Virus record (IMG/VR): IMGVR_UViG_3300018432_000013
Coordinates: 1 to 64,000 of that record
Length of the DNA stretch: 64,000 bases
DNA from: a virus
Reading direction: 5' to 3' (one strand)
The position numbers and the translations under genes were made by a program. The first letter of the stretch is position 1. Every line of letters starts with the position of its first letter. The notes beneath the pieces are model-generated. The model did not search any database, was not told the DNA's origin, and worked only from the letters and a program-made list of their open reading frames with translations. Below are positions 1 to 64,000 of this stretch, in pieces.

Positions 1-2
1 AT

Positions 3-182
3 CGCCTGCGCGGGCGCCTGTTGCGCGAGGAGCGGGTAGGGCGGGGGCTCTATCTAGGAGACGCGGCCCAGCTACTGGGTGTGACGCTCTGTGAGCTCAG
101 CGAGTGCGAGGCCGGCGTGCGTGAGTTCGAGCTCGACGAGGTCCGCCGCCTCTTCACGGAACGCGTGGGCTCTCGCCGCTGA
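3..182 (+). CDS. Partial HTH (XRE-like) regulator, C-terminal end
   Basis: An open frame runs in from the left edge and ends at a TGA at 180-182, giving 59 residues. The stretch LYLGDAAQLLGVTLCEL followed by SECEAG has the pattern of helices 2-3 of a Cro/C1-type (XRE) helix-turn-helix, in which a short arginine-rich segment is followed by a recognition helix ending near a Glu-x-Gly. It would bind DNA as a repressor or antitoxin-type regulator. The N-terminus is outside the window, so its full length and its target cannot be judged. It converges on the minus-strand gene that ends at 197. Confidence 0.5.
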   Translation, partial: RLRGRLLREERVGRGLYLGDAAQLLGVTLCELSECEAGVREFELDEVRRLFTERVGSRR

Positions 183-196
183 CAGGCCTGCGGACC

Positions 197-802
197 TCAC
201 GATCGCGACTTCTCACGCTCAAGACGATCCTTCACGAAGCGCTGCAGTTCACGTAGCCGCATGCGTACGCTCTTCGGGAGCTCGTTGATCGCCTTCACGC
301 TGAGCGGAACGTAACCAGTGCCCGCGAGATTGACGCTTTGGAGCGTGCCGCAGTACGTGCAAACCGAGGGCGAGCCGGGCCCTGGGACGTGTGGCGTACC
401 ATCGAACTTCGTGAAGCCGTCCACCCGCTTCCCGCAACCTGAGCACGCCCAGTCCCCGCTGGGAAACTGCCCTTGGCCGTGCTCGATAAAACGTTCCGCC
501 GCTTGATCGACGATCACCTTGGCCATGAGGAAGGTGCCCTCACCGGCAGTAGCGCTATCCATGGCCTGTAGAAACAGCCGCGCATCCTCGTTCGCGGCCC
601 AGCGATCGATGACGTCTGAGAGGCACGCAATCACGGCCGCGCGTTCACTTGGACGACCGGCCTCACGTGCCATCTGACCCGGTAGATCGTTGAAGCGCAG
701 CTCCGCAAACGGATGCTGCTTTATCCAGAGTTGCGCAGCCTCTGCCATGGCTGTGACGCAACGATGGTACCCCTCAGGGAACTCTTGCCCGACGTCCTTC
801 AT
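197..802 (-). CDS. Hypothetical protein with zinc-ribbon-like CxxC pairs
   Basis: About 201 residues. The N-terminal two thirds is predicted mostly helical and matches no family I recognise. Near residues 120-155 lie two CxxC pairs (CSGCG and CTYCG) about 30 residues apart, the arrangement of a zinc ribbon; the C-terminus is basic and helical. The ATG at 802 is preferred because AGGAG lies 7 nt upstream, whereas the GTG two codons earlier touches the AGGAG. A DNA- or RNA-binding role is possible by analogy with other zinc-ribbon proteins, but that is inference. Confidence 0.55.
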   Translation of the reverse strand: MKDVGQEFPEGYHRCVTAMAEAAQLWIKQHPFAELRFNDLPGQMAREAGRPSERAAVIACLSDVIDRWAANEDARLFLQAMDSATAGEGTFLMAKVIVDQAAERFIEHGQGQFPSGDWACSGCGKRVDGFTKFDGTPHVPGPGSPSVCTYCGTLQSVNLAGTGYVPLSVKAINELPKSVRMRLRELQRFVKDRLEREKSRS

Positions 803-856
803 CTGCACGCTCCTGTGGCACGCCTCAGGTAGGTTCCCGGCGCTAGCCTCTTTTGC

Positions 857-862
857 TATAAA
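857..862 (+). promoter_or_regulatory. Candidate sigma70-type -10 element (TATAAA)
   Basis: TATAAA, preceded by TTTTGC, ends 8 nt before the ATG at 871, and no strong Shine-Dalgarno sequence lies between. In this GC-rich sequence an AT-rich hexamer at that place stands out. If used, transcription would start close to the start codon, giving a leaderless or nearly leaderless mRNA. No convincing -35 box was found. Confidence 0.35.
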
Positions 863-870
863 CCAGAGCC

Positions 871-1407
871 ATGCCCAAGAAAAGAGAGCCTGGCTTTCGT
901 GTCGAGCGGCGTGCGCAAAACAAGTGGTGGGCGGTCAACGAACCGATCGACCAGAAGCCCGAGTACCGCGGGCCCTTCGAGAGCCAGGGCGAGGCAGAGG
1001 CCGCGCTGCTTGATCTCTTGAACGTGCGGGTCTGGATCGAGCGGGACGGCGACCAGTGGCTCGTGCGTTCGACCGTTCTGAAAACCGAACTCCCGGCGCA
1101 GGGACCGTACAAGGACAAGCTGACAGCGGAGATCCTCGCCAAAGAAGTCACGGCCGAATTGCGAACCCAACTCGGCTTGCGGCCAGTGCCTGGACTGAGC
1201 GCCGATCGCGGCGTGTTCATGGAGGGTGGGGTGGCGCTTCAGGAGCAGCCGCTCAACACGATCGAGCTCGGCCTCGAGACACGGCCCGCTGACTTTTCAG
1301 AACGACTCAAACGGGCAGGCGACTCAACGCTCTTTGCTCTGAGCTTGGCGGAGATGACCTCGATTTGCTTCTCGCTGCATGGAAGCGGCTCGACCCCGCT
1401 GGCATGA
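871..1407 (+). CDS. Hypothetical protein with two AP2/Arm-like repeats
   Basis: 178 residues, basic at the N-terminus. Two short similar segments can be seen. Residues about 9-50 read FRVERRAQNKWWAVNEP then YRGPFESQGEAEAALLDLL, and residues about 52-95 read VWIERDGDQWLVRSTVL then GPYKDKLTAEILAKEV. This 'RxxxGPFxxxxxAE' layout is common in small phage proteins that carry Arm- or AP2-like DNA-binding beta-strands. The last 40 residues look unrelated. The stop overlaps the next gene's ATG (ATGA), suggesting translational coupling. The function is unknown. Confidence 0.5.
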   Translation: MPKKREPGFRVERRAQNKWWAVNEPIDQKPEYRGPFESQGEAEAALLDLLNVRVWIERDGDQWLVRSTVLKTELPAQGPYKDKLTAEILAKEVTAELRTQLGLRPVPGLSADRGVFMEGGVALQEQPLNTIELGLETRPADFSERLKRAGDSTLFALSLAEMTSICFSLHGSGSTPLA

Positions 1408-1706
1408 CGCATCAGACCCTGCTCGTACGTCACGCGCGCGCCGTCATCGAATGGCTTGCCCGGCCAGAAGGGCCAGCGACCGAGTTGCACAAGCTCGAAG
1501 ACCGCGTGCGCGGACTTGCCGGCATCATCTCGAGCAAGATCGAACGGGGCATGGAGTTCGTGCTCATCCTGTGCAATCACGGCACCGGGCCCGACGATCC
1601 GAACGCGCGCCTCACGCATATCTCCAGCATGGACCGCGCGACGGTTATCAGCTTGGTTGGCGAGTACGTGGACAGCCTCGGCAGAAAGAGGCGCGCCGTC
1701 TCATAG
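1404..1706 (+). CDS. Hypothetical protein
   Basis: 100 residues from the ATG at 1404, which overlaps the previous stop as ATGA. A TTG at 1365 would add 13 residues and has GGCGGAG upstream, so the start is not certain. The sequence is a mixed helical soluble protein with no recognisable motif and no membrane segment. Its end overlaps the convergent gene ending at 1701 by 6 nt. Confidence 0.5.
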   Translation: MTHQTLLVRHARAVIEWLARPEGPATELHKLEDRVRGLAGIISSKIERGMEFVLILCNHGTGPDDPNARLTHISSMDRATVISLVGEYVDSLGRKRRAVS

Positions 1707-2201
1707 GCCGAGTTCAAGATACATCGCGAGAACGCGCTTCAGCTTGCGCACTTCATCACGCAGGAGCACGAGCTCGTCGCGCTCAGACAGCGCCAAGGGC
1801 GACGTTCGGCGAGGTGGCTCCTCGTGCGGCGTCCGACGAAACACCTCCTCAAGCTTGAGGTGCAGTGAGGACGGGGGAGGGCTCTGTGCGGGCGGTTCGG
1901 ACAGCTGCTTTTTGGCTCGCATCAGCACCCCGGGCTTCCGGGAGGTGGCCGCTTCAGCTACAGGTTTCCCAGGCTTTGAGAGCTGCTTGCTCGCTGGTTT
2001 TTTACGTGGCGGTACGCCGCGTGGCTTGGTCAGCGGCTCGCCTACTTTGATGCGGCGACTCCACTCGTAGAGCTGGTGCTTGCGAACGCCAAGCTCCTTT
2101 TCCATCTCTTCGACACTTCGTCTCCCGCGCTTGGTGAACGCCTCGACTGCGCTGATCTTGAAGGCGTCGGTATGGGAGCGCAGCTTAGAGCTCCGGGTCA
2201 T
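1701..2201 (-). CDS. IS3-OrfA-like helix-turn-helix protein
   Basis: 166 residues. Residues about 12-50 resemble the homeodomain-like HTH of IS3-family OrfA and related transposase subunits: a basic KISAVEAF helix, then RSVEEMEKELGVRKHQLYEW. A long Pro/Lys/Ser-rich linker follows. The C-terminus (ERDELVLLRDEVRKLKRVLA) is a leucine-zipper-like coil that matches the place and type of OrfA's multimerisation helix. No OrfB (DDE integrase) follows and no inverted repeats were seen, so this looks like a DNA-binding protein derived from, or built like, OrfA rather than a working IS. It overlaps the upstream gene by 17 nt. Confidence 0.6.
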   Translation of the reverse strand: MTRSSKLRSHTDAFKISAVEAFTKRGRRSVEEMEKELGVRKHQLYEWSRRIKVGEPLTKPRGVPPRKKPASKQLSKPGKPVAEAATSRKPGVLMRAKKQLSEPPAQSPPPSSLHLKLEEVFRRTPHEEPPRRTSPLALSERDELVLLRDEVRKLKRVLAMYLELGL

Positions 2202-2577
2202 AGAAAATCCGCACAGGTATCCCAGTGGCGCGCGCGATGCGGTCGACCGTTCGTGTCGATACGCGCGCCTGCTCGCCGCTAATCACCTTGAGCAGGACCG
2301 CGTAACCGCCGCTGTCCTCCTCAGACCACATGCCGATCCGTCGCGCGCATTCAGCGCGCCAGCGGTCCCCGTAGTCGGCGAGTTCAAGCTCACGTAGATC
2401 GTGGCAATATTCGCGGATGCGCTCGCATGCGACTTCAGCACTCGGTTGAAGGGTCGCCGCATCGCGAAGCCGTCGTCGACTCGTGACGTGCTCAGCGCGC
2501 GCGATGAGGAGCTGATGCTTGTCGGCGTACTCGTGCGCCGGATACGACGTTGCCTGTTTTCTTGCTAGTCCAGCCAT
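2185..2577 (-). CDS. Hypothetical protein with C-terminal HTH-like region
   Basis: 130 residues. The last 40 residues (YAVLLKVISGEQARVSTRTVDRIA split by short turns, ending IPVRIFYDPEL) read like a compact helix-turn-helix in which 'VSTRTVDRIARATGI' would be the recognition unit. This is a weak call. The upstream part is Arg/Glu-rich helix. It overlaps the start of the OrfA-like gene by 17 nt, so the two are probably co-expressed. Confidence 0.5.
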   Translation of the reverse strand: MAGLARKQATSYPAHEYADKHQLLIARAEHVTSRRRLRDAATLQPSAEVACERIREYCHDLRELELADYGDRWRAECARRIGMWSEEDSGGYAVLLKVISGEQARVSTRTVDRIARATGIPVRIFYDPEL

Positions 2578-2605
2578 ACGGCCTCTTTTGTCGTACTGCG
2601 TTGAA

Positions 2606-2896
2606 CTACCTCAGCTCCGCACGCAGCTTCTTGAGCGCGGACTTCCACTTCGACGCATCTGCCGGCCGCGGCAAAATGCCGACGAGCTCTAGCAGGCGAT
2701 CCAAAAGCGCCTTTCGCATCGCACCGCCCGTCTGCACGTACGAGCCGAGCAGCATGATGGCTTCATCGAGTTCCGCAGATTCGCGCGGGATGCGTGGCGG
2801 CAACACGAGCTTGGCAGCGAGGGAAGGGCGTACTTCCGCCTTCGTTGCGGGTTGGGAAAGCGAAGGGCTTGGGCGGCGACGAAGAACTTCAACCAT
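2606..2896 (-). CDS. Small hypothetical protein
   Basis: 96 residues from the ATG at 2896. The frame stays open upstream to 3112, but that extension has the composition of a shadow frame and no ribosome site. The core (residues about 40-95) is helical and ends in a basic KWKSALKKLRAEL segment. No family is recognised. It heads a short minus-strand group with the two HTH genes at 1701-2577. Confidence 0.45.
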   Translation of the reverse strand: MVEVLRRRPSPSLSQPATKAEVRPSLAAKLVLPPRIPRESAELDEAIMLLGSYVQTGGAMRKALLDRLLELVGILPRPADASKWKSALKKLRAELR

Positions 2897-3218
2897 GGCG
2901 CTTTCGTGTTTTGCCTCAGGTGAACCGCAAAAGCGAGTGTTCTGCCGAGATCTAAGAACGAGAGATCCTGAGTACTGGAAGCAGCCGGGCAAAGTGAGAT
3001 GGTCCCTGCCGGGCAGCCTGACTACATCCCTTCGGGCGATCGTGGAACCGTCTCGGACAAAGTGAGACTGGCTGACCATAGAAAACCCGCTGGCTGCGCC
3101 TTCAGGACGCAAATACCAGCGGGTCTTGTTCGTTTCAGGAGGGCTGCGTCGCGCGCAGCCGTCGATGTGCTGCGATCAGGTGTACTTGAGACGGAGCTCC
3201 GCCCTGCAGGGGGCTACT
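2897..3218. other. Intergenic region with short direct repeats and a terminator
   Basis: This 320-nt stretch has no convincing gene. It holds two copies of CAAAGTGAGAYKG (near 2989 and 3056; the first reads CAAAGTGAGATGG, the second CAAAGTGAGACTGG) and the terminator hairpin at 3084-3124. The repeats lie just upstream, on the minus strand, of the gene starting at 2896, so they could be operator sites for it. Confidence 0.4.
3081..3124 (-). terminator. Rho-independent terminator
   Basis: On the minus strand ACCCGCTGG (3124-3116) pairs with CCAGCGGGT (3093-3085). The 22-nt loop can pair further through TTTGCG and CGCAG. TTTTC follows. It lies about 95 nt downstream of the stop of the gene at 3219-4070 and would end that transcript. 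Confidence 0.6.
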
Positions 3219-4070
3219 TCAGCCACCGATGTTCCAACGCTTGCGAAGCGCGGCAATCGCCGGGTGGTCCTTGCCGTCGTCAAGCTCCGCCTGTTGGCGC
3301 TCGGCGATAGCGGCCTTCTGCGCGGGCTGCTGCGCGTCCGGAGGTGCCACGCGCTCCATGCGCGACTTCTGATCGGCGAGCAGTCGATTGGTTCGGTCGA
3401 GCTGCATCTGCTTGGACAGCAGCTTGACGAACGGCGCGCGGCCGCGCTTCGGATGGAGTTCGAAGCGGCCGCGAAACAGGGCCTTGTCCTCGGGCTTGAG
3501 GTTGCGGTGATGGTCGCCCGTGCTGAGCTCTTCGAGGATGCGGCGCACCGTGCGCTCGTGCAGCCCGCTCGCGCGCGCGAGGTCCTCTGCGTAGACCTCC
3601 ACCGCGCCGCTGCGCGCGACTTTCGCACCCTGGCGCTTGTCCCACCGGCGCAAGAGGCCGAGCACGATCGCGCGGTTGGCATCGAGCTCGCGCACGTCGT
3701 CAGGCACCACGCGCACCCAGCCGCCGAGGCTCTCGTCGAAGCTCCCGGGAATCGCATAGCCATTCGTATCGAAAAAGGGCTTGAGCTTTTGGACCAGGCG
3801 GTAGCACTGCGATCGCGAGTACCCCGTCCAGCGCATCAGCGTCCGCACGTCGATGCGCGCCCCGAAGCTAAAGCGGTAGCGGTCCGCAGCATACGCGACG
3901 GCGAGTGCGCCGGTCATGCCTGGCAAGCGCAGAATGCTGTTCGGAACCCGCAAAAAGCGGGGACTAGCGGTACTCGAGGGCGGTTCAATAGAGTCCCCAA
4001 CCCAGGACGGTTCCGGGTCAGATCCACTCGTGATTTGTTTGGCGCTCGAGACCCCACATGATAGGGTCAA
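3219..4070 (-). CDS. Winged-helix DNA-binding protein, replication-initiator-like
   Basis: 283 residues. After a disordered N-terminus, residues about 38-110 contain a winged-helix-like unit (LPGMTGALAVAYAADRY, then IDVRTLMRWTGYSRSQCYRLVQKL), and residues about 140-175 a second HTH (EDLARASGLHERTVRRILEEL). The C-terminal 90 residues are Lys/Arg/Gln-rich and end KDHPAIAALRKRW. Two HTH units plus a charged tail is the layout of many phage O-like or plasmid replication initiators, but no origin iterons were recognised, so regulator remains an alternative. It is transcribed away from the VWA gene across a 340-nt divergent region. Confidence 0.5.
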   Translation of the reverse strand: MTLSCGVSSAKQITSGSDPEPSWVGDSIEPPSSTASPRFLRVPNSILRLPGMTGALAVAYAADRYRFSFGARIDVRTLMRWTGYSRSQCYRLVQKLKPFFDTNGYAIPGSFDESLGGWVRVVPDDVRELDANRAIVLGLLRRWDKRQGAKVARSGAVEVYAEDLARASGLHERTVRRILEELSTGDHHRNLKPEDKALFRGRFELHPKRGRAPFVKLLSKQMQLDRTNRLLADQKSRMERVAPPDAQQPAQKAAIAERQQAELDDGKDHPAIAALRKRWNIGG

Positions 4071-4230
4071 CTCAATCCTCGGGGCCGCGTTGTAAGCGCG
4101 GTATTGGGGCGGGCTCTTTCGGTGTTGCGACCGGAAGGGCCCAAAGCTTTTAATGTCGGCTGCTCAGCGCCCTATGAAGCTGAGACTGGTGTGTGCGCCC
4201 AAACACAGCAGACCCCCGCCCGGGAATCAA

Positions 4231-4288
4231 CTTTTCAGTATCGCCAGAGCACCTTTCGGACCTGAAACGGAGAGCTCTACTGAAAAAG
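4231..4288. repeat. Imperfect inverted repeat
   Basis: CTTTTCAGTA at 4231-4240 is the inverse of TACTGAAAAAG at 4278-4288 apart from one extra A. Inside it, AGAGC (4246-4250) pairs with GCTCT (4274-4278). The left arm carries a short insertion (TCGCC) that the right arm lacks. It could be an operator, a cruciform or an RNA structure in a leader. Confidence 0.5.
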
Positions 4289-4370
4289 GCGCATCAAGGC
4301 TGTACGGGTGTGCTGATCCGTCACGATCTCGCATGCCTGTAGTAACGTGGCGGCGGAAAGGGTGGGGGCT

Positions 4371-4380
4371 GGGCACTAAC
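4371..4380 (+). promoter_or_regulatory. GGGCACTAAC element upstream of the VWA gene
   Basis: The core matches exactly. It ends 32 nt before the ATG at 4413, and a GGAAGAGG Shine-Dalgarno sequence lies between, so this is the spacing class with a normal leader. Confidence 0.6.
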
Positions 4381-4412
4381 TGCTGGGGAACCTCCACCTG
4401 GAAGAGGCCCCC

Positions 4413-5150
4413 ATGCCGAACGAGAAGCTCACCGAAATCGTCGTCCTGCTCGACCGCTCGGGCTCCATGTCACGCATTCAGATCGAGATGATGCTCGGCT
4501 GGAAGACCTTCATGGACGAGCAGCTGCGCCACCCTGACCCCGCGGTCGTTTCGCTCTACCAGTTCGATGATCAGTTCGAAGCGGTCTACGAGGAGCGCGC
4601 GATCCGCGACGCCGTCCTTGTGCTTCGTCCTCGCGGTGACACCGCACTGCTCGACGCCATGGGTCGTGCCATCACGCTCGTCGGCGAGCGCCTTGCGAAA
4701 AAGCGAGAAGAGCATCGTCCCGGCAAGGTGGTCTTTCTCGTCATCACCGACGGCATGGAGAACCGCTCGCATGAGTTCTCACGCCTGAAGATCGCCGAGA
4801 TGGTCAAGCACCAGCAGGAGAAGTACGGCTGGCAGTTCGCCTTCCTCGGCTCGAACCTCGACTCGTTTGCCGAGGCGCAAAGCCTTGGCATCGAGCGCGG
4901 CGCGGTGGCGAACTTTCAGAGCAACGCAGCCGGTGTGCAGGCCATGTACGGCGCCTCCAGCCGAGGCCTGAGCGCCTACCGCTCGGCAACTGGGCGAGAC
5001 GCCAAGCTCAACATCGGCGAGCAGCCGCAATCGCAGGTGCAGCCTGTCGCAGCGCCCATCATCGACCCCAACAGCGACCTCGACCTCGAGCCAGATCCCG
5101 AGCCCGAGCTTGCGCCTGGCACACCGAGCGCTCCGAACGAGGACCTGTGA
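4413..5150 (+). CDS. VWA-domain protein
   Basis: 245 residues. Residues about 7-180 form a von Willebrand factor A domain. The MIDAS metal site is visible as DRSGS (D14, S16, S18), with a later DTALLDA threonine near residue 77 and an aspartate in VITDGMEN near residue 113. Such domains bind a divalent metal and a protein partner. The last 50 residues are acidic and Pro/Glu-rich, probably disordered. It is the first gene of the long plus-strand cluster and overlaps the next gene by 4 nt. Phage VWA proteins are known, but their job is mostly undefined; here it may be an early host-takeover or assembly factor (inference). Confidence 0.75.
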   Translation: MPNEKLTEIVVLLDRSGSMSRIQIEMMLGWKTFMDEQLRHPDPAVVSLYQFDDQFEAVYEERAIRDAVLVLRPRGDTALLDAMGRAITLVGERLAKKREEHRPGKVVFLVITDGMENRSHEFSRLKIAEMVKHQQEKYGWQFAFLGSNLDSFAEAQSLGIERGAVANFQSNAAGVQAMYGASSRGLSAYRSATGRDAKLNIGEQPQSQVQPVAAPIIDPNSDLDLEPDPEPELAPGTPSAPNEDL

Positions 5151-5566
5151 CCAAGCCGAACTTCGAGCTCCTCTACCTTCAGTCGGAGCTGCGCGTGGGG
5201 CGCACCACGCGCGCGCTTCAGAAGATCGTCGAGCTCGTGCACAAGCTCGACGCACCGGACGCCTCGGAGATCCGGCTTGTTGCGCAAGAGGCGCTCGCTG
5301 GACCTGATCCGTCGGTGCGCACCGACTTTGACGACCTAACTTCACGCGCGCTCTTTGACGCCGTCATGCAGACGGAGCCGGAGTCGCCTGACGTGATGAC
5401 CGCTCGCTACGGATCGCTGACGATCGTCGCTTCGCCCATCGTGCCGCGCGACCTCGTGCTCGTCTCCGATGGCGAGGACGTTCGCAGCTTCAAACTTGTG
5501 CCGATCGAGTCCGAAGGCACCGAACCAGAGAAGTCCCGGGCTCACTGGTGCGAGGGCTGCGACTAG
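5147..5566 (+). CDS. Hypothetical protein coupled to the VWA gene
   Basis: 139 residues, GTG start overlapping the previous stop (GTGA). The N-terminal half is helical and the C-terminal half beta-rich with an acidic character. It ends with a WCEGCD tail whose two cysteines might bind metal or form a disulfide. The overlap suggests it works with the VWA protein. No family is recognised. Confidence 0.5.
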   Translation: MTKPNFELLYLQSELRVGRTTRALQKIVELVHKLDAPDASEIRLVAQEALAGPDPSVRTDFDDLTSRALFDAVMQTEPESPDVMTARYGSLTIVASPIVPRDLVLVSDGEDVRSFKLVPIESEGTEPEKSRAHWCEGCD

Positions 5567-5573
5567 GCAGGGT

Positions 5574-5677
5574 GACGGTCTCGGCCCGCGAAGAACAGGC
5601 GCAGGTCACCGTATCGAGACCTTGGGAGCGACGAATAGAGCTTCCTGAAGAGGCTGCTCTCGTAAACCGAGACCGTC
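5574..5677. repeat. 11-bp inverted repeat in an intergenic gap
   Basis: GACGGTCTCGG (5574-5584) and CCGAGACCGTC (5667-5677) are perfect inverse copies 82 nt apart. A further CGAGACC lies between them. The pair fills the gap between the gene ending at 5566 and the promoter-like element at 5700, so it may form a terminator-like RNA fold or an operator pair. Confidence 0.5.
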
Positions 5678-5699
5678 GGCCGCGATCTTCGCACAAGCA

Positions 5700-5709
5700 G
5701 GGCACTAAC
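5700..5709 (+). promoter_or_regulatory. GGGCACTAAC element, leaderless-type spacing
   Basis: Exact core. It ends 8 nt before the GTG at 5718, and the 8 nt between (GCTTCTTT) contain no Shine-Dalgarno sequence. Confidence 0.6.
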
Positions 5710-5717
5710 GCTTCTTT

Positions 5718-5975
5718 GTGAGCAGCGTGACGCGCCGGATCCGTCGTGGACTGTGCCCGGTCTACCTCGCTCGGACGCGCGCGCTGCGCCGCCAACGAGA
5801 GGAGCTCGTGCGCCGTGCCCAAGAGCTTGCCGCAGCGATTGAAGCCGCCGTCGCCGTCGTCTACGACGGCACCACGATTCCCGGCGTACGCAGCGGAGGG
5901 GCTTTCCTGTCCGCACTATGCACCGTTGCCCGACTCGCGGCGCTGCCGACACTACTGGGACGGAAGCTCCGCTGA
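5718..5975 (+). CDS. Small helical hypothetical protein
   Basis: 85 residues from a GTG placed 8 nt after a GGGCACTAAC element; no Shine-Dalgarno sequence is present. Residues about 18-45 form an Arg/Glu-rich amphipathic helix (ALRRQREELVRRAQELAAA). Its second half overlaps the next gene in another frame by 161 nt, which is unusual. Either the real protein is shorter in effect, or the two frames belong to one gene joined by a frameshift. No function is assigned. Confidence 0.4.
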   Translation: MSSVTRRIRRGLCPVYLARTRALRRQREELVRRAQELAAAIEAAVAVVYDGTTIPGVRSGGAFLSALCTVARLAALPTLLGRKLR

Positions 5976-6150
5976 CTTCCCGTCGGATGAGCACTACCCG
6001 GACCTCGAAGGCGCGTGCGATCGCGACGACGAGTTCATGTGCATCTTCTGGCTGGCCAAGTACCCGAGCGCCTACGAAGACCCGCGAGGCAAGGTCCACC
6101 GCGTCGATACGGACGGTGTCGTACACCTCACACCTGCACCGAAAAGGTGA
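5815..6150 (+). CDS. Cys/His-containing hypothetical protein
   Basis: 111 residues from a GTG at 5815 with GAGAGGAG 9 nt upstream. An in-frame extension back to 5746 looks non-coding. The region from residue 35 on has coding character, with four cysteines, several histidines and an acidic middle (CPHY, CRHYWDG, EGACDRDDEF, MCIFW). A metal-binding or disulfide-bonded small protein fits. It overlaps the preceding small gene in a different frame. Confidence 0.45.
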   Translation: MPKSLPQRLKPPSPSSTTAPRFPAYAAEGLSCPHYAPLPDSRRCRHYWDGSSADFPSDEHYPDLEGACDRDDEFMCIFWLAKYPSAYEDPRGKVHRVDTDGVVHLTPAPKR

Positions 6151-6190
6151 TCGGGTGCAAGCCAGCGCACGTCCAAAATCGCTGATCGCA

Positions 6191-6199
6191 GGCACTAAC
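6191..6199 (+). promoter_or_regulatory. GGCACTAAC element, leaderless-type spacing
   Basis: Nine of the ten core bases match, preceded by GATCGCA. It ends 7 nt before the ATG at 6207, and CATCCAC between them is not a ribosome site. Confidence 0.6.
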
Positions 6200-6206
6200 C
6201 ATCCAC

Positions 6207-6629
6207 ATGGAAACAGCCCGCTCAGACCGTGCCCATGACCCTGTGGAAAACCCTGTGCACTACAAGCGCCTCCGACACGAGCCCATCGTGGTCATGGAAG
6301 CTCTCGGACTCGGGCCTCAGTTTCACCTCGCGAGCGCGCTAAAATACGTGGCTCGCGCAGGCCACAAGGGCGCCGCGCTGGAGGATCTGAGCAAGGCTCT
6401 TTGGTGCGTCGGTCGAGCTGTGGAGTACTACTCTCCCGCACCGCTCCAGATGACCAAAGCAGAGGTCGACGCAGTACTCCAAGACTGGGGGCTCAGCGCT
6501 AACCTGTCCGCGGCAGTCCAGCACTTGATCGGCGGAACCTGGGTGGCTGCGCATCTTTTGCTCAGCATGGAGATCGAACAGCTCAAGCACGCCGCAAGTA
6601 GTCTTGCAGACGGGCATGCTGCGCGGTGA
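6207..6629 (+). CDS. DUF3310-like protein
   Basis: 140 residues. Residues about 12-80 carry the DUF3310 (SaV-like) pattern common in phages: a HYK start, then EPIVVMEALGLG, FHLASALKYVARAG and EDLSKALWCVGRAVEYY. Family members are often labelled nucleotide kinases, but that label is poorly supported. The C-terminal half has no recognised match. The start directly follows a GGCACTAAC element without a Shine-Dalgarno sequence, so the mRNA may be leaderless. The stop overlaps the SbcC-like gene (GTGA), linking it to nucleotide or DNA metabolism. Confidence 0.65.
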   Translation: METARSDRAHDPVENPVHYKRLRHEPIVVMEALGLGPQFHLASALKYVARAGHKGAALEDLSKALWCVGRAVEYYSPAPLQMTKAEVDAVLQDWGLSANLSAAVQHLIGGTWVAAHLLLSMEIEQLKHAASSLADGHAAR

Positions 6630-8230
6630 AGGCTCGCAAGATCATCCTTGAGAACTTCATGACGCACGAGCAGACCGAGGTCTCGCTCCCGGAGACCGGC
6701 GTCATGCTCATCACAGGCCCCAATGGCGCCGGCAAGAGCGCCCTCGTGGTCGAGAGCGTGGCGCAGGCTTACTTCGGTCGAACGCTGCGCGGCAAGCCGC
6801 CCTGGAGCGGCGACCCGGCCTCGGTTCGGGTCGTGACGGACCTCTTGGACATCACCCGACGCAAGCAGGGCCAAAAGCTCATCTGGCACCTGCATGGCGA
6901 ACTGCCGACGACTTACGACACGCCCACCAAGGCGCAGGCTGCCCTGCAAGGCTTTGTGGGCACGTTCGACGTCTGGCGCCGCACGAGCGTGTTCTCGAGC
7001 TCGGACGCGGCGCACTTCTCCCTCGCCCGCGACCGCGATCGCAAGCTGCTCTTGGAGACCATTCTCGGTCTCGACCGCTTTGACCCGGCGCTCCAGCGTT
7101 GCCGCGTGGACTTGCGCGACGCCACGAACGCCCTGCGCACCTTGGAAGCCAAGGCGATGGTGCTGCGCGAGCGCATCAAGGGGACACTCGACCGTTTGCG
7201 CGATCTCGAGGACGCAGAGGAGAGCGAGGAAGCCGTCGTCGAGCCGCTGATCTCAGCGGAAAAGCTCGCATCCGGACGCGCACGTCTGCTTGTCATTCGA
7301 GAACTCTGCGAGAAGCAAGAGATTCGGCGCGTTGCCATGGAACGCGAAAACCACAAATGCTCGGCCGATGCGCAGCAGAAGGTGCGAGCTCGCAACCTGC
7401 TCGATCACGACAACTGCCCGACGTGCGCCCAACCCATTCCCACATCCCTACGTGCGAGCCTGCATGCCGAGGTCGAGGCTGCGGTCGAGAAGAGCCAGCA
7501 AAACGAAGAGTCGTTCAAGGCGGCACGTGTCAAGCAACGTGCGGATGTCGGCGCGCTGCAGGAAGAGGCAGACAAGATCCGCGCGCTACTGACCCACGCT
7601 GCGGCCATCGAGCGCGACCACGTGCGGCTGCGGCAAAACCAAGAGCAGCGTGTTGAAAAGCGGTCCCTATTCTTGGAGGAGCTGCGGGCAGCCAAGGAGA
7701 GCCTACGCAAGACGGAAGCCGACATGCTTCTCATGCGTCGAGACGTGGCGGAGCTTGAAGTGGTCGAGCGCGTGCTTGGACTGCGCGGCGTGCGCGCGCA
7801 CATGCTCGGCTCCGCCATGGCGGCGATCACCGCGCTCGCCAACGGTTGGCTCGCACGTCTGTTTCCCGGGGTGACCCTGTCACTCAAGGAAACCAACGAC
7901 CAGATCGAGCTCAACCTCCACGGGCTCAAGCACGAGTACGGCTACCACGCCGCCTCAAGCGGACAGCGGCGGCGCGTCGACATCGCCATCCTGCTCGCAC
8001 TGAGTGACATGGAGGCGGCCTCGCGCGGCGTCGAGCGCGAGATGCTCATCTTCGACGAGGTGGGCGACACGCTTGATGTGGAGCAAGGCCTGCCTGCCTT
8101 CATCGAGGTCGTGCAGGAGATTGCGGAAGAGCGCTGCGTCGTCATCGTGTCGCACAACCAGGCGCTGATGGAAGGATTGCAACCGACCGCACGTCTTTAC
8201 GTCGCCGATGGCCAGGTGTTCGAGCACTAA
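6626..8230 (+). CDS. SbcC/Rad50/T4 gp46-like recombination ATPase
   Basis: 534 residues, GTG start overlapping the upstream stop. It has all marks of an SMC-like ATPase: Walker A GPNGAGKS at 31-38, coiled coils flanking a zinc-hook CPTC near residues 264-267, the SSGQRRR signature near 443, Walker B MLIFDEVGD near 473-481 and an H-loop SHNQ near 508. Partnered with an Mre11/gp47 nuclease, such proteins resect DNA ends for phage recombination and degrade host DNA. The length matches T4 gp46 (about 560). No gp47-like nuclease is present in this window, so the partner is elsewhere or comes from the host. Confidence 0.85.
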   Translation: MKARKIILENFMTHEQTEVSLPETGVMLITGPNGAGKSALVVESVAQAYFGRTLRGKPPWSGDPASVRVVTDLLDITRRKQGQKLIWHLHGELPTTYDTPTKAQAALQGFVGTFDVWRRTSVFSSSDAAHFSLARDRDRKLLLETILGLDRFDPALQRCRVDLRDATNALRTLEAKAMVLRERIKGTLDRLRDLEDAEESEEAVVEPLISAEKLASGRARLLVIRELCEKQEIRRVAMERENHKCSADAQQKVRARNLLDHDNCPTCAQPIPTSLRASLHAEVEAAVEKSQQNEESFKAARVKQRADVGALQEEADKIRALLTHAAAIERDHVRLRQNQEQRVEKRSLFLEELRAAKESLRKTEADMLLMRRDVAELEVVERVLGLRGVRAHMLGSAMAAITALANGWLARLFPGVTLSLKETNDQIELNLHGLKHEYGYHAASSGQRRRVDIAILLALSDMEAASRGVEREMLIFDEVGDTLDVEQGLPAFIEVVQEIAEERCVVIVSHNQALMEGLQPTARLYVADGQVFEH

Positions 8231-8231
8231 C
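8224..8231 (+). promoter_or_regulatory. Partial GCACTAAC element
   Basis: Eight of the ten core bases match. They overlap the stop codon of the SbcC-like gene and lie 17 nt before the ATG at 8249, with GGGAGGGG between. It resembles the spaced class of the element, but the match is the weakest. Confidence 0.35.
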
Positions 8232-8248
8232 TCTCCTTGGGAGGGGAG

Positions 8249-8497
8249 ATGGCCAACAAACCACTGACACCAGGTCAGCGACACGCGCTCATGCTCGTCG
8301 CAGAAGTTCTTCGTGAGCGCAACATCGTGAGCGTGTGCCTTTGTGACGACGAAGGGCTCTACACCGCGAAAGGGTCGTTCGTACTGACGACCTATGACGT
8401 AGCCGAGGAAGCGACGAATCCCGATGCCGCGCCGGCTGAGCACCCGCCCAACGTGACGCTGCTCGCGGCGGTCGAAAAGCTCGGGGACGGGAAGTGA
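8249..8497 (+). CDS. Small hypothetical protein
   Basis: 82 residues from the ATG at 8249, preceded by GGGAGGGGAG. An N-terminal helix (TPGQRHALMLVAEVLRE) leads into short strands with a CLCDDEG segment, then an acidic tail. No family is recognised. It is the first of three tightly coupled small genes (GTGA and ATGA overlaps). Confidence 0.5.
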   Translation: MANKPLTPGQRHALMLVAEVLRERNIVSVCLCDDEGLYTAKGSFVLTTYDVAEEATNPDAAPAEHPPNVTLLAAVEKLGDGK

Positions 8498-8781
8498 GCG
8501 CAGACAGCGACCTCGAACACTTTCGAGCAGGCGTACGCCACGCGCTCGACACCGCGCGCGACAACCCAGACTTTCGCCCGATCGCCTGTGCCATCGTCGA
8601 GGACTGGGTGCGCTCACTCGCGGGCCCTGCGGGCGGCATTGATGTCTCCATCCGCAACCACGGCCGGCGTATCGTCGGCCTCTGGCACGACGCAGATCAT
8701 CTCGCGCACAGCAGCTCCCTCTACGAGACGCTGGTCGCCTATCAGCAAGAACGCGAGCGCGCCGCAAAGGGATCCCTATGA
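8494..8781 (+). CDS. Small hypothetical protein
   Basis: 95 residues, GTG start overlapping the previous stop. Mostly helical, with a short beta stretch (GGIDVSIRNHGRRIVGLW) in the middle. No recognised domain. Its stop overlaps the next ATG (ATGA). Confidence 0.5.
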   Translation: MSADSDLEHFRAGVRHALDTARDNPDFRPIACAIVEDWVRSLAGPAGGIDVSIRNHGRRIVGLWHDADHLAHSSSLYETLVAYQQERERAAKGSL

Positions 8782-9068
8782 CCCAGGTCGCGTCGCAAAA
8801 CCGGCTGTTCTACGCAGGCCCTCAGCACCTCGCTGGTGCTGTCGGCGCGGCCTACGAAGCGGGCTTTCCTGCGGTCAGCACGATTGGCCTTCGCGAGTGC
8901 CAAGACAAGCGCGGGCGTCGCCACACCGTAGTCCTCGTGGAGGTCCCCTGGTATCGCGCCAAAGACTGGTTTCTCCACAGCCGCGCTTCATTACTTGCAG
9001 TCCTAGAACAGCATCTTTACCGACCCGAGTACTTCACGCTCCACGTGAAGTGGGTGATGTTTGCGTGA
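8778..9068 (+). CDS. Small hypothetical protein
   Basis: 96 residues from an ATG coupled to the previous stop. It looks like a compact alpha/beta domain (FYAGPQHLAGAVGAAYEAG, then a basic turn and TVVLVEVPWYRAKDW). No match is recognised. It ends 17 nt before the next GGGCACCAAC element, so it probably closes this sub-operon. Confidence 0.5.
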   Translation: MTQVASQNRLFYAGPQHLAGAVGAAYEAGFPAVSTIGLRECQDKRGRRHTVVLVEVPWYRAKDWFLHSRASLLAVLEQHLYRPEYFTLHVKWVMFA

Positions 9069-9085
9069 TGAGAGTGCGTGATCTC

Positions 9086-9095
9086 GGGCACCAAC
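9086..9095 (+). promoter_or_regulatory. GGGCACCAAC element, leaderless-type spacing
   Basis: Exact core preceded by GTGATCTC. This 8-base flank is identical to the one before the copy at 59007-59016. It is immediately followed by ATG (9096), with a second in-frame ATG 6 nt downstream at 9102. Confidence 0.6.
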
Positions 9096-9101
9096 ATGGC
9101 C

Positions 9102-9566
9102 ATGTACCTCTCGAACGAAGAGCTGTTCGCGATGGCCGTGACAGAGCTCGACGTGGAGATCCGCGAGCACCCCAACTTCATGCTGATCGCGGCCGCTTCT
9201 TCCGCGCTACTCGGTACGCTCTACGGCGCGGCAGACAGTCTGACCGAACATCAGACCCTGATTCTCTGTAAGAAACTCGGGTTTGCGCTTGAGTCGCACG
9301 ACGACGTCCGTGTCGTCATGAACATCATGCATCGGTTCTTGGAGCTGCAGGCCACGCAGCAACAAGAGCGTGCGGACGCTCCGCTGCAGGCGTTTGACGC
9401 GCTGTTCTTTCGCGATCGGCACGGCCGGCTGATGGCACGCTTTACCATCGGACTCTTCACCTTCGATGCCGTTGAGCTGACGGAGGAGTGGGAGGTGCAG
9501 TTCGTGCGCGCCTATCACGAATCCTTGCAGCAAGCCTTGGCAGCAGGGTTTGGAAAGAGAATCTAG
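9102..9566 (+). CDS. Hypothetical protein
   Basis: 154 residues from the ATG at 9102; ATG 9096 and GTG 9078 are in the same frame. The 9102 start keeps the 6-9 nt spacing to the GGGCACCAAC element seen elsewhere and no Shine-Dalgarno sequence is present. The protein is largely helical and acidic, with no membrane segment despite the run FMLIAAASSALLGTLYGAA near residue 25. The last 45 residues are mixed alpha/beta. No family is recognised. It directly precedes the lysis cassette. Confidence 0.5.
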   Translation: MYLSNEELFAMAVTELDVEIREHPNFMLIAAASSALLGTLYGAADSLTEHQTLILCKKLGFALESHDDVRVVMNIMHRFLELQATQQQERADAPLQAFDALFFRDRHGRLMARFTIGLFTFDAVELTEEWEVQFVRAYHESLQQALAAGFGKRI

Positions 9567-9568
9567 CC

Positions 9569-10093
9569 ATGCAACCAAGTACGCCAAAGGCCCTCTCGCC
9601 GATGACCGCCGCGCAGCGCAACAAGCTCTTCGGCCGCTTCGACTTTCAGGCCAAGCCACTCCCGAAAAATCCTGAGAACATCGTCATCACCGGAGGCTGG
9701 GCCAAGGAAAACCTCATCACCATTCCGCTCGGCGCGATCGAGCCCGCGCAAGGCAACGACCAGGCGGTCTTTCATCGCCTGGTCGCTCCGCGCATGCAAG
9801 AGCTCGTCGCCGAATGGGCAAGGCTTGGGCTCGCTGAGGACGTGCTCACGTGGAATGGCTCGTACTGCGCGCGCTTCGTGCGCGGCACGACGCGAAAGAC
9901 GCTGAGCGCGCACAGCTGGGGATCTGCCTTCGACATCAACGTGAAGTGGAACCTCCTCGGACGAGAGCCCGCCGCGCTCGGCACCAAGGGCTCCGTGCTG
10001 CGTCTCGTGCCTGTGGCCGAGAAGTACGGCTTCTACTGGGGCGGCCGCTTCACAAGACGGGATGCGATGCACTTCGAGTTGGCTCGGCTGTAG
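9569..10093 (+). CDS. M15-family peptidase endolysin
   Basis: 174 residues from the ATG at 9569 with GGAAAGAG upstream. The C-terminal half has the zinc-binding pattern of VanY/endolysin peptidases (Peptidase M15): SAHSWGSAFDIN, supplying His about 114 and Asp about 121, and MHFEL, supplying His about 168. These enzymes cut the peptide stems of peptidoglycan. There is no signal peptide, so release would depend on a holin, for which the next gene is a candidate. Its place beside a membrane protein and spanin-like genes supports a lysis role. Confidence 0.8.
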   Translation: MQPSTPKALSPMTAAQRNKLFGRFDFQAKPLPKNPENIVITGGWAKENLITIPLGAIEPAQGNDQAVFHRLVAPRMQELVAEWARLGLAEDVLTWNGSYCARFVRGTTRKTLSAHSWGSAFDINVKWNLLGREPAALGTKGSVLRLVPVAEKYGFYWGGRFTRRDAMHFELARL

Positions 10094-10117
10094 CGGACGC
10101 GCTGAGAAGGAGACGCT

Positions 10118-10765
10118 ATGGACTTCATCAACGGACTTGGCACCGTGCTCGAGAACATCAGCGAGCACGTACTGCCCCATGCGCCGTTTCTTGGCGTGAC
10201 GTTCATCCTATTGGTGATAGGCCACCGACTCTCGACACGCGTCTTTACCAAGTCACGCGCCTACCGCTTCTACGGTCCGGGACCGCAAGGCAAATGGAAG
10301 TGGCGCTTCTTCTATTGGGGGCGCGAGACGCTCCCCATGCAGCCCATTCTTGCGGGCGTAGTGATCGGCCTGCTCTGGCGAGACCCGGAAGGCCTTGGCT
10401 GGAATCGCGCTGCGTCGGTCGCCTACTTCGCCTCGTCCGGCGCAATCTCGATGATGCTCTGGGCGGTGATGAAAGCTTGGGCCAAGAAGAAGGGGCTTGT
10501 GCTGCTCCTGCCCGGAGAGAGTGAGCCGCCCGTAGGCATTCAGCCAGAAAGCCTGCGCCCCTACGACGACGTGCCCGCCCTTGTCGCGCCTACGCTCGAC
10601 GAAGCCTCCCGGGTCAGTGCATTCGAGGACAACGAGGAGCGCGCACCCACACTGCGCCCCTTGCCGCCACCACCGAGGCTCGATCCCAACTTGAAGATCA
10701 AGTTCACGACCATCACGCACTCGCCTGAAGAAGGCGAACCAGAAACCGAGAGCCGCAAGCCATGA
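10118..10765 (+). CDS. Membrane protein, holin candidate
   Basis: 215 residues with AAGGAG 7 nt before the ATG. Hydrophobic stretches at about 25-38, 75-87 and 105-118 suggest two or three membrane helices, followed by a cytoplasmic Pro/Glu-rich tail of about 90 residues. Position between the endolysin and the spanin-like genes argues for a holin or lysis regulator. It is longer than classical holins, so another membrane role is possible. It overlaps the next gene by 4 nt. Confidence 0.5.
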   Translation: MDFINGLGTVLENISEHVLPHAPFLGVTFILLVIGHRLSTRVFTKSRAYRFYGPGPQGKWKWRFFYWGRETLPMQPILAGVVIGLLWRDPEGLGWNRAASVAYFASSGAISMMLWAVMKAWAKKKGLVLLLPGESEPPVGIQPESLRPYDDVPALVAPTLDEASRVSAFEDNEERAPTLRPLPPPPRLDPNLKIKFTTITHSPEEGEPETESRKP

Positions 10766-11148
10766 TCCTCTACTGGGCGTATGCGCTGAAGCTCTGGACT
10801 TGGATACGCGACAACGCCTTGTGGCTTCTTCTGCTCGTGCTTGGTGCAGCTGCGGGACGCAAGCTCTTCGCGCGCAAAGACAGCGAGGTCAGCTCCCTCA
10901 AAGACGCACTCGACGTGCAGAAACATCAAGCGGCAATCGAAAACCTACGCGGGCGGCGCGAGGAAGCGCTGAAGCAAGATGCAGCGAGCGCGCAACTCGA
11001 AGCGCAGCGCAGCACCGAGCAGCTCATCCTTGAGGCGCGCATCGTCGACCACAAACGCAGCATCGTTGCGCTCCATCAGAAGTCGGTCGATGTGGCCACC
11101 CTCAGTGACACTGAAGTCGAGGAGCGTTTCCGTGACGCCGGGCTGTAG
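10762..11148 (+). CDS. Rz-like inner-membrane spanin candidate
   Basis: 128 residues. A single N-terminal membrane helix (about 18-33, ALWLLLLVLGAAAG) is followed by a long charged coiled coil, the usual build of i-spanins such as lambda Rz. Its 3' end overlaps the next gene in another frame by 17 nt, and that gene also makes an exported coiled-coil protein. Nested or overlapping spanin genes are typical of Gram-negative phages. Spanins fuse inner and outer membranes in the last step of lysis. The call rests on topology and position, not on sequence similarity. Confidence 0.55.
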   Translation: MILYWAYALKLWTWIRDNALWLLLLVLGAAAGRKLFARKDSEVSSLKDALDVQKHQAAIENLRGRREEALKQDAASAQLEAQRSTEQLILEARIVDHKRSIVALHQKSVDVATLSDTEVEERFRDAGL

Positions 11149-11614
11149 GTGGCTTGTGATCTGCGTGCTCTGTAGCTTGAGCGCTGGCTTCGCGCGCGCA
11201 GAGGCACCCCTTCAGCTTGTCCCGGGCAAGCTGCTCACCGTGGGCAACGAGCGCGGCTACTGGTGGCCGCTTGCGACCGCCGAAGCCCTGCGGGCAGAGC
11301 ATCTCGAGCTCCCGCAGCTGCGGACGCTGCTCGCAACCAACGAAGAGCTCATCGCGCTGCTGAAGCAGCGCCTCGTAGAGAAGGACACGCGCTTCAAGCA
11401 GCTGCAGTTCGTCTGCGGACTTAGTGAAGCGCGTGCGTTGGTCGCTGAAGATGCCATCAGCGCAGCGATGCGCAGCGAGAACGCCGCAGACAAACGAGCA
11501 CGCGAAGCCGAAGAGAGTGCGCGTGCTTGGTATCGTCATCCCGCACTTTGGTTCTCAGCCGGCGCCGTGTTCGTAGCAGGCGCAGCAGGAGCAGGCTTTG
11601 CCGCCCTCAACTAA
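11132..11614 (+). CDS. Exported coiled-coil protein, spanin-partner candidate
   Basis: 160 residues from a GTG at 11132 with GAGGAG 7 nt upstream. The signal peptide (about 7-22, LVICVLCSLSAGFARA, probable cut before EA) is followed by a periplasmic helical coil and a C-terminal membrane helix (HPALWFSAGAVFVAGAAGAG). The cysteines in the signal peptide do not form a proper lipobox. So this differs from a standard o-spanin and would be anchored at its C-terminus. Its overlap with the Rz-like gene suggests a joint role in lysis. Confidence 0.5.
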   Translation: MTPGCRWLVICVLCSLSAGFARAEAPLQLVPGKLLTVGNERGYWWPLATAEALRAEHLELPQLRTLLATNEELIALLKQRLVEKDTRFKQLQFVCGLSEARALVAEDAISAAMRSENAADKRAREAEESARAWYRHPALWFSAGAVFVAGAAGAGFAALN

Positions 11615-12146
11615 ACTCCGTGCAACGCATCACGTCCTGATTGGACTCACACTGCTGTGGTTCTTCACGGTCAGCTTGCCGATCCTGGTGCTCGCCAAAG
11701 TGTGCGGCTTGGTCGCTGACGTGCGTCTGCTTCCAGACGTAGTTGTCGTCGCGGATATCTCCGCCCGCGGAGCCCGCTTTTGGAAGTGGTCCACGACGAT
11801 TGGCCGCCTGATTTTGATTCATCCAGTCGTTTACGAGCGCGACGGCTACGAACGCATCTTGGCGCATGAGCGAGTGCACGTTCGTCAGCACGAAGATCTC
11901 TGCTTCATCGCCTGGCAGCTGTCGCTGTTTTTTAGCCCGCTCGGTCTCGGTTTTTGGTGGGCAGGCCTTTTGCTCTGGTGGAGTGCCGGCCTCTGGCAGT
12001 TGTTAATGTACCTCTCAGCTGCCATGCGCTACGGCGCAGAAAACGCCTACGGCGAGGCCGAGCACGAGCGCGCAGCCTACGCGCAGACAGACGGTATTCA
12101 GCCCTGGTTGACCCGGCACGAAGCGAAGAGGGGTCGACTTTCGTGA
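11598..12146 (+). CDS. Membrane protein with HExxH metallopeptidase-like motif
   Basis: 182 residues, TTG start with GGAGCAGG upstream. A membrane helix lies near 14-36 and a second hydrophobic region near 110-145. Between them is AHERVHVRQHED, in which HERVH (from about residue 90) is an HExxH zinc motif; a later GEAEHERAAY could give a third ligand. This resembles small membrane-embedded M48/M56-type peptidases. It is wedged between the lysis genes and the resolvase with overlaps on both sides, so a role in lysis control or host-protein cleavage is possible. Catalytic activity is inferred only from the motif. Confidence 0.55.
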   Translation: MPPSTKLRATHHVLIGLTLLWFFTVSLPILVLAKVCGLVADVRLLPDVVVVADISARGARFWKWSTTIGRLILIHPVVYERDGYERILAHERVHVRQHEDLCFIAWQLSLFFSPLGLGFWWAGLLLWWSAGLWQLLMYLSAAMRYGAENAYGEAEHERAAYAQTDGIQPWLTRHEAKRGRLS

Positions 12147-12724
12147 CCTGGGCGCTCGGCATGGATCCCTCGCTCTCGCACACTGCGCTGGTGCTCGGCC
12201 ACGGCGACCCCGGCCAAAAGAAACAGGTCGCGCTACAGAGCTTCAAAATCAAGGTCGAGCTCAAGAAGTTCCCGCACGAGATCGCACGCCTCGGCGCGCT
12301 CGTGGAGCGCTTTCTCTCGGTGCTCGAGGTGTGCGAGGAAGAGATTCCCCGAGACGTCCCGCGCGTGCTCTGCCTCGAAAACTACTCCTTCGGCTCAGTC
12401 GGCCGCAACGCCCAGCTCGGAGAGTGGGGCGGCCAGATTCGCTTGCATGCCTGGTCACGTGGGTGGACCACGATCGCCATTCCTCCAACGACGCTGAAGA
12501 AGTTCGTCACCGGAAGCGGCAAGAGCGAGAAGGACATGCTGATGATGCATGTGCTGCAGCGCTGGAAGTACGAGTCGACGGACAACAACAACGCCGATGC
12601 GTATGCGCTCATGCGCGTGGGGCTCTTGTTCGCGTCACACCTGCAGGGCGAGCACGTCACGCAGGAGACACTCGACCTGTTCAAAAAGTGCGTGGTGTAC
12701 ACACCCTACGGAGCGACCGGATGA
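12143..12724 (+). CDS. RuvC-like Holliday junction resolvase
   Basis: 193 residues, GTG start coupled to the upstream stop. The RNase-H-like fold is indicated by a first strand with an acidic residue (ALGMDPSLSHTAL, D8), an acidic residue at the end of strand 4 (VLCLENYSFG, about E79) and the C-terminal pair in NNNADAYALMRVG (about D151). This matches RuvC-type resolvases that cut four-way junctions. In a phage such an enzyme resolves recombination or replication intermediates before packaging. It ends 2 nt from the convergent VapC stop. Confidence 0.75.
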   Translation: MTWALGMDPSLSHTALVLGHGDPGQKKQVALQSFKIKVELKKFPHEIARLGALVERFLSVLEVCEEEIPRDVPRVLCLENYSFGSVGRNAQLGEWGGQIRLHAWSRGWTTIAIPPTTLKKFVTGSGKSEKDMLMMHVLQRWKYESTDNNNADAYALMRVGLLFASHLQGEHVTQETLDLFKKCVVYTPYGATG

Positions 12725-12726
12725 GC

Positions 12727-13134
12727 CTACGAGTGCGGCAGGACTTCGGCGCCACCGAGACCGAGGTGATGATCGGTCGACCACACGCAGCCGATCTTCT
12801 TTTCCTCAAGGTGCACCAAGCTCGAGGCGTCGACGTACGTCAGCTTGCTGCCGCGCAGCCGCTCCAGCATCGCCACGACCGCCGTATGATGCGCTGCATT
12901 GGCCTCATAGATGCGAAGTCCCTTGAGTGCGTCAATCAACTGCCGAAAACTGCGCGCTGCCTCTTCGCCCGTACGATGCAGAAACCAGCTGTAGGTCTCG
13001 GCCACGACCAGGACCGACGTACTCCAGCGTGGAGGCGGCGCCCCGAAAAGTGCCACTGCTGCCTCGTGCCAGCGATCACGTTGGCTCATGAGGGCGATGA
13101 AGACGCCGCTATCCAAAAAGACCGCGCGGCTCAT
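12727..13134 (-). CDS. vapC: VapC-like PIN-domain toxin
   Basis: 135 residues. The PIN-domain acidic residues are in place: D8 in VFLDSGVFIAL, E46 in VVAETYSW, D102 in YVDASSLV and D121 in STDHHLG. VapC toxins are Mg-dependent ribonucleases that cut tRNA or rRNA when not bound by antitoxin. The start overlaps the stop of the antitoxin gene by 4 nt, as in typical vapBC operons. The pair lies against the direction of the surrounding plus-strand genes, which suggests a separately acquired cassette (moron). Confidence 0.85.
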   Translation of the reverse strand: MSRAVFLDSGVFIALMSQRDRWHEAAVALFGAPPPRWSTSVLVVAETYSWFLHRTGEEAARSFRQLIDALKGLRIYEANAAHHTAVVAMLERLRGSKLTYVDASSLVHLEEKKIGCVWSTDHHLGLGGAEVLPHS

Positions 13135-13361
13135 GGGTGCTCGCGACTGTACACCACGGCATCAACCGAGGCGCTGTCGCCAGGCTCCCCTTCGACTATC
13201 CCAGCAAAGGCCATCCAGGGCTGGTTGCCAGGAAGCTCGCGCGCGAGCTCTCCTTCGAGTCCGCGTCGGCAGAGTTCAGCGAGAGAGACACCCCTGCGTT
13301 TGGCAACCATTTTGGCGCGCTCGTAGAGCGCCTCATCAAACGATATCTGCGTTCTCACCAT
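13131..13361 (-). CDS. vapB: VapB-like ribbon-helix-helix antitoxin
   Basis: 76 residues from the ATG at 13361. The frame is open to 13391, but this start sits next to the palindromic operator. The N-terminus (MVRTQISFDEALYERA, then AKRRGVSLAELCRRGL) has the beta-strand plus two-helix pattern of CopG/RHH antitoxins. The C-terminal 30 residues are acidic and would wrap the toxin's active site. The protein should repress its own operon through the dyad at 13362-13389. Confidence 0.8.
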   Translation of the reverse strand: MVRTQISFDEALYERAKMVAKRRGVSLAELCRRGLEGELARELPGNQPWMAFAGIVEGEPGDSASVDAVVYSREHP

Positions 13362-13389
13362 GTTATCATGGTAACGCATCCGTGATAAC
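13362..13389. promoter_or_regulatory. Palindromic operator between vapB and thyX
   Basis: GTTATCA (13362-13368) and TGATAAC (13383-13389) are perfect inverse arms. A second near-palindrome, GTTATCATGGTAAC (13362-13375), overlaps the left arm. The site touches the vapB start codon and lies 18 nt before thyX, as expected for a VapB autoregulation site; it could also affect thyX. Confidence 0.6.
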
Positions 13390-13407
13390 ACTGCAAGAGG
13401 TGAAGGG

Positions 13408-14181
13408 ATGAGCTGGAACTCTCAGAAGCTGCTCGATCACGGCGTCGTGTACTTGCTCGATGCCATGCCGCACTGGTCCGGCGATCACGCGACCGGGCTC
13501 ACCGCGGCCGACGCACGCATCGTACAAGCCGCGCGCGTCTCGATGGCGCACCTGCCACCTGAGATCCAGCGCGAGCTCGGCCTGGTGGTGGAGCCAGAGG
13601 AGCGTTCGATCGCATCGAATGAAAATCTCATTCGCTACCTGATGCGCAACGCGCACACTTCGCCGTTTGAGAAGGTGCGCTTCGAGTTCTTCGTGAAGCT
13701 GCCCATCTTCGTGGCGCGGCAGTGGATTCGACACCGCACAGGCTCTTTCAATGAGGTCAGCGCGCGTTACGCGCAGCTCCCGTGCGAGTTCTACGTGCCT
13801 GAGCCAGAACGCATGCAGGCGCAGAGCAGCAGCAACAAGCAGGCGAGCGGCGACAAGCTACCGCGCCCCATTGCGCAGGACTGCGCCGAGGAAATCAACG
13901 CCACGAGCTTCAGTGCCTACCTGAGCTACGAGCACATGCTGAACCGTGGCCTCGCCCGAGAGCTCGCACGCATGGTGCTGCCCACCAACTTCTACACCCA
14001 GTGGTACTGGACCGTGGATCTGCACAACCTCTTCCACTTCTTGAAGCTGCGCCTGCACCCGCATGCCCAGTACGAGATCCGCGTCTACGCAGAGGCCATG
14101 CTCGCCATGGTCGAGCGCGTGGCGCCTGTCGCGACGGCCGCCTTCCGCAGCCACATCCTACGCGAGGAGAAGCCCGCATGA
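13408..14181 (+). CDS. thyX: Flavin-dependent thymidylate synthase ThyX
   Basis: 257 residues with GAAGGG before the ATG. The ThyX signature RHRTGSFNEVSARY is at about 108-121 and matches RHRxxSxNExSxRY exactly. It binds FAD and dUMP and makes dTMP using NADPH and methylene-tetrahydrofolate. Phages carry ThyX to raise thymidine supply during replication. Neighbours are a RuvC-like resolvase and a DNA ligase (ATGA overlap with the latter), so this is a DNA-synthesis module. Confidence 0.9.
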   Translation: MSWNSQKLLDHGVVYLLDAMPHWSGDHATGLTAADARIVQAARVSMAHLPPEIQRELGLVVEPEERSIASNENLIRYLMRNAHTSPFEKVRFEFFVKLPIFVARQWIRHRTGSFNEVSARYAQLPCEFYVPEPERMQAQSSSNKQASGDKLPRPIAQDCAEEINATSFSAYLSYEHMLNRGLARELARMVLPTNFYTQWYWTVDLHNLFHFLKLRLHPHAQYEIRVYAEAMLAMVERVAPVATAAFRSHILREEKPA

Positions 14182-15092
14182 CTTTCCACGGCGTACAGGG
14201 AGCGGAAGACTACGACGGCTTTCCAAAGGGCTACGCGTATATGTTCGCGGAGCCGAAGTTCGATGGCTACCGCCTCGCCTCAGTGATCGTGGACGGCGTC
14301 GTGACGTTCTACTGCCGCGAGCCAAAGCCCGTCATGTGGGGCGCGAACCTCGACCACATCCGCAACGAGCTTCTCGAGCTCGGCTTCGACAACTGCATGG
14401 TCGATGGCGAGGTCATGGCCAACGACTGGAACAAGACGGGCATCATCCGGCTCGGCTGCGGCTCGAAGGGCTACAAGCGCCCGAGCGACGAAGTGCTCGC
14501 AGAGATTCATCGCGAGACCAAGTACTACGTCTTTGACTGGGTGGACCTCACCAAGGTCATGCACGTCGAAAACCGCCAGAAGAAGATGGTGCCGATCTTC
14601 CCGATGCCACTTGAGGCGCGTCAGGCCGAGCTCGCCACGTACCTGCGCGGCGCCGAGCTCACCGACATCCTGCGCCCCGTGCAGAGCGAGCGCGTGACGA
14701 GCGAGGCAGAGCTACAGGCCGCCTACCAGCGCGCGCTCACGCAGGGCTACGAGGGCCTCATCCTGAAGTTCCCGGCGAGCCTCTACGCCTTCATGAAGAA
14801 CAAGTGCTGGCGCAAGCTCAAGCCTCACGAAACCATCGAGCTGCAGGTCGTCGAGGTGGTCGAAGGCGAGGGCAAGCACCGCGGCCGCCTGGGCGCGCTT
14901 CGCTGCGTGAAGAAGGACGGCACCGAGGTCTCGGTCGGTACCGGCTGGAACGACCCGGAGCGAGAGCGCGTCTACCGCGAGCGTGCCCAGATCCCCGGCA
15001 AGATCATCGAGTGCGAGATCGCCACGTCCGCGGCCGCCAAGGCGCGCCACCCAGCCTTCAAGCGCTGGCGCGAAGACCGGACGAGCCTCTAA
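14178..15092 (+). CDS. ATP-dependent DNA ligase
   Basis: 304 residues from an ATG overlapping the thyX stop. The nucleotidyltransferase motifs are clear: motif I EPKFDGYR with the adenylated K27, motif III in YYVFDW, motif IV EGLILK and motif V CWRKLK, followed by a short OB-like C-terminal domain. The length is like that of compact T7-type ligases. It seals nicks during phage replication and recombination. This is the last plus-strand gene of the cluster and stops 4 nt from the convergent tail gene. Confidence 0.85.
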   Translation: MTFHGVQGAEDYDGFPKGYAYMFAEPKFDGYRLASVIVDGVVTFYCREPKPVMWGANLDHIRNELLELGFDNCMVDGEVMANDWNKTGIIRLGCGSKGYKRPSDEVLAEIHRETKYYVFDWVDLTKVMHVENRQKKMVPIFPMPLEARQAELATYLRGAELTDILRPVQSERVTSEAELQAAYQRALTQGYEGLILKFPASLYAFMKNKCWRKLKPHETIELQVVEVVEGEGKHRGRLGALRCVKKDGTEVSVGTGWNDPERERVYRERAQIPGKIIECEIATSAAAKARHPAFKRWREDRTSL

Positions 15093-15096
15093 GCGC

Positions 15097-16377
15097 TCAT
15101 GGCGCGCCTGTCGTAAACCAAGCACCAAGGATGGTCTCCGTATCACCCACCTCCAACACGCCAGACTCGACCACGATGCGATACGCGTAGTCGACCGTGT
15201 TCACGAGATGCCCAGACGTGGTGACCGTAATCGTATCGTCATCCCCTCCACCAGGGCTCGTCGCAACTGCACCGTTGACCGTGGTTGGTGCTCCGGATGC
15301 TGCCTGCCTCACCACACGCACGTTCATACGATTCGCGCCTTCCGGCACAGCGGATGGAACGATCCGAGCCGTTGCGCTGATCAGAATCGATCCATGCGGC
15401 GGCTTGATGGGAATATTCCAGGTCTGCCGAACTGTGCCTGAAAAGGCCGGCACAAAGCCGACATCTGAGACGGTGCTCAGGGACCAGTCTGTTGACCGGC
15501 TGAAGCCGCTTGCGACATCGGCCATGTGAGTGCCCACCAGCTGTGCGGCAATCCACGCGTTCACAGCGTTGAGTCCGTCGGTCACGCCTGTGAGTCCGGC
15601 ACTCACGCTAGCGACCCCAGCCAGCGCCGACTGCGCATCCCCGTCCAGCTCCGCAATCGCGGCTTGTACGTTGGTGGCTGCGACGCTCCCCACGGGAGTC
15701 GATGTCACTGCCGCAGCGCTGACTGTTCCAGCGACTGCACCATTGACCGCCGCGAGCATGGCAGCCATGGCTTCCTGAATCGTCCGCGCCTGCAGCGAGA
15801 TGGGGGTATCCGCGATCGAGAAGACGTACTGTGTGCGGTTCGTCAGGATGTCGCTGTTCACGATCGAGGTCTGCCCGTTGACGAGCTTGACGTCCGCGAG
15901 CAGCACATGCCCAGCGCGCAGCAGAGGTCGCGAAGCCGTGCCTGCCGGCGCGGGAGCGCCTGCTGCGACCACGAAGCGGTAGCCTTCCGCGCGCGAGTAG
16001 AACACCGTCTCGCCTTCGCCATCGAGTCGCGGGTCGGACACGACACGCTCGAACTTCGCAAACACCGAGAGGTAGCGCTCCTGGCCGCCCGTGCTGACCG
16101 TTGTGGAGGCGCTGTTCTCATCGACGGACACATCCACATTCTCGTTCGTCGGAGCGAGGATGCGGTTGCCGGTCTCGTCGTACGCCACGAGCGGGCCCGT
16201 CACCGTCACACTGAGCAGTGGCGTTGGTGCGCGCTCACTGACGGCGCCATTGAGCGCCAGCCCAAAAAGCCCGGCACCCTGCACGACGCCCTGAATTGAT
16301 TGCTCTGCGGCAAGGAAGGCGGCGGAGAGCTCAGCCGGCGTCACGGGCTGCTTAAAGTACCAGTCGTATTGCTGCAT
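15097..16377 (-). CDS. Tail fibre or baseplate-distal protein
   Basis: 426 residues. The N-terminus (YDWYFKQPVTPAELSAAF) resembles the attachment end of tail-fibre and baseplate proteins next to gpI-like genes. The middle is Ala/Val/Ser-rich with low-complexity segments (VSAAAVTSTPVGSVAATNVQ) of the kind seen in fibre shafts. The C-terminal 130 residues are beta-rich. It lies at the distal end of the tail operon, where receptor-binding proteins usually are. Receptor binding is inferred from position and composition. Confidence 0.55.
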   Translation of the reverse strand: MQQYDWYFKQPVTPAELSAAFLAAEQSIQGVVQGAGLFGLALNGAVSERAPTPLLSVTVTGPLVAYDETGNRILAPTNENVDVSVDENSASTTVSTGGQERYLSVFAKFERVVSDPRLDGEGETVFYSRAEGYRFVVAAGAPAPAGTASRPLLRAGHVLLADVKLVNGQTSIVNSDILTNRTQYVFSIADTPISLQARTIQEAMAAMLAAVNGAVAGTVSAAAVTSTPVGSVAATNVQAAIAELDGDAQSALAGVASVSAGLTGVTDGLNAVNAWIAAQLVGTHMADVASGFSRSTDWSLSTVSDVGFVPAFSGTVRQTWNIPIKPPHGSILISATARIVPSAVPEGANRMNVRVVRQAASGAPTTVNGAVATSPGGGDDDTITVTTSGHLVNTVDYAYRIVVESGVLEVGDTETILGAWFTTGAP

Positions 16378-16403
16378 GCGAACCCCCAGGAGAGCGTACC
16401 AGG

Positions 16404-17798
16404 TCAGTGCAAGATAAAGTTCTCGCCGAGCAGCGAGTAGCCGAGCGCCACGTGATCGATTTCCGGCCCGACGGTGGATGTACCGTCGATGATGCGATGG
16501 TGCGTGTGCGGCGGCTTCATGAAGTCGACAAGCTCGTCGACACGCTTGTACTGCACCGCAGTGAGCGGCACTGCAGCGTGCACAGCAAAGCTGTAGAGCT
16601 GATACTGCGTCTCCGGACCGAGCACCGTGGTCTCTCCAAGCTCACCCACGCCGAGAAGCCACCCATCCCATGGGACGGGATGGATCTCCACCTCGAGCCC
16701 GAGCAAGAAACGCACAGCATCCACCACGCCGGGTGTTGTGCCCTTCTGCTGGTAGATGCTGACCAGCACGGCGAGTAGGCGCCGCCGATCGGCAAGGCTG
16801 AGCTCAGAGGTAGGGAAGGGGTTACCGAGATCAGCGAGCATAGCGTCGACGAAGCGCTCAGGTGCGAGGTCCGGATCGATCAAGTCTGCGAAGCGGTCGA
16901 TCTCGTACAGAAGGACATTTGTGACCTCCTGCAGCACGCTGATGAAGCGAAAGAGGTCGCGCGTCGACTTGTCCTCGCGCTTGTTCTGCTCGGGAATGAA
17001 GTCCCAAAGCTGAAAGCGCCGTCCTTCAGGCGTATCAGGGTTGAAGCCGGTGAACGTGATGCTGTTATTGGGGGGCTCGTCGACCACGTTGCCGCGCACA
17101 TCTCTCGCATTGCTCACGGTGAGCGTATATGCCGCGCCGAAAGTGAGTGGCGCAGAGAAGGTGAGGGCGACGGTCGTGTTGTCGATACGCTCTGCCGCCA
17201 CAGGCTGAAGCAGCACCGCGAACGTGCTCACCCTACTAAGCACATAGTTTTCCGGGTTGAGCGCGGTGGCGTTGCCGTCCACCTCCCCAAAGTCCATCGG
17301 CTCATCGAAGCGGGCGAGCACCGTCCGTACATCGCGCGCTCCCGCATTCTCAAGCGCAGGCCGGGTGAGATCCTGCATCGTGAATGACCACGATGCGATG
17401 GGGTCGCCGAATATTGAGGTGACTGTGACGGTCACAACCTCGCTCGACTGAAACGGCTGCGGCGGCACCATTGCGAACACGAGTACCGCAGGTTCGTCAG
17501 GGCTCAGCGGCTCTACATAGACCAACCAGCCACCTGTTTCGCCGCCCGCCTCGAAGACCGTGACGTCATTGACCGATACGCGATAGTTGCTTGCGTCCGG
17601 CAGGTTGCTGCCAGGATCGAAGATCTGGAACCTGATGTTCGACGCAAGATGCGTCTCCACAGGCGAGAAGTAGAGCGGAACCTCAATCTCACCGTCTTCC
17701 GGGATGCGATTGATGACGGTCTCGGCGTAGACATCCGAATCTTCAGTGACGAGCCCGACCTGAACACTGGGAAACTGCGTGATGATCGTATCTGCCAT
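16404..17798 (-). CDS. gpI-like tail protein with N-terminal Ig-like domain
   Basis: 464 residues. The C-terminal half (about 265-430) matches P2 gpI/TIGR02242-type tail proteins: RFISVLQEVTNVLLYEIDRF, SLADRRRLLAVLVSIYQQKG, TPGVVDAVRFLLGLEVEI and VDELVDFMKPPHTHHRI. The N-terminal 250 residues are beta-sandwich-like and include a Big_5/SbsA-type Ig domain (ENYVLS and AYTLTVSNARDVRGN marks). gpI caps the baseplate wedge, so the extra domain would be displayed at the tail tip. ATG 17798 overlaps the upstream stop. Confidence 0.7.
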   Translation of the reverse strand: MADTIITQFPSVQVGLVTEDSDVYAETVINRIPEDGEIEVPLYFSPVETHLASNIRFQIFDPGSNLPDASNYRVSVNDVTVFEAGGETGGWLVYVEPLSPDEPAVLVFAMVPPQPFQSSEVVTVTVTSIFGDPIASWSFTMQDLTRPALENAGARDVRTVLARFDEPMDFGEVDGNATALNPENYVLSRVSTFAVLLQPVAAERIDNTTVALTFSAPLTFGAAYTLTVSNARDVRGNVVDEPPNNSITFTGFNPDTPEGRRFQLWDFIPEQNKREDKSTRDLFRFISVLQEVTNVLLYEIDRFADLIDPDLAPERFVDAMLADLGNPFPTSELSLADRRRLLAVLVSIYQQKGTTPGVVDAVRFLLGLEVEIHPVPWDGWLLGVGELGETTVLGPETQYQLYSFAVHAAVPLTAVQYKRVDELVDFMKPPHTHHRIIDGTSTVGPEIDHVALGYSLLGENFILH

Positions 17799-18859
17799 CA
17801 CGCGCCTCCAAACCAGAGAAAGTAGAGCCGCAGTATCAACGTGCGCGGCACGTATGCAGTTGCGGCACTAACAGCGATGTCGTGGAGCGTGTATGTGCGC
17901 CCGTCATGACGCAGCTGCCGTGAATAGAAGACGATGTCATCAAGCAAGGCCTCAAAACGCCATCCGCCTGCGAAGTAAAGCCCTTCGGGCACGTGCGTGG
18001 GTGTGCGGACCTGAACTCTAGCCCGCAGGAGTTTCGTCCCGGGCGCGACGGTCACCACTTGCGAGACTTCGTTCATTGAAGGGTCGACGAACGCCTCCAT
18101 GATTTGCGCTGCATGTCCGAGCTCCACGACGAAGACGCCGGGGATGCTTGCGTGCGGGATACGCCCTTGCTTCGTCCCGAGATCAAGCGAGAAGACGTTG
18201 AGATCGGTTGGTTCAGCGGGCGCAGGTGGCGACGGCGGTTCGTTCTCCGAGCCCAGGAATACCCACGTGTTCGAAACGAGCGGTCCGCTCTGCCCGGCCA
18301 CCAACGCGTCGTTAATCGTGAGTGTGTAAATCTCTCCTGCCCACTGTTGACTCGTGGTGAGAATCAGCGTGCCGAGGTCCCATCCGCTGACTACGACAGA
18401 AAGTGCGGTGAGTCCGTTGTCGAACGTGTAGTTCGACGGGTCCATGTTTGCAGGCACTCCATCCATCGCGTCGTTGAAGCTCAGCACGAGGGTTGCAGTA
18501 TCAGTGGCTTCGCTCCCCACGACGTACACGCCCGAAGCGGGCATGAAGCCAGCAAAAGCTTTCTCATTCAGGATAAGGGGTGACGCGGCCGGCGGCCCGA
18601 CACCTGTGATCGCCGCGAGATCAACCGCGAGCGTGTAAATCATCTGCGGGATCTGCTGGCTCGTCGTCAGCGTCACGCGCTTGGTTGGATACACGTTGTC
18701 GTAGGCGACGGCAGTGCACACGAGCCCGAAGTTGAACGCGTACGACGCGGGATCGGCTATGCCGGGCGAGTTCGGGAGGTCGATGAACGCCGAAAAGATC
18801 AACTCGAGCGTCGTCGCGTCGAGGACGTCAACGAACTGCAGGTTGATCCAGGCGCTCAC
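17798..18859 (-). CDS. Virion protein with tandem Ig-like (Big_5) domains
   Basis: 353 residues. Two similar units can be seen at about 12-95 and 118-205. Each has an acidic TxTLELIF/TLVLSF strand, a DP(A/S)xYxF motif and an LTTSQQ...YTLxxxD end, the pattern of SbsA/Big_5 Ig-like domains. The last 130 residues are a separate beta-rich domain. Such domains decorate phage tails and may bind host surface sugars weakly. It overlaps both neighbours, so it is made together with the gpI-like protein, which carries the same domain type. Confidence 0.6.
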   Translation of the reverse strand: MSAWINLQFVDVLDATTLELIFSAFIDLPNSPGIADPASYAFNFGLVCTAVAYDNVYPTKRVTLTTSQQIPQMIYTLAVDLAAITGVGPPAASPLILNEKAFAGFMPASGVYVVGSEATDTATLVLSFNDAMDGVPANMDPSNYTFDNGLTALSVVVSGWDLGTLILTTSQQWAGEIYTLTINDALVAGQSGPLVSNTWVFLGSENEPPSPPAPAEPTDLNVFSLDLGTKQGRIPHASIPGVFVVELGHAAQIMEAFVDPSMNEVSQVVTVAPGTKLLRARVQVRTPTHVPEGLYFAGGWRFEALLDDIVFYSRQLRHDGRTYTLHDIAVSAATAYVPRTLILRLYFLWFGGA

Positions 18860-19581
18860 TGGCGTCCCACCTGAATCTGATCAAAGAATCCACGACGCTG
18901 CGTGTCGGTGGTGTAGAAGCCGTAACCAGCGCGGCCACCCACCAAGGGTTGCGATCCGGTATTGATGCCAAGCGCATCATCGACGAACCCGTAGAACCCA
19001 GGGGCGAAAGGCCCCTCCATCCCCGGCACGACTTCCCAGACGGGCGACGTGACGGAGTGTGCAACCAGGTTGTTCTGGTAGACCTGCAGGAGCACGTCAC
19101 CTGAGCCCTGCACGATCGCATCAAGCCGCAAATGCAGCCACGTCGCTGGTGCAAAGGCATTGGTGGAGCGCATGAGCACGCTGTTGCTATCAGGCGCCGG
19201 TTCGAGGTCGGGCAGGCCTGACGTCAGCGCGCCCTTCTTCAGCACAATGTGATGCGGATCGTCGTCGCCCAGGCCGAGCAGATAAGCCGCGTCGTTGACC
19301 GACTGGCCCTGCAGCCCGAGAAACAAAAACGGCGCAAAGTTCTGCGGGCCGCCGCTACGGCCGCGCTGAATCGCACCACGAATGCTTCCTCCTGAGGCCA
19401 TGGGCGCAAAGCCCTGCTGCGACGCGTGCAGCCCAACGGCGCCGTCTGCGAGCTCAAGTGAGTTGAAGCCGTAGACGAAGTCACCGCCCCCGTTGGGCCG
19501 CACGATGCCTGCAGTCACACCACGGTCGACCTGGGGCATGCCGAGGCTCTCTTCGAGAAGGGTCCAATCCGTCGATGCCAT
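18856..19581 (-). CDS. Hypothetical beta-rich virion protein
   Basis: 241 residues. Gly/Asp-rich, beta-strand-rich, with TWLHLRLDAIVQGSGDVLLQ and FYGFVDDALG segments that recall LamG/concanavalin-like sandwich folds. No membrane or signal segment. The overlap (ATGA type) with the next gene and the position in the baseplate operon suggest a tail-surface protein. The fold call is weak. Confidence 0.5.
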   Translation of the reverse strand: MASTDWTLLEESLGMPQVDRGVTAGIVRPNGGGDFVYGFNSLELADGAVGLHASQQGFAPMASGGSIRGAIQRGRSGGPQNFAPFLFLGLQGQSVNDAAYLLGLGDDDPHHIVLKKGALTSGLPDLEPAPDSNSVLMRSTNAFAPATWLHLRLDAIVQGSGDVLLQVYQNNLVAHSVTSPVWEVVPGMEGPFAPGFYGFVDDALGINTGSQPLVGGRAGYGFYTTDTQRRGFFDQIQVGRQ

Positions 19582-19593
19582 GCGAGGTCTCCT

Positions 19594-20472
19594 TCACGTC
19601 TCCGAAAACGTCGTCTGCATATAAAGCCCGTCCGGGATGGCCCAGTCGTAGAAGTGCTCCGCGTTCGTGGTGGCCACAAGCGTGATCGTCGGCACGAGCG
19701 TCACCCAACCGAGCGCGTCAGGCGCGTGCAGTACAGTCAGACGACCGCTCGTATCCGCAGGATCGCTCGTGAGGCTCACCGGCCCGTAGCCCTTGCCAAA
19801 ACCTTCGTACTCATTGAGGGCGTCCCCGAACTTGCGGAAGTCGAACTCGATGCGGCGGAAGAAGGTTGCTCCTTCTGCCATGCCGGCCATCTCTTCGCGA
19901 TTCGGCACATCAAAGAGCGTGTCTCTGGCCGTGCCTCCGGTGACCCAGAGATGAATCGCCGGCCCGGTCCGGTGCGAAACGATCCGCACGCGATCGCCGT
20001 GCACCGTGGCACGTGCATCGACGAGCACCTCGTTCAGCGCATTGGCGACCTCTCCTGGCCGCGCATCAGTAATGTCGTTGAAGTGCCGCGCTGCGAACGT
20101 CACCGTCACAGGCTCGCGATCCATCACCGAAATGAGCAGCGTCTGTCCCACCGCCAGCGCGAATGGTCCGGGCTCCGACGTCACGATGGCGGGGCCTGCA
20201 CCCCAGAGATCTTCAAAATCCTCGACTGTCTTCGGCGTGTTCGTCGAAAAGTCGAAGAAGGCGTAGGCGAGATCTTGAAAGAAGCCGCGGAACAGAAACT
20301 TCTTCGCGCCCCAGCCCGCTTCAAAGCCCTCTTTGCCGTCGAGGTCCTGCGTCGTCTCGTCGCCTGCAAAGCCCGCGATAGTGCGTGCAGGGGCGTACGT
20401 CGCCCGCGTCCACGAGGCTGCCTCGTAGCGCTGCGCGCCTGCCGTCACGAACGTACCGTTGATCAAGGGCAT
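19594..20472 (-). CDS. Baseplate-region protein sharing a domain with the tail sheath
   Basis: 292 residues. The N- and C-terminal parts look like a distinct beta-rich domain. Residues about 102-195 (starting GPFALAVGQTLLISV, ending near HLWVTGGTARDTLFD) closely resemble the repeated insert of the sheath protein at 30684-32894, including GQTL, the strand ending in xTFxxxxF, and the VTGGTAxxxLF close. The shared module suggests that both proteins expose the same small beta domain on the particle, or that one arose by domain capture. Confidence 0.55.
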   Translation of the reverse strand: MPLINGTFVTAGAQRYEAASWTRATYAPARTIAGFAGDETTQDLDGKEGFEAGWGAKKFLFRGFFQDLAYAFFDFSTNTPKTVEDFEDLWGAGPAIVTSEPGPFALAVGQTLLISVMDREPVTVTFAARHFNDITDARPGEVANALNEVLVDARATVHGDRVRIVSHRTGPAIHLWVTGGTARDTLFDVPNREEMAGMAEGATFFRRIEFDFRKFGDALNEYEGFGKGYGPVSLTSDPADTSGRLTVLHAPDALGWVTLVPTITLVATTNAEHFYDWAIPDGLYMQTTFSET

Positions 20473-20479
20473 TCAAATC

Positions 20480-22015
20480 TCACAAGGGAGAGAGCAGCGC
20501 GTCGGTCTCACCGTTGAGCACCACGACTGTGCCGAGCCGCGGAAACTGGTGCGCCTGCACGATGAGATCGCGGTGCGCACCGTTCACGAGCAGATCGTTG
20601 AAGCCGTCGCCGAGCTTGCGGATGCCGGAGACGTCGCGAATCGCGTTGGCAATATCGCTCAGCGCGAGCACCCCATCGAATGTGCCTTCGCTCGTCTGCG
20701 CAGCGTAGAAGCCGAAGTTCACGTCGGGGTTGTCGCGCTCATCCTCGGTGCCTTCATCAACGTTCAGCGCGAACAGCTTTGCCAGCGCCGCGCGAATGGC
20801 TGTATCCGCCGCCTTGGGTGCGACGCCTTTGCGCAGAAACACCGTCGCTTGGATGTTCACGACGAGATACTCGGCGGGCAGCACGTCGACGTGGAAGGTG
20901 ATCGTGTTCGGGTAGCTCACCGTGACCATCTCGAGCACGTCGTCGAGCATCTGGCCTGAGGGCCTACCACCACCTGCTGGCACGACGAAGAGCTGCCCGG
21001 CGTTCTCGCGGATGGCGGGTACTTGGTTACGCGTGAGCATCAGCGCGCGCGCTACCCCGGAGACGCGCCGCGCATTGATTTCGTAGTCCTCGCGCGCGAC
21101 GGTGCGCGTCAGGGCACGCAGCCGCTGAGGCGCCTCGACTTGAATCTGCGCGCGACTCTTGCGCGGGCTGCCGCCACGCGCTTCCACCGGGTTGGTCACC
21201 GCAATCTGAACGGGATTGCCGAGGTCGTCGGTGATCACGCTGTCGACTTTTCGCAGCGCGTTCGGCTCGAGGTTGCCTGCTGCGCCCCCGCCCGTTTTGT
21301 AACGCACTTCGATCGTGCCGGAGGGGATAGCGCCGTTGGTGCCGTTTCCAAAGCGAAGAATGGCGCGCTCGTACTGGTCGACGCTGATCGTGTAATGCAG
21401 GTCGTCGCTGGCGGAGCCGAGGAAGTTGTCGACGCGCGTGAACGCGCCAAGTTGCGTGTCGATCGCCTCAGACGCATCAAGATAGGGCGTATTGCTGAGG
21501 CGCACCTCTTGGTTGGCAAAGCCCGTCGCCGGGAAGGTCTCAAACCAGCCAGCGCTGTGTTCGACCGGAAGTATGACGGTGGTCTGACCGGCACTCACGA
21601 CGCCCGCCTGCACCGTCTGAAACACGATGGGGTCGCGCACCTCCGGGGTGCGCACGAGCGTGCCCGAAGGGATCTGCACATCGGCGAGGTAGTTCGGCTG
21701 GGCAAGCGTGAAGAGTACATCCGTCGTTGCTGCGGTTGCGCCGGCCGGCGCGTAATTCAGGAGCTTGGCGAGCGCGACAACGCTCTGACGCTGCCTTGCG
21801 AGCGTCAGACGCGACTCACGCGCACGTGCATCGAGGTAGAAGCCGAGCACGTCTCCCGTGAAGGACGTCAGCTCGATCAGCAGATTGCCGAAATTCGCAA
21901 CGGCTTGCTCAGTCCAATCCGGGTACGCGACAGAGATGAGGTTGTAGAGGCGCGCCCGGATCGAGTCGAAGTCGAAGTCGCTGTAGTCGACCGATGGTGT
22001 GGGTAGAATCGCCAT
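20480..22015 (-). CDS. Baseplate J-like wedge protein
   Basis: 511 residues. N-terminal NLISVAYPDWTEQAVANFGN and VLGFYLDARARESRL, and the central RKSRAQIQVEAPQRLRALTR then VAREDYEINAR and SGVARALMLTRN, are typical of the gpJ/T4 gp6 family that forms the baseplate wedge ring around the hub. The C-terminus has the family's VNIQATVFLRKGV segment. It sits next to the gp25-like gene as in P2, Mu and extracellular injection systems. Confidence 0.85.
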   Translation of the reverse strand: MAILPTPSVDYSDFDFDSIRARLYNLISVAYPDWTEQAVANFGNLLIELTSFTGDVLGFYLDARARESRLTLARQRQSVVALAKLLNYAPAGATAATTDVLFTLAQPNYLADVQIPSGTLVRTPEVRDPIVFQTVQAGVVSAGQTTVILPVEHSAGWFETFPATGFANQEVRLSNTPYLDASEAIDTQLGAFTRVDNFLGSASDDLHYTISVDQYERAILRFGNGTNGAIPSGTIEVRYKTGGGAAGNLEPNALRKVDSVITDDLGNPVQIAVTNPVEARGGSPRKSRAQIQVEAPQRLRALTRTVAREDYEINARRVSGVARALMLTRNQVPAIRENAGQLFVVPAGGGRPSGQMLDDVLEMVTVSYPNTITFHVDVLPAEYLVVNIQATVFLRKGVAPKAADTAIRAALAKLFALNVDEGTEDERDNPDVNFGFYAAQTSEGTFDGVLALSDIANAIRDVSGIRKLGDGFNDLLVNGAHRDLIVQAHQFPRLGTVVVLNGETDALLSPL

Positions 22016-22041
22016 GCGCTGTTGCCGGCATGATACCTAGT

Positions 22042-22545
22042 TCAGGTAGGGAGGGGCACATCCAGTTTCTCCGTGCCTGCGAGGACGTTGCCGCTGCCCG
22101 CCTGCACGATCTGAAACTCCACGCGCACGAATGCGCTGACCTGCCCCTGCGCATCCAAACCGCGTAGGACCTGCACCTTCATCACGCGTGCACGAGGCTC
22201 CCAGCGATCGATGGCGCTCACGACGCGACTGCGAACGAGGTCGCCGTATGCCTCGTCGAGATTGGCGTACTGCAAGCGATGCAGCAGACTCCCAAACTCA
22301 GGACGCCAGGGAAGCTCGCCTGTCATGCGCCCATCGTCAGCGCGCACGGCGAGCACCTGTGCGATCGCCGACCGCACGAGCTCATACCCACCGCCTGCAG
22401 TGAAGTCCGCTTTCCGATCTCGGCGAAACGGCGTGAGCAGTCCGTAGCCAAGCAGCGAGCGCTCTCCGGCAGACGCTGCGTTGGCGCCGGCCGCGCCTGC
22501 GGAGGCCTCGATGGGCGGCGGCTCTTCAAGCACTGGGAAAGGCAT
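22042..22545 (-). CDS. gp25/gpW-like baseplate wedge protein
   Basis: 167 residues. The domain (about 30-165) has the gp25 marks: LLTPFRRDRKADF, ELVRSAIAQVLAV then GELPWRPEFGSLLHRL, and IDRWEPRARV. gp25-like proteins join the sheath's first ring to the baseplate. The first 30 residues are Ala-rich and probably flexible. It lies directly upstream (minus strand) of the J-like gene. Confidence 0.8.
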   Translation of the reverse strand: MPFPVLEEPPPIEASAGAAGANAASAGERSLLGYGLLTPFRRDRKADFTAGGGYELVRSAIAQVLAVRADDGRMTGELPWRPEFGSLLHRLQYANLDEAYGDLVRSRVVSAIDRWEPRARVMKVQVLRGLDAQGQVSAFVRVEFQIVQAGSGNVLAGTEKLDVPLPT

Positions 22546-22556
22546 GAGCAGGCTCC

Positions 22557-23288
22557 TCAGCAGCGTGGCTGCGCGTTGAGTGGTGGGATGGGCAGTCCGC
22601 GCCGCACGCCGCGCAGCAGGTCGATAAGCTTCTGCACCTGTGTGCGCGCGCCGAACACGTCATGACCGAGCGGCCCAAGGGGCTGAAGTGGCGCTACCCC
22701 AAGCAGCGCCAAGAACAGGTTCAAAAGCTCGAAGATGGGTGAGAGCGGCGCCATCGCCTCATCCACGGCACACATCCGCATCGCATTGATTTTGCGCGCG
22801 CAGTCGAGCACCGCAGCGAGGGGATCGCTCTCGCTGATGATCTGCTGCGCGAGCCGGTCGATATCTTGCTCCTTGAGCGCGATCTGGGCGAGCTCAACCA
22901 TAAAGCCCTCGAGCACGCGAATCACGACGTCGAGCACGTGCGCCACCATCAGCGGCCCGGAAATCTGCGGGACGAGCTGCGCAAGCGACGCAAACGTCTT
23001 GGCAGCGTTCGAGATCTCCTTCGCGATCTTCACGGGGTTGAGCGTCGCCACCGCATCGAGGATCTTCACGATGGCCAGCACCGCCGCCAGGATGTCGAAG
23101 ATGGGCTTGGTCGGCGCGAGCACGAGCTGCACCTGGGCGAGCAGGCTGCGCGCGACCTCGGCTTCGGTCGCGTAGAGCTGCGACATCATCGCGCCGATTT
23201 TGGCCCCGCCCGGGAAGGTGAGCTCGAGACCGCGCGCGCCGAGCAGCGGGATGGGGCACGTCACGCCGGTTGCGACGTTGAGAGGCAT
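22557..23288 (-). CDS. Hypothetical protein in the spike-tip (PAAR) position
   Basis: 243 residues. It begins MPLNVATGVTCPIPLLGARG, followed by long hydrophobic helical stretches (about 65-90, 105-130 and 185-205), and ends in a basic cysteine-terminated tail. In comparable tail operons the gene between spike and gp25 codes the PAAR tip, but no PAAR repeat is visible here. Possibly an internal hub or tip-associated protein. The stop/start overlap with the spike gene supports a shared complex. Confidence 0.45.
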   Translation of the reverse strand: MPLNVATGVTCPIPLLGARGLELTFPGGAKIGAMMSQLYATEAEVARSLLAQVQLVLAPTKPIFDILAAVLAIVKILDAVATLNPVKIAKEISNAAKTFASLAQLVPQISGPLMVAHVLDVVIRVLEGFMVELAQIALKEQDIDRLAQQIISESDPLAAVLDCARKINAMRMCAVDEAMAPLSPIFELLNLFLALLGVAPLQPLGPLGHDVFGARTQVQKLIDLLRGVRRGLPIPPLNAQPRC

Positions 23289-23836
23289 CAGAGCGCTCCA
23301 AAGCCAGCAGCGACGCCGTTGACGAACACCTGCAGGCCCTCGATGTACACGAAGCCGTCCGCCTTGAGGTTGAGCGTGCTCGTCGCCTGCACCGTGATCG
23401 AACGCGTCACGCCATTCATCTGCACCGAGTTTCCGCTCAGCTTGTCGTGAAGGGTAAGTGAGCGGCTCTCTGGACGGTCGTCGATCAGCACGACGTAACT
23501 CTCTGTCTCGATGGCCTGGGCGTTGGGGTCGCCTTCGGTGCCCGTAAGCTGCTCTCCGTGCCCGAGATTGCCGCCGAGGTAGTAGGGCTGGTCGACGTCC
23601 CCCATCCGGAAGAAGACAGCCACCTCGGCGCCCACAGGCGGCACGAACACGCTCCCGCGCTTCTTCGACCCGCCACCGAAACCGAGCGGGAGCGCCCAGT
23701 TCGTTCCCTGCTCGATGATGCCGGGGATCTGAACGCGTACGCGCCCGAGCCCCTCCGGGTCGTCGCGCTCGATGACCGGGCCCGTGAACAACCCATGAAG
23801 CGGCATGTCCGGCCTACCGAGATCGTGATGGAACAT
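23288..23836 (-). CDS. gpV/gp5-like baseplate spike with OB fold
   Basis: 182 residues from the ATG at 23836, whose A is the last base of the upstream stop (TGATG). Residues about 15-100 form the phage_base_V OB domain (GPVIERDDPEGLGRVRVQIPG, then PPVGAEVAVFFRMGDVDQPYYLGG). The C-terminal part has the short repeating strands of a spike beta-helix. It forms the membrane-piercing needle under the tube. Confidence 0.8.
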   Translation of the reverse strand: MFHHDLGRPDMPLHGLFTGPVIERDDPEGLGRVRVQIPGIIEQGTNWALPLGFGGGSKKRGSVFVPPVGAEVAVFFRMGDVDQPYYLGGNLGHGEQLTGTEGDPNAQAIETESYVVLIDDRPESRSLTLHDKLSGNSVQMNGVTRSITVQATSTLNLKADGFVYIEGLQVFVNGVAAGFGAL

Positions 23837-25311
23837 CAGCCACCTCCTGCGGGCTTGCTGGCCTTCGTCGCCGGCACCCGCTCTCGCCAACCTGTCGCAA
23901 TCTGCTGCCCACTCTTGTCGAGAATGGGCACGGGCTGAAGCGCATCCTTGTCGCACGGCGTCCCGGTCACAGACGCCGGGCTCTTCTTCGCGCGCGAAGG
24001 CTCGCCTGCAACGACGGGCAGTCCGCTCTCAGCGCCGAGCTTCGCGCGCGTGGTCGGGCCTGTGCCGTCTGAGAGCATCTTCAGCTTCATCGCGTATTTG
24101 CCCGGGGCCACGCTGTGCTCGACCTCCTGCACGTAGTAGGCGCCGCTCAAACGCTGCCCGACCCCGGAGAGCGTCACGATGGACTTGGCCAGCATGGACG
24201 GGTCTCCGACCGCCTCGAGTGTGATCTTCACCGCACCGCGCTGCCCCGCGCGAAACTTGGCTTTGGCCTCCGTCTTGGCCGCTTCGGCGCCGCCTTCCGG
24301 AGAACACATCAGCGGGCCCTGATCGACGGGAGCGTACGCCGTGGTCGCCGCAACCGAGGTCGACTCGAGCGCGGCCGAGCGCAGGTCCTCCGACTTGAGC
24401 AGCGAAATCTCGAGCCCGCCTGCCCCCTCGCTACGAACAACACCTGCGGAGCTTGCTGGCGGTGCGGCCGACTGCGCTGCTGCAGCGGGCGGCACACCGC
24501 CCGAGTAGCTCCTCTCCAGCGCACCCGTGCGCAGATCGGGCGACTTGATGAGCGTTATTTCCCCTGTGCCCTCGCGCTCGGTATCGGTCGCATTCGAGGC
24601 GGAGACAGTGGTCGTCTGTTTGGTGAGCGGGTCTCTCACCGTCTTGGTCACGATGGCTGGGCGCTTGGTGACGTCGGTCTCGACATCGATGTTCGTCACG
24701 TCGCCGCGGCCCGGGTCGGTGTACCAGATGAAGCTACGTAGCGGTGGCTGCAGGAGCTTGGCCTCGTGAAAGTGCAAGCCGTCCTGGTCCACGTAAAACT
24801 CGAAGCCCTGTTGCGACGCAAGCTTGCGCAAGAGCTGCGCATCGGTCGTATTCGCCTGGGTGATGAAGGGAAACTTTGCGCCTGTGTCTTCGATGAGAAG
24901 CCTCTCGCCATCGTAGCCGTACTCGCGCGCAATCTGCTGCACCACCTGGCTACGCGTCATACCCTTGAACGTGCGGCTGCGCTTGGCGGCGTCCATGACC
25001 ACGCTTTTTCCGCGCGCCTCGATCGTCAACTCCATGAAGCCTTTGACCTTCATGATGAGGCACTCGCGGGTGAGGGCCATGTTCCCCGCATAGCCCCACG
25101 ACACCTGCACGAGATTGCCCTGCATCCAAAGGGGATCGTCGAAGTTAGACAGGTCGAAGTTGTCGACCTTGAGCGCGCACTTGTCCGCCTGCTTTTGATT
25201 GTCCGTGTACACGAGCGACTTCACACGGTGCGTCTGCTCTGTCACGCGCTGCGAGTTGCCCGAGACATCCTTGACCGTCACGTAGATCAGCGGTGCGCTG
25301 CGCTCGCTCAT
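23836..25311 (-). CDS. gpD-like (late control D) baseplate hub protein
   Basis: 491 residues from the ATG at 25311; an extension to 25464 is a shadow of another gene. Residues about 20-230 match phage late-control gene D/gp27-like hubs: KCALKVDNFD, FDDPLWMQGNLVQVSWGY, GMTRSQVVQQIAREYGY and ANTTDAQLLRKLASQQGFEFY. A Ser/Ala-rich central linker of about 120 residues precedes a C-terminal hub strand region (LSGAYYVQEVEHSV). It links tail tube and spike. The linker is longer than in P2 gpD. Confidence 0.8.
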   Translation of the reverse strand: MSERSAPLIYVTVKDVSGNSQRVTEQTHRVKSLVYTDNQKQADKCALKVDNFDLSNFDDPLWMQGNLVQVSWGYAGNMALTRECLIMKVKGFMELTIEARGKSVVMDAAKRSRTFKGMTRSQVVQQIAREYGYDGERLLIEDTGAKFPFITQANTTDAQLLRKLASQQGFEFYVDQDGLHFHEAKLLQPPLRSFIWYTDPGRGDVTNIDVETDVTKRPAIVTKTVRDPLTKQTTTVSASNATDTEREGTGEITLIKSPDLRTGALERSYSGGVPPAAAAQSAAPPASSAGVVRSEGAGGLEISLLKSEDLRSAALESTSVAATTAYAPVDQGPLMCSPEGGAEAAKTEAKAKFRAGQRGAVKITLEAVGDPSMLAKSIVTLSGVGQRLSGAYYVQEVEHSVAPGKYAMKLKMLSDGTGPTTRAKLGAESGLPVVAGEPSRAKKSPASVTGTPCDKDALQPVPILDKSGQQIATGWRERVPATKASKPAGGG

Positions 25312-25427
25312 CGTGTCACCCAGCGCACGAGCGCGTGAATCAGCAACAGCCCTGCACACCACACCATAAACACCGCTGCGTTTACTGCGACATAAAACAT
25401 CCCGAGCAGCAGCACGGCAGAATGCAT
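25308..25427 (-). CDS. 39-residue single-pass membrane peptide
   Basis: A short frame from ATG 25427 to TGA 25308. It begins MHSAVLLLGMFYVAV and ends HALVRWVTR, with almost its whole length a hydrophobic helix and a basic end. Its ATG overlaps the upstream stop by 1 nt (TGATG) and its stop overlaps the gpD start by 4 nt (ATGA), so it fills the gap exactly. That tight fit and the clear membrane composition support a real gene. Its presence inside a baseplate operon is odd; a small holin-like or injection-pore peptide is possible. Confidence 0.6.
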   Translation of the reverse strand: MHSAVLLLGMFYVAVNAAVFMVWCAGLLLIHALVRWVTR

Positions 25428-25714
25428 CACGGCTCCACCTCGATAGAGAGCCCGGCCTCCGCAAACCGCTGCTGCAGCCACTCGCTTGCAGCCTCGTAGG
25501 AATCGAACCCGGTCATCTCGAAGCGCTTACCTCCGGCAACCAACGAGACCTCCACGCCACGTTCGGCACGATAAATGGATCCGGTACGCTGCGTGCGGGT
25601 GCGGCCTGCAACCTGCACCTCAGAGAGGATGACCCCGAGCTCAGGTATCTCCCCCGAACCATGCGAGCGATGCACACTGAAACGAATCGCCCACTCGATC
25701 TTGAGACCCTTCAT
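25427..25714 (-). CDS. Hypothetical protein
   Basis: 95 residues, beta-rich with a C-terminal helix (YEAASEWLQQRFAEAG). No recognised family. It overlaps the LysM gene by 4 nt and the 39-residue membrane peptide by 1 nt, so it is part of the hub operon. Confidence 0.5.
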   Translation of the reverse strand: MKGLKIEWAIRFSVHRSHGSGEIPELGVILSEVQVAGRTRTQRTGSIYRAERGVEVSLVAGGKRFEMTGFDSYEAASEWLQQRFAEAGLSIEVEP

Positions 25715-26058
25715 GCGACATCGTCCTCGCGGCGCCGCGCCTCACTGAACACCATCTCCTGCACGACGCGCACCGACGGGATGAACAGCACCTGACCGAC
25801 CTGCAGCTGAATCGTTGGGTCGATGATGGGGTCCGGCTGAAAATCTGCGATCACCCACCAGAGCCCTGCCGGCCGCGGCAGGCCCGCATAGTGACGCGCA
25901 GCAAGCGCCCAGAGTGACTCGCCCCAGCGCACCACATGCTGCTGCGTGTCGTTCAACGGTCGAAAGCGAAAGGGCGTGCGCTCGGTGAGATACAGGCGAT
26001 CCGCCTCATCGGTGACCGCGAGCGAGTACGTGTGCCGGCTGTAACGGCGCGGCGGCAT
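25711..26058 (-). CDS. LysM-domain tail hub protein
   Basis: 115 residues. A LysM-like core lies at about 40-95 (HVVRWGESLWALAARHY, then LQVGQVLFIPS), with an N-terminal YSLAVTDEADRLYL strand region. Small LysM proteins of this type (P2 gpX, eCIS hub LysM) sit between tube-initiator and gpD genes. They probably hold the hub together rather than bind peptidoglycan. The order here matches. Confidence 0.75.
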   Translation of the reverse strand: MPPRRYSRHTYSLAVTDEADRLYLTERTPFRFRPLNDTQQHVVRWGESLWALAARHYAGLPRPAGLWWVIADFQPDPIIDPTIQLQVGQVLFIPSVRVVQEMVFSEARRREDDVA

Positions 26059-26639
26059 CAGAGATCCCCCCCGAAACGACGCGACGTGCTGCGCTGAAAA
26101 CCACCGAGGCGCGCATCGAGGCTCGTGTACCTGAGATCGCGCATCTCCTCGATACTCAAGGATGCCGTGAACTCGGTCGGCTCCCCCGTCACGTTGAAGC
26201 CTGTGTACTTGAAGTCGACGTCGTTAATGATCGCTTCAAACGAGAGAAACTCCGGCCACACGACGAGCACCTTGGGCGGGCTGTTGCGCGTGACAAAACT
26301 CGAGTCGCCTCGCGGCACGCAAAGCGAGAAAAGAAAGCTCTCTGCGTGAAACCGATCGTCGAGCGTGAACGGCTCAAGGCGTGAGTCCGGACGCTCTACC
26401 AACCCCGCCGCTACTGCCGCCGCAGGCGCCGAAACCCGGAAATACAGGTCGAGCTTGAGCCCGAGATCATCTGTGTGGGAAAACTGCCGCAGCGTATGGC
26501 TCATCCCCGGGATTGTCGTCTTCTGCCAGACGGCTTTGATGGTGAGGGCAAGCTCATTCGGGTTGAACTGCGCACGCAGCGACTCCTGGTCAGGACTGTC
26601 GAGGTTCACGAGGACAAGGCGTGGCGACCGCTGATACAT
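26058..26639 (-). CDS. CIS_tube-like tail tube initiator/hub protein
   Basis: 193 residues from the ATG at 26639 (overlapping the tape-measure stop). LRAQFNPNELALTIKAVW and the later VLVVWPEFLSFEAIINDVDFKYTGFN with EFTASLSIEEM are the pattern of contractile-injection-system tube proteins that join tube and spike. In eCIS loci it is the gene just before the LysM protein, as here. Confidence 0.75.
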   Translation of the reverse strand: MYQRSPRLVLVNLDSPDQESLRAQFNPNELALTIKAVWQKTTIPGMSHTLRQFSHTDDLGLKLDLYFRVSAPAAAVAAGLVERPDSRLEPFTLDDRFHAESFLFSLCVPRGDSSFVTRNSPPKVLVVWPEFLSFEAIINDVDFKYTGFNVTGEPTEFTASLSIEEMRDLRYTSLDARLGGFQRSTSRRFGGDL

Positions 26640-29011
26640 CAGAAGGCTCCGCTCCACGGGTTTTCCGTATGCGAGGCCGCAGCCTCATCACGCTGCGCGC
26701 GCTTCACGGACTCGTAAACGATCTGCCCATCAATGTAGAGCTTGTTGTCGACCACGTAGACCGGCGCGTTCGGATCCTGACTCTTCTGATACTTCTTGAG
26801 CAGCATCTCGTACCCGCGAATCTGTTGCTCACCGGAGAGGCTCGCCACCGTAGTGGCTGGACTCTGTGCATAGTCCCCGCGCCGAAGCTTGATGGCCTCG
26901 AGCCGGTGCTCGAGGCTGTTAAGTTCCTCCGTATCCACCGTGGGCGGCACAACGCCAGGGTCCATCATCGTCCCGGCTGCGTCGACGGCGGCACCGCCCA
27001 CCGCACCTGCGATAAAGCCGGCCGGGCCTGCAATACTGCCCGCAATCCCGCCCATAATCGCGAACTTGTTGTTCCAGATCGTCTTGAACATCTCAATGAC
27101 CGCAGTGCCGAGCTTAAGCAGAAAGACGAACGTGTCGCAGAGGAAGATGAACGCACCCGCCACCGACTCCGCGATGAGCTTTCCTTGCGCCTCGAAGTCG
27201 CCTTTGCTCATCGCCTTGGTCATCTTTCCGTAAGCGCTGTCGGTGATGCCGAGCGTATCCGTGAGCTTCGTGAATGCCTCCCAGATGCGCGTGAGCGCCG
27301 GGCCCGCACGATCGTCGAGCAGCAACGTGAGCGTGTCGGTGAACGCCAAAAAGCCCGCCTTCAGCTTCTCGAAGAAGAGCGTGAAGTTCACGATCATGTC
27401 CTGCGTCTCGACGTCGAGCCCCTCAAACTCGGTCGCAAGCGCCCCGGTGAGCTTGCCTTCGGTCAAGAAGGCCGCGACCGACTGAAAGACGGTCTTCCAC
27501 TTGGAGAAGAACGCCACCACCTTGTCCGTCGCACCACCAAGGTTCTGCGAAAAGACGAGGTAGAGACCAGCGCCGAAGGCGAGCAGCGCACCTGTGAGCA
27601 CCGCGGTGGCGAGCGCGAGAGGCACAGCAATCGCAAGAAAGCCGCCAAGGAAGGTCAGTACCACCGGACCACCGATCATGACGGCGCCGACCAGCACCGC
27701 GATCGCACCCGCGAGGATCATAGAGATGCCCGCAGTGACCGTCATAATGCTGCCAGCGACAAAGAGCCCGGCTAGAAACTTCTTCATATCGGGCGGGATC
27801 TCGGCGATGAACTGCTGGATACGAACAAGCCCCTCCACCAAGAGCTTGAGCGCGGGAAGGAAGAGATCCTTGAAGCCCTTGCCGAGCTCGGTGAGCAGAT
27901 TCTCCCAACTGTTGCCGAGCCGCGTTGAAAACGCGTCGTAAGTTGCGAGCATGGCGCCGGAGATCTTGTCGATCACGCTCGTGTCCTGAAACCCAACCAT
28001 CTTCTTGCGCAGGTAATCGAGCGCGTCGGCGCCCTTGTAGATCGTGTTCGTCGCGTCGTCCTTGATGCCCGCGCCAAAGAGCTGCTCAGTCACGCCCGAG
28101 TAGGCAGTGATGCCGAAGCGCTGAAGAAGGTCCTTCACAATCGTGACGTTCTCCGACATCGATGGGTTGCTCTGCAGCTGCGAGAACAGGTCGACGAAGA
28201 TGTCACCTGCTTTGCGAATCTTGCCGTTGGCGTCCTCGACGTCGATGCCGATCTTTTTGAACTTGCCCGCGTTCTCCGCCATGTAGAGCAGGGCGCTCGA
28301 CACCGAACTCGCGGCCACGGTCGCGTCAACGCCGGTGTTCTTCACGAGACCCATCATGATCAGGACCTCGTTCAGATCCTGCTTCGCGATAGAGGCGCCG
28401 CGGCCGACGGTACCGAGCGCAATGCGCAAGTCAGAAGCCTGCAAGCCTGTGATGTTCGAAATGCCGATGAGCGAACTCGCCACACGCTTCATGTTCTCGG
28501 GGCTTGCTGAAATCGAAAACACCTTCATCGCAGCGCCCATGGCTGACGCCGAATCCGCAAAGCCGACGCCGCCTGCAGCCGCGAGGTTCAAGGCAGGATT
28601 GAGCATGTCGAGCGTCTCGCGGCCCGAAAAGCCAAGCGCTGCGATCTCCTCGATGCCCTTGTTGACCTCGCTCGTTGCGCGGCCCGTGCGCTGCGAGGCG
28701 GCCATCGCAGACTGCGACATCTTCTCAAGCTCCTGGCCACCAACCTGCGCGACCTGGCCGACGCGCGTCATCTCGGCTTCAAAGCGCCCCGCTTTGCCAG
28801 CGAGGGCCATGGACGCCTCGAGCCCGCCCAAGCCTGCTGTCACCATCCCGATACCTGCTGCCATGCCAGCAAAGCCCGCACCGATCGCCTGGATGGCGGT
28901 ACGCGACTGCGTCTCGAGCCCGCCAAACGCACGCTGCAAGCGGAACAGCACACCCGACATCGCGTCGCGTGCAGTGAACGTCACTCCGAGCCCCATGGAG
29001 TTGAGCGCCAC
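26639..29011 (-). CDS. Tape measure protein
   Basis: 790 residues from a GTG with AAGGGG 9 nt upstream. The N-terminal 350 residues match the TP901-type tail tape measure domain (MSGVLFRLQRAFGG, then ETLDMLNPALNLAAA, SASAMGAAMKVF). Hydrophobic helices at about 395-500 are the membrane-inserting part. The C-terminal 250 residues are helical with a GIAGSIAGPAGFIAGAVGG segment. It sets tail length and is ejected ahead of the DNA. At 790 residues the tail should be about 115-120 nm long (usual 1.5 Angstrom per residue rule). Confidence 0.85.
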   Translation of the reverse strand: MALNSMGLGVTFTARDAMSGVLFRLQRAFGGLETQSRTAIQAIGAGFAGMAAGIGMVTAGLGGLEASMALAGKAGRFEAEMTRVGQVAQVGGQELEKMSQSAMAASQRTGRATSEVNKGIEEIAALGFSGRETLDMLNPALNLAAAGGVGFADSASAMGAAMKVFSISASPENMKRVASSLIGISNITGLQASDLRIALGTVGRGASIAKQDLNEVLIMMGLVKNTGVDATVAASSVSSALLYMAENAGKFKKIGIDVEDANGKIRKAGDIFVDLFSQLQSNPSMSENVTIVKDLLQRFGITAYSGVTEQLFGAGIKDDATNTIYKGADALDYLRKKMVGFQDTSVIDKISGAMLATYDAFSTRLGNSWENLLTELGKGFKDLFLPALKLLVEGLVRIQQFIAEIPPDMKKFLAGLFVAGSIMTVTAGISMILAGAIAVLVGAVMIGGPVVLTFLGGFLAIAVPLALATAVLTGALLAFGAGLYLVFSQNLGGATDKVVAFFSKWKTVFQSVAAFLTEGKLTGALATEFEGLDVETQDMIVNFTLFFEKLKAGFLAFTDTLTLLLDDRAGPALTRIWEAFTKLTDTLGITDSAYGKMTKAMSKGDFEAQGKLIAESVAGAFIFLCDTFVFLLKLGTAVIEMFKTIWNNKFAIMGGIAGSIAGPAGFIAGAVGGAAVDAAGTMMDPGVVPPTVDTEELNSLEHRLEAIKLRRGDYAQSPATTVASLSGEQQIRGYEMLLKKYQKSQDPNAPVYVVDNKLYIDGQIVYESVKRAQRDEAAASHTENPWSGAF

Positions 29012-29044
29012 GCTGCTTGCCCCTTAATCGCGCATGATACCAGC

Positions 29045-29344
29045 CTATCGCTTGCGGTACGCGCTGCGCAGTGCGGCCGCTTCTTTCTGCCGTGTCTCGT
29101 GCAGGGTCTCGACCATCTTCAACGCTTCATCGAAGTCCGCTTCGAGCACATCACGTCTCGACCAGCCAAGGCCGCTACCGCCGTGCTGCACGTACCCGAG
29201 CGCAAAGCAAAGCTCCGAGACGAGATCCGCCGGCATCCGTGGAAACAGCCGGCACAACGACACTTCGTCTATGGTGGGACAATGCGGGACTAGGAACCTG
29301 TCCTCGTCGCCTTCCTCGACGGCGACCAGTACCCCCGCTGGTCC
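29045..29344 (-). CDS. -1 frame extension of the tail assembly chaperone
   Basis: This frame is read only after a -1 shift at the slippery site 29350-29344 and gives 99 residues. It has no convincing start of its own: the first ATG in frame (29386) lies inside the upstream gene with no Shine-Dalgarno sequence. The fusion of 225 codons of the upstream gene plus these 99 would be about 324 residues. Long-form chaperones (lambda gpGT-like) bind tape measure and tube during assembly. The sequence ends in a Lys/Arg-rich helix (MVETLHETRQKEAAALRSAY). Confidence 0.7.
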   Translation of the reverse strand, partial: GPAGVLVAVEEGDEDRFLVPHCPTIDEVSLCRLFPRMPADLVSELCFALGYVQHGGSGLGWSRRDVLEADFDEALKMVETLHETRQKEAAALRSAYRKR

Positions 29345-30018
29345 AAAGGGAGAGTCACCTCGCTCTCCGCTCCGCACTCCTCGCATTCGATGTCGAAGTC
29401 CGTCTCGACGCCGCAGTCGTGACTGTCGAGCATCTTCACGAGATCGAGCGCCACTGTGTAGTCGAGGTCGTCGAGATAGGCGCGCCGGTCGGTCACGCCC
29501 TCGATCTCCTCGATGCGCGCAAGCAGGCTCGAGGTCACGCGCGTCGTCTTGTTCGACTTGAGGATCATGAGAGCTTTGCGCTCAAGTTCCCCTGTCATCA
29601 GGTGAAACGTGTAGCGCTTTCCATCCGGACCGAGCTCCTTGAAGACGTTGCCGCTCTTGAAGACGGCTGCATCGTCAGGCTTGAGCTTGAAGAGCGGCAG
29701 GGAGTTCAGGTCGATGGACCAGTTGATGATGTTCTTGCAGACCGAACACGGCACGCGAAAGTCGAAGTCCTTGCCGTGCGTGGCGATGCGCACCTGCAGC
29801 TGCGCGTAGAAGCGATCCCCAGACAGGACCTTCTCCCACTCGATGCGGCCCGTGAACGGGTAGGGGCCCGGGTCGACGGTCGCCGACCACACGGACCCGA
29901 GGAGCTGATCAAGCGTCGCGCCCTTTTGCTGCGCCTGCTTGTCCGCGAGGATGTTGGCTTCCTGCACCTTGAGCTTGCGCAGCTCGACGGCGAGACCTGA
30001 AGGGCATGTGACGAGCAC
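29290..30018 (-). CDS. Tail assembly chaperone, short form, with two CxxC pairs
   Basis: 242 residues, GTG at 30018 with GGGAGG upstream. It contains CSVCKN near residue 117 and CEECGAE near 216, two zinc-knuckle-like pairs, and a KYTFHLMTGELERKALMIL-like helical middle. It resembles the T4 baseplate/gp26-51-like chaperones found between tube and tape measure. Position, and a C_CCT_TTG slippery site followed by an open -1 frame, identify it as the short product of a G/GT-type pair. Confidence 0.65.
   Translation of the reverse strand: MLVTCPSGLAVELRKLKVQEANILADKQAQQKGATLDQLLGSVWSATVDPGPYPFTGRIEWEKVLSGDRFYAQLQVRIATHGKDFDFRVPCSVCKNIINWSIDLNSLPLFKLKPDDAAVFKSGNVFKELGPDGKRYTFHLMTGELERKALMILKSNKTTRVTSSLLARIEEIEGVTDRRAYLDDLDYTVALDLVKMLDSHDCGVETDFDIECEECGAESEVTLPLDQRGYWSPSRKATRTGS
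29344..29350 (-). other. Programmed -1 frameshift heptamer C_CCT_TTG
   Basis: The minus strand reads CTC CCT TTG GAC in the upstream gene's frame, so CCCTTTG fits X XXY YYZ exactly. The following frame in -1 is open for 99 codons. GGGGG follows 10 nt later. Confidence 0.7.
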
Positions 30019-30039
30019 TGGTGGTTGCCTCCCATCAGC

Positions 30040-30049
30040 GTTAGTGCCC
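30040..30049 (-). promoter_or_regulatory. GGGCACTAAC element upstream of the tail chaperone
   Basis: Exact core, 21 nt before the GTG at 30018, with GATGGGAGG between, so this is the class with a normal leader. It falls in the only sizeable gap (174 nt) of the tail operon. Confidence 0.6.
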
Positions 30050-30077
30050 GGTCATGCGCGACCTGGACACGAAAAGC

Positions 30078-30137
30078 GTGAGCCCGAAAGAAGGACGCCC
30101 ATCTCCAAACGGCCCTCTCTCGGCTCACGGGGAAGCG
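30078..30137. repeat. Inverted repeat between tube and chaperone genes
   Basis: GTGAGCCCGA near 30078 and TCGGCTCAC near 30129 form complementary arms around 45 nt that also contain CCCGAAAG. No T-run follows, so it may be an mRNA-processing or attenuation structure between the very highly expressed tube gene and the chaperone. Confidence 0.4.
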
Positions 30138-30192
30138 CGCAAGTCTGGTAGCAAGCCAGGTCCTCGCAGCACCTCCGCAAAGCTTGGTGCGC

Positions 30193-30669
30193 TCAGAAGA
30201 TGCTGGGCGCGCCGACGAGCTCGTAGAAGTCGATGGCGAGCGTGATCTGCTCGACGACGTTCTCGTCTGCGTCGTTGTCCCAGTCACCCGCGACGAAGCG
30301 CTTTGGCCAGGCGCCAAAGAGCCGCCACCTGCGGATCGTCTGGCCGGCTCGGTCGAGCTGGCGCACGTCGACGTTGCGCTTGTAGTAGGGCTCGTTCATG
30401 CCGGCGTTGGCGATCGCGTCGCCGATGGACTTGTGCCAGAGGTAGAGCTCCAGGTTGCCCGTCACGCCGCGCGCGAGCGTGACGTCGTCGACGGTGATGC
30501 GGCCCGCGCTCTTGTGCGGAATCATGGTGCCGCCTTCCCACTGCGCGACCTCGCCAAACTCGCTGGCGAGCTCGCTGCAGCTCTGAAAGGACCCGTTCAG
30601 GATTCCGTCGATCTCGACGATGAACCGAAACTTCGGGTGGTACTGGCGCGGTGCTCCAAGGATCGGCAT
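30193..30669 (-). CDS. Tail tube protein (T4 gp19-like)
   Basis: 158 residues. The pattern RFIVEIDGILNGSFQSCSEL, IPHKSAGRITVDDVTLARG, LYLWHKSIGDAI and a C-terminal VVEQITLAIDFYELVG match the T4 gp19/eCIS tube family, whose hexamers stack to form the inner tube. The start is 14 nt from the sheath stop. The length is standard for the family. Confidence 0.9.
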   Translation of the reverse strand: MPILGAPRQYHPKFRFIVEIDGILNGSFQSCSELASEFGEVAQWEGGTMIPHKSAGRITVDDVTLARGVTGNLELYLWHKSIGDAIANAGMNEPYYKRNVDVRQLDRAGQTIRRWRLFGAWPKRFVAGDWDNDADENVVEQITLAIDFYELVGAPSIF

Positions 30670-30683
30670 GTCGTGTTACCCCT

Positions 30684-32894
30684 TCAGCTCGCGGCCAGCT
30701 CCGCTTCAATCGCCCGTGTGTCCTGCGAGAACCGCAGGAAGATGAACTCTGCTGGCTTCTGCGTGGCGAGGCCGACGCGCGCAATCAGCTGCCCAGCAAA
30801 CACCACCGTGGGTGTGTTGAGCGCCTCCGAAACGTCGACGATGAAGGCCTTGCTGCGCTCGCGCGAACGGAACGCACCGACCAACATCTGCGCATTGAGG
30901 AAGGCCTGGATGGTGCGCTCCACCTCCGCGCGCAGCGTCTCGTCGTTGTTTCTGAAGCGCACGAACTCAAGTCCGTCCTTGATCGCCTGCTCGATGAAGA
31001 TGACGCCGCGCCGCTCGCTGATGGACGGGAAGTTGCTGTCACCCTTGAGCGTGCGCACGCCGTCAAGCACGGGCACTCCGCCCACGTAGCGGATGGGGTT
31101 GATGCGCTCCGGATAGAGCAGGTCACGATTGGCCTCCTCCTGCGTCGCGTCAGTCTCGAGCCCGGCACAACTGAAGATGCGGCCCTTCTCGGTGCCCGCG
31201 GGCGCCTGGTACACGCCGCCCGAGCTCGAAGCATCGGTGCGCGCGTAGATGCCCGCGATGTGCCCGCACGGCGGAATGGTCAGCGTCTTGGCCGAGCCGT
31301 AAAGCGCCTTGTTCGGGTTGAGCACCTTGATGTTCGGGTAGTAGATGGCCCCGAACTCCGACAGGTTCTCGAGTCCCGCCGTGGTGGTCACGTACGTACG
31401 CACCTGCTCGACCGTGAGCCCAAGCGGCGACGAGAGCACCGGGAAGAGCGCGCCCTTCTTCTGCATCGTCGCGTACGTGATCATCGCCACGTGCATCAGC
31501 GCCGTCTCGCGATCGGGGCTGATGAGGACGCGCGCGTCCTCGTTCAGATTGAAGCCGTGCAGGCCTGTCTGCGCACCGCGCGCTCCGATAAAGTCGAGGT
31601 CGCCGATGCCCGACAACCCATCCGCACCGCCCGTAAGCGGGCCGAAGGTCCCGTTCGCCGGCCGCACGCCGGGAATGAGCTCGACTGTCTTGATGAGGTT
31701 CGAACCTGCGTTCTCATCGTTGAGGGCGACCTCGTGGTAGTCGGGAGAGAGCGTGTCGACCGAGAGGTTCGGCCACGTCTCGCGCACGATGCCGTCCTCT
31801 TCGACCGTCAAGTTGAACTCGGTCTCGCGCCCGCTCGTCGCCGTTGAAACCACGATCACGAGGTCGTTGGCGTAGCTGCCGTCGGTCTTGCCGCGTACTT
31901 CGATCACGTCGGCTGCAGATCCCGTCCCGCCCTCATGCACGGCCGTGTCGAGGCCGAGCGCCGTGCGCGCCGTCGAGCTGTGTTGCACCTGCACGCTCGA
32001 CCCGCCGCCTGTCGTCGTCGAGCTGAGCCGGAGATTGCTCCCCGCAGCCGAGATGAGTGAGCCCGCGACGGCCGCTTCCACGATCGACTTCACTTCGGTG
32101 ATCGACACCGCAGCCAGGTCAGCAACGTTGCCAGAACCCGCCACATCGCCCGTCGCAAAGCCGAGAACGCCGTTGGCCGTGCCGCCGGTAACATCGACGT
32201 GGCTCGTCGTTCCTTTACGGTCACTCGTGAGCCGAACCGCGCCACCGTCCACATCGGCGCGCGCGCCGTTGATCTTGGCATTGATGACGGCAGCAGCCTC
32301 AGCGGCGGTCGCTGCCCCGATCGCAGCAAACTCCGACGTGAGGAAGGTGATGGTCTGAGGAGCGCCGCCATCGATGGCCACCGTCAGTGTTTGGTTGTCT
32401 GCGAGCGCGTAAGGCCCCGCGTTGGCGGCCGTGCGTGAAGCGGCGACCCCCGTGAAGGTCGCCGTGGCTGGATCACCGCCGTCGATGACCACGTTGAGCG
32501 TCTGGCCGCTCGTGAGCGAAAAGGGCCCAGGCAGTGAGCCCACGACGTAGCCGGCCGAAGGTGCGCCTGCACCACTTGAAAGATTCAAGAGCCCTTCGGC
32601 GCTCGTCTTGCTCGATGCATCCGTTGCGTCCGTGTGGTGCACGACGCGCTTGACGTACATCGCGCCGCCGCCGTTCTCGAAGAACCCTTGCACCGCGTGG
32701 CTCAGGTAGCCGTTCAAGATGTGCCCGCCAAAGACGCGCTTGTACTGATCGAACGACGTGATGAGCTGCGACTTGAAAGGGCCGCGCTCTGTGATGCCGA
32801 GCGCCGCTGTGATGGCACTGGGGCCTGCGATGATGGACCGGACCTGAGGGCTTTCCTCTTCGATCGAGATGCCGGAGCTAAGCTGACGGGCCAT
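30684..32894 (-). CDS. Contractile tail sheath protein with inserted repeat domains
   Basis: 736 residues, against about 400-500 for simple sheaths. The conserved N-terminus (GISIEEESPQVRSI, ITAALGITERGPF, FGGHILNGYLSHAVQGFFENGG) and C-terminus (PPCGHIAGIYARTDASSGGVYQAP-like, then GVRTLKGDS, RGVIFIEQAIKDGLEFVRF) are of the phage_sheath_1 family. Residues about 95-320 are an insertion made of two GPFSLTSGQTL/GPYALADNQTL beta units and a third SS-GGGSSVQVQHSS unit. The insert should stand on the outer face of the sheath. Confidence 0.9.
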   Translation of the reverse strand: MARQLSSGISIEEESPQVRSIIAGPSAITAALGITERGPFKSQLITSFDQYKRVFGGHILNGYLSHAVQGFFENGGGAMYVKRVVHHTDATDASSKTSAEGLLNLSSGAGAPSAGYVVGSLPGPFSLTSGQTLNVVIDGGDPATATFTGVAASRTAANAGPYALADNQTLTVAIDGGAPQTITFLTSEFAAIGAATAAEAAAVINAKINGARADVDGGAVRLTSDRKGTTSHVDVTGGTANGVLGFATGDVAGSGNVADLAAVSITEVKSIVEAAVAGSLISAAGSNLRLSSTTTGGGSSVQVQHSSTARTALGLDTAVHEGGTGSAADVIEVRGKTDGSYANDLVIVVSTATSGRETEFNLTVEEDGIVRETWPNLSVDTLSPDYHEVALNDENAGSNLIKTVELIPGVRPANGTFGPLTGGADGLSGIGDLDFIGARGAQTGLHGFNLNEDARVLISPDRETALMHVAMITYATMQKKGALFPVLSSPLGLTVEQVRTYVTTTAGLENLSEFGAIYYPNIKVLNPNKALYGSAKTLTIPPCGHIAGIYARTDASSSGGVYQAPAGTEKGRIFSCAGLETDATQEEANRDLLYPERINPIRYVGGVPVLDGVRTLKGDSNFPSISERRGVIFIEQAIKDGLEFVRFRNNDETLRAEVERTIQAFLNAQMLVGAFRSRERSKAFIVDVSEALNTPTVVFAGQLIARVGLATQKPAEFIFLRFSQDTRAIEAELAAS

Positions 32895-33223
32895 CAGGTC
32901 TCCCCTTTGTGCTTACGCTGCTTCAGCGCGATCTGAGGTTTGTCGTCCGCATTGCCCACGTCCGCATCGGCGGGCTTGTCCTGGATCTGCAAAAGACCCG
33001 CACGCAATGCATCAGCAAGCGCGTAGTCAGGGATGCCCTCGCGCGATTCTCCAGCGAGCACCGTGATGCTGTTCGGCAAGTTCAGCTGCAGCTTGCGCGT
33101 CGCAAGCTCGCCAGTCCGACGATCGTGCAGAACCTGCGCGAACGAGGTAGCTGCCCTTGGCGCATCCGGATGCGTCACCGAGAACGTTACGGGGCGCTTG
33201 TGTGGATTTTTGAGCGCGACCAT
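32894..33223 (-). CDS. Hypothetical protein upstream of sheath
   Basis: 109 residues. N-terminal strands (RPVTFSVTHPDAP), a central helix (IPDYALADALRAGLLQIQ) and a Lys/Asp-rich tail. It overlaps the sheath start by 1 nt, and TGATACGCTC lies 10 nt upstream. The position suggests a sheath-assembly partner or tail terminator, but no family is recognised. Confidence 0.5.
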   Translation of the reverse strand: MVALKNPHKRPVTFSVTHPDAPRAATSFAQVLHDRRTGELATRKLQLNLPNSITVLAGESREGIPDYALADALRAGLLQIQDKPADADVGNADDKPQIALKQRKHKGET

Positions 33224-33274
33224 CGCGGGGAGCGTATCACTCGCGCTCCTAAGGACGAAAGAAGGAATCGAGCC

Positions 33275-34267
33275 TTACAGGTCATCGACATCCACGATCA
33301 CGGCTGTCACCGGACGTGTGATGCCCACACCGCCTGTACCCTCTTCGTCAAAACCAGGAAGCCCTGAAAGCGGCACCTGACGAATGACTGCGCGCGCACC
33401 AAACGTCGTCAGGCTGGAATCATCACCACCCGCGTTGATGCTCGGTGCCCCACCGCGCGCCAAAACAAGCTCGAACCGCACCTGTCCGCGTGATGGATCG
33501 GCTGGGTCGAGGTCGACGTAGAGGTAGGGGTTGCGCTCAAAGAACGTCACCAGTACGGACTGCAAGTTGATGAGCACCACATGCCGGTCGGACGTCCCGA
33601 TGATCTGAAAGCTCAGGTCTCCGTACTTAGGCTGGGGCATACGAACGCGATAGCCAAAGGCGTCCACGTACTGCTCCACCTCGGGCTCGGTCCCCTCCTC
33701 AAGCTCAGGCCCTATCACCACCAGTGATGGCAGATGCTGAAGCTCTGTGAGATTGAACGTGTCCCCTGTGGCCGCGTCGTAGTCCGTGTGGATGTGGCTC
33801 GTCGTCACGTTCTGGAGCACCTGCTTTTTGAGCGCGCGCAGAAACGTTCTCACGATACGCACAAGCATGCTCTCGCCCGTAAGTACGACCCGCCGATACG
33901 TGAAAGCGCCCAGAGCTACCGCGAACTCCCCGGGGATGGGCACACCCGCATCGTCGAGGTTCTGCACAGTCACATCGACCGGGCCGATCACGTCTGCGTT
34001 CGAGACGGGTAGCCGTGCGTAGATCAGCGCGTGGTTGACCACGAGCACTTGCGGCGCAACAGCATCACCAAACCGCACCTGCACAGTGGGGCCCCAGTAC
34101 GGGCTCGGCGACCAATCCGACTCCACGATGGTCACGAGATGATCCGGGTCGGTGGCGCGCACCGCCTCCCCACGCCGTCGAAAGTCGCCGCCCAGGATGC
34201 GAATCATCCCGTGCCCGCCCACATGCCCTGTGGCGGGGTAGACGTTCGTGACTGTCGGAACTGCCAT
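33275..34267 (-). CDS. IPT/TIG-domain virion protein
   Basis: 330 residues. Residues about 5-130 form an IPT/TIG Ig-like domain (VTNVYPATGHVGGHGMIRILGGDF, split by loops, and VDVTVQNLDDAG). The remaining 200 residues are alpha/beta with TSHIHTDYDAATGDTFNL and PYLYVDLDPADPSRGQ. Such domains decorate phage neck or tail proteins. It lies between neck genes and the sheath, so it is probably a tail completion or collar protein. Confidence 0.55.
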   Translation of the reverse strand: MAVPTVTNVYPATGHVGGHGMIRILGGDFRRRGEAVRATDPDHLVTIVESDWSPSPYWGPTVQVRFGDAVAPQVLVVNHALIYARLPVSNADVIGPVDVTVQNLDDAGVPIPGEFAVALGAFTYRRVVLTGESMLVRIVRTFLRALKKQVLQNVTTSHIHTDYDAATGDTFNLTELQHLPSLVVIGPELEEGTEPEVEQYVDAFGYRVRMPQPKYGDLSFQIIGTSDRHVVLINLQSVLVTFFERNPYLYVDLDPADPSRGQVRFELVLARGGAPSINAGGDDSSLTTFGARAVIRQVPLSGLPGFDEEGTGGVGITRPVTAVIVDVDDL

Positions 34268-34279
34268 ATCCCGAGCGTA

Positions 34280-35584
34280 TCACTTCTTCTTGTTCGCTTT
34301 TCGAGCCGCCTTGCGCTGGTTCGCTCGATGAGCCTTCACATGCGCGTTGTGCTGTGGATTGGCTTCGCGCTGGTTTTTGCGGAACGCCTTCACGTGCGCT
34401 GAATGCGGCGCCCGGTGCGCCTTCACGTGCGCGCTCTGCTGCGGGTTGGCTTTGCTGCGTTTGCGCTGAAACGCCTTCACGTGCGCGTTGTGCTGCGGCG
34501 TGACGTGTTTGCGGAACGCCTTCACGTGGGCATTCTGCTGCGGATTCTTTTTGCGGTTCTGCTTCCGGTACGCCTTCACGTGCGCGTTGTGCTGCTGCTT
34601 GCGCGGCAACGGCGGGCGCTTCCAAGCGCGACGCGGGCCCTTTCGCGTGATGCGCGGCCGCACCATCCTGTACTTCCGCATCTTGATTTTGGGCGTGGCG
34701 CCGATGAGCTTCTTCGAGAAGCGCGGCTTCTTCACGCGCACCTTCGCCACGCGCGGAACCTTCGGCTTTCGGAACTTCGGTGCGATCACCCGCTTGGGCT
34801 TTTTGAACTTCTGCGGCCGCTTCAGCTTGACGATCGTCTTACGCAGCCGCTGCCCGCGCCCTGTACGCGCCATCTTCAAGCTGCGCCCTGTCGCGCCTCC
34901 TGCGAATCGCTCGGCGGCCGACGCAAGGCTGCGGCCGGGCAAATCAGGGTGATTGATGACCCCGAGCAGCCCGCCAAGCTTACGCGCCACGCGCGCCATG
35001 AAGCGCTCGGCGCCGCGCTTGCCGCCGTACATCTCAATCACGGGCCGGATGAAGGGGCGCGCCGGGATACGCACCATTCCAAGGCCCGCGTGCTGGCCTC
35101 CCATGCCGCCCGAGCTCTTCAAACCCGCCTTGCGCAGCGCCTGCGCGATGAGACGCATGCGTGCGCGAGAAATGGCGGAGCGCACGACCCCGCCGTACTC
35201 GTGCAACCGCCCGATGTCTGCAAGGCTTCGCCCGTCCGCGCCGCGCGAGGCGTAGAGCACGCCGACGAACACTTCATCTTGCTTGGCCACGGTGACGACG
35301 TTGTTGCGCAGCTCGCCTGTGCGAATCAGCGCTTTGGTCCCGCCAAACCCGAGCAGCTTGCGCAGCGCGAGCGTCACTGGAGAAAGCGGTTTGAAGCGCA
35401 GGCCGCCCGGGGCTTGCTGGCGAATACCCTCGACGATCTTGCGGCGGTAAAACTCGCCCTCTTCAACGAGCGCTGCCTGCATCGCCTGTGGAAAGCGCAC
35501 CGAGAGGTTCGCGAACGCATCGCCGAGCTTCGCCCAGTCGCCGGTCAGCGATGCGTTGTAAACGCCGTGCTTTCCGCCCGCCAT
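34280..35584 (-). CDS. Tail completion-like (gpS) protein with C-terminal NAHVKA repeats
   Basis: 434 residues from the ATG at 35584 with GAGG upstream. The N-terminal 190 residues match the phage virion morphogenesis family (gpS-like): LGDAFANLSVRFPQAMQAAL, TKALIRTGELRNNV, IGRLHEYGG and IPARPFIRPVIE. The next 140 residues are Lys/Arg/Pro-rich. The last 105 residues hold six copies of (Q/H)(N/S)AHVKA(F/H/Y), spaced by basic linkers. The very basic tail might contact DNA at the neck or the cell surface. The DNA repeats make this stretch prone to recombination. Confidence 0.6.
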   Translation of the reverse strand: MAGGKHGVYNASLTGDWAKLGDAFANLSVRFPQAMQAALVEEGEFYRRKIVEGIRQQAPGGLRFKPLSPVTLALRKLLGFGGTKALIRTGELRNNVVTVAKQDEVFVGVLYASRGADGRSLADIGRLHEYGGVVRSAISRARMRLIAQALRKAGLKSSGGMGGQHAGLGMVRIPARPFIRPVIEMYGGKRGAERFMARVARKLGGLLGVINHPDLPGRSLASAAERFAGGATGRSLKMARTGRGQRLRKTIVKLKRPQKFKKPKRVIAPKFRKPKVPRVAKVRVKKPRFSKKLIGATPKIKMRKYRMVRPRITRKGPRRAWKRPPLPRKQQHNAHVKAYRKQNRKKNPQQNAHVKAFRKHVTPQHNAHVKAFQRKRSKANPQQSAHVKAHRAPHSAHVKAFRKNQREANPQHNAHVKAHRANQRKAARKANKKK

Positions 35585-35588
35585 GACC

Positions 35589-36074
35589 TCAGCGCGCCTG
35601 TTCGCGCGACCGAAACTCGAGCTGCAGCAGGTTGCGCTTGCCGCCGAGCCCAAACCCGATGGGCAGTGTCTCGCGCAAATACAGACCAGGCGTGGAAGGG
35701 ATCTGCATCACGAGCGCGCCGCCCATTTCATAGATCGCCGTGAGTCGATCGTTGACACGAATCTTGGGCTGCCCGGTAGGGTCGAGCAGGTCGCGCAACT
35801 CAAGCTCCATGAAGTGCACGACGCAGACAAAACGCGCCTCGCGCACAAGCCCCGTCTGCATCGCGCGCGCGTTGTTGAACATCCCGGGCTCGATCTGCGC
35901 CTGCAACCGCAGCGAAGTCTCACGCCGCGTATCAGCGCCGCCTGTGGAGCCGTCAGGGACGTTTCGCGGCTCGCCAAAGTCTTCGTCGTAACCCCCGCCC
36001 ACCACGAGCGAAGTGGCCAGTGTATCTAGCTGACCGAGCTCGATCTGGAACGGATGGATCAGTCGGCCACGCAT
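35589..36074 (-). CDS. Neck/head-tail joining hypothetical protein
   Basis: 161 residues, beta-rich, with a conserved-looking MELELRDLLDPTGQPKIRVND segment (broken by turns) and a basic end. It lies directly upstream of the gpS-like gene and is probably a neck or tail-terminator protein by position. It starts 48 nt from the oppositely oriented small-terminase gene, so a divergent promoter region lies between them. Confidence 0.45.
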   Translation of the reverse strand: MRGRLIHPFQIELGQLDTLATSLVVGGGYDEDFGEPRNVPDGSTGGADTRRETSLRLQAQIEPGMFNNARAMQTGLVREARFVCVVHFMELELRDLLDPTGQPKIRVNDRLTAIYEMGGALVMQIPSTPGLYLRETLPIGFGLGGKRNLLQLEFRSREQAR

Positions 36075-36103
36075 GTCAGGTAGGCTATCAGATGCCTACG
36101 TCC

Positions 36104-36113
36104 GGGCACTAAC
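36104..36113 (+). promoter_or_regulatory. GGGCACTAAC element, leaderless-type spacing
   Basis: Exact core, 9 nt before the ATG at 36123. GGTAGAAGC lies between and has no good Shine-Dalgarno match. It is the only such element for the short plus-strand operon 36123-37231. Confidence 0.6.
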
Positions 36114-36122
36114 GGTAGAAGC

Positions 36123-37034
36123 ATGCCGAAAGCCAGAACGACGAAGCAGCCAGCCACACCCGTGCGTGCCAAGGTCGACGACGCGCTCTGGGAAAAGATC
36201 CTGCTGTTTTACGTGAACAACCCGAAGCAGCACATGCAGGCCACCAAGGTCTTCGGGCTCTCGCGCCGCACCCTAACGGGGCTCTTCTACGAGGGCGCAC
36301 AGCACCTCAATAAGCCCCCGATGAAGAACCTGGTCGGCACCGTCGAGGTCCGTGCGCGCGCTCTTCGTGCAGGCCTACGAGACCAGGAGCTCGCGCGCGC
36401 CGACCAGGAAATCGACGCCATCATCAACGCCACTTCAGCAAGCGCTCTTGCGCAGAGCGTGGATGATGCGGCCCGCGCGCGCAGCGAGGAGGGAGCCGTC
36501 GTCGGTGCTGCGCGCCGCAACATCCTCTCACTGCAGTCGCTTCTGATCCCCCTGCTCGCAGGCGCCAAGAAGCGCGCGCGTGACCTCGAGAAGCTGCTCG
36601 ACAACGACCAGATTGAACCCTGGGAGCTGCTCAAGCTTTTCCGCGAGCTCGGCAAGTTCCAGCACGACCTCAACAGCGCTGCCAAGATCAACATGGACAT
36701 GGAGCGCATGCTGATGGGTGAGCCTGCCGAGTCGAAGACAGCGCAACCCATGACCCAGCGCGACGCCGTGCGCGTCCTCGAGCTCGGCGCGCGCACTCTC
36801 GAACGCATGCGCGGCAACGGCCGCCTGATTGAAGGTAAGGGGATCGAGGTCGCGCGTGTAGTAGCTAGCGCTGACGACGAGGAAGAGCTCGACCCGGAAG
36901 ACCTTGAGCCTGAGCCTTTCCCCGATGCGGGCGAAGAGAGTGAGCGCTTTGTACAACCTGAAGATCTCGCTGCGGCTGTGCGCACTCACTACGACCCAGA
37001 CGAGGAGATCTTCAACACGGAGGACGAGCCATGA
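36123..37034 (+). CDS. Probable terminase small subunit
   Basis: 303 residues. An N-terminal HTH-like region (about 18-65: ALWEKILLFYVNN, HMQATKVFGLSRRTLTGLF), a central helical oligomerisation region and an acidic C-terminal tail (about 240-303). This DNA-binding, helical and acidic layout is that of small terminases that recognise packaging sites and recruit the large subunit. The large terminase is 18 kb away on the other strand, which is unusual. Alternative: a transcription regulator of late genes. Confidence 0.45.
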   Translation: MPKARTTKQPATPVRAKVDDALWEKILLFYVNNPKQHMQATKVFGLSRRTLTGLFYEGAQHLNKPPMKNLVGTVEVRARALRAGLRDQELARADQEIDAIINATSASALAQSVDDAARARSEEGAVVGAARRNILSLQSLLIPLLAGAKKRARDLEKLLDNDQIEPWELLKLFRELGKFQHDLNSAAKINMDMERMLMGEPAESKTAQPMTQRDAVRVLELGARTLERMRGNGRLIEGKGIEVARVVASADDEEELDPEDLEPEPFPDAGEESERFVQPEDLAAAVRTHYDPDEEIFNTEDEP

Positions 37035-37231
37035 CGGGCTTCTTTGTCGGCCGCGTGTTCTTCCACATCTACACCGAAAAGGAAAACGTCTGCTGCAACG
37101 AGTGCGGCAAGTGGCTCGACGCGTCCATTGCCGCAGAGCACGCGCGCAAACGCCACCGCGGCCGCGCCGATGGTGTGCTCGCTGGGCAGCTCGGCCTGCC
37201 GTTCACGAACACGCCCGACGTACCGCGCTAG
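37031..37231 (+). CDS. C2H2 zinc-finger-like small protein
   Basis: 66 residues overlapping the previous stop by 4 nt. CNECGKWLDASIAAEHARKRH gives a Cx2C-x11-Hx4H spacing, a close match to a single C2H2 zinc finger. Single-finger proteins in phages may bind DNA or RNA. It overlaps the end of the convergent exonuclease gene by 4 nt. Confidence 0.6.
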   Translation: MTGFFVGRVFFHIYTEKENVCCNECGKWLDASIAAEHARKRHRGRADGVLAGQLGLPFTNTPDVPR

Positions 37232-37824
37232 CTCACTGCCTGCGGCGCAAAACGTTTCGCGATACGCGCAAAGTCGCGAAGTCTGCGCAGCTCGTCAATC
37301 GCAGCCTCGATGTCGACCGAGGCACGATGCGCGGCGCCAGCATCAGGCTTCTTCAAGCCGAAGTCAGCGAGGTTGAAGATGCGCCGGCCGGAGCCCACTT
37401 CAAGAATCTGGTACGAGCACGCCCAGTCAAACAGCGGAAGCGCACGCTCGATCATGCGCTTGTCGAACTGGACGGAGTAGCCGATCAGCATGATCTCGCC
37501 CGGCCTCATGCCCATCCTGCGCAGAAACTCAAGCAGGCGCATCTCCACGAGCTGCGGCGTCGTAGAGCGCTGCGCCCGTTCATACTCCCTGCGCACTTCC
37601 GCAAGCAGCCCGCTCTTCTCGTGCCACTCGCGCACTTTGGGATCGAGCTGCGCTTCAAGGTGGCCGTAGGTCGCTGCCTCCGTCACGAGCGACCCGAACC
37701 GGCCAAGCGTGTTGAGGCGCTCATCGAGTGCCACGGCTGCAATCTCGAGGACAAAGTCATGCTCGAAGTCGACGCCCGTAGTCTCGAGGTCAACGCCGAG
37801 CAGGTAGTTCGTCTTGGCAATCAT
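37228..37824 (-). CDS. Oligoribonuclease-like DEDDh exonuclease
   Basis: 198 residues. DEDDh motifs are complete: Exo I D12/E14 in VDLETTG, Exo II D121 in GYSVQFDKRMIE, Exo III H166 and D171 in HRASVDIEAA. The WHEKSGL motif (67-73) is a hallmark of oligoribonuclease (Orn), which degrades 2-5 nt RNA to mononucleotides. Length is slightly above Orn's 180. In a phage it could recycle RNA or cleave short signalling nucleotides such as pGpG. ATG 37824 overlaps the upstream stop. Confidence 0.7.
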   Translation of the reverse strand: MIAKTNYLLGVDLETTGVDFEHDFVLEIAAVALDERLNTLGRFGSLVTEAATYGHLEAQLDPKVREWHEKSGLLAEVRREYERAQRSTTPQLVEMRLLEFLRRMGMRPGEIMLIGYSVQFDKRMIERALPLFDWACSYQILEVGSGRRIFNLADFGLKKPDAGAAHRASVDIEAAIDELRRLRDFARIAKRFAPQAVS

Positions 37825-38168
37825 CAGCGGCTCCGCTCTCGCAGAAGCTGCGCTGCATGCTCAAGTCCATGCGCGTACGCCGCCGCCATGGAGAGCTCGA
37901 ACTCGCCTGCCGCCCGAAAGCGCTGCACGTGTAGCTCGGCCTCGCCCTCCAGCAACGCCGCAAGTTCGCGATCGTTGTCGATCAAGCGATACCAATCGTC
38001 CCGTAACAGCGCAGGGCCGGCGACCAAAGTATCAGCCTCCTGCCCTTGATAGACGTAGCGGAAATCCGCTCCGTCGAAGTGGTAGTAAGCGCCGTCGCTC
38101 ATGCCTGGATGCGCAAAGCGCACGCCCGGCGCGATCTCCATCTCGCGAAACGCCGCATGCCCCTTCAC
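37824..38168 (-). CDS. Hypothetical protein upstream of the exonuclease
   Basis: 114 residues from GTG 38168, which overlaps the stop of the 19-codon frame upstream (GTGA); another GTG lies one codon earlier. The sequence has APGVRFAHPGMSDGAYYHFDG near the start, then a helical C-terminus. No family is recognised. It is coupled to the Orn-like gene by a TGATG overlap. Confidence 0.5.
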   Translation of the reverse strand: MKGHAAFREMEIAPGVRFAHPGMSDGAYYHFDGADFRYVYQGQEADTLVAGPALLRDDWYRLIDNDRELAALLEGEAELHVQRFRAAGEFELSMAAAYAHGLEHAAQLLRERSR

Positions 38169-38224
38169 CACTCACCTCGTGGCGAGTGCAGTGACGAGGC
38201 TTCAAGGACGAACTGGAACGCCAT
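38165..38224 (-). CDS. 19-residue leader ORF, leaderless-type start
   Basis: ATG 38224 lies 7 nt after a GGGCACCAAC element and opens a 19-codon frame (MAFQFVLEASSLHSPRGEW) whose TGA overlaps the next gene's GTG as GTGA. It begins inside the 3' end of the upstream gene. If real it would deliver ribosomes to the downstream gene. Its small size makes chance hard to exclude. Confidence 0.4.
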   Translation of the reverse strand: MAFQFVLEASSLHSPRGEW

Positions 38225-38621
38225 ACACAACGTTGGTGCCCGAAACTCCACCCGCGATGATGAGCGCAAGCTCGCGTGGTGCAACTTTGTGTGCGGTTGC
38301 CGCGCGCATGATGGCCACGCGCGGCTCGACACCGCTCAGGATGAGCGTTCGTGTCAGACGAGCGGCCTTTTCCATGGGCGACTCTTCTGAAGTCCCAACC
38401 CCAATCACGACGGTCACATCGCCCTCTGGGGCGCCTGGATCGATCAGCACCACTCGCTTGCCGTCCGCCATAAAGCCTCCCCGATAGGCGCGCTCCTCGT
38501 CGAGTCGCTTGCCGCGCTTGCCGCGCGATCGTATGCCGCGCGCTGCTTTGCGCGTGAGGAGCGTCTTGCCCTCCTTGAGCGCCTCGACGCGCTCGCGCAG
38601 CGTGTTGTACTTCTTCGGCAT
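38202..38621 (-). CDS. Basic hypothetical protein
   Basis: 139 residues. The N-terminal 50 residues are Lys/Arg-rich (TRKAARGIRSRGKRGKR), followed by an alpha/beta region with KRVVLIDPGAPEGDVTVVIG. No family is recognised. It overlaps the connector gene's stop by 1 nt, so it belongs to the late operon. Confidence 0.5.
   Translation of the reverse strand: MPKKYNTLRERVEALKEGKTLLTRKAARGIRSRGKRGKRLDEERAYRGGFMADGKRVVLIDPGAPEGDVTVVIGVGTSEESPMEKAARLTRTLILSGVEPRVAIMRAATAHKVAPRELALIIAGGVSGTNVVYGVPVRP
38232..38241 (-). promoter_or_regulatory. GGGCACCAAC element, leaderless-type spacing
   Basis: Exact core, inside the last codons of the 38202-38621 gene, where it encodes Ser-Gly-Thr-Asn. It ends 7 nt before ATG 38224. 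Confidence 0.45.
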
Positions 38622-39709
38622 CAGGCCGCTCCCAGCCGGGGACCTCGGCGATAGAGATGGATGATGTGATCAAGCTCCGGGTCACCTGTGGTTCCGCCGA
38701 CGAGCGCGCCGCGCGTGGCGGCATCCACGCCCCCGAACATCGAGTAGCTCTGGTCACGCGTCGTCTCGCCGGTGAGCTTCCAGCGCTTCAACGCGTCATC
38801 ACGCGACGCCACGTCGGCAAGCTTGGCGAGGTCTCGAAACGCCATCAGCGCCACGGCGCGCGCGACCAGCATGGGCGTGCTACCCGTCGGCGAACTGTCC
38901 GGATCCGTGTACCCGAACACCCCGCGCACCGTCACGCTTCGGCGCGCAAACCCAAAGCCGTACCCATCTGCCCAGTACCCGAGCGACGCATACTCGATGC
39001 GCGGCGCCTCGCGATCGTCCGGGTCGAGCAGCCCCTGCAGGTGGCGGTTGTACACACGCAGCACGCCGAGGTCTGTCCCGGGCTCGAGTTCGAAGTTGGC
39101 TGGCGTGCCGATATGCACCGAGAGCAGCGCGATAATCGGCTCCTCCAGCATCACGACGCGCGAGCCCTGCGGCGCAAGCTGCATGGCCTTGTAGCGCGGC
39201 TCGAACGAGCGCCCCGTGAACTGCTCAAAGAGCCGACTCGCAAGCACGAGCTTCATCACCAGCGTTGCGTCGGTCACGGACGTCGGCACACCCTCTTCCC
39301 GCAGCGTCGCCACCTCGGCGTAGCAAGGCGTGGGGAGCGCCATGGAGAAGTAACGAGGCGGCAAGCTCTCCACGATCTCAAAGGACGTGACGAACACCCA
39401 CTCGACCGTATCCGCTTGCAGGATGCGATACCACCAGCGCACTTCGTACGGGCCGGTGGCGGCGTCCTCAGGCGCTGTCCAGTCCGCCACGTAGCGCCCG
39501 GGAGACAATCGATCCCCAAGCGGTGCGTCCGCCAAATCCACGAGCGCCCGGTCCCCTTCGGTCGGCGGAAAGACCTGCACTCCCGCTGTGCGGTCGAAGA
39601 TGGCGAACTCGATGGCGCCTGGATCGACAAGCAAGCCGCTCACGATGAAGAACGCGTCAAGGGCCGGGCGGCCGCTGTGGCTACGCTGACCGCGCGCGAG
39701 GATAGTCAT
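38621..39709 (-). CDS. Head-tail connector-like protein
   Basis: 362 residues from ATG 39709 with GAGGAG upstream. The N-terminal 130 residues form a beta-sandwich-like domain (LSPGRYVADWTAPEDAATG, YEVRWWYRILQ). The C-terminal 220 are helical at first (LVMKLVLASRLFEQFTGRSF), with later features (RVYNRHLQGL, LVARAVALMAFRDLAKLAD) that recall gp6/gp15-type head-tail connector proteins. A neck role fits the position between head and tail gene blocks. Confidence 0.55.
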   Translation of the reverse strand: MTILARGQRSHSGRPALDAFFIVSGLLVDPGAIEFAIFDRTAGVQVFPPTEGDRALVDLADAPLGDRLSPGRYVADWTAPEDAATGPYEVRWWYRILQADTVEWVFVTSFEIVESLPPRYFSMALPTPCYAEVATLREEGVPTSVTDATLVMKLVLASRLFEQFTGRSFEPRYKAMQLAPQGSRVVMLEEPIIALLSVHIGTPANFELEPGTDLGVLRVYNRHLQGLLDPDDREAPRIEYASLGYWADGYGFGFARRSVTVRGVFGYTDPDSSPTGSTPMLVARAVALMAFRDLAKLADVASRDDALKRWKLTGETTRDQSYSMFGGVDAATRGALVGGTTGDPELDHIIHLYRRGPRLGAA

Positions 39710-39766
39710 GGGACGCGTCACTCCTCAGCGCGCCCACAGAGAGCGGGCTGCGCGGTCCGATAGGTT

Positions 39767-40504
39767 TCAGCGATTGCGGCGTCGGCGACCGGACGGCGGG
39801 CTCGCAGGCGCGTCCTCTTCGCCGTCTCCACGTCCCTCGAGCGCGTCGGGCCCGAAGTCTGTGTCGCCCGGCGCGACGTAGTTCGGCTCGTCGTCCGGAT
39901 TGGCCGATTGCCCGTCGATGAGCACGGGCGCCTGAAACTGCTGATCACGATCGATGTTGGCAGCGTTGACGCTGAGCGTCTTGTCGTCGACACCCTGCGC
40001 CGCCGCCTCATCGAACACCGCGCTATCCGTCTCCTGCGTGACATGCGGGATGTCGGAGTACGTGTTGCGCGTGACGGTGCCGGAAGGCTGCGGCATCGGG
40101 TACACGCGCGGCGGCGGATACCCGTTCGGCGGAAACTCGTCGTTCGGTGCCTGGAGATCTGCCGTGGTCAGCACGCCTGCACGAGCCACCGAGGTCCGGC
40201 GCGGATCGTTGGCACGTAGCTGCGGCGACTGGTTCGGGCGCAGCGCCGATGCGCGCTCCCGTCGCGCGTTCTCGCGCTCTTCGACCTTGCTGGCGTCTTC
40301 TTCACTCAGGACGTCGAAGACGCTCTGCGACAGCGGATCGCTCTCGTCCTGCAGCAACTCCTTGAGCTGCTCACCGAGCGCGACCGGAATGCGGTACCAG
40401 CCCGCCGATTCACGAAAGCGCTGACCCATGAACGTATAGGTCTGCACCTTGTAACCCTGCTTGGGGTTGTAGGGCTTGATGCGAGCGAGCACAAAATCAG
40501 CCAT
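39767..40504 (-). CDS. Hypothetical virion-region protein, disordered C-terminus
   Basis: 245 residues. A short folded N-terminus (FVLARIKPYNPKQGYKVQTY, GWYRIPVALGEQL) is followed by a long Pro/Asp/Glu-rich segment that ends in RRRRNR. The N-terminus is typical of small neck- or capsid-associated proteins. No recognised family. Confidence 0.5.
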   Translation of the reverse strand: MADFVLARIKPYNPKQGYKVQTYTFMGQRFRESAGWYRIPVALGEQLKELLQDESDPLSQSVFDVLSEEDASKVEERENARRERASALRPNQSPQLRANDPRRTSVARAGVLTTADLQAPNDEFPPNGYPPPRVYPMPQPSGTVTRNTYSDIPHVTQETDSAVFDEAAAQGVDDKTLSVNAANIDRDQQFQAPVLIDGQSANPDDEPNYVAPGDTDFGPDALEGRGDGEEDAPASPPSGRRRRNR

Positions 40505-40540
40505 GGTCGTTCCCCCTTGAATCTGGATCAGGTTCTCATA

Positions 40541-41218
40541 CTACGGCCCCATTTTCGTGCCCTTTCGTGGCACCTTGCGGGCCGCCTTCATCTCAGCTTG
40601 GTTGGTGCCCCGAACCCGCTCGACCGCGAACTGCGGCTCCACCGTATGCATGGGAAGTGCACGCAAGCGCGGGTCTGGAACATCGCCGCCCTCTCGGCGC
40701 AGCGTCTCGTTCTCGGCCTTGAGCTGCAGGTTGTTCTCTCTTTCGGCTGCAAGCTGTCCTGACAGTCGTGCGTTCTCGAGCGCTGCGCGGTCGTTGGAGA
40801 TCCTCAGCTTTTGCAGCTGCTCGACAAGCGCGCGCAACTCCTCGACCTCGGCGTGCTCCTGCGCGCCTGCAATCCTTGCCTGCGTGAGATCTCCACGCAG
40901 CCGCATCAGTGCCGCCTGCGCCTCGCTGAGCTCCTGACGCAGCCGCAGCGACTCGACCTCCTTGCTCAGAAGCTGCAGGTCGAGCGCTGGGGCTGCGTGC
41001 GTCCCGTGCAGCGCGGACGTTGGTGACCCAACTGCGGCGACGTCCGCTGCGCCGCGGGCTGTGGCCGCTGCGGACTTCTCTGCGGCCCTCTCCGCCCTCT
41101 TCATACGCCCCGTCGGTCCGATCATCGGCGCAATCCACGTATCGAAGACGAGCTTCACCAGCGCTGCCGCAGCAGCGGCAAGGATCGTGATCAACCACGT
41201 GGGTGGCGTGAGATTCAT
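40541..41218 (-). CDS. Membrane-anchored coiled-coil protein
   Basis: 225 residues. One N-terminal membrane helix (about 8-26, WLITILAAAAAALVKLVF), then about 110 residues of heptad-rich coiled coil (LLSKEVESLRLRQELSEAQ, LRALVEQLQKLRI, LENARLSGQLAAERENNLQL) and a basic tail. This is the i-spanin type of topology, but it lies in the head operon, far from the endolysin, so a host-membrane or assembly-scaffold role is as likely. Confidence 0.55.
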   Translation of the reverse strand: MNLTPPTWLITILAAAAAALVKLVFDTWIAPMIGPTGRMKRAERAAEKSAAATARGAADVAAVGSPTSALHGTHAAPALDLQLLSKEVESLRLRQELSEAQAALMRLRGDLTQARIAGAQEHAEVEELRALVEQLQKLRISNDRAALENARLSGQLAAERENNLQLKAENETLRREGGDVPDPRLRALPMHTVEPQFAVERVRGTNQAEMKAARKVPRKGTKMGP

Positions 41219-41241
41219 TCACCTCAGAGCTCCTCGACGGT

Positions 41242-41727
41242 TTAGTCGTCGTCCTTGTCGTCGGGGCCGAGCACGCCGGCTGCGCGCAGCTTCTCGCGTG
41301 CAGACTTGCGCTGCTCCTTCGGCATGCGCTTGAGCGCGTCGCGCAGCATCTCCTTCACATCGCGGCGACTGCCGGGCTTAGCCTTCGCCGCTGTCTGAGG
41401 GTTTGCGGTAGCGTCCGTGGCCGAGGCGAACATCTGCTGCTCATCGAAGATGGGCATGGTCTCGTTGTTCGGGCCGGCGCGGTCGGTGACGTAGTTGATG
41501 AGGTCGACCGGAAGAATGATCGCGCCCCAGGCGGGAATGCAGAACCACACCGCCCCGCCCTGTCCGCCGAGCACCACACCCTCCCATGAGTTGTCTATCT
41601 GCAGATGGTCATCGACAACCAGGTTAGAGCCCTCGTAGATGAGCCCATCCGGATTGAAGTCCTGATAGGTGGACTTGAAGTCGTCGATCGTCGTCTGCTC
41701 TTCAGTCGTGAGTTGCAAGCGTTCCAT
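41242..41727 (-). CDS. Hypothetical protein
   Basis: 161 residues. The first 95 form a beta-rich acidic domain (YQDFNPDGLIYEGSNLVVDD, WEGVVLGGQGGAVWFCIPAWG). The C-terminus is a charged helix (RDVKEMLRDALKRMPKEQRKS) with an Asp-rich end. It lies just downstream of the LamG-like protein gene; perhaps its chaperone. Confidence 0.45.
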   Translation of the reverse strand: MERLQLTTEEQTTIDDFKSTYQDFNPDGLIYEGSNLVVDDHLQIDNSWEGVVLGGQGGAVWFCIPAWGAIILPVDLINYVTDRAGPNNETMPIFDEQQMFASATDATANPQTAAKAKPGSRRDVKEMLRDALKRMPKEQRKSAREKLRAAGVLGPDDKDDD

Positions 41728-41745
41728 AGCGGCTTTCCTTTCGCC

Positions 41746-44679
41746 TTATGCGGCCCACGCACGTGCGTGCTGCAAACCAAGAGCAGGCGCGCCGACCTTG
41801 GCAAAGGTCGCGGCATTGCCCGTGCGATCGGTGATGGTGCCAGGCACGTCATTGCCGGCAGCACGCGCGTCGAGGTCGAAGTCGAACAGCATTCCAGGCA
41901 GCCCCGGAACCGGCATGATCCGTTCGCTCGCCATGACGGCATCCCACTGTGCCTGGTACTGCGCGAGCGACGCCACGCCGAGCGCGTACGTGAAGCCGTA
42001 GATCTCCCAACCCTCCGCAGCCAGTAGCGCGGTGTGATTGACGCGGCCCAGCATCGGGGCGCCCGTCGTCGCAGCAGCAAAGCCGCCCGTGAGAGTGACT
42101 GCTGTTCCGACGTCGAGGCGCTTGGCACGCAGACGCGCAGCCGAGCCGTCATAGGTTCCCTGCAGAAGATGGATCTTGCCGACGTCGCTTGCGCTCATCA
42201 CAGCGGACGATGAGTTGACTGCAGTCGAGCCATTCCCGACGCCTAACACTACCGTGCTGTTCAGGCCGACCGACGCGAACGACCAGCCATGCGTAGTGTT
42301 GGCGCGCTGTCCGAGCAGACCACGCGTCGCAGACGTGACGGACTGCGAGACCAGGCGCGCGAGGATCGACACCGTGAAGCCTGCAGGGTCACCAGGCAGC
42401 GCGTTGACTGCTGCGGCGAAGTAGCTCGCAAGCGTCCACGTGTTGCCGCCGTACAAGATCGGGCTCGTCTCGTAGCTCCACACGCGCTCGACGCGCTGCG
42501 CGACAGTCAGGCCCGTCCCTACGCGTGCGAGATGGTCGGTGCCGATGCGATCGAGCACCGTTGCAGGCACGCCGTTGTCGGGGCCGCCGTTGGCGATAGT
42601 GTCTGCAGTCAGGTCGTGAACGCGGTCGGTCTTGCCGGCGATCGCCAGCATCCGATAACCGGCTGTGACAATCGCGGCTGTGTGCTGCTGAATGTCCGCC
42701 AGCGAGAGCGAGGCGTTGCCGAAACCAAAGCCGCGCGCATCCCAGTCCTGCGCAACGATAGTGAGATTGTTGCTTGCACCGAAGCTCAAGGCGACCGTGG
42801 CGGGCGTGAAAGTTACGGCAACGGGCGCTCCCGTGCTCACCCCGTTTAGATAGAACTCAAGGAACCCCGCCTCATAGCGCATGTGCAGAATCAGGGGCTG
42901 TCCAACGTTGCCGGCCGTCAGATTCGGGATCGCAGCCGTCACGCTGTTGTTGACGGTCGCCTGCAGCTGTATGCCGGCCGTGGCGAACACGCGGAACTTG
43001 TTAGCCGCTTCGAAGAGGCAGCGATACAGCGGCGAGGATGCGATGGACCACGGCGTGCCAATGAATGAGCACCACCATGTCGCACCGATGCTGATCGAGC
43101 CGAGTAGATAGTGCGCAGCGCTAAACCCCTGCACCCCGTACGTCTTGCGCCCGTCAACACTCGGATCGATCACGCGCACCGTTGGCGTGCCGACCTTGCT
43201 CATGACGTCTGCAGCAGCGCCCGTGATGTTGTCGGCAAGTGCTGTTGGCGCGACTGGCCCCGTTGCAACAACAACCGCTACTTCAAGCGTCCCTGTGCGC
43301 GTAAGATGATCGGTGCCGATGCGATCAAGCACGGTGGAAGGCATAGCCAAGCCGTTTGACTCGATGTCTGCCGACAGATCATAAATGTGCTGCGTTTTAT
43401 TCGGGATGGGCTGGATGCGCCCACTCGCGAGGATCGCCAACGCGTTGTCCGCGATTTCTACAGCCGTAGGGACAAAGTGTCCGCCAGCCGCACCGAATGC
43501 AGACGCAGCCGACGCTGGGTTATCAAGCTGCGACCGAACACCGATAAACGTGCTCGTGGCCATTGGTGTGAAGCCGGTAATGTTGGTGCCAGTTCCAACT
43601 TCGACACCATTGAAGTAGAGCCGTACTTTGCTCCCGTCGTGCACGCCGTGGATCACGCAGGGAATACCGAAATCACCGGACGACCAAGTACGAGCGGGCG
43701 CATTGGTCCCGACTGACGCGCCGTCCACAGCCGAAAAGAGAACCACGCCTCCTACGGAGAGTATCTGCCACCCGGCACCGAAGTAACCCCTACAGAACAG
43801 CGCCCCTGTGGTGGTGGCGTAGACGATTCCATACCAGACCACGTGGAAGCCAGCCACGATGCCGGCTATGCCGCCAAGGTTGGCAGTCGCGAGGTAGTTC
43901 GCCGTTGAAAAGCCACGCGCCCCGTACGTCTTACGCCCCGCCGGATTGTGGACACCAGCAAGCGCACGCTTTGCGGACCAGTGATGCGTCACCGTCGCGC
44001 CGGCGATCGTGTCGGGAAGATCACCGAGAGTGCGGGTGGCCATCGCGAGCGCGGCGATGTCTGCGTCGCTTGGCGTGCCGCGAAACGTCAAAGTACCAAG
44101 CAGGCTCCCGCCTAAGAACGGGCCGGCGCCGCTCGCGCCAGCCCCCGAAGTCATCACGGACGAGAACGGTGTATAGCCAACGCAGGCGTTCGTGGAGAAC
44201 AGATGCGGCCCGAAATAGAACTTGAGCAGATTGCCCGCGCCGGTATGCAAGGCGGTGAACAGCAGCACCTGGCCGACTTGACTCGGCGCGACGGTGTACT
44301 GTGTGGACAGGGCCGCTAGAGCGGCGTTGATAAAGTAACACTCCAGCCTGTTGATCGTGTCGAGCTGCGCCAAGTAGCCCCCGCCACCGACGCCGGACGC
44401 GCCCCAACGGCCAAGCAGGCGCCGGAAGCTCGCCACGAGACTCTCTAAGCGCGTCGCTATGACGTAGCCAAAGCCCGTCGCCACCCCCGCCTCGCCACCC
44501 AGATTCTGCGTCGTGTAGTAGTTGGCGGCGCTGAAGTCGGACAGCGCGTACATCCATGCACTACGCAGTGCATTGGCCTTGCGCTGCGCAAGCGTGAGAG
44601 AACCGCCACCCCCGCGCGAGCCCGGATACCGACGCTCGCTACCCGGAAACCGTCGGTGCAATGCACGCTGCGAACTCAC
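41746..44679 (-). CDS. Large four-module LamG/concanavalin-like virion protein
   Basis: 977 residues built of four similar modules starting near residues 35, 250, 515 and 739. Each has an F-S-A-A-x-Y-type or YFAAA opening (DFSAANYYTTQNLGG, GFSTANYLATANLGG, GFSAAHYLLGSISIG) and most close with a helix ending in IADNALAI/LADIQQHTAAIV-type and a YRMLAIAGKTDRVHDLTAD-like segment. Gly/Thr/Ala-rich strands are typical of LamG-like jelly rolls that bind sugars. It lies within the head operon, so it may be a capsid fibre or decoration. Confidence 0.55.
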   Translation of the reverse strand: MSSQRALHRRFPGSERRYPGSRGGGGSLTLAQRKANALRSAWMYALSDFSAANYYTTQNLGGEAGVATGFGYVIATRLESLVASFRRLLGRWGASGVGGGGYLAQLDTINRLECYFINAALAALSTQYTVAPSQVGQVLLFTALHTGAGNLLKFYFGPHLFSTNACVGYTPFSSVMTSGAGASGAGPFLGGSLLGTLTFRGTPSDADIAALAMATRTLGDLPDTIAGATVTHHWSAKRALAGVHNPAGRKTYGARGFSTANYLATANLGGIAGIVAGFHVVWYGIVYATTTGALFCRGYFGAGWQILSVGGVVLFSAVDGASVGTNAPARTWSSGDFGIPCVIHGVHDGSKVRLYFNGVEVGTGTNITGFTPMATSTFIGVRSQLDNPASAASAFGAAGGHFVPTAVEIADNALAILASGRIQPIPNKTQHIYDLSADIESNGLAMPSTVLDRIGTDHLTRTGTLEVAVVVATGPVAPTALADNITGAAADVMSKVGTPTVRVIDPSVDGRKTYGVQGFSAAHYLLGSISIGATWWCSFIGTPWSIASSPLYRCLFEAANKFRVFATAGIQLQATVNNSVTAAIPNLTAGNVGQPLILHMRYEAGFLEFYLNGVSTGAPVAVTFTPATVALSFGASNNLTIVAQDWDARGFGFGNASLSLADIQQHTAAIVTAGYRMLAIAGKTDRVHDLTADTIANGGPDNGVPATVLDRIGTDHLARVGTGLTVAQRVERVWSYETSPILYGGNTWTLASYFAAAVNALPGDPAGFTVSILARLVSQSVTSATRGLLGQRANTTHGWSFASVGLNSTVVLGVGNGSTAVNSSSAVMSASDVGKIHLLQGTYDGSAARLRAKRLDVGTAVTLTGGFAAATTGAPMLGRVNHTALLAAEGWEIYGFTYALGVASLAQYQAQWDAVMASERIMPVPGLPGMLFDFDLDARAAGNDVPGTITDRTGNAATFAKVGAPALGLQHARAWAA

Positions 44680-44686
44680 TCAAACC

Positions 44687-45079
44687 TCACTCGTTCTGCG
44701 TCATGTCACTCAGGTGCCCGTAGAACTCCGCCGAGGCGGTGTCGGCCTCGATGGAAAAGTGCGTCCACTTCCTACGGATGTAGCGATCGATCGACTCGCC
44801 AGCCTCGATGGGGAACGCGATGGTCGCGGCCGTGGTCCACGCGGGTGGCGTGCCCGTCACGCGCGCTGCGCGATCCGCTTCAATCGAAGCGGACGTTCCG
44901 AACAGGAGCCAGATCGTGCCGCCGCGCGCCTTGAACAGCACGCGCCGCATCTTCCACGCAGTCGGCACGACGAAGACCCTGTGAGTCAGGTCCGGCAGCG
45001 TGTAGGCGAAGTTCAGCTGTCCCGTTTCGAGCGCGGGAAAGCGCATCGCCGACTCGATGATGTGTGACAGCCAGGTCAT
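44687..45079 (-). CDS. Hypothetical head-region protein
   Basis: 130 residues, beta-rich, with FVVPTAWKMRRVLFKARGG and ATIAFPIEAGESIDRYIRRK segments that suggest a small barrel, as in capsid-decoration or fibre-base proteins. Its stop is 7 nt from the start of the LamG-like gene, so the two may form one structure. Confidence 0.5.
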   Translation of the reverse strand: MTWLSHIIESAMRFPALETGQLNFAYTLPDLTHRVFVVPTAWKMRRVLFKARGGTIWLLFGTSASIEADRAARVTGTPPAWTTAATIAFPIEAGESIDRYIRRKWTHFSIEADTASAEFYGHLSDMTQNE

Positions 45080-45195
45080 CGCTCAGGCCCCCAACGAGCA
45101 AAAGAAGAGGGCGTGGCATGCGCTGTCCGTAGTCCCCCGACCGAACGACCCTGCACACCACGCCCCGCGAGAAGCGCCCCCCGACGCAGCCTCGC

Positions 45196-45513
45196 TCAGC
45201 AGCTGACGACAAGCACCGTGAACGTCGTCGCAGAGAGGTCCGTCGCAGCAGCGACCTCCGTGCCAGCGGCGACGCTGACCTTGAGCTTGTCGGTCGCACG
45301 GTCGTAGTAGACGCGGTGCGTTGCGGGATCGAGCCCGATCACCGCGATGATGTCGAGCGAGCCGCGCCCGACGGCCTGCCGCACGAAGGCGCGGAAGTTC
45401 GCCGTGCCGCCCGCCGCGTACGCGTTGTCCCCTGCGAATCGCAGGAGGTCCATCATACCGGGCCGGCTATCGTGGCTGAAGCGGCCCTGAACTGTTGCTG
45501 CACCAAGCGCCAT
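45196..45513 (-). CDS. Small virion protein next to the capsid gene
   Basis: 105 residues with a beta-rich C-terminus (VYYDRATDKLKVSVAAGTEV). It begins 46 nt after the major capsid stop, the usual place of a head decoration or stabilisation protein. Low charge and Ala/Gly-rich. The role is inferred from position only. The 116-nt gap after it shows no gene. Confidence 0.5.
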   Translation of the reverse strand: MALGAATVQGRFSHDSRPGMMDLLRFAGDNAYAAGGTANFRAFVRQAVGRGSLDIIAVIGLDPATHRVYYDRATDKLKVSVAAGTEVAAATDLSATTFTVLVVSC

Positions 45514-45559
45514 GGTCAGATCTCCCCAATCGTCAGGATAAAGGTCTGTGGCTCGCCGA

Positions 45560-46513
45560 TCAGGCGACGCGCACGTTCGTCGCCTTCACGACCGCGGGCT
45601 CGTAGGCGTACTTGGTGTCCATCCGCAGGGTGGCCACGATCTTGAGGATGCCCGCCGAGATATCCTTGTCGGTCTCGATGCGGATCTGACGCCAGATGCC
45701 GACGTTGATGTTCTTCGGGTCGAGCAGGAGCACGACCGAGGAGTTCGCGCCGCCGCCGAGGTTCTCAGGGAACATCGGCACCGACTGAATCGGGATGCCC
45801 GAGTAGACGACCGGCGCGTTGCCGGTGAGCTGCTCGGCTGAGATGGGCGCCATGTTCAGGCCGACCAAGCTGTCGCGGTAGTCGATCTCCGCATCGATGC
45901 TCGTGAGGTACACGAGGTCGTTTCTGCGACGCAGGTACTCGGTCGGCATGGCCTTGACCATGTCGCGGAAGATGTTCTTCGTGAGGGTCACCGTGCCGGC
46001 GTTGACGACGTTCGAGCTTGCGCCCTTCACGATGCCGTCGAACTGCGCGAGGAAGGTGTCGGTCGACGTGACGTCGCCGTTGATGACCACTTCGTCGATG
46101 TCGCGCGAGATTGCCTCGGCCATCAGCGTCATGATCGTGTTCTTGAGCGCGCCGCGCTCGATGGAGTCCTCGAGCACTTCGTTGTCGAGGTCGACCTCTG
46201 CCTTGAACAGCTTGGCGTCGAGCTCGAGTTTGCCGAGGTTCGGCTTGGCACGGTCAGCCGCGGGAAGCGCGGTGGCTTCCTGGCCCGCGCGCAAGACACG
46301 GCCGGCGAAACGAATCGTCTCGACGATGTGCTTGGGGGCCTTCATGGGGATGACCGTGGCGATCTTCAGGATCACCGCCTCCTTGATCAGGAGTCGGATG
46401 AACTTCTGCGCCTGTGCCGGCTGCAGCAGACCTCCGTCTGTCATCAGATCCGCCAGGGCGAGGTCGGCCTTGGCGAGCAGCGTCCGGTTGGACATCCCTT
46501 CGAACATGCTCAT
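45560..46513 (-). CDS. Major capsid protein
   Basis: 317 residues. An N-terminal arm and helix region (LLQPAQAQKFIRLLIKEA, IVETIRFAGRVLRAGQEATA) is followed by the HK97-type P-domain and A-domain pattern (KLELDAKLFKAEVDLDNEVLED split by turns, AISRDIDEVVINGD, LVYLTSIDAEIDYRD) and a strand-rich C-terminus (IRIETDKDISAGILKIV). It resembles P2/N15-type phage major capsid proteins. The next upstream genes are a scaffold-like and a protease-like protein, as expected. Confidence 0.8.
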   Translation of the reverse strand: MSMFEGMSNRTLLAKADLALADLMTDGGLLQPAQAQKFIRLLIKEAVILKIATVIPMKAPKHIVETIRFAGRVLRAGQEATALPAADRAKPNLGKLELDAKLFKAEVDLDNEVLEDSIERGALKNTIMTLMAEAISRDIDEVVINGDVTSTDTFLAQFDGIVKGASSNVVNAGTVTLTKNIFRDMVKAMPTEYLRRRNDLVYLTSIDAEIDYRDSLVGLNMAPISAEQLTGNAPVVYSGIPIQSVPMFPENLGGGANSSVVLLLDPKNINVGIWRQIRIETDKDISAGILKIVATLRMDTKYAYEPAVVKATNVRVA

Positions 46514-46526
46514 CTGTGTCTTCCTT

Positions 46527-47564
46527 TCAGCCGTTCGCCGAGGCGCGGTCGAAGTCGTATTCGGTGTCAGAGAGGTACTTGGCGTTCATGTCAGCTGGCC
46601 AAGTCACGCGACCCGACTCGCGTTGCTTGTTCAGTTCGACCGAGAGGCGGTTGCTTTGAAGAGGCTCTTCTTCGAGCTGCTGGACGCGCTTCTTCAGCGC
46701 CTGCACCTGCGAGCGGTAGGCCTTGAGCACGCGCTCAGCGATGCTCACAAGCTTCACCGCGCCCTCCGCGTCGAAGCTCTTCTGCTGCGGCACGGGCTCA
46801 CTCTTTTCGCTGACCTCGAAGGCCTTGCCGATACCGGCGACGAGCGTCCGGTAGGCTTTTGCCTCGTCGTCCGACTTCGTGAGGGCGGCTTGCGCCGTCT
46901 CGAACTGGCTCAGCTGCACGAGCGCGTACAGCACATCGCTGATGCGCCAGCGCAGCTCTTCCGGAGGCGGCGTGTCCGTCGTGTCGACCGCGAGCGACTC
47001 GGCGACCTCGTTGAGCTTCTCACTCGCCGTCTTCAGGGCCTTCTTGAGGTCCTTGGTGGCGACCTTGCAGACACCGTCCACCCAGCCCGGAGCGGTCTGC
47101 TCCGCGGGCGCTTGGACGACGGTGCCGAGCTTACTGACCGCACTCGCGAGCGCGAGCTCGACCCCGGGAGGATCGATCTCAGACAACTCGTCTGGGGAAA
47201 CGCTCTGTGCGAGCGCAGTCAGCTCTTCGATCGCCTTAACGATCCCCGCGTACGTGGCCTTGGCCATCTTCGCGGGCGCAGGGGGCTCAGCTGCAGGGGG
47301 CGGTTCGGCCGCGCCTGGCTCACTGCCTGGCTCACTGCCTGGGCATGACGCCTTTGGGTCTGCGTTGCCCGGGGATGTTGCCTGAGACGCCTCGGTCTTC
47401 TCCGTCTTGAAGCCGCCTTTGCCGTCCTCGCGCAGCTCGTGCCCGCTCTGGTCGTCACGCTTCACGAGCAGCCAAACACGCTGATTTGCGCCGCGATCTA
47501 CGACCGAGACCTCCTTCGTGAGGATGTCCGTCAGGCGGTAAATCTTGGCTTGGGTATCAGGCAT
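46527..47564 (-). CDS. Scaffold/prohead-core-like protein
   Basis: 345 residues. The N-terminus (YRLTDILTKEVSVVDRGANQR) carries the short motif found at the start of XkdF/prohead proteins. Pro/Ala/Glu-rich linkers, long helices and a C-terminal coil (AYRSQVQALKKRVQQLEEEP) follow. The position directly upstream of the major capsid gene, together with that coil, fits an internal scaffold. TGATACCCTC is 14 nt upstream. Confidence 0.6.
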   Translation of the reverse strand: MPDTQAKIYRLTDILTKEVSVVDRGANQRVWLLVKRDDQSGHELREDGKGGFKTEKTEASQATSPGNADPKASCPGSEPGSEPGAAEPPPAAEPPAPAKMAKATYAGIVKAIEELTALAQSVSPDELSEIDPPGVELALASAVSKLGTVVQAPAEQTAPGWVDGVCKVATKDLKKALKTASEKLNEVAESLAVDTTDTPPPEELRWRISDVLYALVQLSQFETAQAALTKSDDEAKAYRTLVAGIGKAFEVSEKSEPVPQQKSFDAEGAVKLVSIAERVLKAYRSQVQALKKRVQQLEEEPLQSNRLSVELNKQRESGRVTWPADMNAKYLSDTEYDFDRASANG

Positions 47565-47617
47565 GATCCGCTCCGGAGGGTATCAACGATTTTCCGTGCC
47601 GCGCAACACCTTAGCCT

Positions 47618-49594
47618 TTACGCGGCTGTATCTTCTGCGGTACGGATGGCCGATCCACCGATCGAGAAGCCGGTAAAGACCCCCGCCTTGACCGCGCCCC
47701 AGAGCTCGTCGGACTCAACCAGGACACCCATCAACCAGGTGCCCTTCTTGACTGCCTGACCGCCTATTTCGCAGTCCACAGGCGCGACGTAGGACTCCAC
47801 GATGCGGACAGAGTCATTGATCAGCGTCTGGTGCATCAGGCCGGTGTTTTGGTAAAACGCCATGAAGCGATAGGCGCTCTTACGGATTTCTTCCGCTGAA
47901 TAGATATCGCCCTGCGAGTCGACGGTTTCAGGCTCGAGAACGACGCCGAGCACGAAGCGCTCGTCCTCATCAGCGGTGCCCTTGAGCACATGCACTTCGC
48001 GCTTGTTGATCTCCGCGGCCGAGCCTTCTTCGATCACAGGCACGATGGTGTCGATGTATTCGACCTCGACCTCACCCGGCACCGGGTGCGACGCGACGAA
48101 GATCTTGTGGGCAAGCCCCGGCAATGTGAACGGCCGACCGAGCTGCTCAAGAAGCTTGCGCGCTTCGGTGGAGTCCGCACCGCCGACCAGAAACTTCTCG
48201 GTTCGGCTGACCAGCTGCGGGAGCTGCTCTGGAATGGGCTCTTCGAAGAAGGCGAGCGCGAGCTCCTCGGTCATCACGCCTTCACCGCGCCCGAACTCGA
48301 CTGCGCGCACGAACGCATCCGGCGTCTCTGCGAACGCTCTGTAGAGCGCTGCCTCAAGGCGCGCTTCAGGCATCAGCTCTGCGAACACATCGGGCGAGGC
48401 AGGAAAGGGCTCGGCGACGTAGTGCTTCACGAACGTGCGGCGCGGGACCTCGTTCACGAGCCGCACCGTGTCATCGGTGAAGAGCTGCGCCTGCACGAGC
48501 TGATCGCGAATCTCGCGCGGGTCCTGTCCGCAAGCAGACTTCCAGTACCTGAGTTCAGGCGGAACATCCCACTCAAGGGATGGAGGGAGCGCACTCTCGC
48601 CCTCCGGAGGCATGTACCCGCTCTGCACCGCATTCTCGGTCAGCACGTACGGCAGGAGACTCTTGCGCAACATCACGCTGCTCTTGCCCACGACGAGCAC
48701 GCCGCGCAGGGCGCCTGACACGAAGAGCTCCGTGAACGCATCCGTGCGCGCGCCGCGCGTGAAGCCAAACTTCCCGATCGACGCGCGCTCGGACACCTTC
48801 GCAAGACCCACGTACGGCGCCTCGCGCGGCTCGAGAAACGCGACGTGCAGCGCTGAACCAGCCGGCGTGAAGCGCGCTGCGGCCTTCTCCATGTCGACCC
48901 GCGACACCGCACCTGGCACGAACAGCTCGACGTTCTCTCCGAGCTTGATGACGATGCCGTCCGGCCGCTGAAAGAGCTCTCCCTCCTGCACGACCAAGCG
49001 CGGATCACTACGCACCTTGATGGCCTCGGCGTAGAGCGCCTGCTCGTCGTTCTTGATCGGCATGTCGCGCCTCTCAAGCTCCTCGTGAACGAGCGCGGCG
49101 GCCTCGACGATGCGCTCACGGGAAATGCCCGTCACGCTCATCACCTGCATGTTCTTGGCGAAGTTCACCTCGAACAGATGCGCGAGCCGGCGATTGAGGT
49201 GAATGAGCGCAGTCGTGTCGCTCTTGCGAACATCGGCGCGGGTGACGCCGTCGACGATCTGCTTTTGGAGTGCGTGGATACGCTCCTCTGCGTCGCAGAG
49301 CTCCTGCCAGGCGTCGACACGCGTCGACTTACGCAACGGATGCTCTGCAGGCAGCAAGTCCACGTCTGGGGTAGTGCCCTGATCATCGAGCGCCTTGAGA
49401 AACTGCTCGACGCGCGTGACCATCCACGGCTTCGGGTCCGCGCCTGGATAGGCAGCAGACTTCCAGTCCGCCAGCGCCCGCTCTGCGACCTTCCGCAAGC
49501 CAAGCACCGAGACCCGAAACTTCGGGTCCTTGGTCTGATGCAGGTCAGCGTAGTACTTGCTGACCTGCAGCGTCAGCGTCTCGGGTTTGGCCAC
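47618..49594 (-). CDS. XkdF-type prohead protease with long N-terminal extension
   Basis: 658 residues. The C-terminal 130 residues match the XkdF/putative phage serine protease domain: FVLGVVLEPETVDSQGDIYS, TGLMHQTLINDSVRIVESYV, KGTWLMGVLVESDELWGAVK and FTGFSIGG. The N-terminal 500 residues are a helical region followed by a domain with AFTELFVSGALRGVLVVGKS and PPELRYWKS. Prohead proteases cut the scaffold and the capsid arm during maturation. Family members are usually much shorter, so the extension is notable. Confidence 0.65.
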   Translation of the reverse strand: MAKPETLTLQVSKYYADLHQTKDPKFRVSVLGLRKVAERALADWKSAAYPGADPKPWMVTRVEQFLKALDDQGTTPDVDLLPAEHPLRKSTRVDAWQELCDAEERIHALQKQIVDGVTRADVRKSDTTALIHLNRRLAHLFEVNFAKNMQVMSVTGISRERIVEAAALVHEELERRDMPIKNDEQALYAEAIKVRSDPRLVVQEGELFQRPDGIVIKLGENVELFVPGAVSRVDMEKAAARFTPAGSALHVAFLEPREAPYVGLAKVSERASIGKFGFTRGARTDAFTELFVSGALRGVLVVGKSSVMLRKSLLPYVLTENAVQSGYMPPEGESALPPSLEWDVPPELRYWKSACGQDPREIRDQLVQAQLFTDDTVRLVNEVPRRTFVKHYVAEPFPASPDVFAELMPEARLEAALYRAFAETPDAFVRAVEFGRGEGVMTEELALAFFEEPIPEQLPQLVSRTEKFLVGGADSTEARKLLEQLGRPFTLPGLAHKIFVASHPVPGEVEVEYIDTIVPVIEEGSAAEINKREVHVLKGTADEDERFVLGVVLEPETVDSQGDIYSAEEIRKSAYRFMAFYQNTGLMHQTLINDSVRIVESYVAPVDCEIGGQAVKKGTWLMGVLVESDELWGAVKAGVFTGFSIGGSAIRTAEDTAA

Positions 49595-49621
49595 CAGCGC
49601 ACCTCCAGAAGAGCCGAAGGC

Positions 49622-50209
49622 TCAGCGCGGGTCAGAGCCCCACTGATAGTCCGTGTCCTTGTCGGCGCGCGAAGGCTTGATGCACTTGGCGAGGTCCGTC
49701 GGCCATTCCGGCACCGCAGCATCTCCACCTTCCGCACCCGCCTCCGCGCCGGCTGCCGCTGTGCTGCTGGCGGCCGCGCCGGGCTTGTCCTGCGGACGAT
49801 TGGAGCCGAGCTCCTTGATCATCTGCTCGAGGTAGTTACCGAACGAGGCGCTCTTGGCCGTCCAGTTCGTCTTGCCGTCGGCTTGCTGGTACGTGGGCGA
49901 CACCTCGGTCTCGGTGGTGTCAAGCTGCTCCTCGTCCTTGTAGATCACGACGTTCGGGAGCTCGCCGGGCTTGAACTCGAACTTCGTGATCTTGTCGACC
50001 TCTGCCTTGAGCGCGCCGAGGCGCTTTTTGGCAACCTCAGGCTTTTTGGCCGCTGCGTCCTTGCGGGCCTTTTCGACCTGCTCCTTGGCGTAGACGCCGA
50101 ACTCCTTCGCCGTCATCTTCTTCTCGGCGGGCTCGGCCGCGGGCTGCTCGGTAGCAGCTTCCTCGCTCAGGCACGCATCGAGTTCCTTCGAGAGCTTGTC
50201 GAAATCCAT
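49622..50209 (-). CDS. Acidic scaffold-like protein
   Basis: 195 residues from the ATG at 50209 with AAGGAG 7-8 nt upstream; a TTG 10 codons earlier lacks one. Glu/Ala/Lys-rich with a Pro/Ala-rich N-terminus and an Ala/Gly-rich middle (ASSTAAAGAEAGAEGG). Low complexity, mostly helical. Such proteins often act as scaffolds or are packaged with the head. Its place between the portal-side genes and the protease fits. Confidence 0.5.
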   Translation of the reverse strand: MDFDKLSKELDACLSEEAATEQPAAEPAEKKMTAKEFGVYAKEQVEKARKDAAAKKPEVAKKRLGALKAEVDKITKFEFKPGELPNVVIYKDEEQLDTTETEVSPTYQQADGKTNWTAKSASFGNYLEQMIKELGSNRPQDKPGAAASSTAAAGAEAGAEGGDAAVPEWPTDLAKCIKPSRADKDTDYQWGSDPR

Positions 50210-50223
50210 AGAGGTCTCCTTCG

Positions 50224-50556
50224 TCAGGTCGGCAGCCAAATCAGATCGCGCCCGTTGTCAGCGCACCAGGTATCCTTGCCCTCGCGCGACGGCGCGTACG
50301 GAATGCCGTCGAGCTCGCAGCGAAGCGCTTTCGGAAGCTCGTCGAGCGCGCGCTGCACGGCCCAACCCACCTCATTGCGCAACACGAGCAGCCACTTCGA
50401 CGCGATCTGCGTGCGCCGCTTGAACTCGTCGCGCGTCATGGTGGAGCCGTCCGCGAGGAACGACCCACCAACCACCTCAGCCAAAGACTCGACGACCTCG
50501 CGGAGCTTCTGAGGCTCCTCGCGAAACGCGAGATACAGGTGCGTGAGCGTATCCAC
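50224..50556 (-). CDS. Hypothetical head-region protein
   Basis: 110 residues from GTG 50556 with GAAGAG upstream; the frame extends to 50622 without support. Mainly helical (LYLAFREEPQKLREVVESLAE, ALDELPKALRCEL) and ends DLIWLPT. A TGATACCATC element lies 41 nt upstream. No family is recognised. Confidence 0.5.
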   Translation of the reverse strand: MDTLTHLYLAFREEPQKLREVVESLAEVVGGSFLADGSTMTRDEFKRRTQIASKWLLVLRNEVGWAVQRALDELPKALRCELDGIPYAPSREGKDTWCADNGRDLIWLPT

Positions 50557-50642
50557 CGTTCTCTTCCCCCAAAGAGATAGGCCAACTGGCCTGGATGGTA
50601 TCAGGGATGATCCGCGTCGCAAAAGCTATCCGTGTGTCCCCG

Positions 50643-51695
50643 TCACACGTTGGCCACGGGGGTGCAGCGACAGCGCCCATGAATGGGCGGGATACACGCC
50701 CCTACAGCCTCAAGCTTCTCGGTCGTGTACGTGGTCCGGTATTCGCCGACGTCGTCTCGCTCCCCGACTCCCGAACGCAGCACGGTCGCGATCTCGCGCC
50801 GATGCCCGAACGCCTTCGTATAGAGCACTTTTTCGCCGAACTCGTTGCGCCCCACCCGGATCCACGGCGCCGCCTCTTTGCTGCTGTCGAGGTTTCCGGC
50901 CATGCGCTCGAACACCCCGAGCGCGCCCGCAGTCGTGAAGGTCTGCCCGTGCAAGAACCTGCAGACGTCGCAAGTGACCTCGTCGAGCACAGCGTCGTAT
51001 GTCCAGGTTGGGATCTCCGCGTCCCGGAACGCCGTCATCTGTCCATACGTGCGGGCGTAGCCGACGAAAGCCCCCGCCACGATGTCGAGGTAGTTCGCCT
51101 GGCGAGCGAGCACGACCTCTGGTGAGAGCAGGGCTTCGAGCTGGCGTACGAGGTACTTACGCGTCCAGCCCTCCGCGAGCGCCTGCCCGACAAGCGCGCG
51201 CATCTCCTGGTTGAGCGCGGTGTTGCGCGCCTGCATGGCGGCCGCCACGTAGAAGGCCTGCCCGTCTGCGAGGTGCTGCACCACCGCATCGTTGACGAGG
51301 TCGAGCTCGGGCAGCGCAACATCCTTGAGCGCGCGCAGACGCGCAAGCGCGACGAGCGCCTCTGCCTCCTCCGCGAATACGGGCGCCGTGACCTTGGCGT
51401 AAAGGGCAGGGCGGGGCAGGGCGAGCTCTGCGCGCTGCAGAAAGTCCTCGCGCTCCGCCGCCGTGAGATCCTGAAAGTCCACGCCGAGCGCGCGCAGCAC
51501 CCGCGCTGCAAACGACTCGTCAAGCTTCTCGGTCGCCGCCATGAGCTCGCGCTGAATCCGCGCAACGATCCGATCGAAGCCCCTTCGCTTAGTTGGGTCG
51601 TCCGCCTTCTCGAGCACCTCGTACCCGAGCGAGAACAAGATCTCGTCCGTTGCGCGCAGCCCGCGAATCAGCGCGTGATCGTCGCAGCAGCTCAC
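50643..51695 (-). CDS. Mu gpF/SPP1 gp7-like minor head protein
   Basis: 350 residues. The C-terminal third shows the phage Mu F-like domain with its paired cysteines and histidine: YDAVLDEVTCDVCRFLHGQTF (split at EVT) and IPPIHGRCRCTPV. The N-terminus is helical. These proteins bind the portal and are needed for correct head assembly or DNA ejection. It follows the portal gene as usual. Confidence 0.8.
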   Translation of the reverse strand: MSCCDDHALIRGLRATDEILFSLGYEVLEKADDPTKRRGFDRIVARIQRELMAATEKLDESFAARVLRALGVDFQDLTAAEREDFLQRAELALPRPALYAKVTAPVFAEEAEALVALARLRALKDVALPELDLVNDAVVQHLADGQAFYVAAAMQARNTALNQEMRALVGQALAEGWTRKYLVRQLEALLSPEVVLARQANYLDIVAGAFVGYARTYGQMTAFRDAEIPTWTYDAVLDEVTCDVCRFLHGQTFTTAGALGVFERMAGNLDSSKEAAPWIRVGRNEFGEKVLYTKAFGHRREIATVLRSGVGERDDVGEYRTTYTTEKLEAVGACIPPIHGRCRCTPVANV

Positions 51696-52018
51696 TGGAA
51701 ATCTACCTCGACCTCTGCGTGCGCTTGCGATGAATCAATGACGCTGAGCCAGTGGCGAATGCGCACCTCGAGTGCGAAGCGGGCGTAGGGCCCAATCATC
51801 CATCGCCAGCGCTGGTACCAATCCAGCTTCACCACCACGTGAAGACGCGGCCAACCGCCGCCCTCGCCAAACACCAGTGTTCCGTCAATGCAGACGTTGC
51901 GATAGCCCAAGCTGTGCGCGGCAAGCACCGCGGCATCGATCACGCGCTGCTTTTCAATGCGACGGTCGTGGCAGCGAACCTCGACCTCCACATGATAGGG
52001 CGAAGACGCCGCCGTCAC
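51692..52018 (-). CDS. Hypothetical protein between portal and gpF-like genes
   Basis: 108 residues with both ends overlapping its neighbours by 4 nt. Alternating strands (YHVEVEVRCHDRRIEKQRV, RLHVVVKLDWYQRWRWM, AHAEVEVDFQ) suggest a small beta domain. No recognised family; a portal-associated accessory protein by position. Confidence 0.5.
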   Translation of the reverse strand: MTAASSPYHVEVEVRCHDRRIEKQRVIDAAVLAAHSLGYRNVCIDGTLVFGEGGGWPRLHVVVKLDWYQRWRWMIGPYARFALEVRIRHWLSVIDSSQAHAEVEVDFQ

Positions 52019-53988
52019 GGCTCGACCTCACCCGCAGGCGCCCGCGCGCGCTCCGCTTCCGTCCGCGTGACGAGCTTTCGCGTCACGACACGCGCCATCT
52101 TGTTTCGAAGCGCGACGAGCACGCTCGCAATCTCGTCGAGGTCCTCCTCGTCGACCTCGACCTCGAACTGCTTGCGCGCAGGCGTCACGCGCTGCTTGGG
52201 CGGCTTGGGCGGCTTGTTGCCACCGAACTGCCCGTTCGGCGTGCGTCCCTGGCCATCTGCGGGCGCCTGGTTGTCGCCCGTCTCAGTTGTCGACGACTCG
52301 GGCTCGGAGTTCGGCGCCTGGTTGTCCGGGTTGGTGTCTTCTGCTTCCGGCGTGGAGGCGCCGAGCCCGTCTGACTGGTTGACGCTCGCCAGGGTGAGCT
52401 TGAGCGGCATGTCAGCCCAGGGCGCGTCGATGCGCGGGAAGTTGCGGTTGAAGACCCCCTGCGAGAGCTCCATCAGGATGTTGGGCGGGATGAAGTCCTG
52501 CAGATCGTGAATCATCTTGGCGAGCGACTCTGGATCGCGCTGCGTTGGGCCGTTCGACTTGAGCTTCCAACGCTTGACGTTGAGCGCCGGCAGGATGTCG
52601 CGGTTCATGCGGTAGTCGAACGTCTGGCGCTCCGGCTCGAACACCTGCCGCTCTGCGAAATCCAGGGCGGCCATCGCTGTACTGCGGTTGAAGTCGCGCG
52701 TGTCGCCACGCAGCATCCTGGGCAGTCGAAACGACATGCCCACCTTGTCGATATTACGCTCGTCGTAGTTCTGAAAGAGCCCGTCCGAGTTCTGCGCTTC
52801 CGTGAGCGGCTTGAGCTCGATCTTCATGCGGCCCGAGTTCTCAAACGCCTGCGACTCACCACCCTCCGCCTCGATGACGAGAATCTTGTGGTAGTTCTGC
52901 TTGCCGCGGATGTTGTTGGTGATGAAGCTCTCGAGCCGCTCGGTCGAGTCCTTCGTCAACCTGCCTCCCGAGACGAGCACCGCGAGTGGCGGCACGCTCT
53001 TGTTCTCGAAGTAGCTGAAGTTGACCTCTTCGGACTGGCGCGAGCCGAAGACGCTGAGCAGGTTTCCGATCCAACGCGGCACGCCGTACGCCGTACGCGA
53101 AGAGGGCACCTTGAAGTGCATCATCTCGGTAGCCGCAGTGCTGTGCTTCTCGTCGAGCTGCATCGCGTCGACGTCCGCAAACGCCTTGCCCGAGCGCGAG
53201 CTCACAACGCGTGGATCTCCAAACTCCTTGAAGAAGACCGCTTGCCCGGCGACCTTCTGAATGTAGCGGCGAAACCGGCGCTTGCGTGTGACGTCCTCGA
53301 AGTCCTGGGTGGGCGTGCGCCGCTTGGTTTTGTACTCGGTCATCTCGACGTCGAGCTTCGTCAGGCGCACGGTGAAGGCTTCGACGTAGTTGAACTGGGA
53401 AATCCCGCCCACTCGATTGCGAACGACCTCCCAGTACCCGTTGCCGGTAATCTCGACGTCCTCTCGCGTGCGGCGGCGCAAGTCGACGAAGCTCATCTCT
53501 GAGCAGTCGTCGAAGAACGCCGCCAGCTTCAGCGTCTCGGCGCGCTGCTCGTTGGCGAGCTGCTTGATACGCTGCTGCACCTCTTCGTCGGTCGGCTCTT
53601 CCACCTGCACGTTGTCGCTGTCGCCCTGGCGCTCCATGGCGATCAGTGCGCGCACGTCATCTTCGGTAGAGTCAGCCTCGAGATCGGTCACCGCAGTGAA
53701 CGCATGGCCGAAGCCGTCGATGTTCGTCGCGTACGCGTCGACATTCTGGCGCAGCGCATTGCTGTGCTCGAACAGCAGCACGAGCACGCGTGGGTCGTAG
53801 GGCGGCTCAAGCGCCCCGCGCTCGCTGAAGAACTGCTCATCCTCTTCGATGTTCTGAATCGCGCGTGTCTCGAGCACGCCTTCGTCACGCAGCTTGATGA
53901 TGCGTGCGCGCACCTCGCCGATGCGCGGGTCTCGCCCAAACCCATTTTCATCGACCGGCGCAGCCGTCGTTTCAGTCTCATCTGCCAC
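52015..53988 (-). CDS. Portal protein
   Basis: 657 residues, GTG start. LEPPYDPRVLVLLFEHSNALRQ, the acidic linker, YWEVVRNRVGGISQFNYVEA, TEMMHFKVPSSRTAYGVPRW-type segments and the FNRSTAMAALDFAERQVFEPE helix match PBSX/SPP1-type portals, with the wing, stem and crown in order. The C-terminal 120 residues are Pro/Asn/Gln-rich and end in an Arg/Glu helix. It forms the 12-fold DNA gateway and lies between terminase and head genes. Confidence 0.8.
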   Translation of the reverse strand: MADETETTAAPVDENGFGRDPRIGEVRARIIKLRDEGVLETRAIQNIEEDEQFFSERGALEPPYDPRVLVLLFEHSNALRQNVDAYATNIDGFGHAFTAVTDLEADSTEDDVRALIAMERQGDSDNVQVEEPTDEEVQQRIKQLANEQRAETLKLAAFFDDCSEMSFVDLRRRTREDVEITGNGYWEVVRNRVGGISQFNYVEAFTVRLTKLDVEMTEYKTKRRTPTQDFEDVTRKRRFRRYIQKVAGQAVFFKEFGDPRVVSSRSGKAFADVDAMQLDEKHSTAATEMMHFKVPSSRTAYGVPRWIGNLLSVFGSRQSEEVNFSYFENKSVPPLAVLVSGGRLTKDSTERLESFITNNIRGKQNYHKILVIEAEGGESQAFENSGRMKIELKPLTEAQNSDGLFQNYDERNIDKVGMSFRLPRMLRGDTRDFNRSTAMAALDFAERQVFEPERQTFDYRMNRDILPALNVKRWKLKSNGPTQRDPESLAKMIHDLQDFIPPNILMELSQGVFNRNFPRIDAPWADMPLKLTLASVNQSDGLGASTPEAEDTNPDNQAPNSEPESSTTETGDNQAPADGQGRTPNGQFGGNKPPKPPKQRVTPARKQFEVEVDEEDLDEIASVLVALRNKMARVVTRKLVTRTEAERARAPAGEVEP

Positions 53989-53996
53989 AGCGAACC

Positions 53997-54284
53997 TCAG
54001 CTTTGCTGCACACCTGCAATCAGCATGGTGGCGCTACCCGCGGCCACGCACTTCACACGAACCGAGAACGCATAGAAGTTGATGCCCAAAAAACCAGGCG
54101 CGGTAAACGTGCCGCCGTAGTCCTGGTAGTGGGCGCCGTCGGCGGAGATCTGCACCTGGTACTCCCCCGACGGAAGGTCGTAAATCTGCACGACCTTCTC
54201 TTTGAGGTGGTAGACAGTCAGCGGCGTACCGACGGCATCAAGCGTGGTCGGCACATCGAGTGCCAGCGAATACGGTCGCGACAT
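53997..54284 (-). CDS. Small beta-rich virion protein
   Basis: 95 residues with strand-rich VVQIYDLPSGEYQVQISADG and FYAFSVRVKCVAAGSATMLI. It looks like a small decoration or fibre-base module. It starts 4 nt from the next upstream stop and precedes the portal gene by 9 nt. No family is recognised. Confidence 0.5.
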   Translation of the reverse strand: MSRPYSLALDVPTTLDAVGTPLTVYHLKEKVVQIYDLPSGEYQVQISADGAHYQDYGGTFTAPGFLGINFYAFSVRVKCVAAGSATMLIAGVQQS

Positions 54285-54288
54285 GGGC

Positions 54289-54525
54289 TCACCCTTCTTT
54301 CACGTAGACGATGATCGCTTCGATTGCGCGGCCCGACCTGCTCGCGCGGAAGTTCACACTCTGCACCTGCCGCCCATCTCGCTCAGCGCGACCTCTGGCA
54401 CGTGCAAGCGCATCGTCGTGGCTCTTCACGTCGGTCAGCACGAACCGAAGCAAGAGTGCGCGCTTGCCGTCCTTGCCCGGCTGGTCACCGAACACCTCGA
54501 TGGGCAGCTTCTTTGGGAGCTCCAT
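54289..54525 (-). CDS. Small hypothetical protein
   Basis: 78 residues with strands at both ends (LPIEVFGDQPG, AIEAIIVYVKEG) and a basic helix (DALARARGRAERDG) between. No recognised family. It follows the metzincin gene by 7 nt in the same operon. Confidence 0.5.
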   Translation of the reverse strand: MELPKKLPIEVFGDQPGKDGKRALLLRFVLTDVKSHDDALARARGRAERDGRQVQSVNFRASRSGRAIEAIIVYVKEG

Positions 54526-54532
54526 GGTCCGC

Positions 54533-55150
54533 TCACTTGCTCGCGTAGAGCGAGCGCAACCGCGCCCGATCCTGGTCAGACAGCAGATACGTGCGTCCGC
54601 CCTCGAGCGACTTGTCCGTCATCAAACTCGACGCATTCGCATCGTGCGCGAGCCCAAGCACATGCCCGAGCTCATGCCGAACAACCGCATGCGCGATGTC
54701 CTCAAGCGCCAGATTCGAGAGGTAGACGGTGCAGACCACGACCTTGCTCGTCGTCAGGTCCGCAACATGACGCACGCGACCGGCTGGGTTGAAACCGCCC
54801 TGCTCGAACGGCACATCAAAGTCTGCGATCACGTCCGCCTGCGCACTCTGGCTCGCAGCGAGCTGCTCAAGTATGTCCAGGCCAAGCTCAGCCTCGAGCG
54901 ACTCCACCGCTTCATAGAACATCTCGTGCTGCCAGGGAGATCCGCCGACCACGTGCGTCTTGAGCGGCATCGGCTTCTGCCACACCACCTCGGTGCAGTC
55001 CCCGACATAGTCGAATGAGCCGTCCGCGCGCACGCAGCCACGCAAGAGGTCCGCCTCTTCGTGCGTCCGAACGCCGTAGATCAGCAGGCCGATCATCGCC
55101 GCCGCGAACGCTACAAAGCCGACTAACGCCCATCGTTCCTTCATCGTCAT
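54533..55150 (-). CDS. Membrane-anchored metzincin-type zinc protease
   Basis: 205 residues. An N-terminal membrane helix (about 7-26) precedes a catalytic domain with HELGHVLGLAHD (159-170), an exact HExxHxxGxxHD metzincin site, and a Met-turn in SSLMTDKS (M177). Metzincins (matrixins, archaemetzincins and others) are zinc endopeptidases. The membrane anchor would place the active site in the periplasm of the host. It is preceded by a GGGCACCAAC element, and a GAGGGG ribosome site is present. A role in host-envelope processing or virion maturation is inference. Confidence 0.75.
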   Translation of the reverse strand: MTMKERWALVGFVAFAAAMIGLLIYGVRTHEEADLLRGCVRADGSFDYVGDCTEVVWQKPMPLKTHVVGGSPWQHEMFYEAVESLEAELGLDILEQLAASQSAQADVIADFDVPFEQGGFNPAGRVRHVADLTTSKVVVCTVYLSNLALEDIAHAVVRHELGHVLGLAHDANASSLMTDKSLEGGRTYLLSDQDRARLRSLYASK

Positions 55151-55167
55151 AGGCCCCTCAACTTGGT

Positions 55168-55177
55168 GTTGGTGCCC
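55168..55177 (-). promoter_or_regulatory. GGGCACCAAC element before the metzincin gene
   Basis: Exact core preceded by CGATC. It ends 17 nt before ATG 55150, with GAGGGG between (normal-leader class). It lies in the 36-nt gap after the large-terminase stop. Confidence 0.6.
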
Positions 55178-55186
55178 GATCGCGGC

Positions 55187-56752
55187 TCACCCGAGCACAC
55201 GAACTTCACCGCCCCGATGTTTCGCCGCGTACGCACGCGCAGCCTCACGCCCGATCCACTGCGCCATGAGGCAATCGCCGGTGTGCCCGTCTGGGGAGTA
55301 GTAGCGAGTCTCTTGCTCCCAAACTTGGACGTTCGGCTCGGTCACGAGCTGCGTCTCCCCGTTCACCACGCCAAGCTCACAAGGGATGAGCCAGCTTGCC
55401 GCCTCGAGCTCTCCAGCGAGCGATTCGACGCCGTACGCTCGCGAGTGCTTGTTCATGCCCGTGCGAAAGCCGCGCACAAGAATCTCCGGATAGTCTTCGG
55501 CGAGCCACTCAAGCAGGTACTGCTGCGCAGAGTTGTTCTCGACGAACATCCAGCTCCGATAGCGCGTCCAAACATCGACCACCTGCGCGATGATCTCCGG
55601 GCTCTTCCAGCGGCCGCGGCGAATGTTCAGAAGCTGCCGCGTCTGATCTGGCCAGAGCAGGAACGTGAAGAGCACGGTGTGATCGGCGGAGTCCTGCTTC
55701 GAGACGCCGAGGTCGATGCCCGTGAACGTGCGAAAGCCGGGCGCGAAGCGAAACGACTTCGGCCGCAGGTCCCAACTGAGCCCCTTTCTGCGCCAGTACT
55801 CAGGGCCTATCCAATGCACGAAGTCGCGCAGGCTCTTGAACATCGGATAGCCGAGCCCGCGCTGTTTGCACTTGTCGATCCACGCCTGTTGAAACCGCGC
55901 ATCCTCATCCGCATGCGCCTCGCACATCATCATGCGTGCGAACTCGGTCGGGCCGTACTCCTCCGTGCGCACCTTGTTGATGCGCTCCTTGGGCCAGCGC
56001 TGCGGAGACGCGAGGTTGCCCGCCGCATCCATCACCGGGTACTTCTTGGCAAGCCACCCTTGCCGCGCGAGCTCGTGCGCGAAGTCGTCCGGATGAAACG
56101 CGTTGGCGAGCACGATGACTTGCGACCGCTTCGAGAGGCGTGAGAACACCGAGGCGCGGATCCACGTCCCCGTCTTGTTGCGCTGGTACGCCGTGCGCGT
56201 GTTCTCTTCGACCAGCACGTCGTCGATGATGACCACGTCGAGACGCGCGCCCTGCACTGCGCCGTTCGGCGAGACCGCCTGCACCGACGGATCCTTGATG
56301 ATGCCGGGACGCGCGATGGTGATCGCGTGGTCGGTCCACATCACACCCCGGCGCAAGTCCGGAAAGATGTGATGCAGGGTCGCGTTCGTCTCGATGTGCC
56401 GGCGCAACGAGGCGATGATCTTCTTCACCTGCTTCTCAGCCGCCGCGAGGATGGCGATACGCAGGCGAGGATTACGGCCGAGCAGCCAGAGCACCCGGCC
56501 GACCGAGAACTGCTGGCTCTTGCCCGACTCGGGGAACGCCCAGATGACCATGTTGCGGCCCGTGTCCGCCGTCCCATGCCACTCGTAGTGCATGGGCAGC
56601 ATCTCGATCGGGTCGCCGGTCTCCTCGTCCTTGAGCGTGAGCTCGCAGAACAGCGCGCAGTCCTCGCGCGCAAGCTCCAGCAGGCTCGCGTACGCCGCCT
56701 GCGCCTGCTTTACCTCAGCGGCCCGATCGTAGGTCGGATCGCCGCTCTGCAT
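55187..56752 (-). CDS. Terminase large subunit
   Basis: 521 residues from ATG 56752 (GTG five codons earlier has no ribosome site). The ATPase has AFPESGKS at about 72-79 as Walker A and VVIIDDV at about 174-180 as Walker B. The nuclease domain starts with GIDLGVSKQD (about D347) and has MFVENNSAQQYL. Terminases cut concatemers and pump DNA through the portal. TGATACTCTC lies 25 nt upstream. The small subunit is not adjacent. Confidence 0.9.
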   Translation of the reverse strand: MQSGDPTYDRAAEVKQAQAAYASLLELAREDCALFCELTLKDEETGDPIEMLPMHYEWHGTADTGRNMVIWAFPESGKSQQFSVGRVLWLLGRNPRLRIAILAAAEKQVKKIIASLRRHIETNATLHHIFPDLRRGVMWTDHAITIARPGIIKDPSVQAVSPNGAVQGARLDVVIIDDVLVEENTRTAYQRNKTGTWIRASVFSRLSKRSQVIVLANAFHPDDFAHELARQGWLAKKYPVMDAAGNLASPQRWPKERINKVRTEEYGPTEFARMMMCEAHADEDARFQQAWIDKCKQRGLGYPMFKSLRDFVHWIGPEYWRRKGLSWDLRPKSFRFAPGFRTFTGIDLGVSKQDSADHTVLFTFLLWPDQTRQLLNIRRGRWKSPEIIAQVVDVWTRYRSWMFVENNSAQQYLLEWLAEDYPEILVRGFRTGMNKHSRAYGVESLAGELEAASWLIPCELGVVNGETQLVTEPNVQVWEQETRYYSPDGHTGDCLMAQWIGREAARAYAAKHRGGEVRVLG

Positions 56753-56823
56753 GCTCCTGGCCCCCACGGGGCCGAGAGTATCACGAACGACTCCGCTGGC
56801 CGCAACGGGCTAGGTGAGCCGGC

Positions 56824-57144
56824 TCAGTGCACCGAATCGTCGTCTGGAGGCTGGGCCGGGGCCAGCTCAGGCGCGACCAGTCCGAGCGCAACCATGTTCT
56901 CGTGCATGCCTCGGACCATCTCCTCGTTCTCTGCCACCCGCAGGACCTCCTCGCAGATCTCCTCAAACGAATAGTCGGTGTGGTGCACCAACAGGCCTCC
57001 GAGCAGCCCGTGCACGTGCAGCAGCACGTTGGGCGTGATGCCCTTCTGCGGATCGGCCATCAACCGAAGGATCTCCTCAAACGCGATGGCCGCCCGCGCA
57101 GCCGCTTCCACGTGATCTTCGCCGCAGTCTTTACACGCTGCCAT
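56824..57144 (-). CDS. Small Cys/His hypothetical protein
   Basis: 106 residues from ATG 57144 with GGAGGAGG 8 nt upstream. It begins MAACKDCGEDH, a CxxC with a nearby His, followed by a helical domain with HVHGLLGGLLVHH. It overlaps the exonuclease stop by 14 nt. A metal-binding regulator is possible. Confidence 0.5.
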   Translation of the reverse strand: MAACKDCGEDHVEAAARAAIAFEEILRLMADPQKGITPNVLLHVHGLLGGLLVHHTDYSFEEICEEVLRVAENEEMVRGMHENMVALGLVAPELAPAQPPDDDSVH

Positions 57145-57841
57145 GGACCTGCGCCTCCTCCGGGTAACAAACAATGAGATGAGAGCAGGGCCTCTTTTCG
57201 CCGTACATCAAACACGCACTCTTGGTCGGTGGTAGGTCAAGCACGGGCCTTCGTTCTTCCTTCACGAGCGCCATGTAATCGATGAGCTGCGAGCGCGCGC
57301 GTAGCACGCGTGTCGCATCGTCCATGGAGATCTCCGTCTCCACCGGCCGCAGATCGATGGGCTCTGTGCGCTTGTAATAAAGCCACTGCGCCGTGCAGGT
57401 CGTCGTCCCGTAGTGCCTCATCGCGAAGAACGCGTAGATGCAGGCCTGCAGGTTCGTGCGCAGGCGTGGTGCAGTCAGCGCGAATCGATAGTGATCCACC
57501 GTCTTGTGATCGACCACGATGGGCCCGCAGGGAGCAATCCACATCAAGTCGGGCTTCAACCGAAAGCCATGCGCTCCGTACGTGACCACCTCGTCCTGCT
57601 CGATACAGGGGGCGTCCGCAAGCGTCGGGAAGTAGTCGCGCGCGAGCGCAGCAAGCCGCCCCATGGGCTTGGTCAAATCAAACTCGATGCCGTAGCGCAC
57701 GTAGTTCTCGACGTGCGCATGAAGATCGTCGCCATCCTCTTGCGGCTTGCCGCGCGTCTCGTGCCGCCCGCCGTACGCGCTCCACGCCCACTTCCGAACG
57801 CACTCCTCGGCTGTCTTGACCTGGCTGTAGGAGGTAATCAC
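57131..57841 (-). CDS. PD-(D/E)XK exonuclease (RecB/Cas4-like)
   Basis: 236 residues from GTG 57841. A TSYSQVKTAEECVRKWAW start is typical of the RecB-nuclease/PDDEXK_1 family. The catalytic core is in KPDLMWIAPCGPIVVDHKTV (D-x11-DxK), followed by LQACIYAFFAMRHYG (the QxxxY motif). Such enzymes process DNA ends with a recombinase. C-terminal cysteines (CLMYGEKRPCSHLIVCY) could bind an Fe-S cluster as in Cas4. The start overlaps the stop of the preceding small ORF (GTGA). Confidence 0.8.
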   Translation of the reverse strand: MITSYSQVKTAEECVRKWAWSAYGGRHETRGKPQEDGDDLHAHVENYVRYGIEFDLTKPMGRLAALARDYFPTLADAPCIEQDEVVTYGAHGFRLKPDLMWIAPCGPIVVDHKTVDHYRFALTAPRLRTNLQACIYAFFAMRHYGTTTCTAQWLYYKRTEPIDLRPVETEISMDDATRVLRARSQLIDYMALVKEERRPVLDLPPTKSACLMYGEKRPCSHLIVCYPEEAQVHGSV

Positions 57842-58137
57842 GCGTGTTGCCTCAGCTGTGCTCGGTGGAGACCCGTATCCAACGCAGCCCCGTCTTGCGG
57901 CAGGACGGCGTATGACACGAGGCACTGCGTTATCTGCCGTGGCACTTGCAGTCCAGCCCGCACAACGCGAACCCGTGATTTCCGCAGCCCGCATTCGCGT
58001 CGGTGAGCAACTATCCACAGATACTGATTGGGAAACGGCCATGCTGACAAGCATTCCGCATCTAACCAACGCAACTTAGGTGCGCGAGAGCACACCCATC
58101 CAGCAGGTCGGTACCCTCGATCGATCGCCACGTTCAC
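57838..58137 (-). CDS. 99-residue coupled ORF with leaderless-type start
   Basis: GTG 58137 lies 7 nt after a GGCACCAAC element without a Shine-Dalgarno sequence. The frame stops at a TGA that overlaps the exonuclease GTG (GTGA). The protein is basic, with five cysteines and many Trp/Arg (CSRAPKLRWLDAECLSAWPF), and matches no family known to me. The two boundary signals favour a real gene; composition alone would not. Confidence 0.45.
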   Translation of the reverse strand: MNVAIDRGYRPAGWVCSRAPKLRWLDAECLSAWPFPNQYLWIVAHRRECGLRKSRVRVVRAGLQVPRQITQCLVSYAVLPQDGAALDTGLHRAQLRQHA

Positions 58138-58144
58138 AATCTAG

Positions 58145-58153
58145 GTTGGTGCC
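58145..58153 (-). promoter_or_regulatory. GGCACCAAC element, leaderless-type spacing
   Basis: Nine of ten core bases match (AGGCACCAAC). It ends 7 nt before GTG 58137, with CTAGATT between. Confidence 0.5.
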
Positions 58154-58183
58154 TCGTTACACGTCTGCTTGACGGCTGTCAGC

Positions 58184-58504
58184 TCACAAACCTTGACGTA
58201 CGTGGGCCAAAAGCTCGTTCGAGCGCACGATCCCGAGCTGCGCCGCGACCGCGACGAACTCCCGCGCGGTGAGGCGCGGACGCGCGCGCAGCGGCGGGTT
58301 TTGGGATGCGAAACCCGACGAAACGGGAGCTGCAACAGCCTTCGACGCCTTTCGAACGGCTGATGCCGCCTCAGAACGAACGACGTACACGTAATTCTGT
58401 GACAACAAAACCCCGCGCGCTAAAGCACGGTCAACGATCTCCCGCGCGGAGAGTTTCTTCGGGCAGCTGAGAATGAACTGCCTCTTCGAGAGGGTACTTT
58501 TCAT
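58184..58504 (-). CDS. Hypothetical protein with an internal duplication
   Basis: 106 residues. Two similar helical units are visible: LSAREIVDRALARGVLLSQN at about 18-37 and LTAREFVAVAAQLGIVRSNE at about 78-97, joined by a Ser/Ala/Pro-rich linker. Each could be a small HTH. Basic overall; a nucleoid-like DNA-binding protein is possible. Confidence 0.5.
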   Translation of the reverse strand: MKSTLSKRQFILSCPKKLSAREIVDRALARGVLLSQNYVYVVRSEAASAVRKASKAVAAPVSSGFASQNPPLRARPRLTAREFVAVAAQLGIVRSNELLAHVRQGL

Positions 58505-58519
58505 AGGGCGGCACTCTAC

Positions 58520-58720
58520 CTAGAGCCGCGACTCGCCCCCACCGTTTTGTGCACGTTGCGCGCAGAGCGCTTCGATTCGTACCGCTGCGTCTTCCTTAGC
58601 GCGCGCCGCCTCAATCTGCGCCGCACTCTGAAACGCGACGAACATCAGGTGCTGCGCCTCCTGACGCAAATCCGCAGCGAGCTTCGTAAACGGATCTCCA
58701 CTCTCCAGCCCGATCAACAT
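58520..58720 (-). CDS. Small helical hypothetical protein
   Basis: 66 residues from ATG 58720 with GAGGGAGG upstream. An almost fully helical, Ala/Glu/Arg-rich protein (LAADLRQEAQHLMFVAFQS). No family is recognised. It lies 5 nt downstream of the previous gene's stop. Confidence 0.45.
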   Translation of the reverse strand: MLIGLESGDPFTKLAADLRQEAQHLMFVAFQSAAQIEAARAKEDAAVRIEALCAQRAQNGGGESRL

Positions 58721-58725
58721 GGCTC

Positions 58726-58998
58726 TCAACCTCCCTCTTCGTCAGGCTCATCAGGCAACTCGCGCAGAAACACGAGGAGCTTGGCCGCGTTCACCGGCCC
58801 AAGCCCCACCTCGAACCGAAAGAGATACTGATCGGTGTCTTCCTCGACCAGGGCGTGGCCCTCAGGTGTCGTGACAACGTCACCGAGCTGCAGGTCAAAT
58901 CGAACGACCTCGAACGCCAGACGCTCTGCGTCACCGGCGACAACGAGCTCGTCGAGCTGCTTTCTCATGGCCTGATGCTGATCGCTGTAGAAGGGCAT
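58726..58998 (-). CDS. Acidic hypothetical protein
   Basis: 90 residues from ATG 58998. The start is 8 nt after a GGGCACCAAC element, has no Shine-Dalgarno sequence and is only 37 nt from the terminator above. The protein has YSDQHQAMRKQLDELVV, then beta-rich VEEDTDQYLFRFEVGLG and an acidic end. No family is recognised. It is the first gene of a transcript that continues leftward. Confidence 0.55.
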   Translation of the reverse strand: MPFYSDQHQAMRKQLDELVVAGDAERLAFEVVRFDLQLGDVVTTPEGHALVEEDTDQYLFRFEVGLGPVNAAKLLVFLRELPDEPDEEGG

Positions 58999-59006
58999 TA
59001 CTGCAG

Positions 59007-59016
59007 GTTGGTGCCC
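59007..59016 (-). promoter_or_regulatory. GGGCACCAAC element between terminator and start codon
   Basis: Exact core preceded by GTGATCTC, the same flank as the copy at 9086-9095. It ends 8 nt before ATG 58998 and lies 19 nt after the T-run of the terminator at 59036-59085. Confidence 0.65.
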
Positions 59017-59035
59017 GAGATCACGGCCGACTGAG

Positions 59036-59085
59036 AAAAAAAAGAGAGGGCGATGCGGAGCGCCGACAGCCGCATCACCCTCTCT
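59036..59085 (-). terminator. Strong Rho-independent terminator
   Basis: On the minus strand a 16-bp stem (59085-59070 with 59058-59043, one G-T pair) and an 11-nt loop are followed by eight T. It ends the transcript of the genes at 59156-60681. Tandem CTACCAC units lie at 59112-59135 just before it. Confidence 0.8.
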
Positions 59086-59111
59086 CCCTCAGGGAAATGA
59101 GGCAGGCAAAC

Positions 59112-59135
59112 TCTACCACCTACCACCTACCAAGC
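59112..59135. repeat. Short tandem CTACCAC repeat
   Basis: About three copies of a 7-nt unit (CTACCAC, CTACCAC, CTACCAA) lie between the terminator and the stop at 59156. No function is apparent. Confidence 0.6.
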
Positions 59136-59155
59136 ACCCCGCACCTGAGCCCCCA

Positions 59156-59737
59156 TCAAACCTTCGGCTCGTACGGCTCCCAGCGATCCGTATCGAGCAG
59201 CGGTTCGATTTCGATGTGACTCACGGCCGGAAAGCCTAGCGTCTCCGGCGAGGCCAAGGATCGCACCTCTCCAAGCGGACCGTAGGTTCCGTCTTCAAGC
59301 CGCGTGAGCAGAACATGGTCGTTGGGATAGGCCCATTCGAGTCTCCGCACCGCCACCACGTCACGCGCCATCAACTCCCGAAGCGTCATGCCTGCCTCCT
59401 CTCGATCGAGCTCTGCGATCACCTCTGCACCCGGCATCACGAAGCGCGGCGCAGCAACGAGCCCAGACTGCGCTCGATACGTCGCAAGCGTGCGAAGGCG
59501 CGCAAGCTTCAAACGCGCACGTTCAAGCTGCTGACGCGCCGCCGCAAGCTCTTCGAGCAGCTCAAGAACATCATCGGCCAGGTCGAGGCGAAAGAAGTCT
59601 TCAAGGTCGGTAACCAGGCGCTCCAGATCGACCTCGCTGCGGGTGGCAGAGACGGTGATCTCCGGATCGATACGGCTATACGCGTAGCGCGCCGCCTCCG
59701 CGCGCTGCCGCAAAGCAACCAGTAGGCTCTGCTTCAT
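59156..59737 (-). CDS. Coiled-coil hypothetical protein
   Basis: 193 residues. The first 100 are helical with a strong coil (LVTDLEDFFRLDLADDVLEL, LEELAAARQQLERARLKLAR). The second half is mixed, with LRELMARDVVAVRRLEWAYP. The ATG overlaps the upstream stop by 1 nt. No recognised family. Its transcript ends at the terminator 71 nt downstream. Confidence 0.5.
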   Translation of the reverse strand: MKQSLLVALRQRAEAARYAYSRIDPEITVSATRSEVDLERLVTDLEDFFRLDLADDVLELLEELAAARQQLERARLKLARLRTLATYRAQSGLVAAPRFVMPGAEVIAELDREEAGMTLRELMARDVVAVRRLEWAYPNDHVLLTRLEDGTYGPLGEVRSLASPETLGFPAVSHIEIEPLLDTDRWEPYEPKV

Positions 59738-59946
59738 CAGCCCTCCTGCCTGGCCTGCCGCATCCTGCGCAGCTCCTGCACGGCCTCATCCGCGGCATCC
59801 TGGGCGCCGTACGCCGCGAGCGACGTCGCTGCCTCCGACTCACCGCCCCGCTGCTCACGATACTTGAGCTTGAGCGCCACGAACGCAGTCGCGTACGCGC
59901 ATTCCCAGACTCGTTCCTCGTTGTCGCACCGCAACTCGGGCAGCAT
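59737..59946 (-). CDS. Small hypothetical protein, start set by upstream element
   Basis: 69 residues from ATG 59946. The frame continues to 60000, but the GGGCACTAAC element ends exactly 7 nt before this ATG, as at other leaderless-type starts. The protein has CDNEERVWECAYATAFVALK, then an Arg/Gln/Glu-rich helical tail. No recognised family. Confidence 0.5.
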   Translation of the reverse strand: MLPELRCDNEERVWECAYATAFVALKLKYREQRGGESEAATSLAAYGAQDAADEAVQELRRMRQARQEG

Positions 59947-59953
59947 GCGAAAG

Positions 59954-59963
59954 GTTAGTGCCC
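59954..59963 (-). promoter_or_regulatory. GGGCACTAAC element, leaderless-type spacing
   Basis: Exact core preceded by GAGATC. It ends 7 nt before ATG 59946; CTTTCGC between has no ribosome site. Confidence 0.6.
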
Positions 59964-60003
59964 GATCTCGTTCCGAGTCGGCTCTTGCTTTCCAAAGCAC
60001 CGT

Positions 60004-60681
60004 TCAGCCGCGGATGTCGATCACCCGACTTGCCTTGTTTTGCAGGCTCAAACGCTCACGCGCCGGCCCTGTCTCGATCGCCTCCATTTGGGGACGTTCA
60101 CTGCGGTGCCGCTCCGTCTCACTCTGCACGGCTTTGATGTACCGGCTAAGCCGGGTGCGCACATCAGGGTGGTGGGTGATCTGCTCATTCTCGAGCGCCG
60201 ACTCCGGCAAGAACGTCACGAGCTTGCTGTCGGTCGGGTCGGTGACCGCGAGCGCCACGCGCCCAAAGAAGTGCACAGCCCAAACGTGTCCATTGTCACG
60301 CGCGAACAGGAACTCTGCCCGGCCGTAGCTAATCAAGCCCATCACATGCTGCAGGGTCCGATAGGCTATCGACTCGCTCACGTGATGGCGCTCGACAAGC
60401 ATCTGGTAGGCGTGCGCGGTGAACCAGGTCCGCTCCTGCGGCGCGTGATCGGCAAAGTTATAGCGCCCGACCTGGAAACCTTCCGGAATCTTCACCACCC
60501 CCGTCGCAGACGGCGACGCAGGTGCAGCAGCTACCTCCACCACCGCAACCGGCGCGGTCACCGCGCTCGCCGTCACCGCAGGCGCGGCCGCCACAGACGC
60601 GCTCTTCAACAACAGACGTTCAGCCACTTTGCCGGCCTGAACCAACAATCCGAGCAGCTCGCGCGTATCGTCATCGAGCAT
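60004..60681 (-). CDS. Hypothetical protein with a DNA-binding-like core
   Basis: 225 residues with AGGGAGG before the ATG. An Ala/Val/Pro-rich linker (about 28-60) separates a short helix from a folded core (about 65-160: TWFTAHAYQMLVERHHVSES, GRAEFLFARDNGHVWAVHFF). The last part is charged. No family is recognised. Confidence 0.5.
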   Translation of the reverse strand: MLDDDTRELLGLLVQAGKVAERLLLKSASVAAAPAVTASAVTAPVAVVEVAAAPASPSATGVVKIPEGFQVGRYNFADHAPQERTWFTAHAYQMLVERHHVSESIAYRTLQHVMGLISYGRAEFLFARDNGHVWAVHFFGRVALAVTDPTDSKLVTFLPESALENEQITHHPDVRTRLSRYIKAVQSETERHRSERPQMEAIETGPARERLSLQNKASRVIDIRG

Positions 60682-60760
60682 CGGCGCCTCCCTCTTCTTT
60701 CACGCACTAGCCTGCGACAGGCTTGCGCCAGAGCTCAATAGAAGAGCGCCCTACCTACCC

Positions 60761-61129
60761 TCAGCGCCCTTCCGCTTCCCGCGAAGCCGCCTCGTACACG
60801 AGCTCAAGCACCACGTCCGCCTTCAGCCCGAGCACGTGCGAGACCCCAAACACGTGCGCCAGGAGCCGCTCGCGCTCCGCAGCATCAGGCGCGAGCGCCT
60901 TCGCCCGCTCCCACACCCCGTCGACGATGCGCGGGCCGTGTCCGAGCTCGTAGAAGCGCTTGGGCGGCTTCGGTTCGTCGAGCGCTGCGAACACAGCGTC
61001 GATAAGGCGGCCCCAGTACTCCTGCACGGGCTCGCCAAGGGGCTGATCGGCCACGTAGGCGGGGTAGGTCCGCGCAGCCCTCTCCGCGGCCGCACAGGCC
61101 CGCTCACGCTGCGCGGCCGGAAACTTCAC
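60761..61129 (-). CDS. Helical hypothetical protein
   Basis: 122 residues from GTG 61129 with AGGAG upstream. All-helical (ACAAAERAARTYPAYVADQ, EYWGRLIDAVFAALD, VLGLKADVVLELVYEAA) and Ala-rich. No recognised family. It overlaps the small membrane gene upstream by 26 nt. A short hairpin (AGCCTG/CAGGCT, 60709-60722) follows in the gap to the next gene, without a T-run. Confidence 0.45.
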   Translation of the reverse strand: MKFPAAQRERACAAAERAARTYPAYVADQPLGEPVQEYWGRLIDAVFAALDEPKPPKRFYELGHGPRIVDGVWERAKALAPDAAERERLLAHVFGVSHVLGLKADVVLELVYEAASREAEGR

Positions 61130-61283
61130 GACTTCTCCTGCGTCTGTGCCAACGAAACGAGCATGCCAGCAATCCGCAGAGGCCTACAAGATGCGGCACC
61201 CATGCCGGCACCCAGCCAAACGCCCACGCAAACAGCGACGTCCAGGCGACGTACGAGCCAACGCGGATGGCTCGATCAAGCAC
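61104..61283 (-). CDS. 59-residue membrane protein
   Basis: GTG 61283 overlaps the end of the upstream small gene in another frame. Two hydrophobic stretches (VAWTSLFAWAFGWVPAWV and HLVGLCGLLACSF) separated by a Pro suggest a helical hairpin, followed by a basic end (RWHRRRRSR). This is the build of small holins or accessory membrane peptides. Too short for confident assignment. Confidence 0.45.
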   Translation of the reverse strand: MLDRAIRVGSYVAWTSLFAWAFGWVPAWVPHLVGLCGLLACSFRWHRRRRSREVSGRAA

Positions 61284-61467
61284 GATGCCCGGTCTCCTTC
61301 CGGATGAGCGCAGCAAGCACCCGAGCGCGCGCTTCTGCCTCTTCATCGGTTGCGAACGGGCCGTACTCCGCCGAGCGCTCACCGTTGATGTCCACAATGA
61401 CAAACACCTGCGAGCCACGCCGCTCAAACCCGGTCTGCACCCGCAGCCGGATGACCCCTTCATTCAT
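61276..61467 (-). CDS. Small AP2/Arm-like protein
   Basis: 63 residues from ATG 61467, which overlaps the upstream stop. It has VQTGFERRGSQVFVIVDING then EYGPFATDEEAEARARVLAA, the same 'strand-strand-GPFxTxEEAE-helix' layout as both halves of the gene at 871-1407. Possible DNA-binding beta domain. Confidence 0.5.
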   Translation of the reverse strand: MNEGVIRLRVQTGFERRGSQVFVIVDINGERSAEYGPFATDEEAEARARVLAALIRKETGHRA

Positions 61468-62392
61468 GCGGCCGCTCCTTTCCAAAGCCGAGCTTCGTGG
61501 GCCGTACGACCTGCGGCCCCTCGCCGCGATAGAACGGCAAGATCCAGCGCTCGCGATGCTGGCTCCACTTCGGGCCGTACGCCTGGTTGCGCCAGTGGCC
61601 GCGCACGAGCACCTGCACGTTCTGCGGTCCCCGTGTCGTCTCGCCGCGCACGAAGTCTCGCACCGATGCCCGGCAGTCGATGCGGAGCGGATGCCCGAGC
61701 TGCGCTGTGTTGGGTCGCATGGCGCCGTGCTTCTCCCGACCGGCACGAAGCGGAAAGGCATCGCGCTTCTCAGAGCGCGCACCAGCAATCGCGAGCACGA
61801 CCCCTGCAACCAAGCGCGTGATCATCGCCCAGAGCCGCTGCTCTTGATCGCCGCTGTAGAGCGACTCGAGCTCGGGTGTCAGGTTGACGTGATCAAGCCC
61901 TTGCCCAACACGCGCCTGCTCTTCTGCGCTGAACATCCCGACCAAACTCTCGAACGTGTTGACACCCCACGACTGACCGTCGAGATACCCGAAGCTCAAC
62001 GTGTGATGCTGGTACTTCCCAATGCGTGTCGCATACGCGGGGATCTTGGTGACGAACACGCGCGTCACTTCGCCGTGCGACGAATAGAGCACCTTCGGCG
62101 GCACGCAAATCTCGAACGCAGGCCAAGGAAGATCCTGCCCTTCGAGCGCGCCGTGCACGTCTGACGCCATCAACGCGGCTGCGTACGTATCCGGCATGAC
62201 GACGCTCTGCGCACCCCAGACCGCCCACTGCTGCATCAACATCAGCGTGTTGCGATCAACCGCCTGGGACGTCACCTGGTAAGCCTCGTAGAAGTTGTCC
62301 TCGGACGCAGCCAACCAGTGGGCGAACTTGAGAAAGTTCGGGCGCGTCACCTGCGCGACAGAAACCTGTTCAGCGTGCAGCACGCGACTCAT
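61460..62392 (-). CDS. Phage protein of unknown function with C-terminal HWRNQAYGP motif
   Basis: 310 residues from ATG 62392, coupled to the upstream gene. The C-terminal VRGHWRNQAYGPKWSQHRER with WILPFYRGEGP is a motif I know from conserved phage proteins of unknown role ('HWR.Q..GP...R...I.PF.RG'). The N-terminal part is mixed, with NFLKFAHWLAASEDNFYEAY. One hydrophobic helix lies near residue 200 (MITRLVAGVVLAIAG). Confidence 0.5.
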   Translation of the reverse strand: MSRVLHAEQVSVAQVTRPNFLKFAHWLAASEDNFYEAYQVTSQAVDRNTLMLMQQWAVWGAQSVVMPDTYAAALMASDVHGALEGQDLPWPAFEICVPPKVLYSSHGEVTRVFVTKIPAYATRIGKYQHHTLSFGYLDGQSWGVNTFESLVGMFSAEEQARVGQGLDHVNLTPELESLYSGDQEQRLWAMITRLVAGVVLAIAGARSEKRDAFPLRAGREKHGAMRPNTAQLGHPLRIDCRASVRDFVRGETTRGPQNVQVLVRGHWRNQAYGPKWSQHRERWILPFYRGEGPQVVRPTKLGFGKERPHE

Positions 62393-62694
62393 CCCTGAAA
62401 GCCGCGCAACGGCGTCGCAGCATCCGCCTCGCAATGACAAGTGCGCAGCGACTCACCGAGGTTTTCAAAGAAATCGGCGGCAAGCAGCTCTGCCTCGAGA
62501 AACATCGCCTGGCCGCGCGACATGATCCGGGTGGTCCCATAGTTACCGGAGTCGGTAGAAACTTCAAACCACGGCTCGTCCTTCACGAGGTACACGCGGA
62601 TGGAAATCCCCGCGAGCACGTCGAGCGTCCAGAACGGTTCCTCACTAGGCTCAAACGGATCGCAACGCACCCACTTCTCTCCGATGATCTTCAT
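62389..62694 (-). CDS. Hypothetical protein
   Basis: 101 residues from ATG 62694. Beta-rich start (FWTLDVLAGISIRVYLVKDE) and a helix near TTRIMSRGQAMFLEAELLAA. It overlaps both neighbours by 4 nt. No recognised family. Confidence 0.5.
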   Translation of the reverse strand: MKIIGEKWVRCDPFEPSEEPFWTLDVLAGISIRVYLVKDEPWFEVSTDSGNYGTTRIMSRGQAMFLEAELLAADFFENLGESLRTCHCEADAATPLRGFQG

Positions 62695-63029
62695 GATGAG
62701 CGCCCCTTTTTCCAGGCTTCGATGTGCGCTCGACGCGCGGCCTTCTCTGCAGCCGTTGGCGGCTTCCATTTCCCGCAATCACACGCGACCAACTGCTCTG
62801 GATCTTGACCGAATGTTGCGATGCCAGCACGGCTCGTTCCACTGCCGTGCGCAAGCGTCACCGTAACGAGATCGAGCTCCACCACGTGCGCGTAGTCGAT
62901 GATGCAGTAGTGAAACTCCGGATCCTCTGTGGAGCGCCAGCACCTGTAAGCCGGATACTTGCGCGCAACAGTCTTCACTGCCTCCGGGTACGCTGCGATC
63001 TCCACTTCCCACTCGCTGTCGTCCGTCAC
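62691..63029 (-). CDS. Hypothetical protein
   Basis: 112 residues, ending in a CDCGKWKPPTAAEKAARRAH basic helix with a Cys pair. The middle contains PEFHYCIIDYAHVVELDLVT. No recognised family. Co-transcribed with the two genes to its left. Confidence 0.5.
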   Translation of the reverse strand: MTDDSEWEVEIAAYPEAVKTVARKYPAYRCWRSTEDPEFHYCIIDYAHVVELDLVTVTLAHGSGTSRAGIATFGQDPEQLVACDCGKWKPPTAAEKAARRAHIEAWKKGRSS

Positions 63030-63056
63030 AGTCGCCTCCCCGGGTGAGCTCAGCGT

Positions 63057-63497
63057 TTATAACGACTCCGGATCTCGCGGCAAACCAGCAGCAAACTCCT
63101 GGATCGCGCGCAGCAGGTTCTCCGCAGACACCGCGCGCTTCTCCATCGCGACCAGCTTCCGCCGCAACGTCGCATTCTCCAGCGCGTCGGGTGCGTCAAG
63201 CCTGGACCGGCGCTCCCCAGGGACGATCCCCATTTGGTGCTCAAGTGCGCCTGAAAGCTGGCGCAGCACATGAACCGCGTGCTTGAGCGATGCGAGCTGC
63301 GCGTCCTCAAGCGAAGGCTGGCTCATCGAGCACGTCGTCGACGCCTCGGTCGCCTGTTTGCCGAACCAAAGCTCGACGCGATGCGTCGTCTCACGCCCCG
63401 AGATCGCCCCCGGGTACTCGTACAGCTCAAGCCGCACGAGGTTGCCGTATCGGTAGACCCAGCGCTGCTCCGGGCCATCCTGCTTCATCCACGCCAT
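63057..63497 (-). CDS. Hypothetical protein with C-terminal coil
   Basis: 146 residues: an N-terminal beta region (RWVYRYGNLVRLELYEYPG, TTHRVELWFG) and a C-terminal helix/coil (LENATLRRKLVAMEKRAVSA). No recognised family. Confidence 0.5.
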   Translation of the reverse strand: MAWMKQDGPEQRWVYRYGNLVRLELYEYPGAISGRETTHRVELWFGKQATEASTTCSMSQPSLEDAQLASLKHAVHVLRQLSGALEHQMGIVPGERRSRLDAPDALENATLRRKLVAMEKRAVSAENLLRAIQEFAAGLPRDPESL

Positions 63498-63499
63498 GC

Positions 63500-63697
63500 T
63501 CAGCGCACCTTCGTGGCTTGGTCGATCAGCCCGTGAAACGTGCCTGCGCAGAGCGGGCAGAGGTCCACGGTGGGCAGCACACCCGGCGCAAACAAACCCT
63601 CAACCAGCGCCTTCAGCTCGACACGCACCACGGCGGACGCGTCGCCCGAGAGCACATGCGCGCACGGCCGCACGCCTAGATTCGAAGGCTTGGTCAT
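63500..63697 (-). CDS. Small CxxC hypothetical protein
   Basis: 65 residues from ATG 63697. VLPTVDLCPLCAGTFHGLID carries a single CPLC pair near the C-terminus. It lies between the Uma2 gene and a coiled-coil gene. No recognised family. Confidence 0.45.
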   Translation of the reverse strand: MTKPSNLGVRPCAHVLSGDASAVVRVELKALVEGLFAPGVLPTVDLCPLCAGTFHGLIDQATKVR

Positions 63698-63704
63698 GGA
63701 TCCT

Positions 63705-64000
63705 TCAGCCTTTCGTATCAGAGAAGCGCGCAACATCGTCCTCAGTCAGGAGCGACGCCCACAGCTCATCCACATTGAGCATCAACCCGATCAAAACCTC
63801 GGTGATGCCCTGCTCCATGCTCGGCCGGATGAACCACGCCGAGGTCTTCAACCGAACGTGCTGTCGAACGACTCGGTTCTCCGGATCGACCACGAGATAC
63901 TCCACGAGCGAGGGAATGGTCGCGTAGGCGTTGAGCTTGGGGCCGAGGTCCACCGCACGCGTCGAGGGCGAGAGCACTTCCGCAATGAAGGTCGGATTCA
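63705..64000 (-). CDS. Uma2 (DUF820) family nuclease-like protein, partial
   Basis: The C-terminal 98 codons are visible; the N-terminus is beyond the right edge. FIAEVLSPSTRAVDLGPKLNAY (split after STR) and VEYLVVDPENRVVRQH are the defining Uma2 region, a PD-(D/E)XK-like fold with the catalytic E-x-LSPST and later hydrophobic-D strand. Uma2 proteins are common in cyanobacteria and myxobacteria and rare in phages. Function is unproven; a nuclease is likely by fold. Confidence 0.7.
   Translation of the reverse strand, partial: NPTFIAEVLSPSTRAVDLGPKLNAYATIPSLVEYLVVDPENRVVRQHVRLKTSAWFIRPSMEQGITEVLIGLMLNVDELWASLLTEDDVARFSDTKG

Follow-up and report, generated by a model that had tools for sequence, protein, structure and literature searches.

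GGGCACYAAC, a repeated ten-letter element before genes of a tailed phage, as a possible promoter in the -10 position

The late promoters of phage T4 have an AT-rich consensus of the TATAAATA type. Their -10-like element comes without any conserved sequence at -35, and they are read by gp55, a diverged protein of the sigma family (PMC7892883). In leaderless promoters of mycobacteria, the position of the -10 element makes the RNA begin at the start codon or beside it, and no Shine–Dalgarno (SD) sequence is present (PMC4633059). The Start-Associated Sequence (SAS) of cluster K mycobacteriophages (GGGATAGGAGCCC) occurs in 11–19 copies per genome, contains an SD core, and is located 3–7 bp from the starts of non-structural genes only (PMC3203893). 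The stoperators of mycobacteriophage L5, more than 20 asymmetric 13-mers in short intergenic spaces, are oriented with transcription and bound by the immunity repressor (PMC9283540).

By its layout, the element GGGCACYAAC studied here is closest to SAS: it is a short, asymmetric, phage-specific repeat of about 15 copies, many of them a few nucleotides before starts; however, it has no SD core (AGGAG), and its distant copies go with separate SDs. It shares asymmetry and orientation with transcription with the L5 stoperators, but has a 10-mer core with fixed spacing to start codons. The -10 placement and the absence of an SD are common to it and the mycobacterial leaderless promoters, whereas the latter use an ordinary -10 sequence and the host sigma factor. 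As in T4 late promoters, a single -10-like element without a conserved -35 is present in many copies; unlike the AT-rich TATAAATA type, this one is GC-rich, and, in contrast to gp55, the candidate sigma factor of the phage seems to keep region 4. On our best reading, the element would work like the T4 late promoters; it is no member of that family, as its sequence differs and its reader is only a candidate.

The analyzed window consisted of bases 1–64,000 of a 112,926-base (112.9-kb) IMG/VR virus record. The rest of the record was included as well; gene calls were made with a simple codon-usage model, and starts are predicted. Family searches identified the record as a tailed phage of the contractile type, a myovirus: matches to tail sheath, tape measure, portal, major capsid protein, terminase, and baseplate hub were found, as well as to DNA polymerase A, RecA-like, and helicase genes. 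No close relative was found by nucleotide or single-protein search or in the phage collection, and no known RNA family was found in the window. Relatives of the capsid protein were present in IMG/VR and also in the genomes of Myxococcus, Archangium, Polyangiaceae, and Sandaracinus, mostly metagenome-assembled, which makes a host from Myxococcota likely.

Several other features of the record were noted. A RecA/UvsX-like protein of 671 aa (94382–96397) contained a LAGLIDADG domain, a probable intein, between its ATPase parts, and DNA polymerase A (89942–92578) had a uracil-DNA glycosylase-like domain at its N-terminus. A ParA-like partition protein encoded at 111492–112193 hints that the prophage state may be plasmid-like. 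Beyond the window, at 106149–108489, AAGCTGAGAC was found in 27 exact copies, most of them inside a degenerate repeat of about 28 nt, GGCTGCTCAGCGCCCTTGAAGCTGAGAC, with irregular spacing, often of 68–77 nt. This array adjoined the gene of a 605-aa TnpB-like RuvC protein (108593–110410), and single copies of its repeat were found elsewhere, at 4177 (+) and 104531 (−); array and gene together represent a possible phage-borne compact type V CRISPR array. A start-associated repeat, GGGAGCAC, was located at 66541–74169, with an ATG shortly downstream in 13 of 19 copies and shared leaders preceding.

GGGCACYAAC, i.e., GGGCAC(C/T)AAC, was present in 15 exact copies in the record, with about one expected. 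GGGCACCAAC was found eight times (its reversed sequence was absent) and GGGCACTAAC seven times, where an order-4 Markov model predicts 0.06 occurrences. When up to one mismatch was allowed, GGGCACCAAC gave 20 matches in the window, compared with 3.8 ± 2.0 in shuffles, and this number was reached in none of the 100 shuffles. Noncoding sequence, which makes up 24% of the record, held 11 of the 15 exact copies (P = 9 × 10⁻⁵), and called genes contained the other four. The orientation of the element mostly matched that of the gene, and copies stood before replication genes as well as structural genes. Conservation over all copies was limited to the 10-bp core; GATC was found within 8 nt upstream of the core in 5 of 19 copies, with 0.56 expected, which is a post hoc count. 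The following copies were listed in the window:

4371–4380, plus strand: GGGCACTAAC, 32 nt before ATG 4413, divergent unit start
5700–5709, plus strand: GGGCACTAAC, 8 nt before GTG 5718 (85-aa ORF)
6190–6199, plus strand: AGGCACTAAC, 7 nt before ATG 6207 (nucleotide-kinase-like), no SD
8222–8231, plus strand: GAGCACTAAC, 17 nt before ATG 8249, strong SD
9086–9095, plus strand: GGGCACCAAC, 0 nt before ATG 9096 or 6 nt before ATG 9102
30040–30049, minus strand: GGGCACTAAC, 21 nt before GTG 30018 (baseplate hub), SD GGGAGG
36104–36113, plus strand: GGGCACTAAC, 9 nt before ATG 36123, in a 48-nt divergent gap
38232–38241, minus strand: GGGCACCAAC, inside called gene 38202–38621; the ATG 7 nt downstream is out of frame with the next called gene
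40601–40610, minus strand: GGGCACCAAC, at the 3' end of called gene 40541–41218, upstream of gene 39767–40504
55168–55177, minus strand: GGGCACCAAC, 17 nt before ATG 55150, SD GAGGGG
59007–59016, minus strand: GGGCACCAAC core, 8 nt before ATG 58998
59954–59963, minus strand: GGGCACTAAC, 7 nt before ATG 59946, no SD

At 92653–92720 of the record, a copy of the element was directly followed by a perfect hairpin, CCCTTCTTGT...ACAAGAAGGG, and a short ORF.

The distance between element and start codon was linked to the presence of an SD. Sixteen copies were compared in this respect: in ten, the start was 5–10 nt after the core, and in six, 17–43 nt. The spacer contained no SD before the near starts 58998, 59946, 36123, 6207, 9102, 5718, 87064, 80462, and 88735, the exception in this group being 83449, with ggagag; the far starts 8249, 55150, 30018, 98146, 4413, and 92706 had SDs of their own. 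Median SD strength was −2.9 kcal/mol for starts 5–10 nt away versus −8.6 kcal/mol for those at least 17 nt away; starts 5718, 9102, 87064, 88735, 98146, and 92706 were picked by inspection, so the P value of this comparison (0.003) is only indicative. With called starts only, 6 of the 15 copies that had a start within 120 nt had it 5–10 nt downstream (P = 5 × 10⁻⁵, uniform null). The pattern is characteristic of a -10-type promoter from which leaderless or short-leader mRNA is made: a promoter with an RNA start 6–9 nt downstream predicts exactly this split into near and far groups. A ribosome-recruiting element predicts the near group only, and a pure translation signal does not predict the link between spacing and SD.

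We are thus inclined, with confidence a little above even, to regard GGGCACYAAC as a promoter element specific to this phage lineage, standing in the -10 position and acting without a -35, and we infer a transcription start at its copies. The DNA would be melted at the element by RNA polymerase, which probably uses an alternative specificity factor, and the RNA would start about 6–9 nt downstream. A gene 5–10 nt after the element would then be expressed from a leaderless or nearly leaderless mRNA, and for a gene further away, the leader would carry its own SD. At 58998, the element would restart transcription directly behind the terminator that closes the preceding unit.

Alternatively, the RNA copy of the element might recruit ribosomes or a phage RNA-binding factor instead of an SD, as a start-associated translation element similar to SAS. 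The copies 5–10 nt before SD-less starts would suit such a role, as would the short, asymmetric, and lineage-specific character of the element, which is that of SAS (PMC3203893), and the same phage has a second start-associated repeat, GGGAGCAC, with an SD-like GGAG. We nevertheless consider this role unlikely: no complementarity was found between the element and the 3' end of 16S rRNA, and the copies at least 17 nt away belong to genes with an SD of their own, for which a translation signal would be superfluous and out of range. Moreover, it would give gene 36123 no promoter in its 48-nt divergent gap.

This gap, 36075–36122, separates gene 36074 (−) from gene 36123 (+) and contains one more feature:

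36082–36090, minus strand: TGATAGCCT, an extended -10 serving divergent gene 36074, back to back with the element at 36104

TGATAGCCT stands at an ordinary leaderless spacing to gene 36074, and no extended -10 was found on the plus strand of the gap. The copies at 4371 and 83469 are also located at divergent starts, without an extended -10. The plus-strand gene pair 36123–37231 sits within a minus-strand structural operon; in relatives, the orthologue of 36074 directly follows a same-strand gene, so the pair looks as if it had been inserted with its own start element. The copy at 36104 is the best evidence for promoter function. The first-pass annotation had proposed a promoter-type role for the element and had considered the terminator at 58998 the strongest local argument for it. 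Genome-wide and comparative evidence supports the role, but the terminator loses its leading place to the gap at 36104, the link between spacing and SD, and the -10 elements of relatives, all of which are stronger.

A further reading makes the element a binding site for a regulator (an operator, activator site, or stoperator) at the starts of transcription units, placed atop ordinary promoters too weak to be seen. An asymmetric, transcription-oriented, intergenic, and lineage-specific repeat of about 15 copies does have the layout of L5-type stoperators (PMC9283540). The fixed spacing of 5–10 nt to starts, however, is not a stoperator trait, and an extended -10 was also present in only 1 of 12 element-bearing gaps, there beyond a terminator; the two tend to exclude one another, but taken by itself, their lack of overlap does not reach significance (Fisher P = 0.68). 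No immunity repressor was identified in the general analysis of the record. This leaves a regulator site improbable in our view.

The gap before gene 58998 was organized as follows:

59110–59118, minus strand: TGGTAGAGT, an extended -10-like sequence upstream of the terminator
59043–59085, minus strand: terminator hairpin with a 16-bp stem (59085–59070 with 59058–59043), one G.U pair, and an 11-nt loop
59036–59043, minus strand: T8 tract of the terminator
59017–59024, minus strand: 5' flank of the element, GTGATCTC, identical to 9078–9085 (+)
58726–58998, minus strand: 90-aa ORF without a family match and without an SD in the 8-nt spacer

The T8 tract occupies 59043–59036, so its first T sits in the last stem pair. 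With a GC-rich hairpin (predicted folding energy of about −30 kcal/mol) and a T tract directly attached, 59085–59036 is an intrinsic terminator, as the first-pass annotation had stated (16-bp stem, T8 ending at 59036, minus strand). Its distance of exactly 37 nt (59035–58999) between the T tract and ATG 58998 was also confirmed, with GGGCACCAAC inside at 59016–59007. The reported identity of the 5' flank with the plus-strand copy holds over 18 nt, GTGATCTCGGGCACCAAC at 59024–59007 (−) being the same letter for letter as 9078–9095 (+); the 8-nt flank is not general, and the core alone is conserved. The 37-nt segment contains no recognizable -35 partner, so a complete promoter of the sigma70 type could not be recognized in it. 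Among the other copies, only a weak terminator, at 92827, was found directly upstream, which means that the element is not generally placed behind a terminator.

The earlier argument that, unless readthrough is large, a promoter must lie within these 37 nt is partly supported; TGGTAGAGT, which it did not mention, leaves room for attenuation or readthrough. At this locus, TGGTAGAGT (59118–59110) could be the promoter and the hairpin an attenuator, with the gene expressed by regulated readthrough and the element acting otherwise or not at all. TGGTAGAGT fits TGnTAnnnT, and its RNA would be ended by the hairpin and T8 after about 70 nt. We consider this quite unlikely, given the great strength of the hairpin and the lack of any visible antiterminator fold; chance alone would place TGnTAnnnT in about five of the gaps examined, and the other copies would be left unexplained. 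A dispersed repeat of mobile or recombination-derived origin without a regulatory role would explain why the 10-mer is confined to one lineage, but its orientation and spacing to starts are fixed and its flanks are unshared save for the one 18-nt pair, which makes such an origin very improbable.

The promoter reading of GGGCACYAAC was compared with the relatives of the phage, in which the element itself occurred at chance level (40 related records, 80 genome loci, and 39 helicase loci). In one of them, record G025, about 25 copies of TGTGAC-N18-TACRGT (YGGCCTACRGTAG) form a well-conserved bipartite promoter family giving leaderless starts; they are mostly located 7–10 nt, counted from the end of the 9-mer, before SD-less ATGs, and those at 32697 and 37889 directly follow terminator-like T tracts. 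This family (CTGTGACTCGCA-N-YGGCCTACRGTAG) has the same distance to SD-less ATGs and the same packing of terminator and promoter as the element, in a related phage; unlike the element, it has a clear -35 and a TAnnnT -10. In G002, a terminator, TAGGAT, and ATG follow one another within a few tens of nucleotides. Several relatives have the extended -10 TGnTAnnnT between a terminator-like region and the baseplate-hub orthologue, where GGGCACTAAC is found in the phage studied here. The element stands in places where relatives have a -10, and these layouts indicate that leaderless or short-leader starts behind terminators are thus normal in this phage group. Motifs were also sought de novo upstream of SD-less starts in the relatives, with success in G025 only. 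Record G025 also contained a start-associated repeat, AGAAAGCAGACA.

No -35 partner of the element was found: the best shared upstream hexamer occurred in 6 of 19 copies, compared with 5–6 in shuffles, and the same search recovered TGTGAC in 19 of 19 copies in G025. The copies do not have the bipartite structure of sigma70 or ECF promoters, with a -35 about 17–18 bp upstream of the -10, and the element matches neither the sigma70 -10 (no TAnnnT) nor any textbook promoter. A role as a -35 with a -10 downstream was ruled out, as no conserved downstream block was present. The -24/-12 promoter of sigma54 was ruled out too, as GG-N10-GC spacing, judged by eye, varies between copies. The search for a single-subunit phage RNA polymerase gave one match only, which was below the threshold and within the gene of the DNA polymerase.

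A sigma-like protein of 213 aa was encoded outside the window (record 81360–82001, plus strand). Its matches to sigma families were weak but agreed with one another: it matched Sigma70_r2 with 17.5 bits (E = 3.6 × 10⁻⁴ in a one-genome search, below the Pfam curated cut-off), a PHROG sigma family (E = 0.0012), and SigH-type region 4; the best fold matches of its low-confidence model (pLDDT 64) were ECF sigma factors (E = 0.005–0.02). Of 24 relatives, nine gave sigma matches above the cut-off. Three of them, G002, G016, and G025, have their sigma gene close to a helicase orthologous to the one next to the sigma-like gene here. More weakly, we infer this protein to be a candidate reader of the element. 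It is conceivable, though rather doubtful, that an ECF-like sigma factor of the phage directs the host RNA polymerase to a GC-rich 10-bp promoter without a -35, giving leaderless mRNAs, and that sigma factor and element change together between lineages of this phage group.

If this were true, a whole transcription class of an uncultured phage group, probably infecting Myxococcota, would have been recognized from sequence alone. Phage sigma factors outside the group of T4 gp55 would then be able to use a single, very short, GC-rich element. The co-evolution of sigma factors and promoters would be testable because the relatives have clear sigma genes and yet differ in their elements. Other short repeats that directly precede start codons, such as SAS, may then be promoters of leaderless mRNAs and not translation signals.
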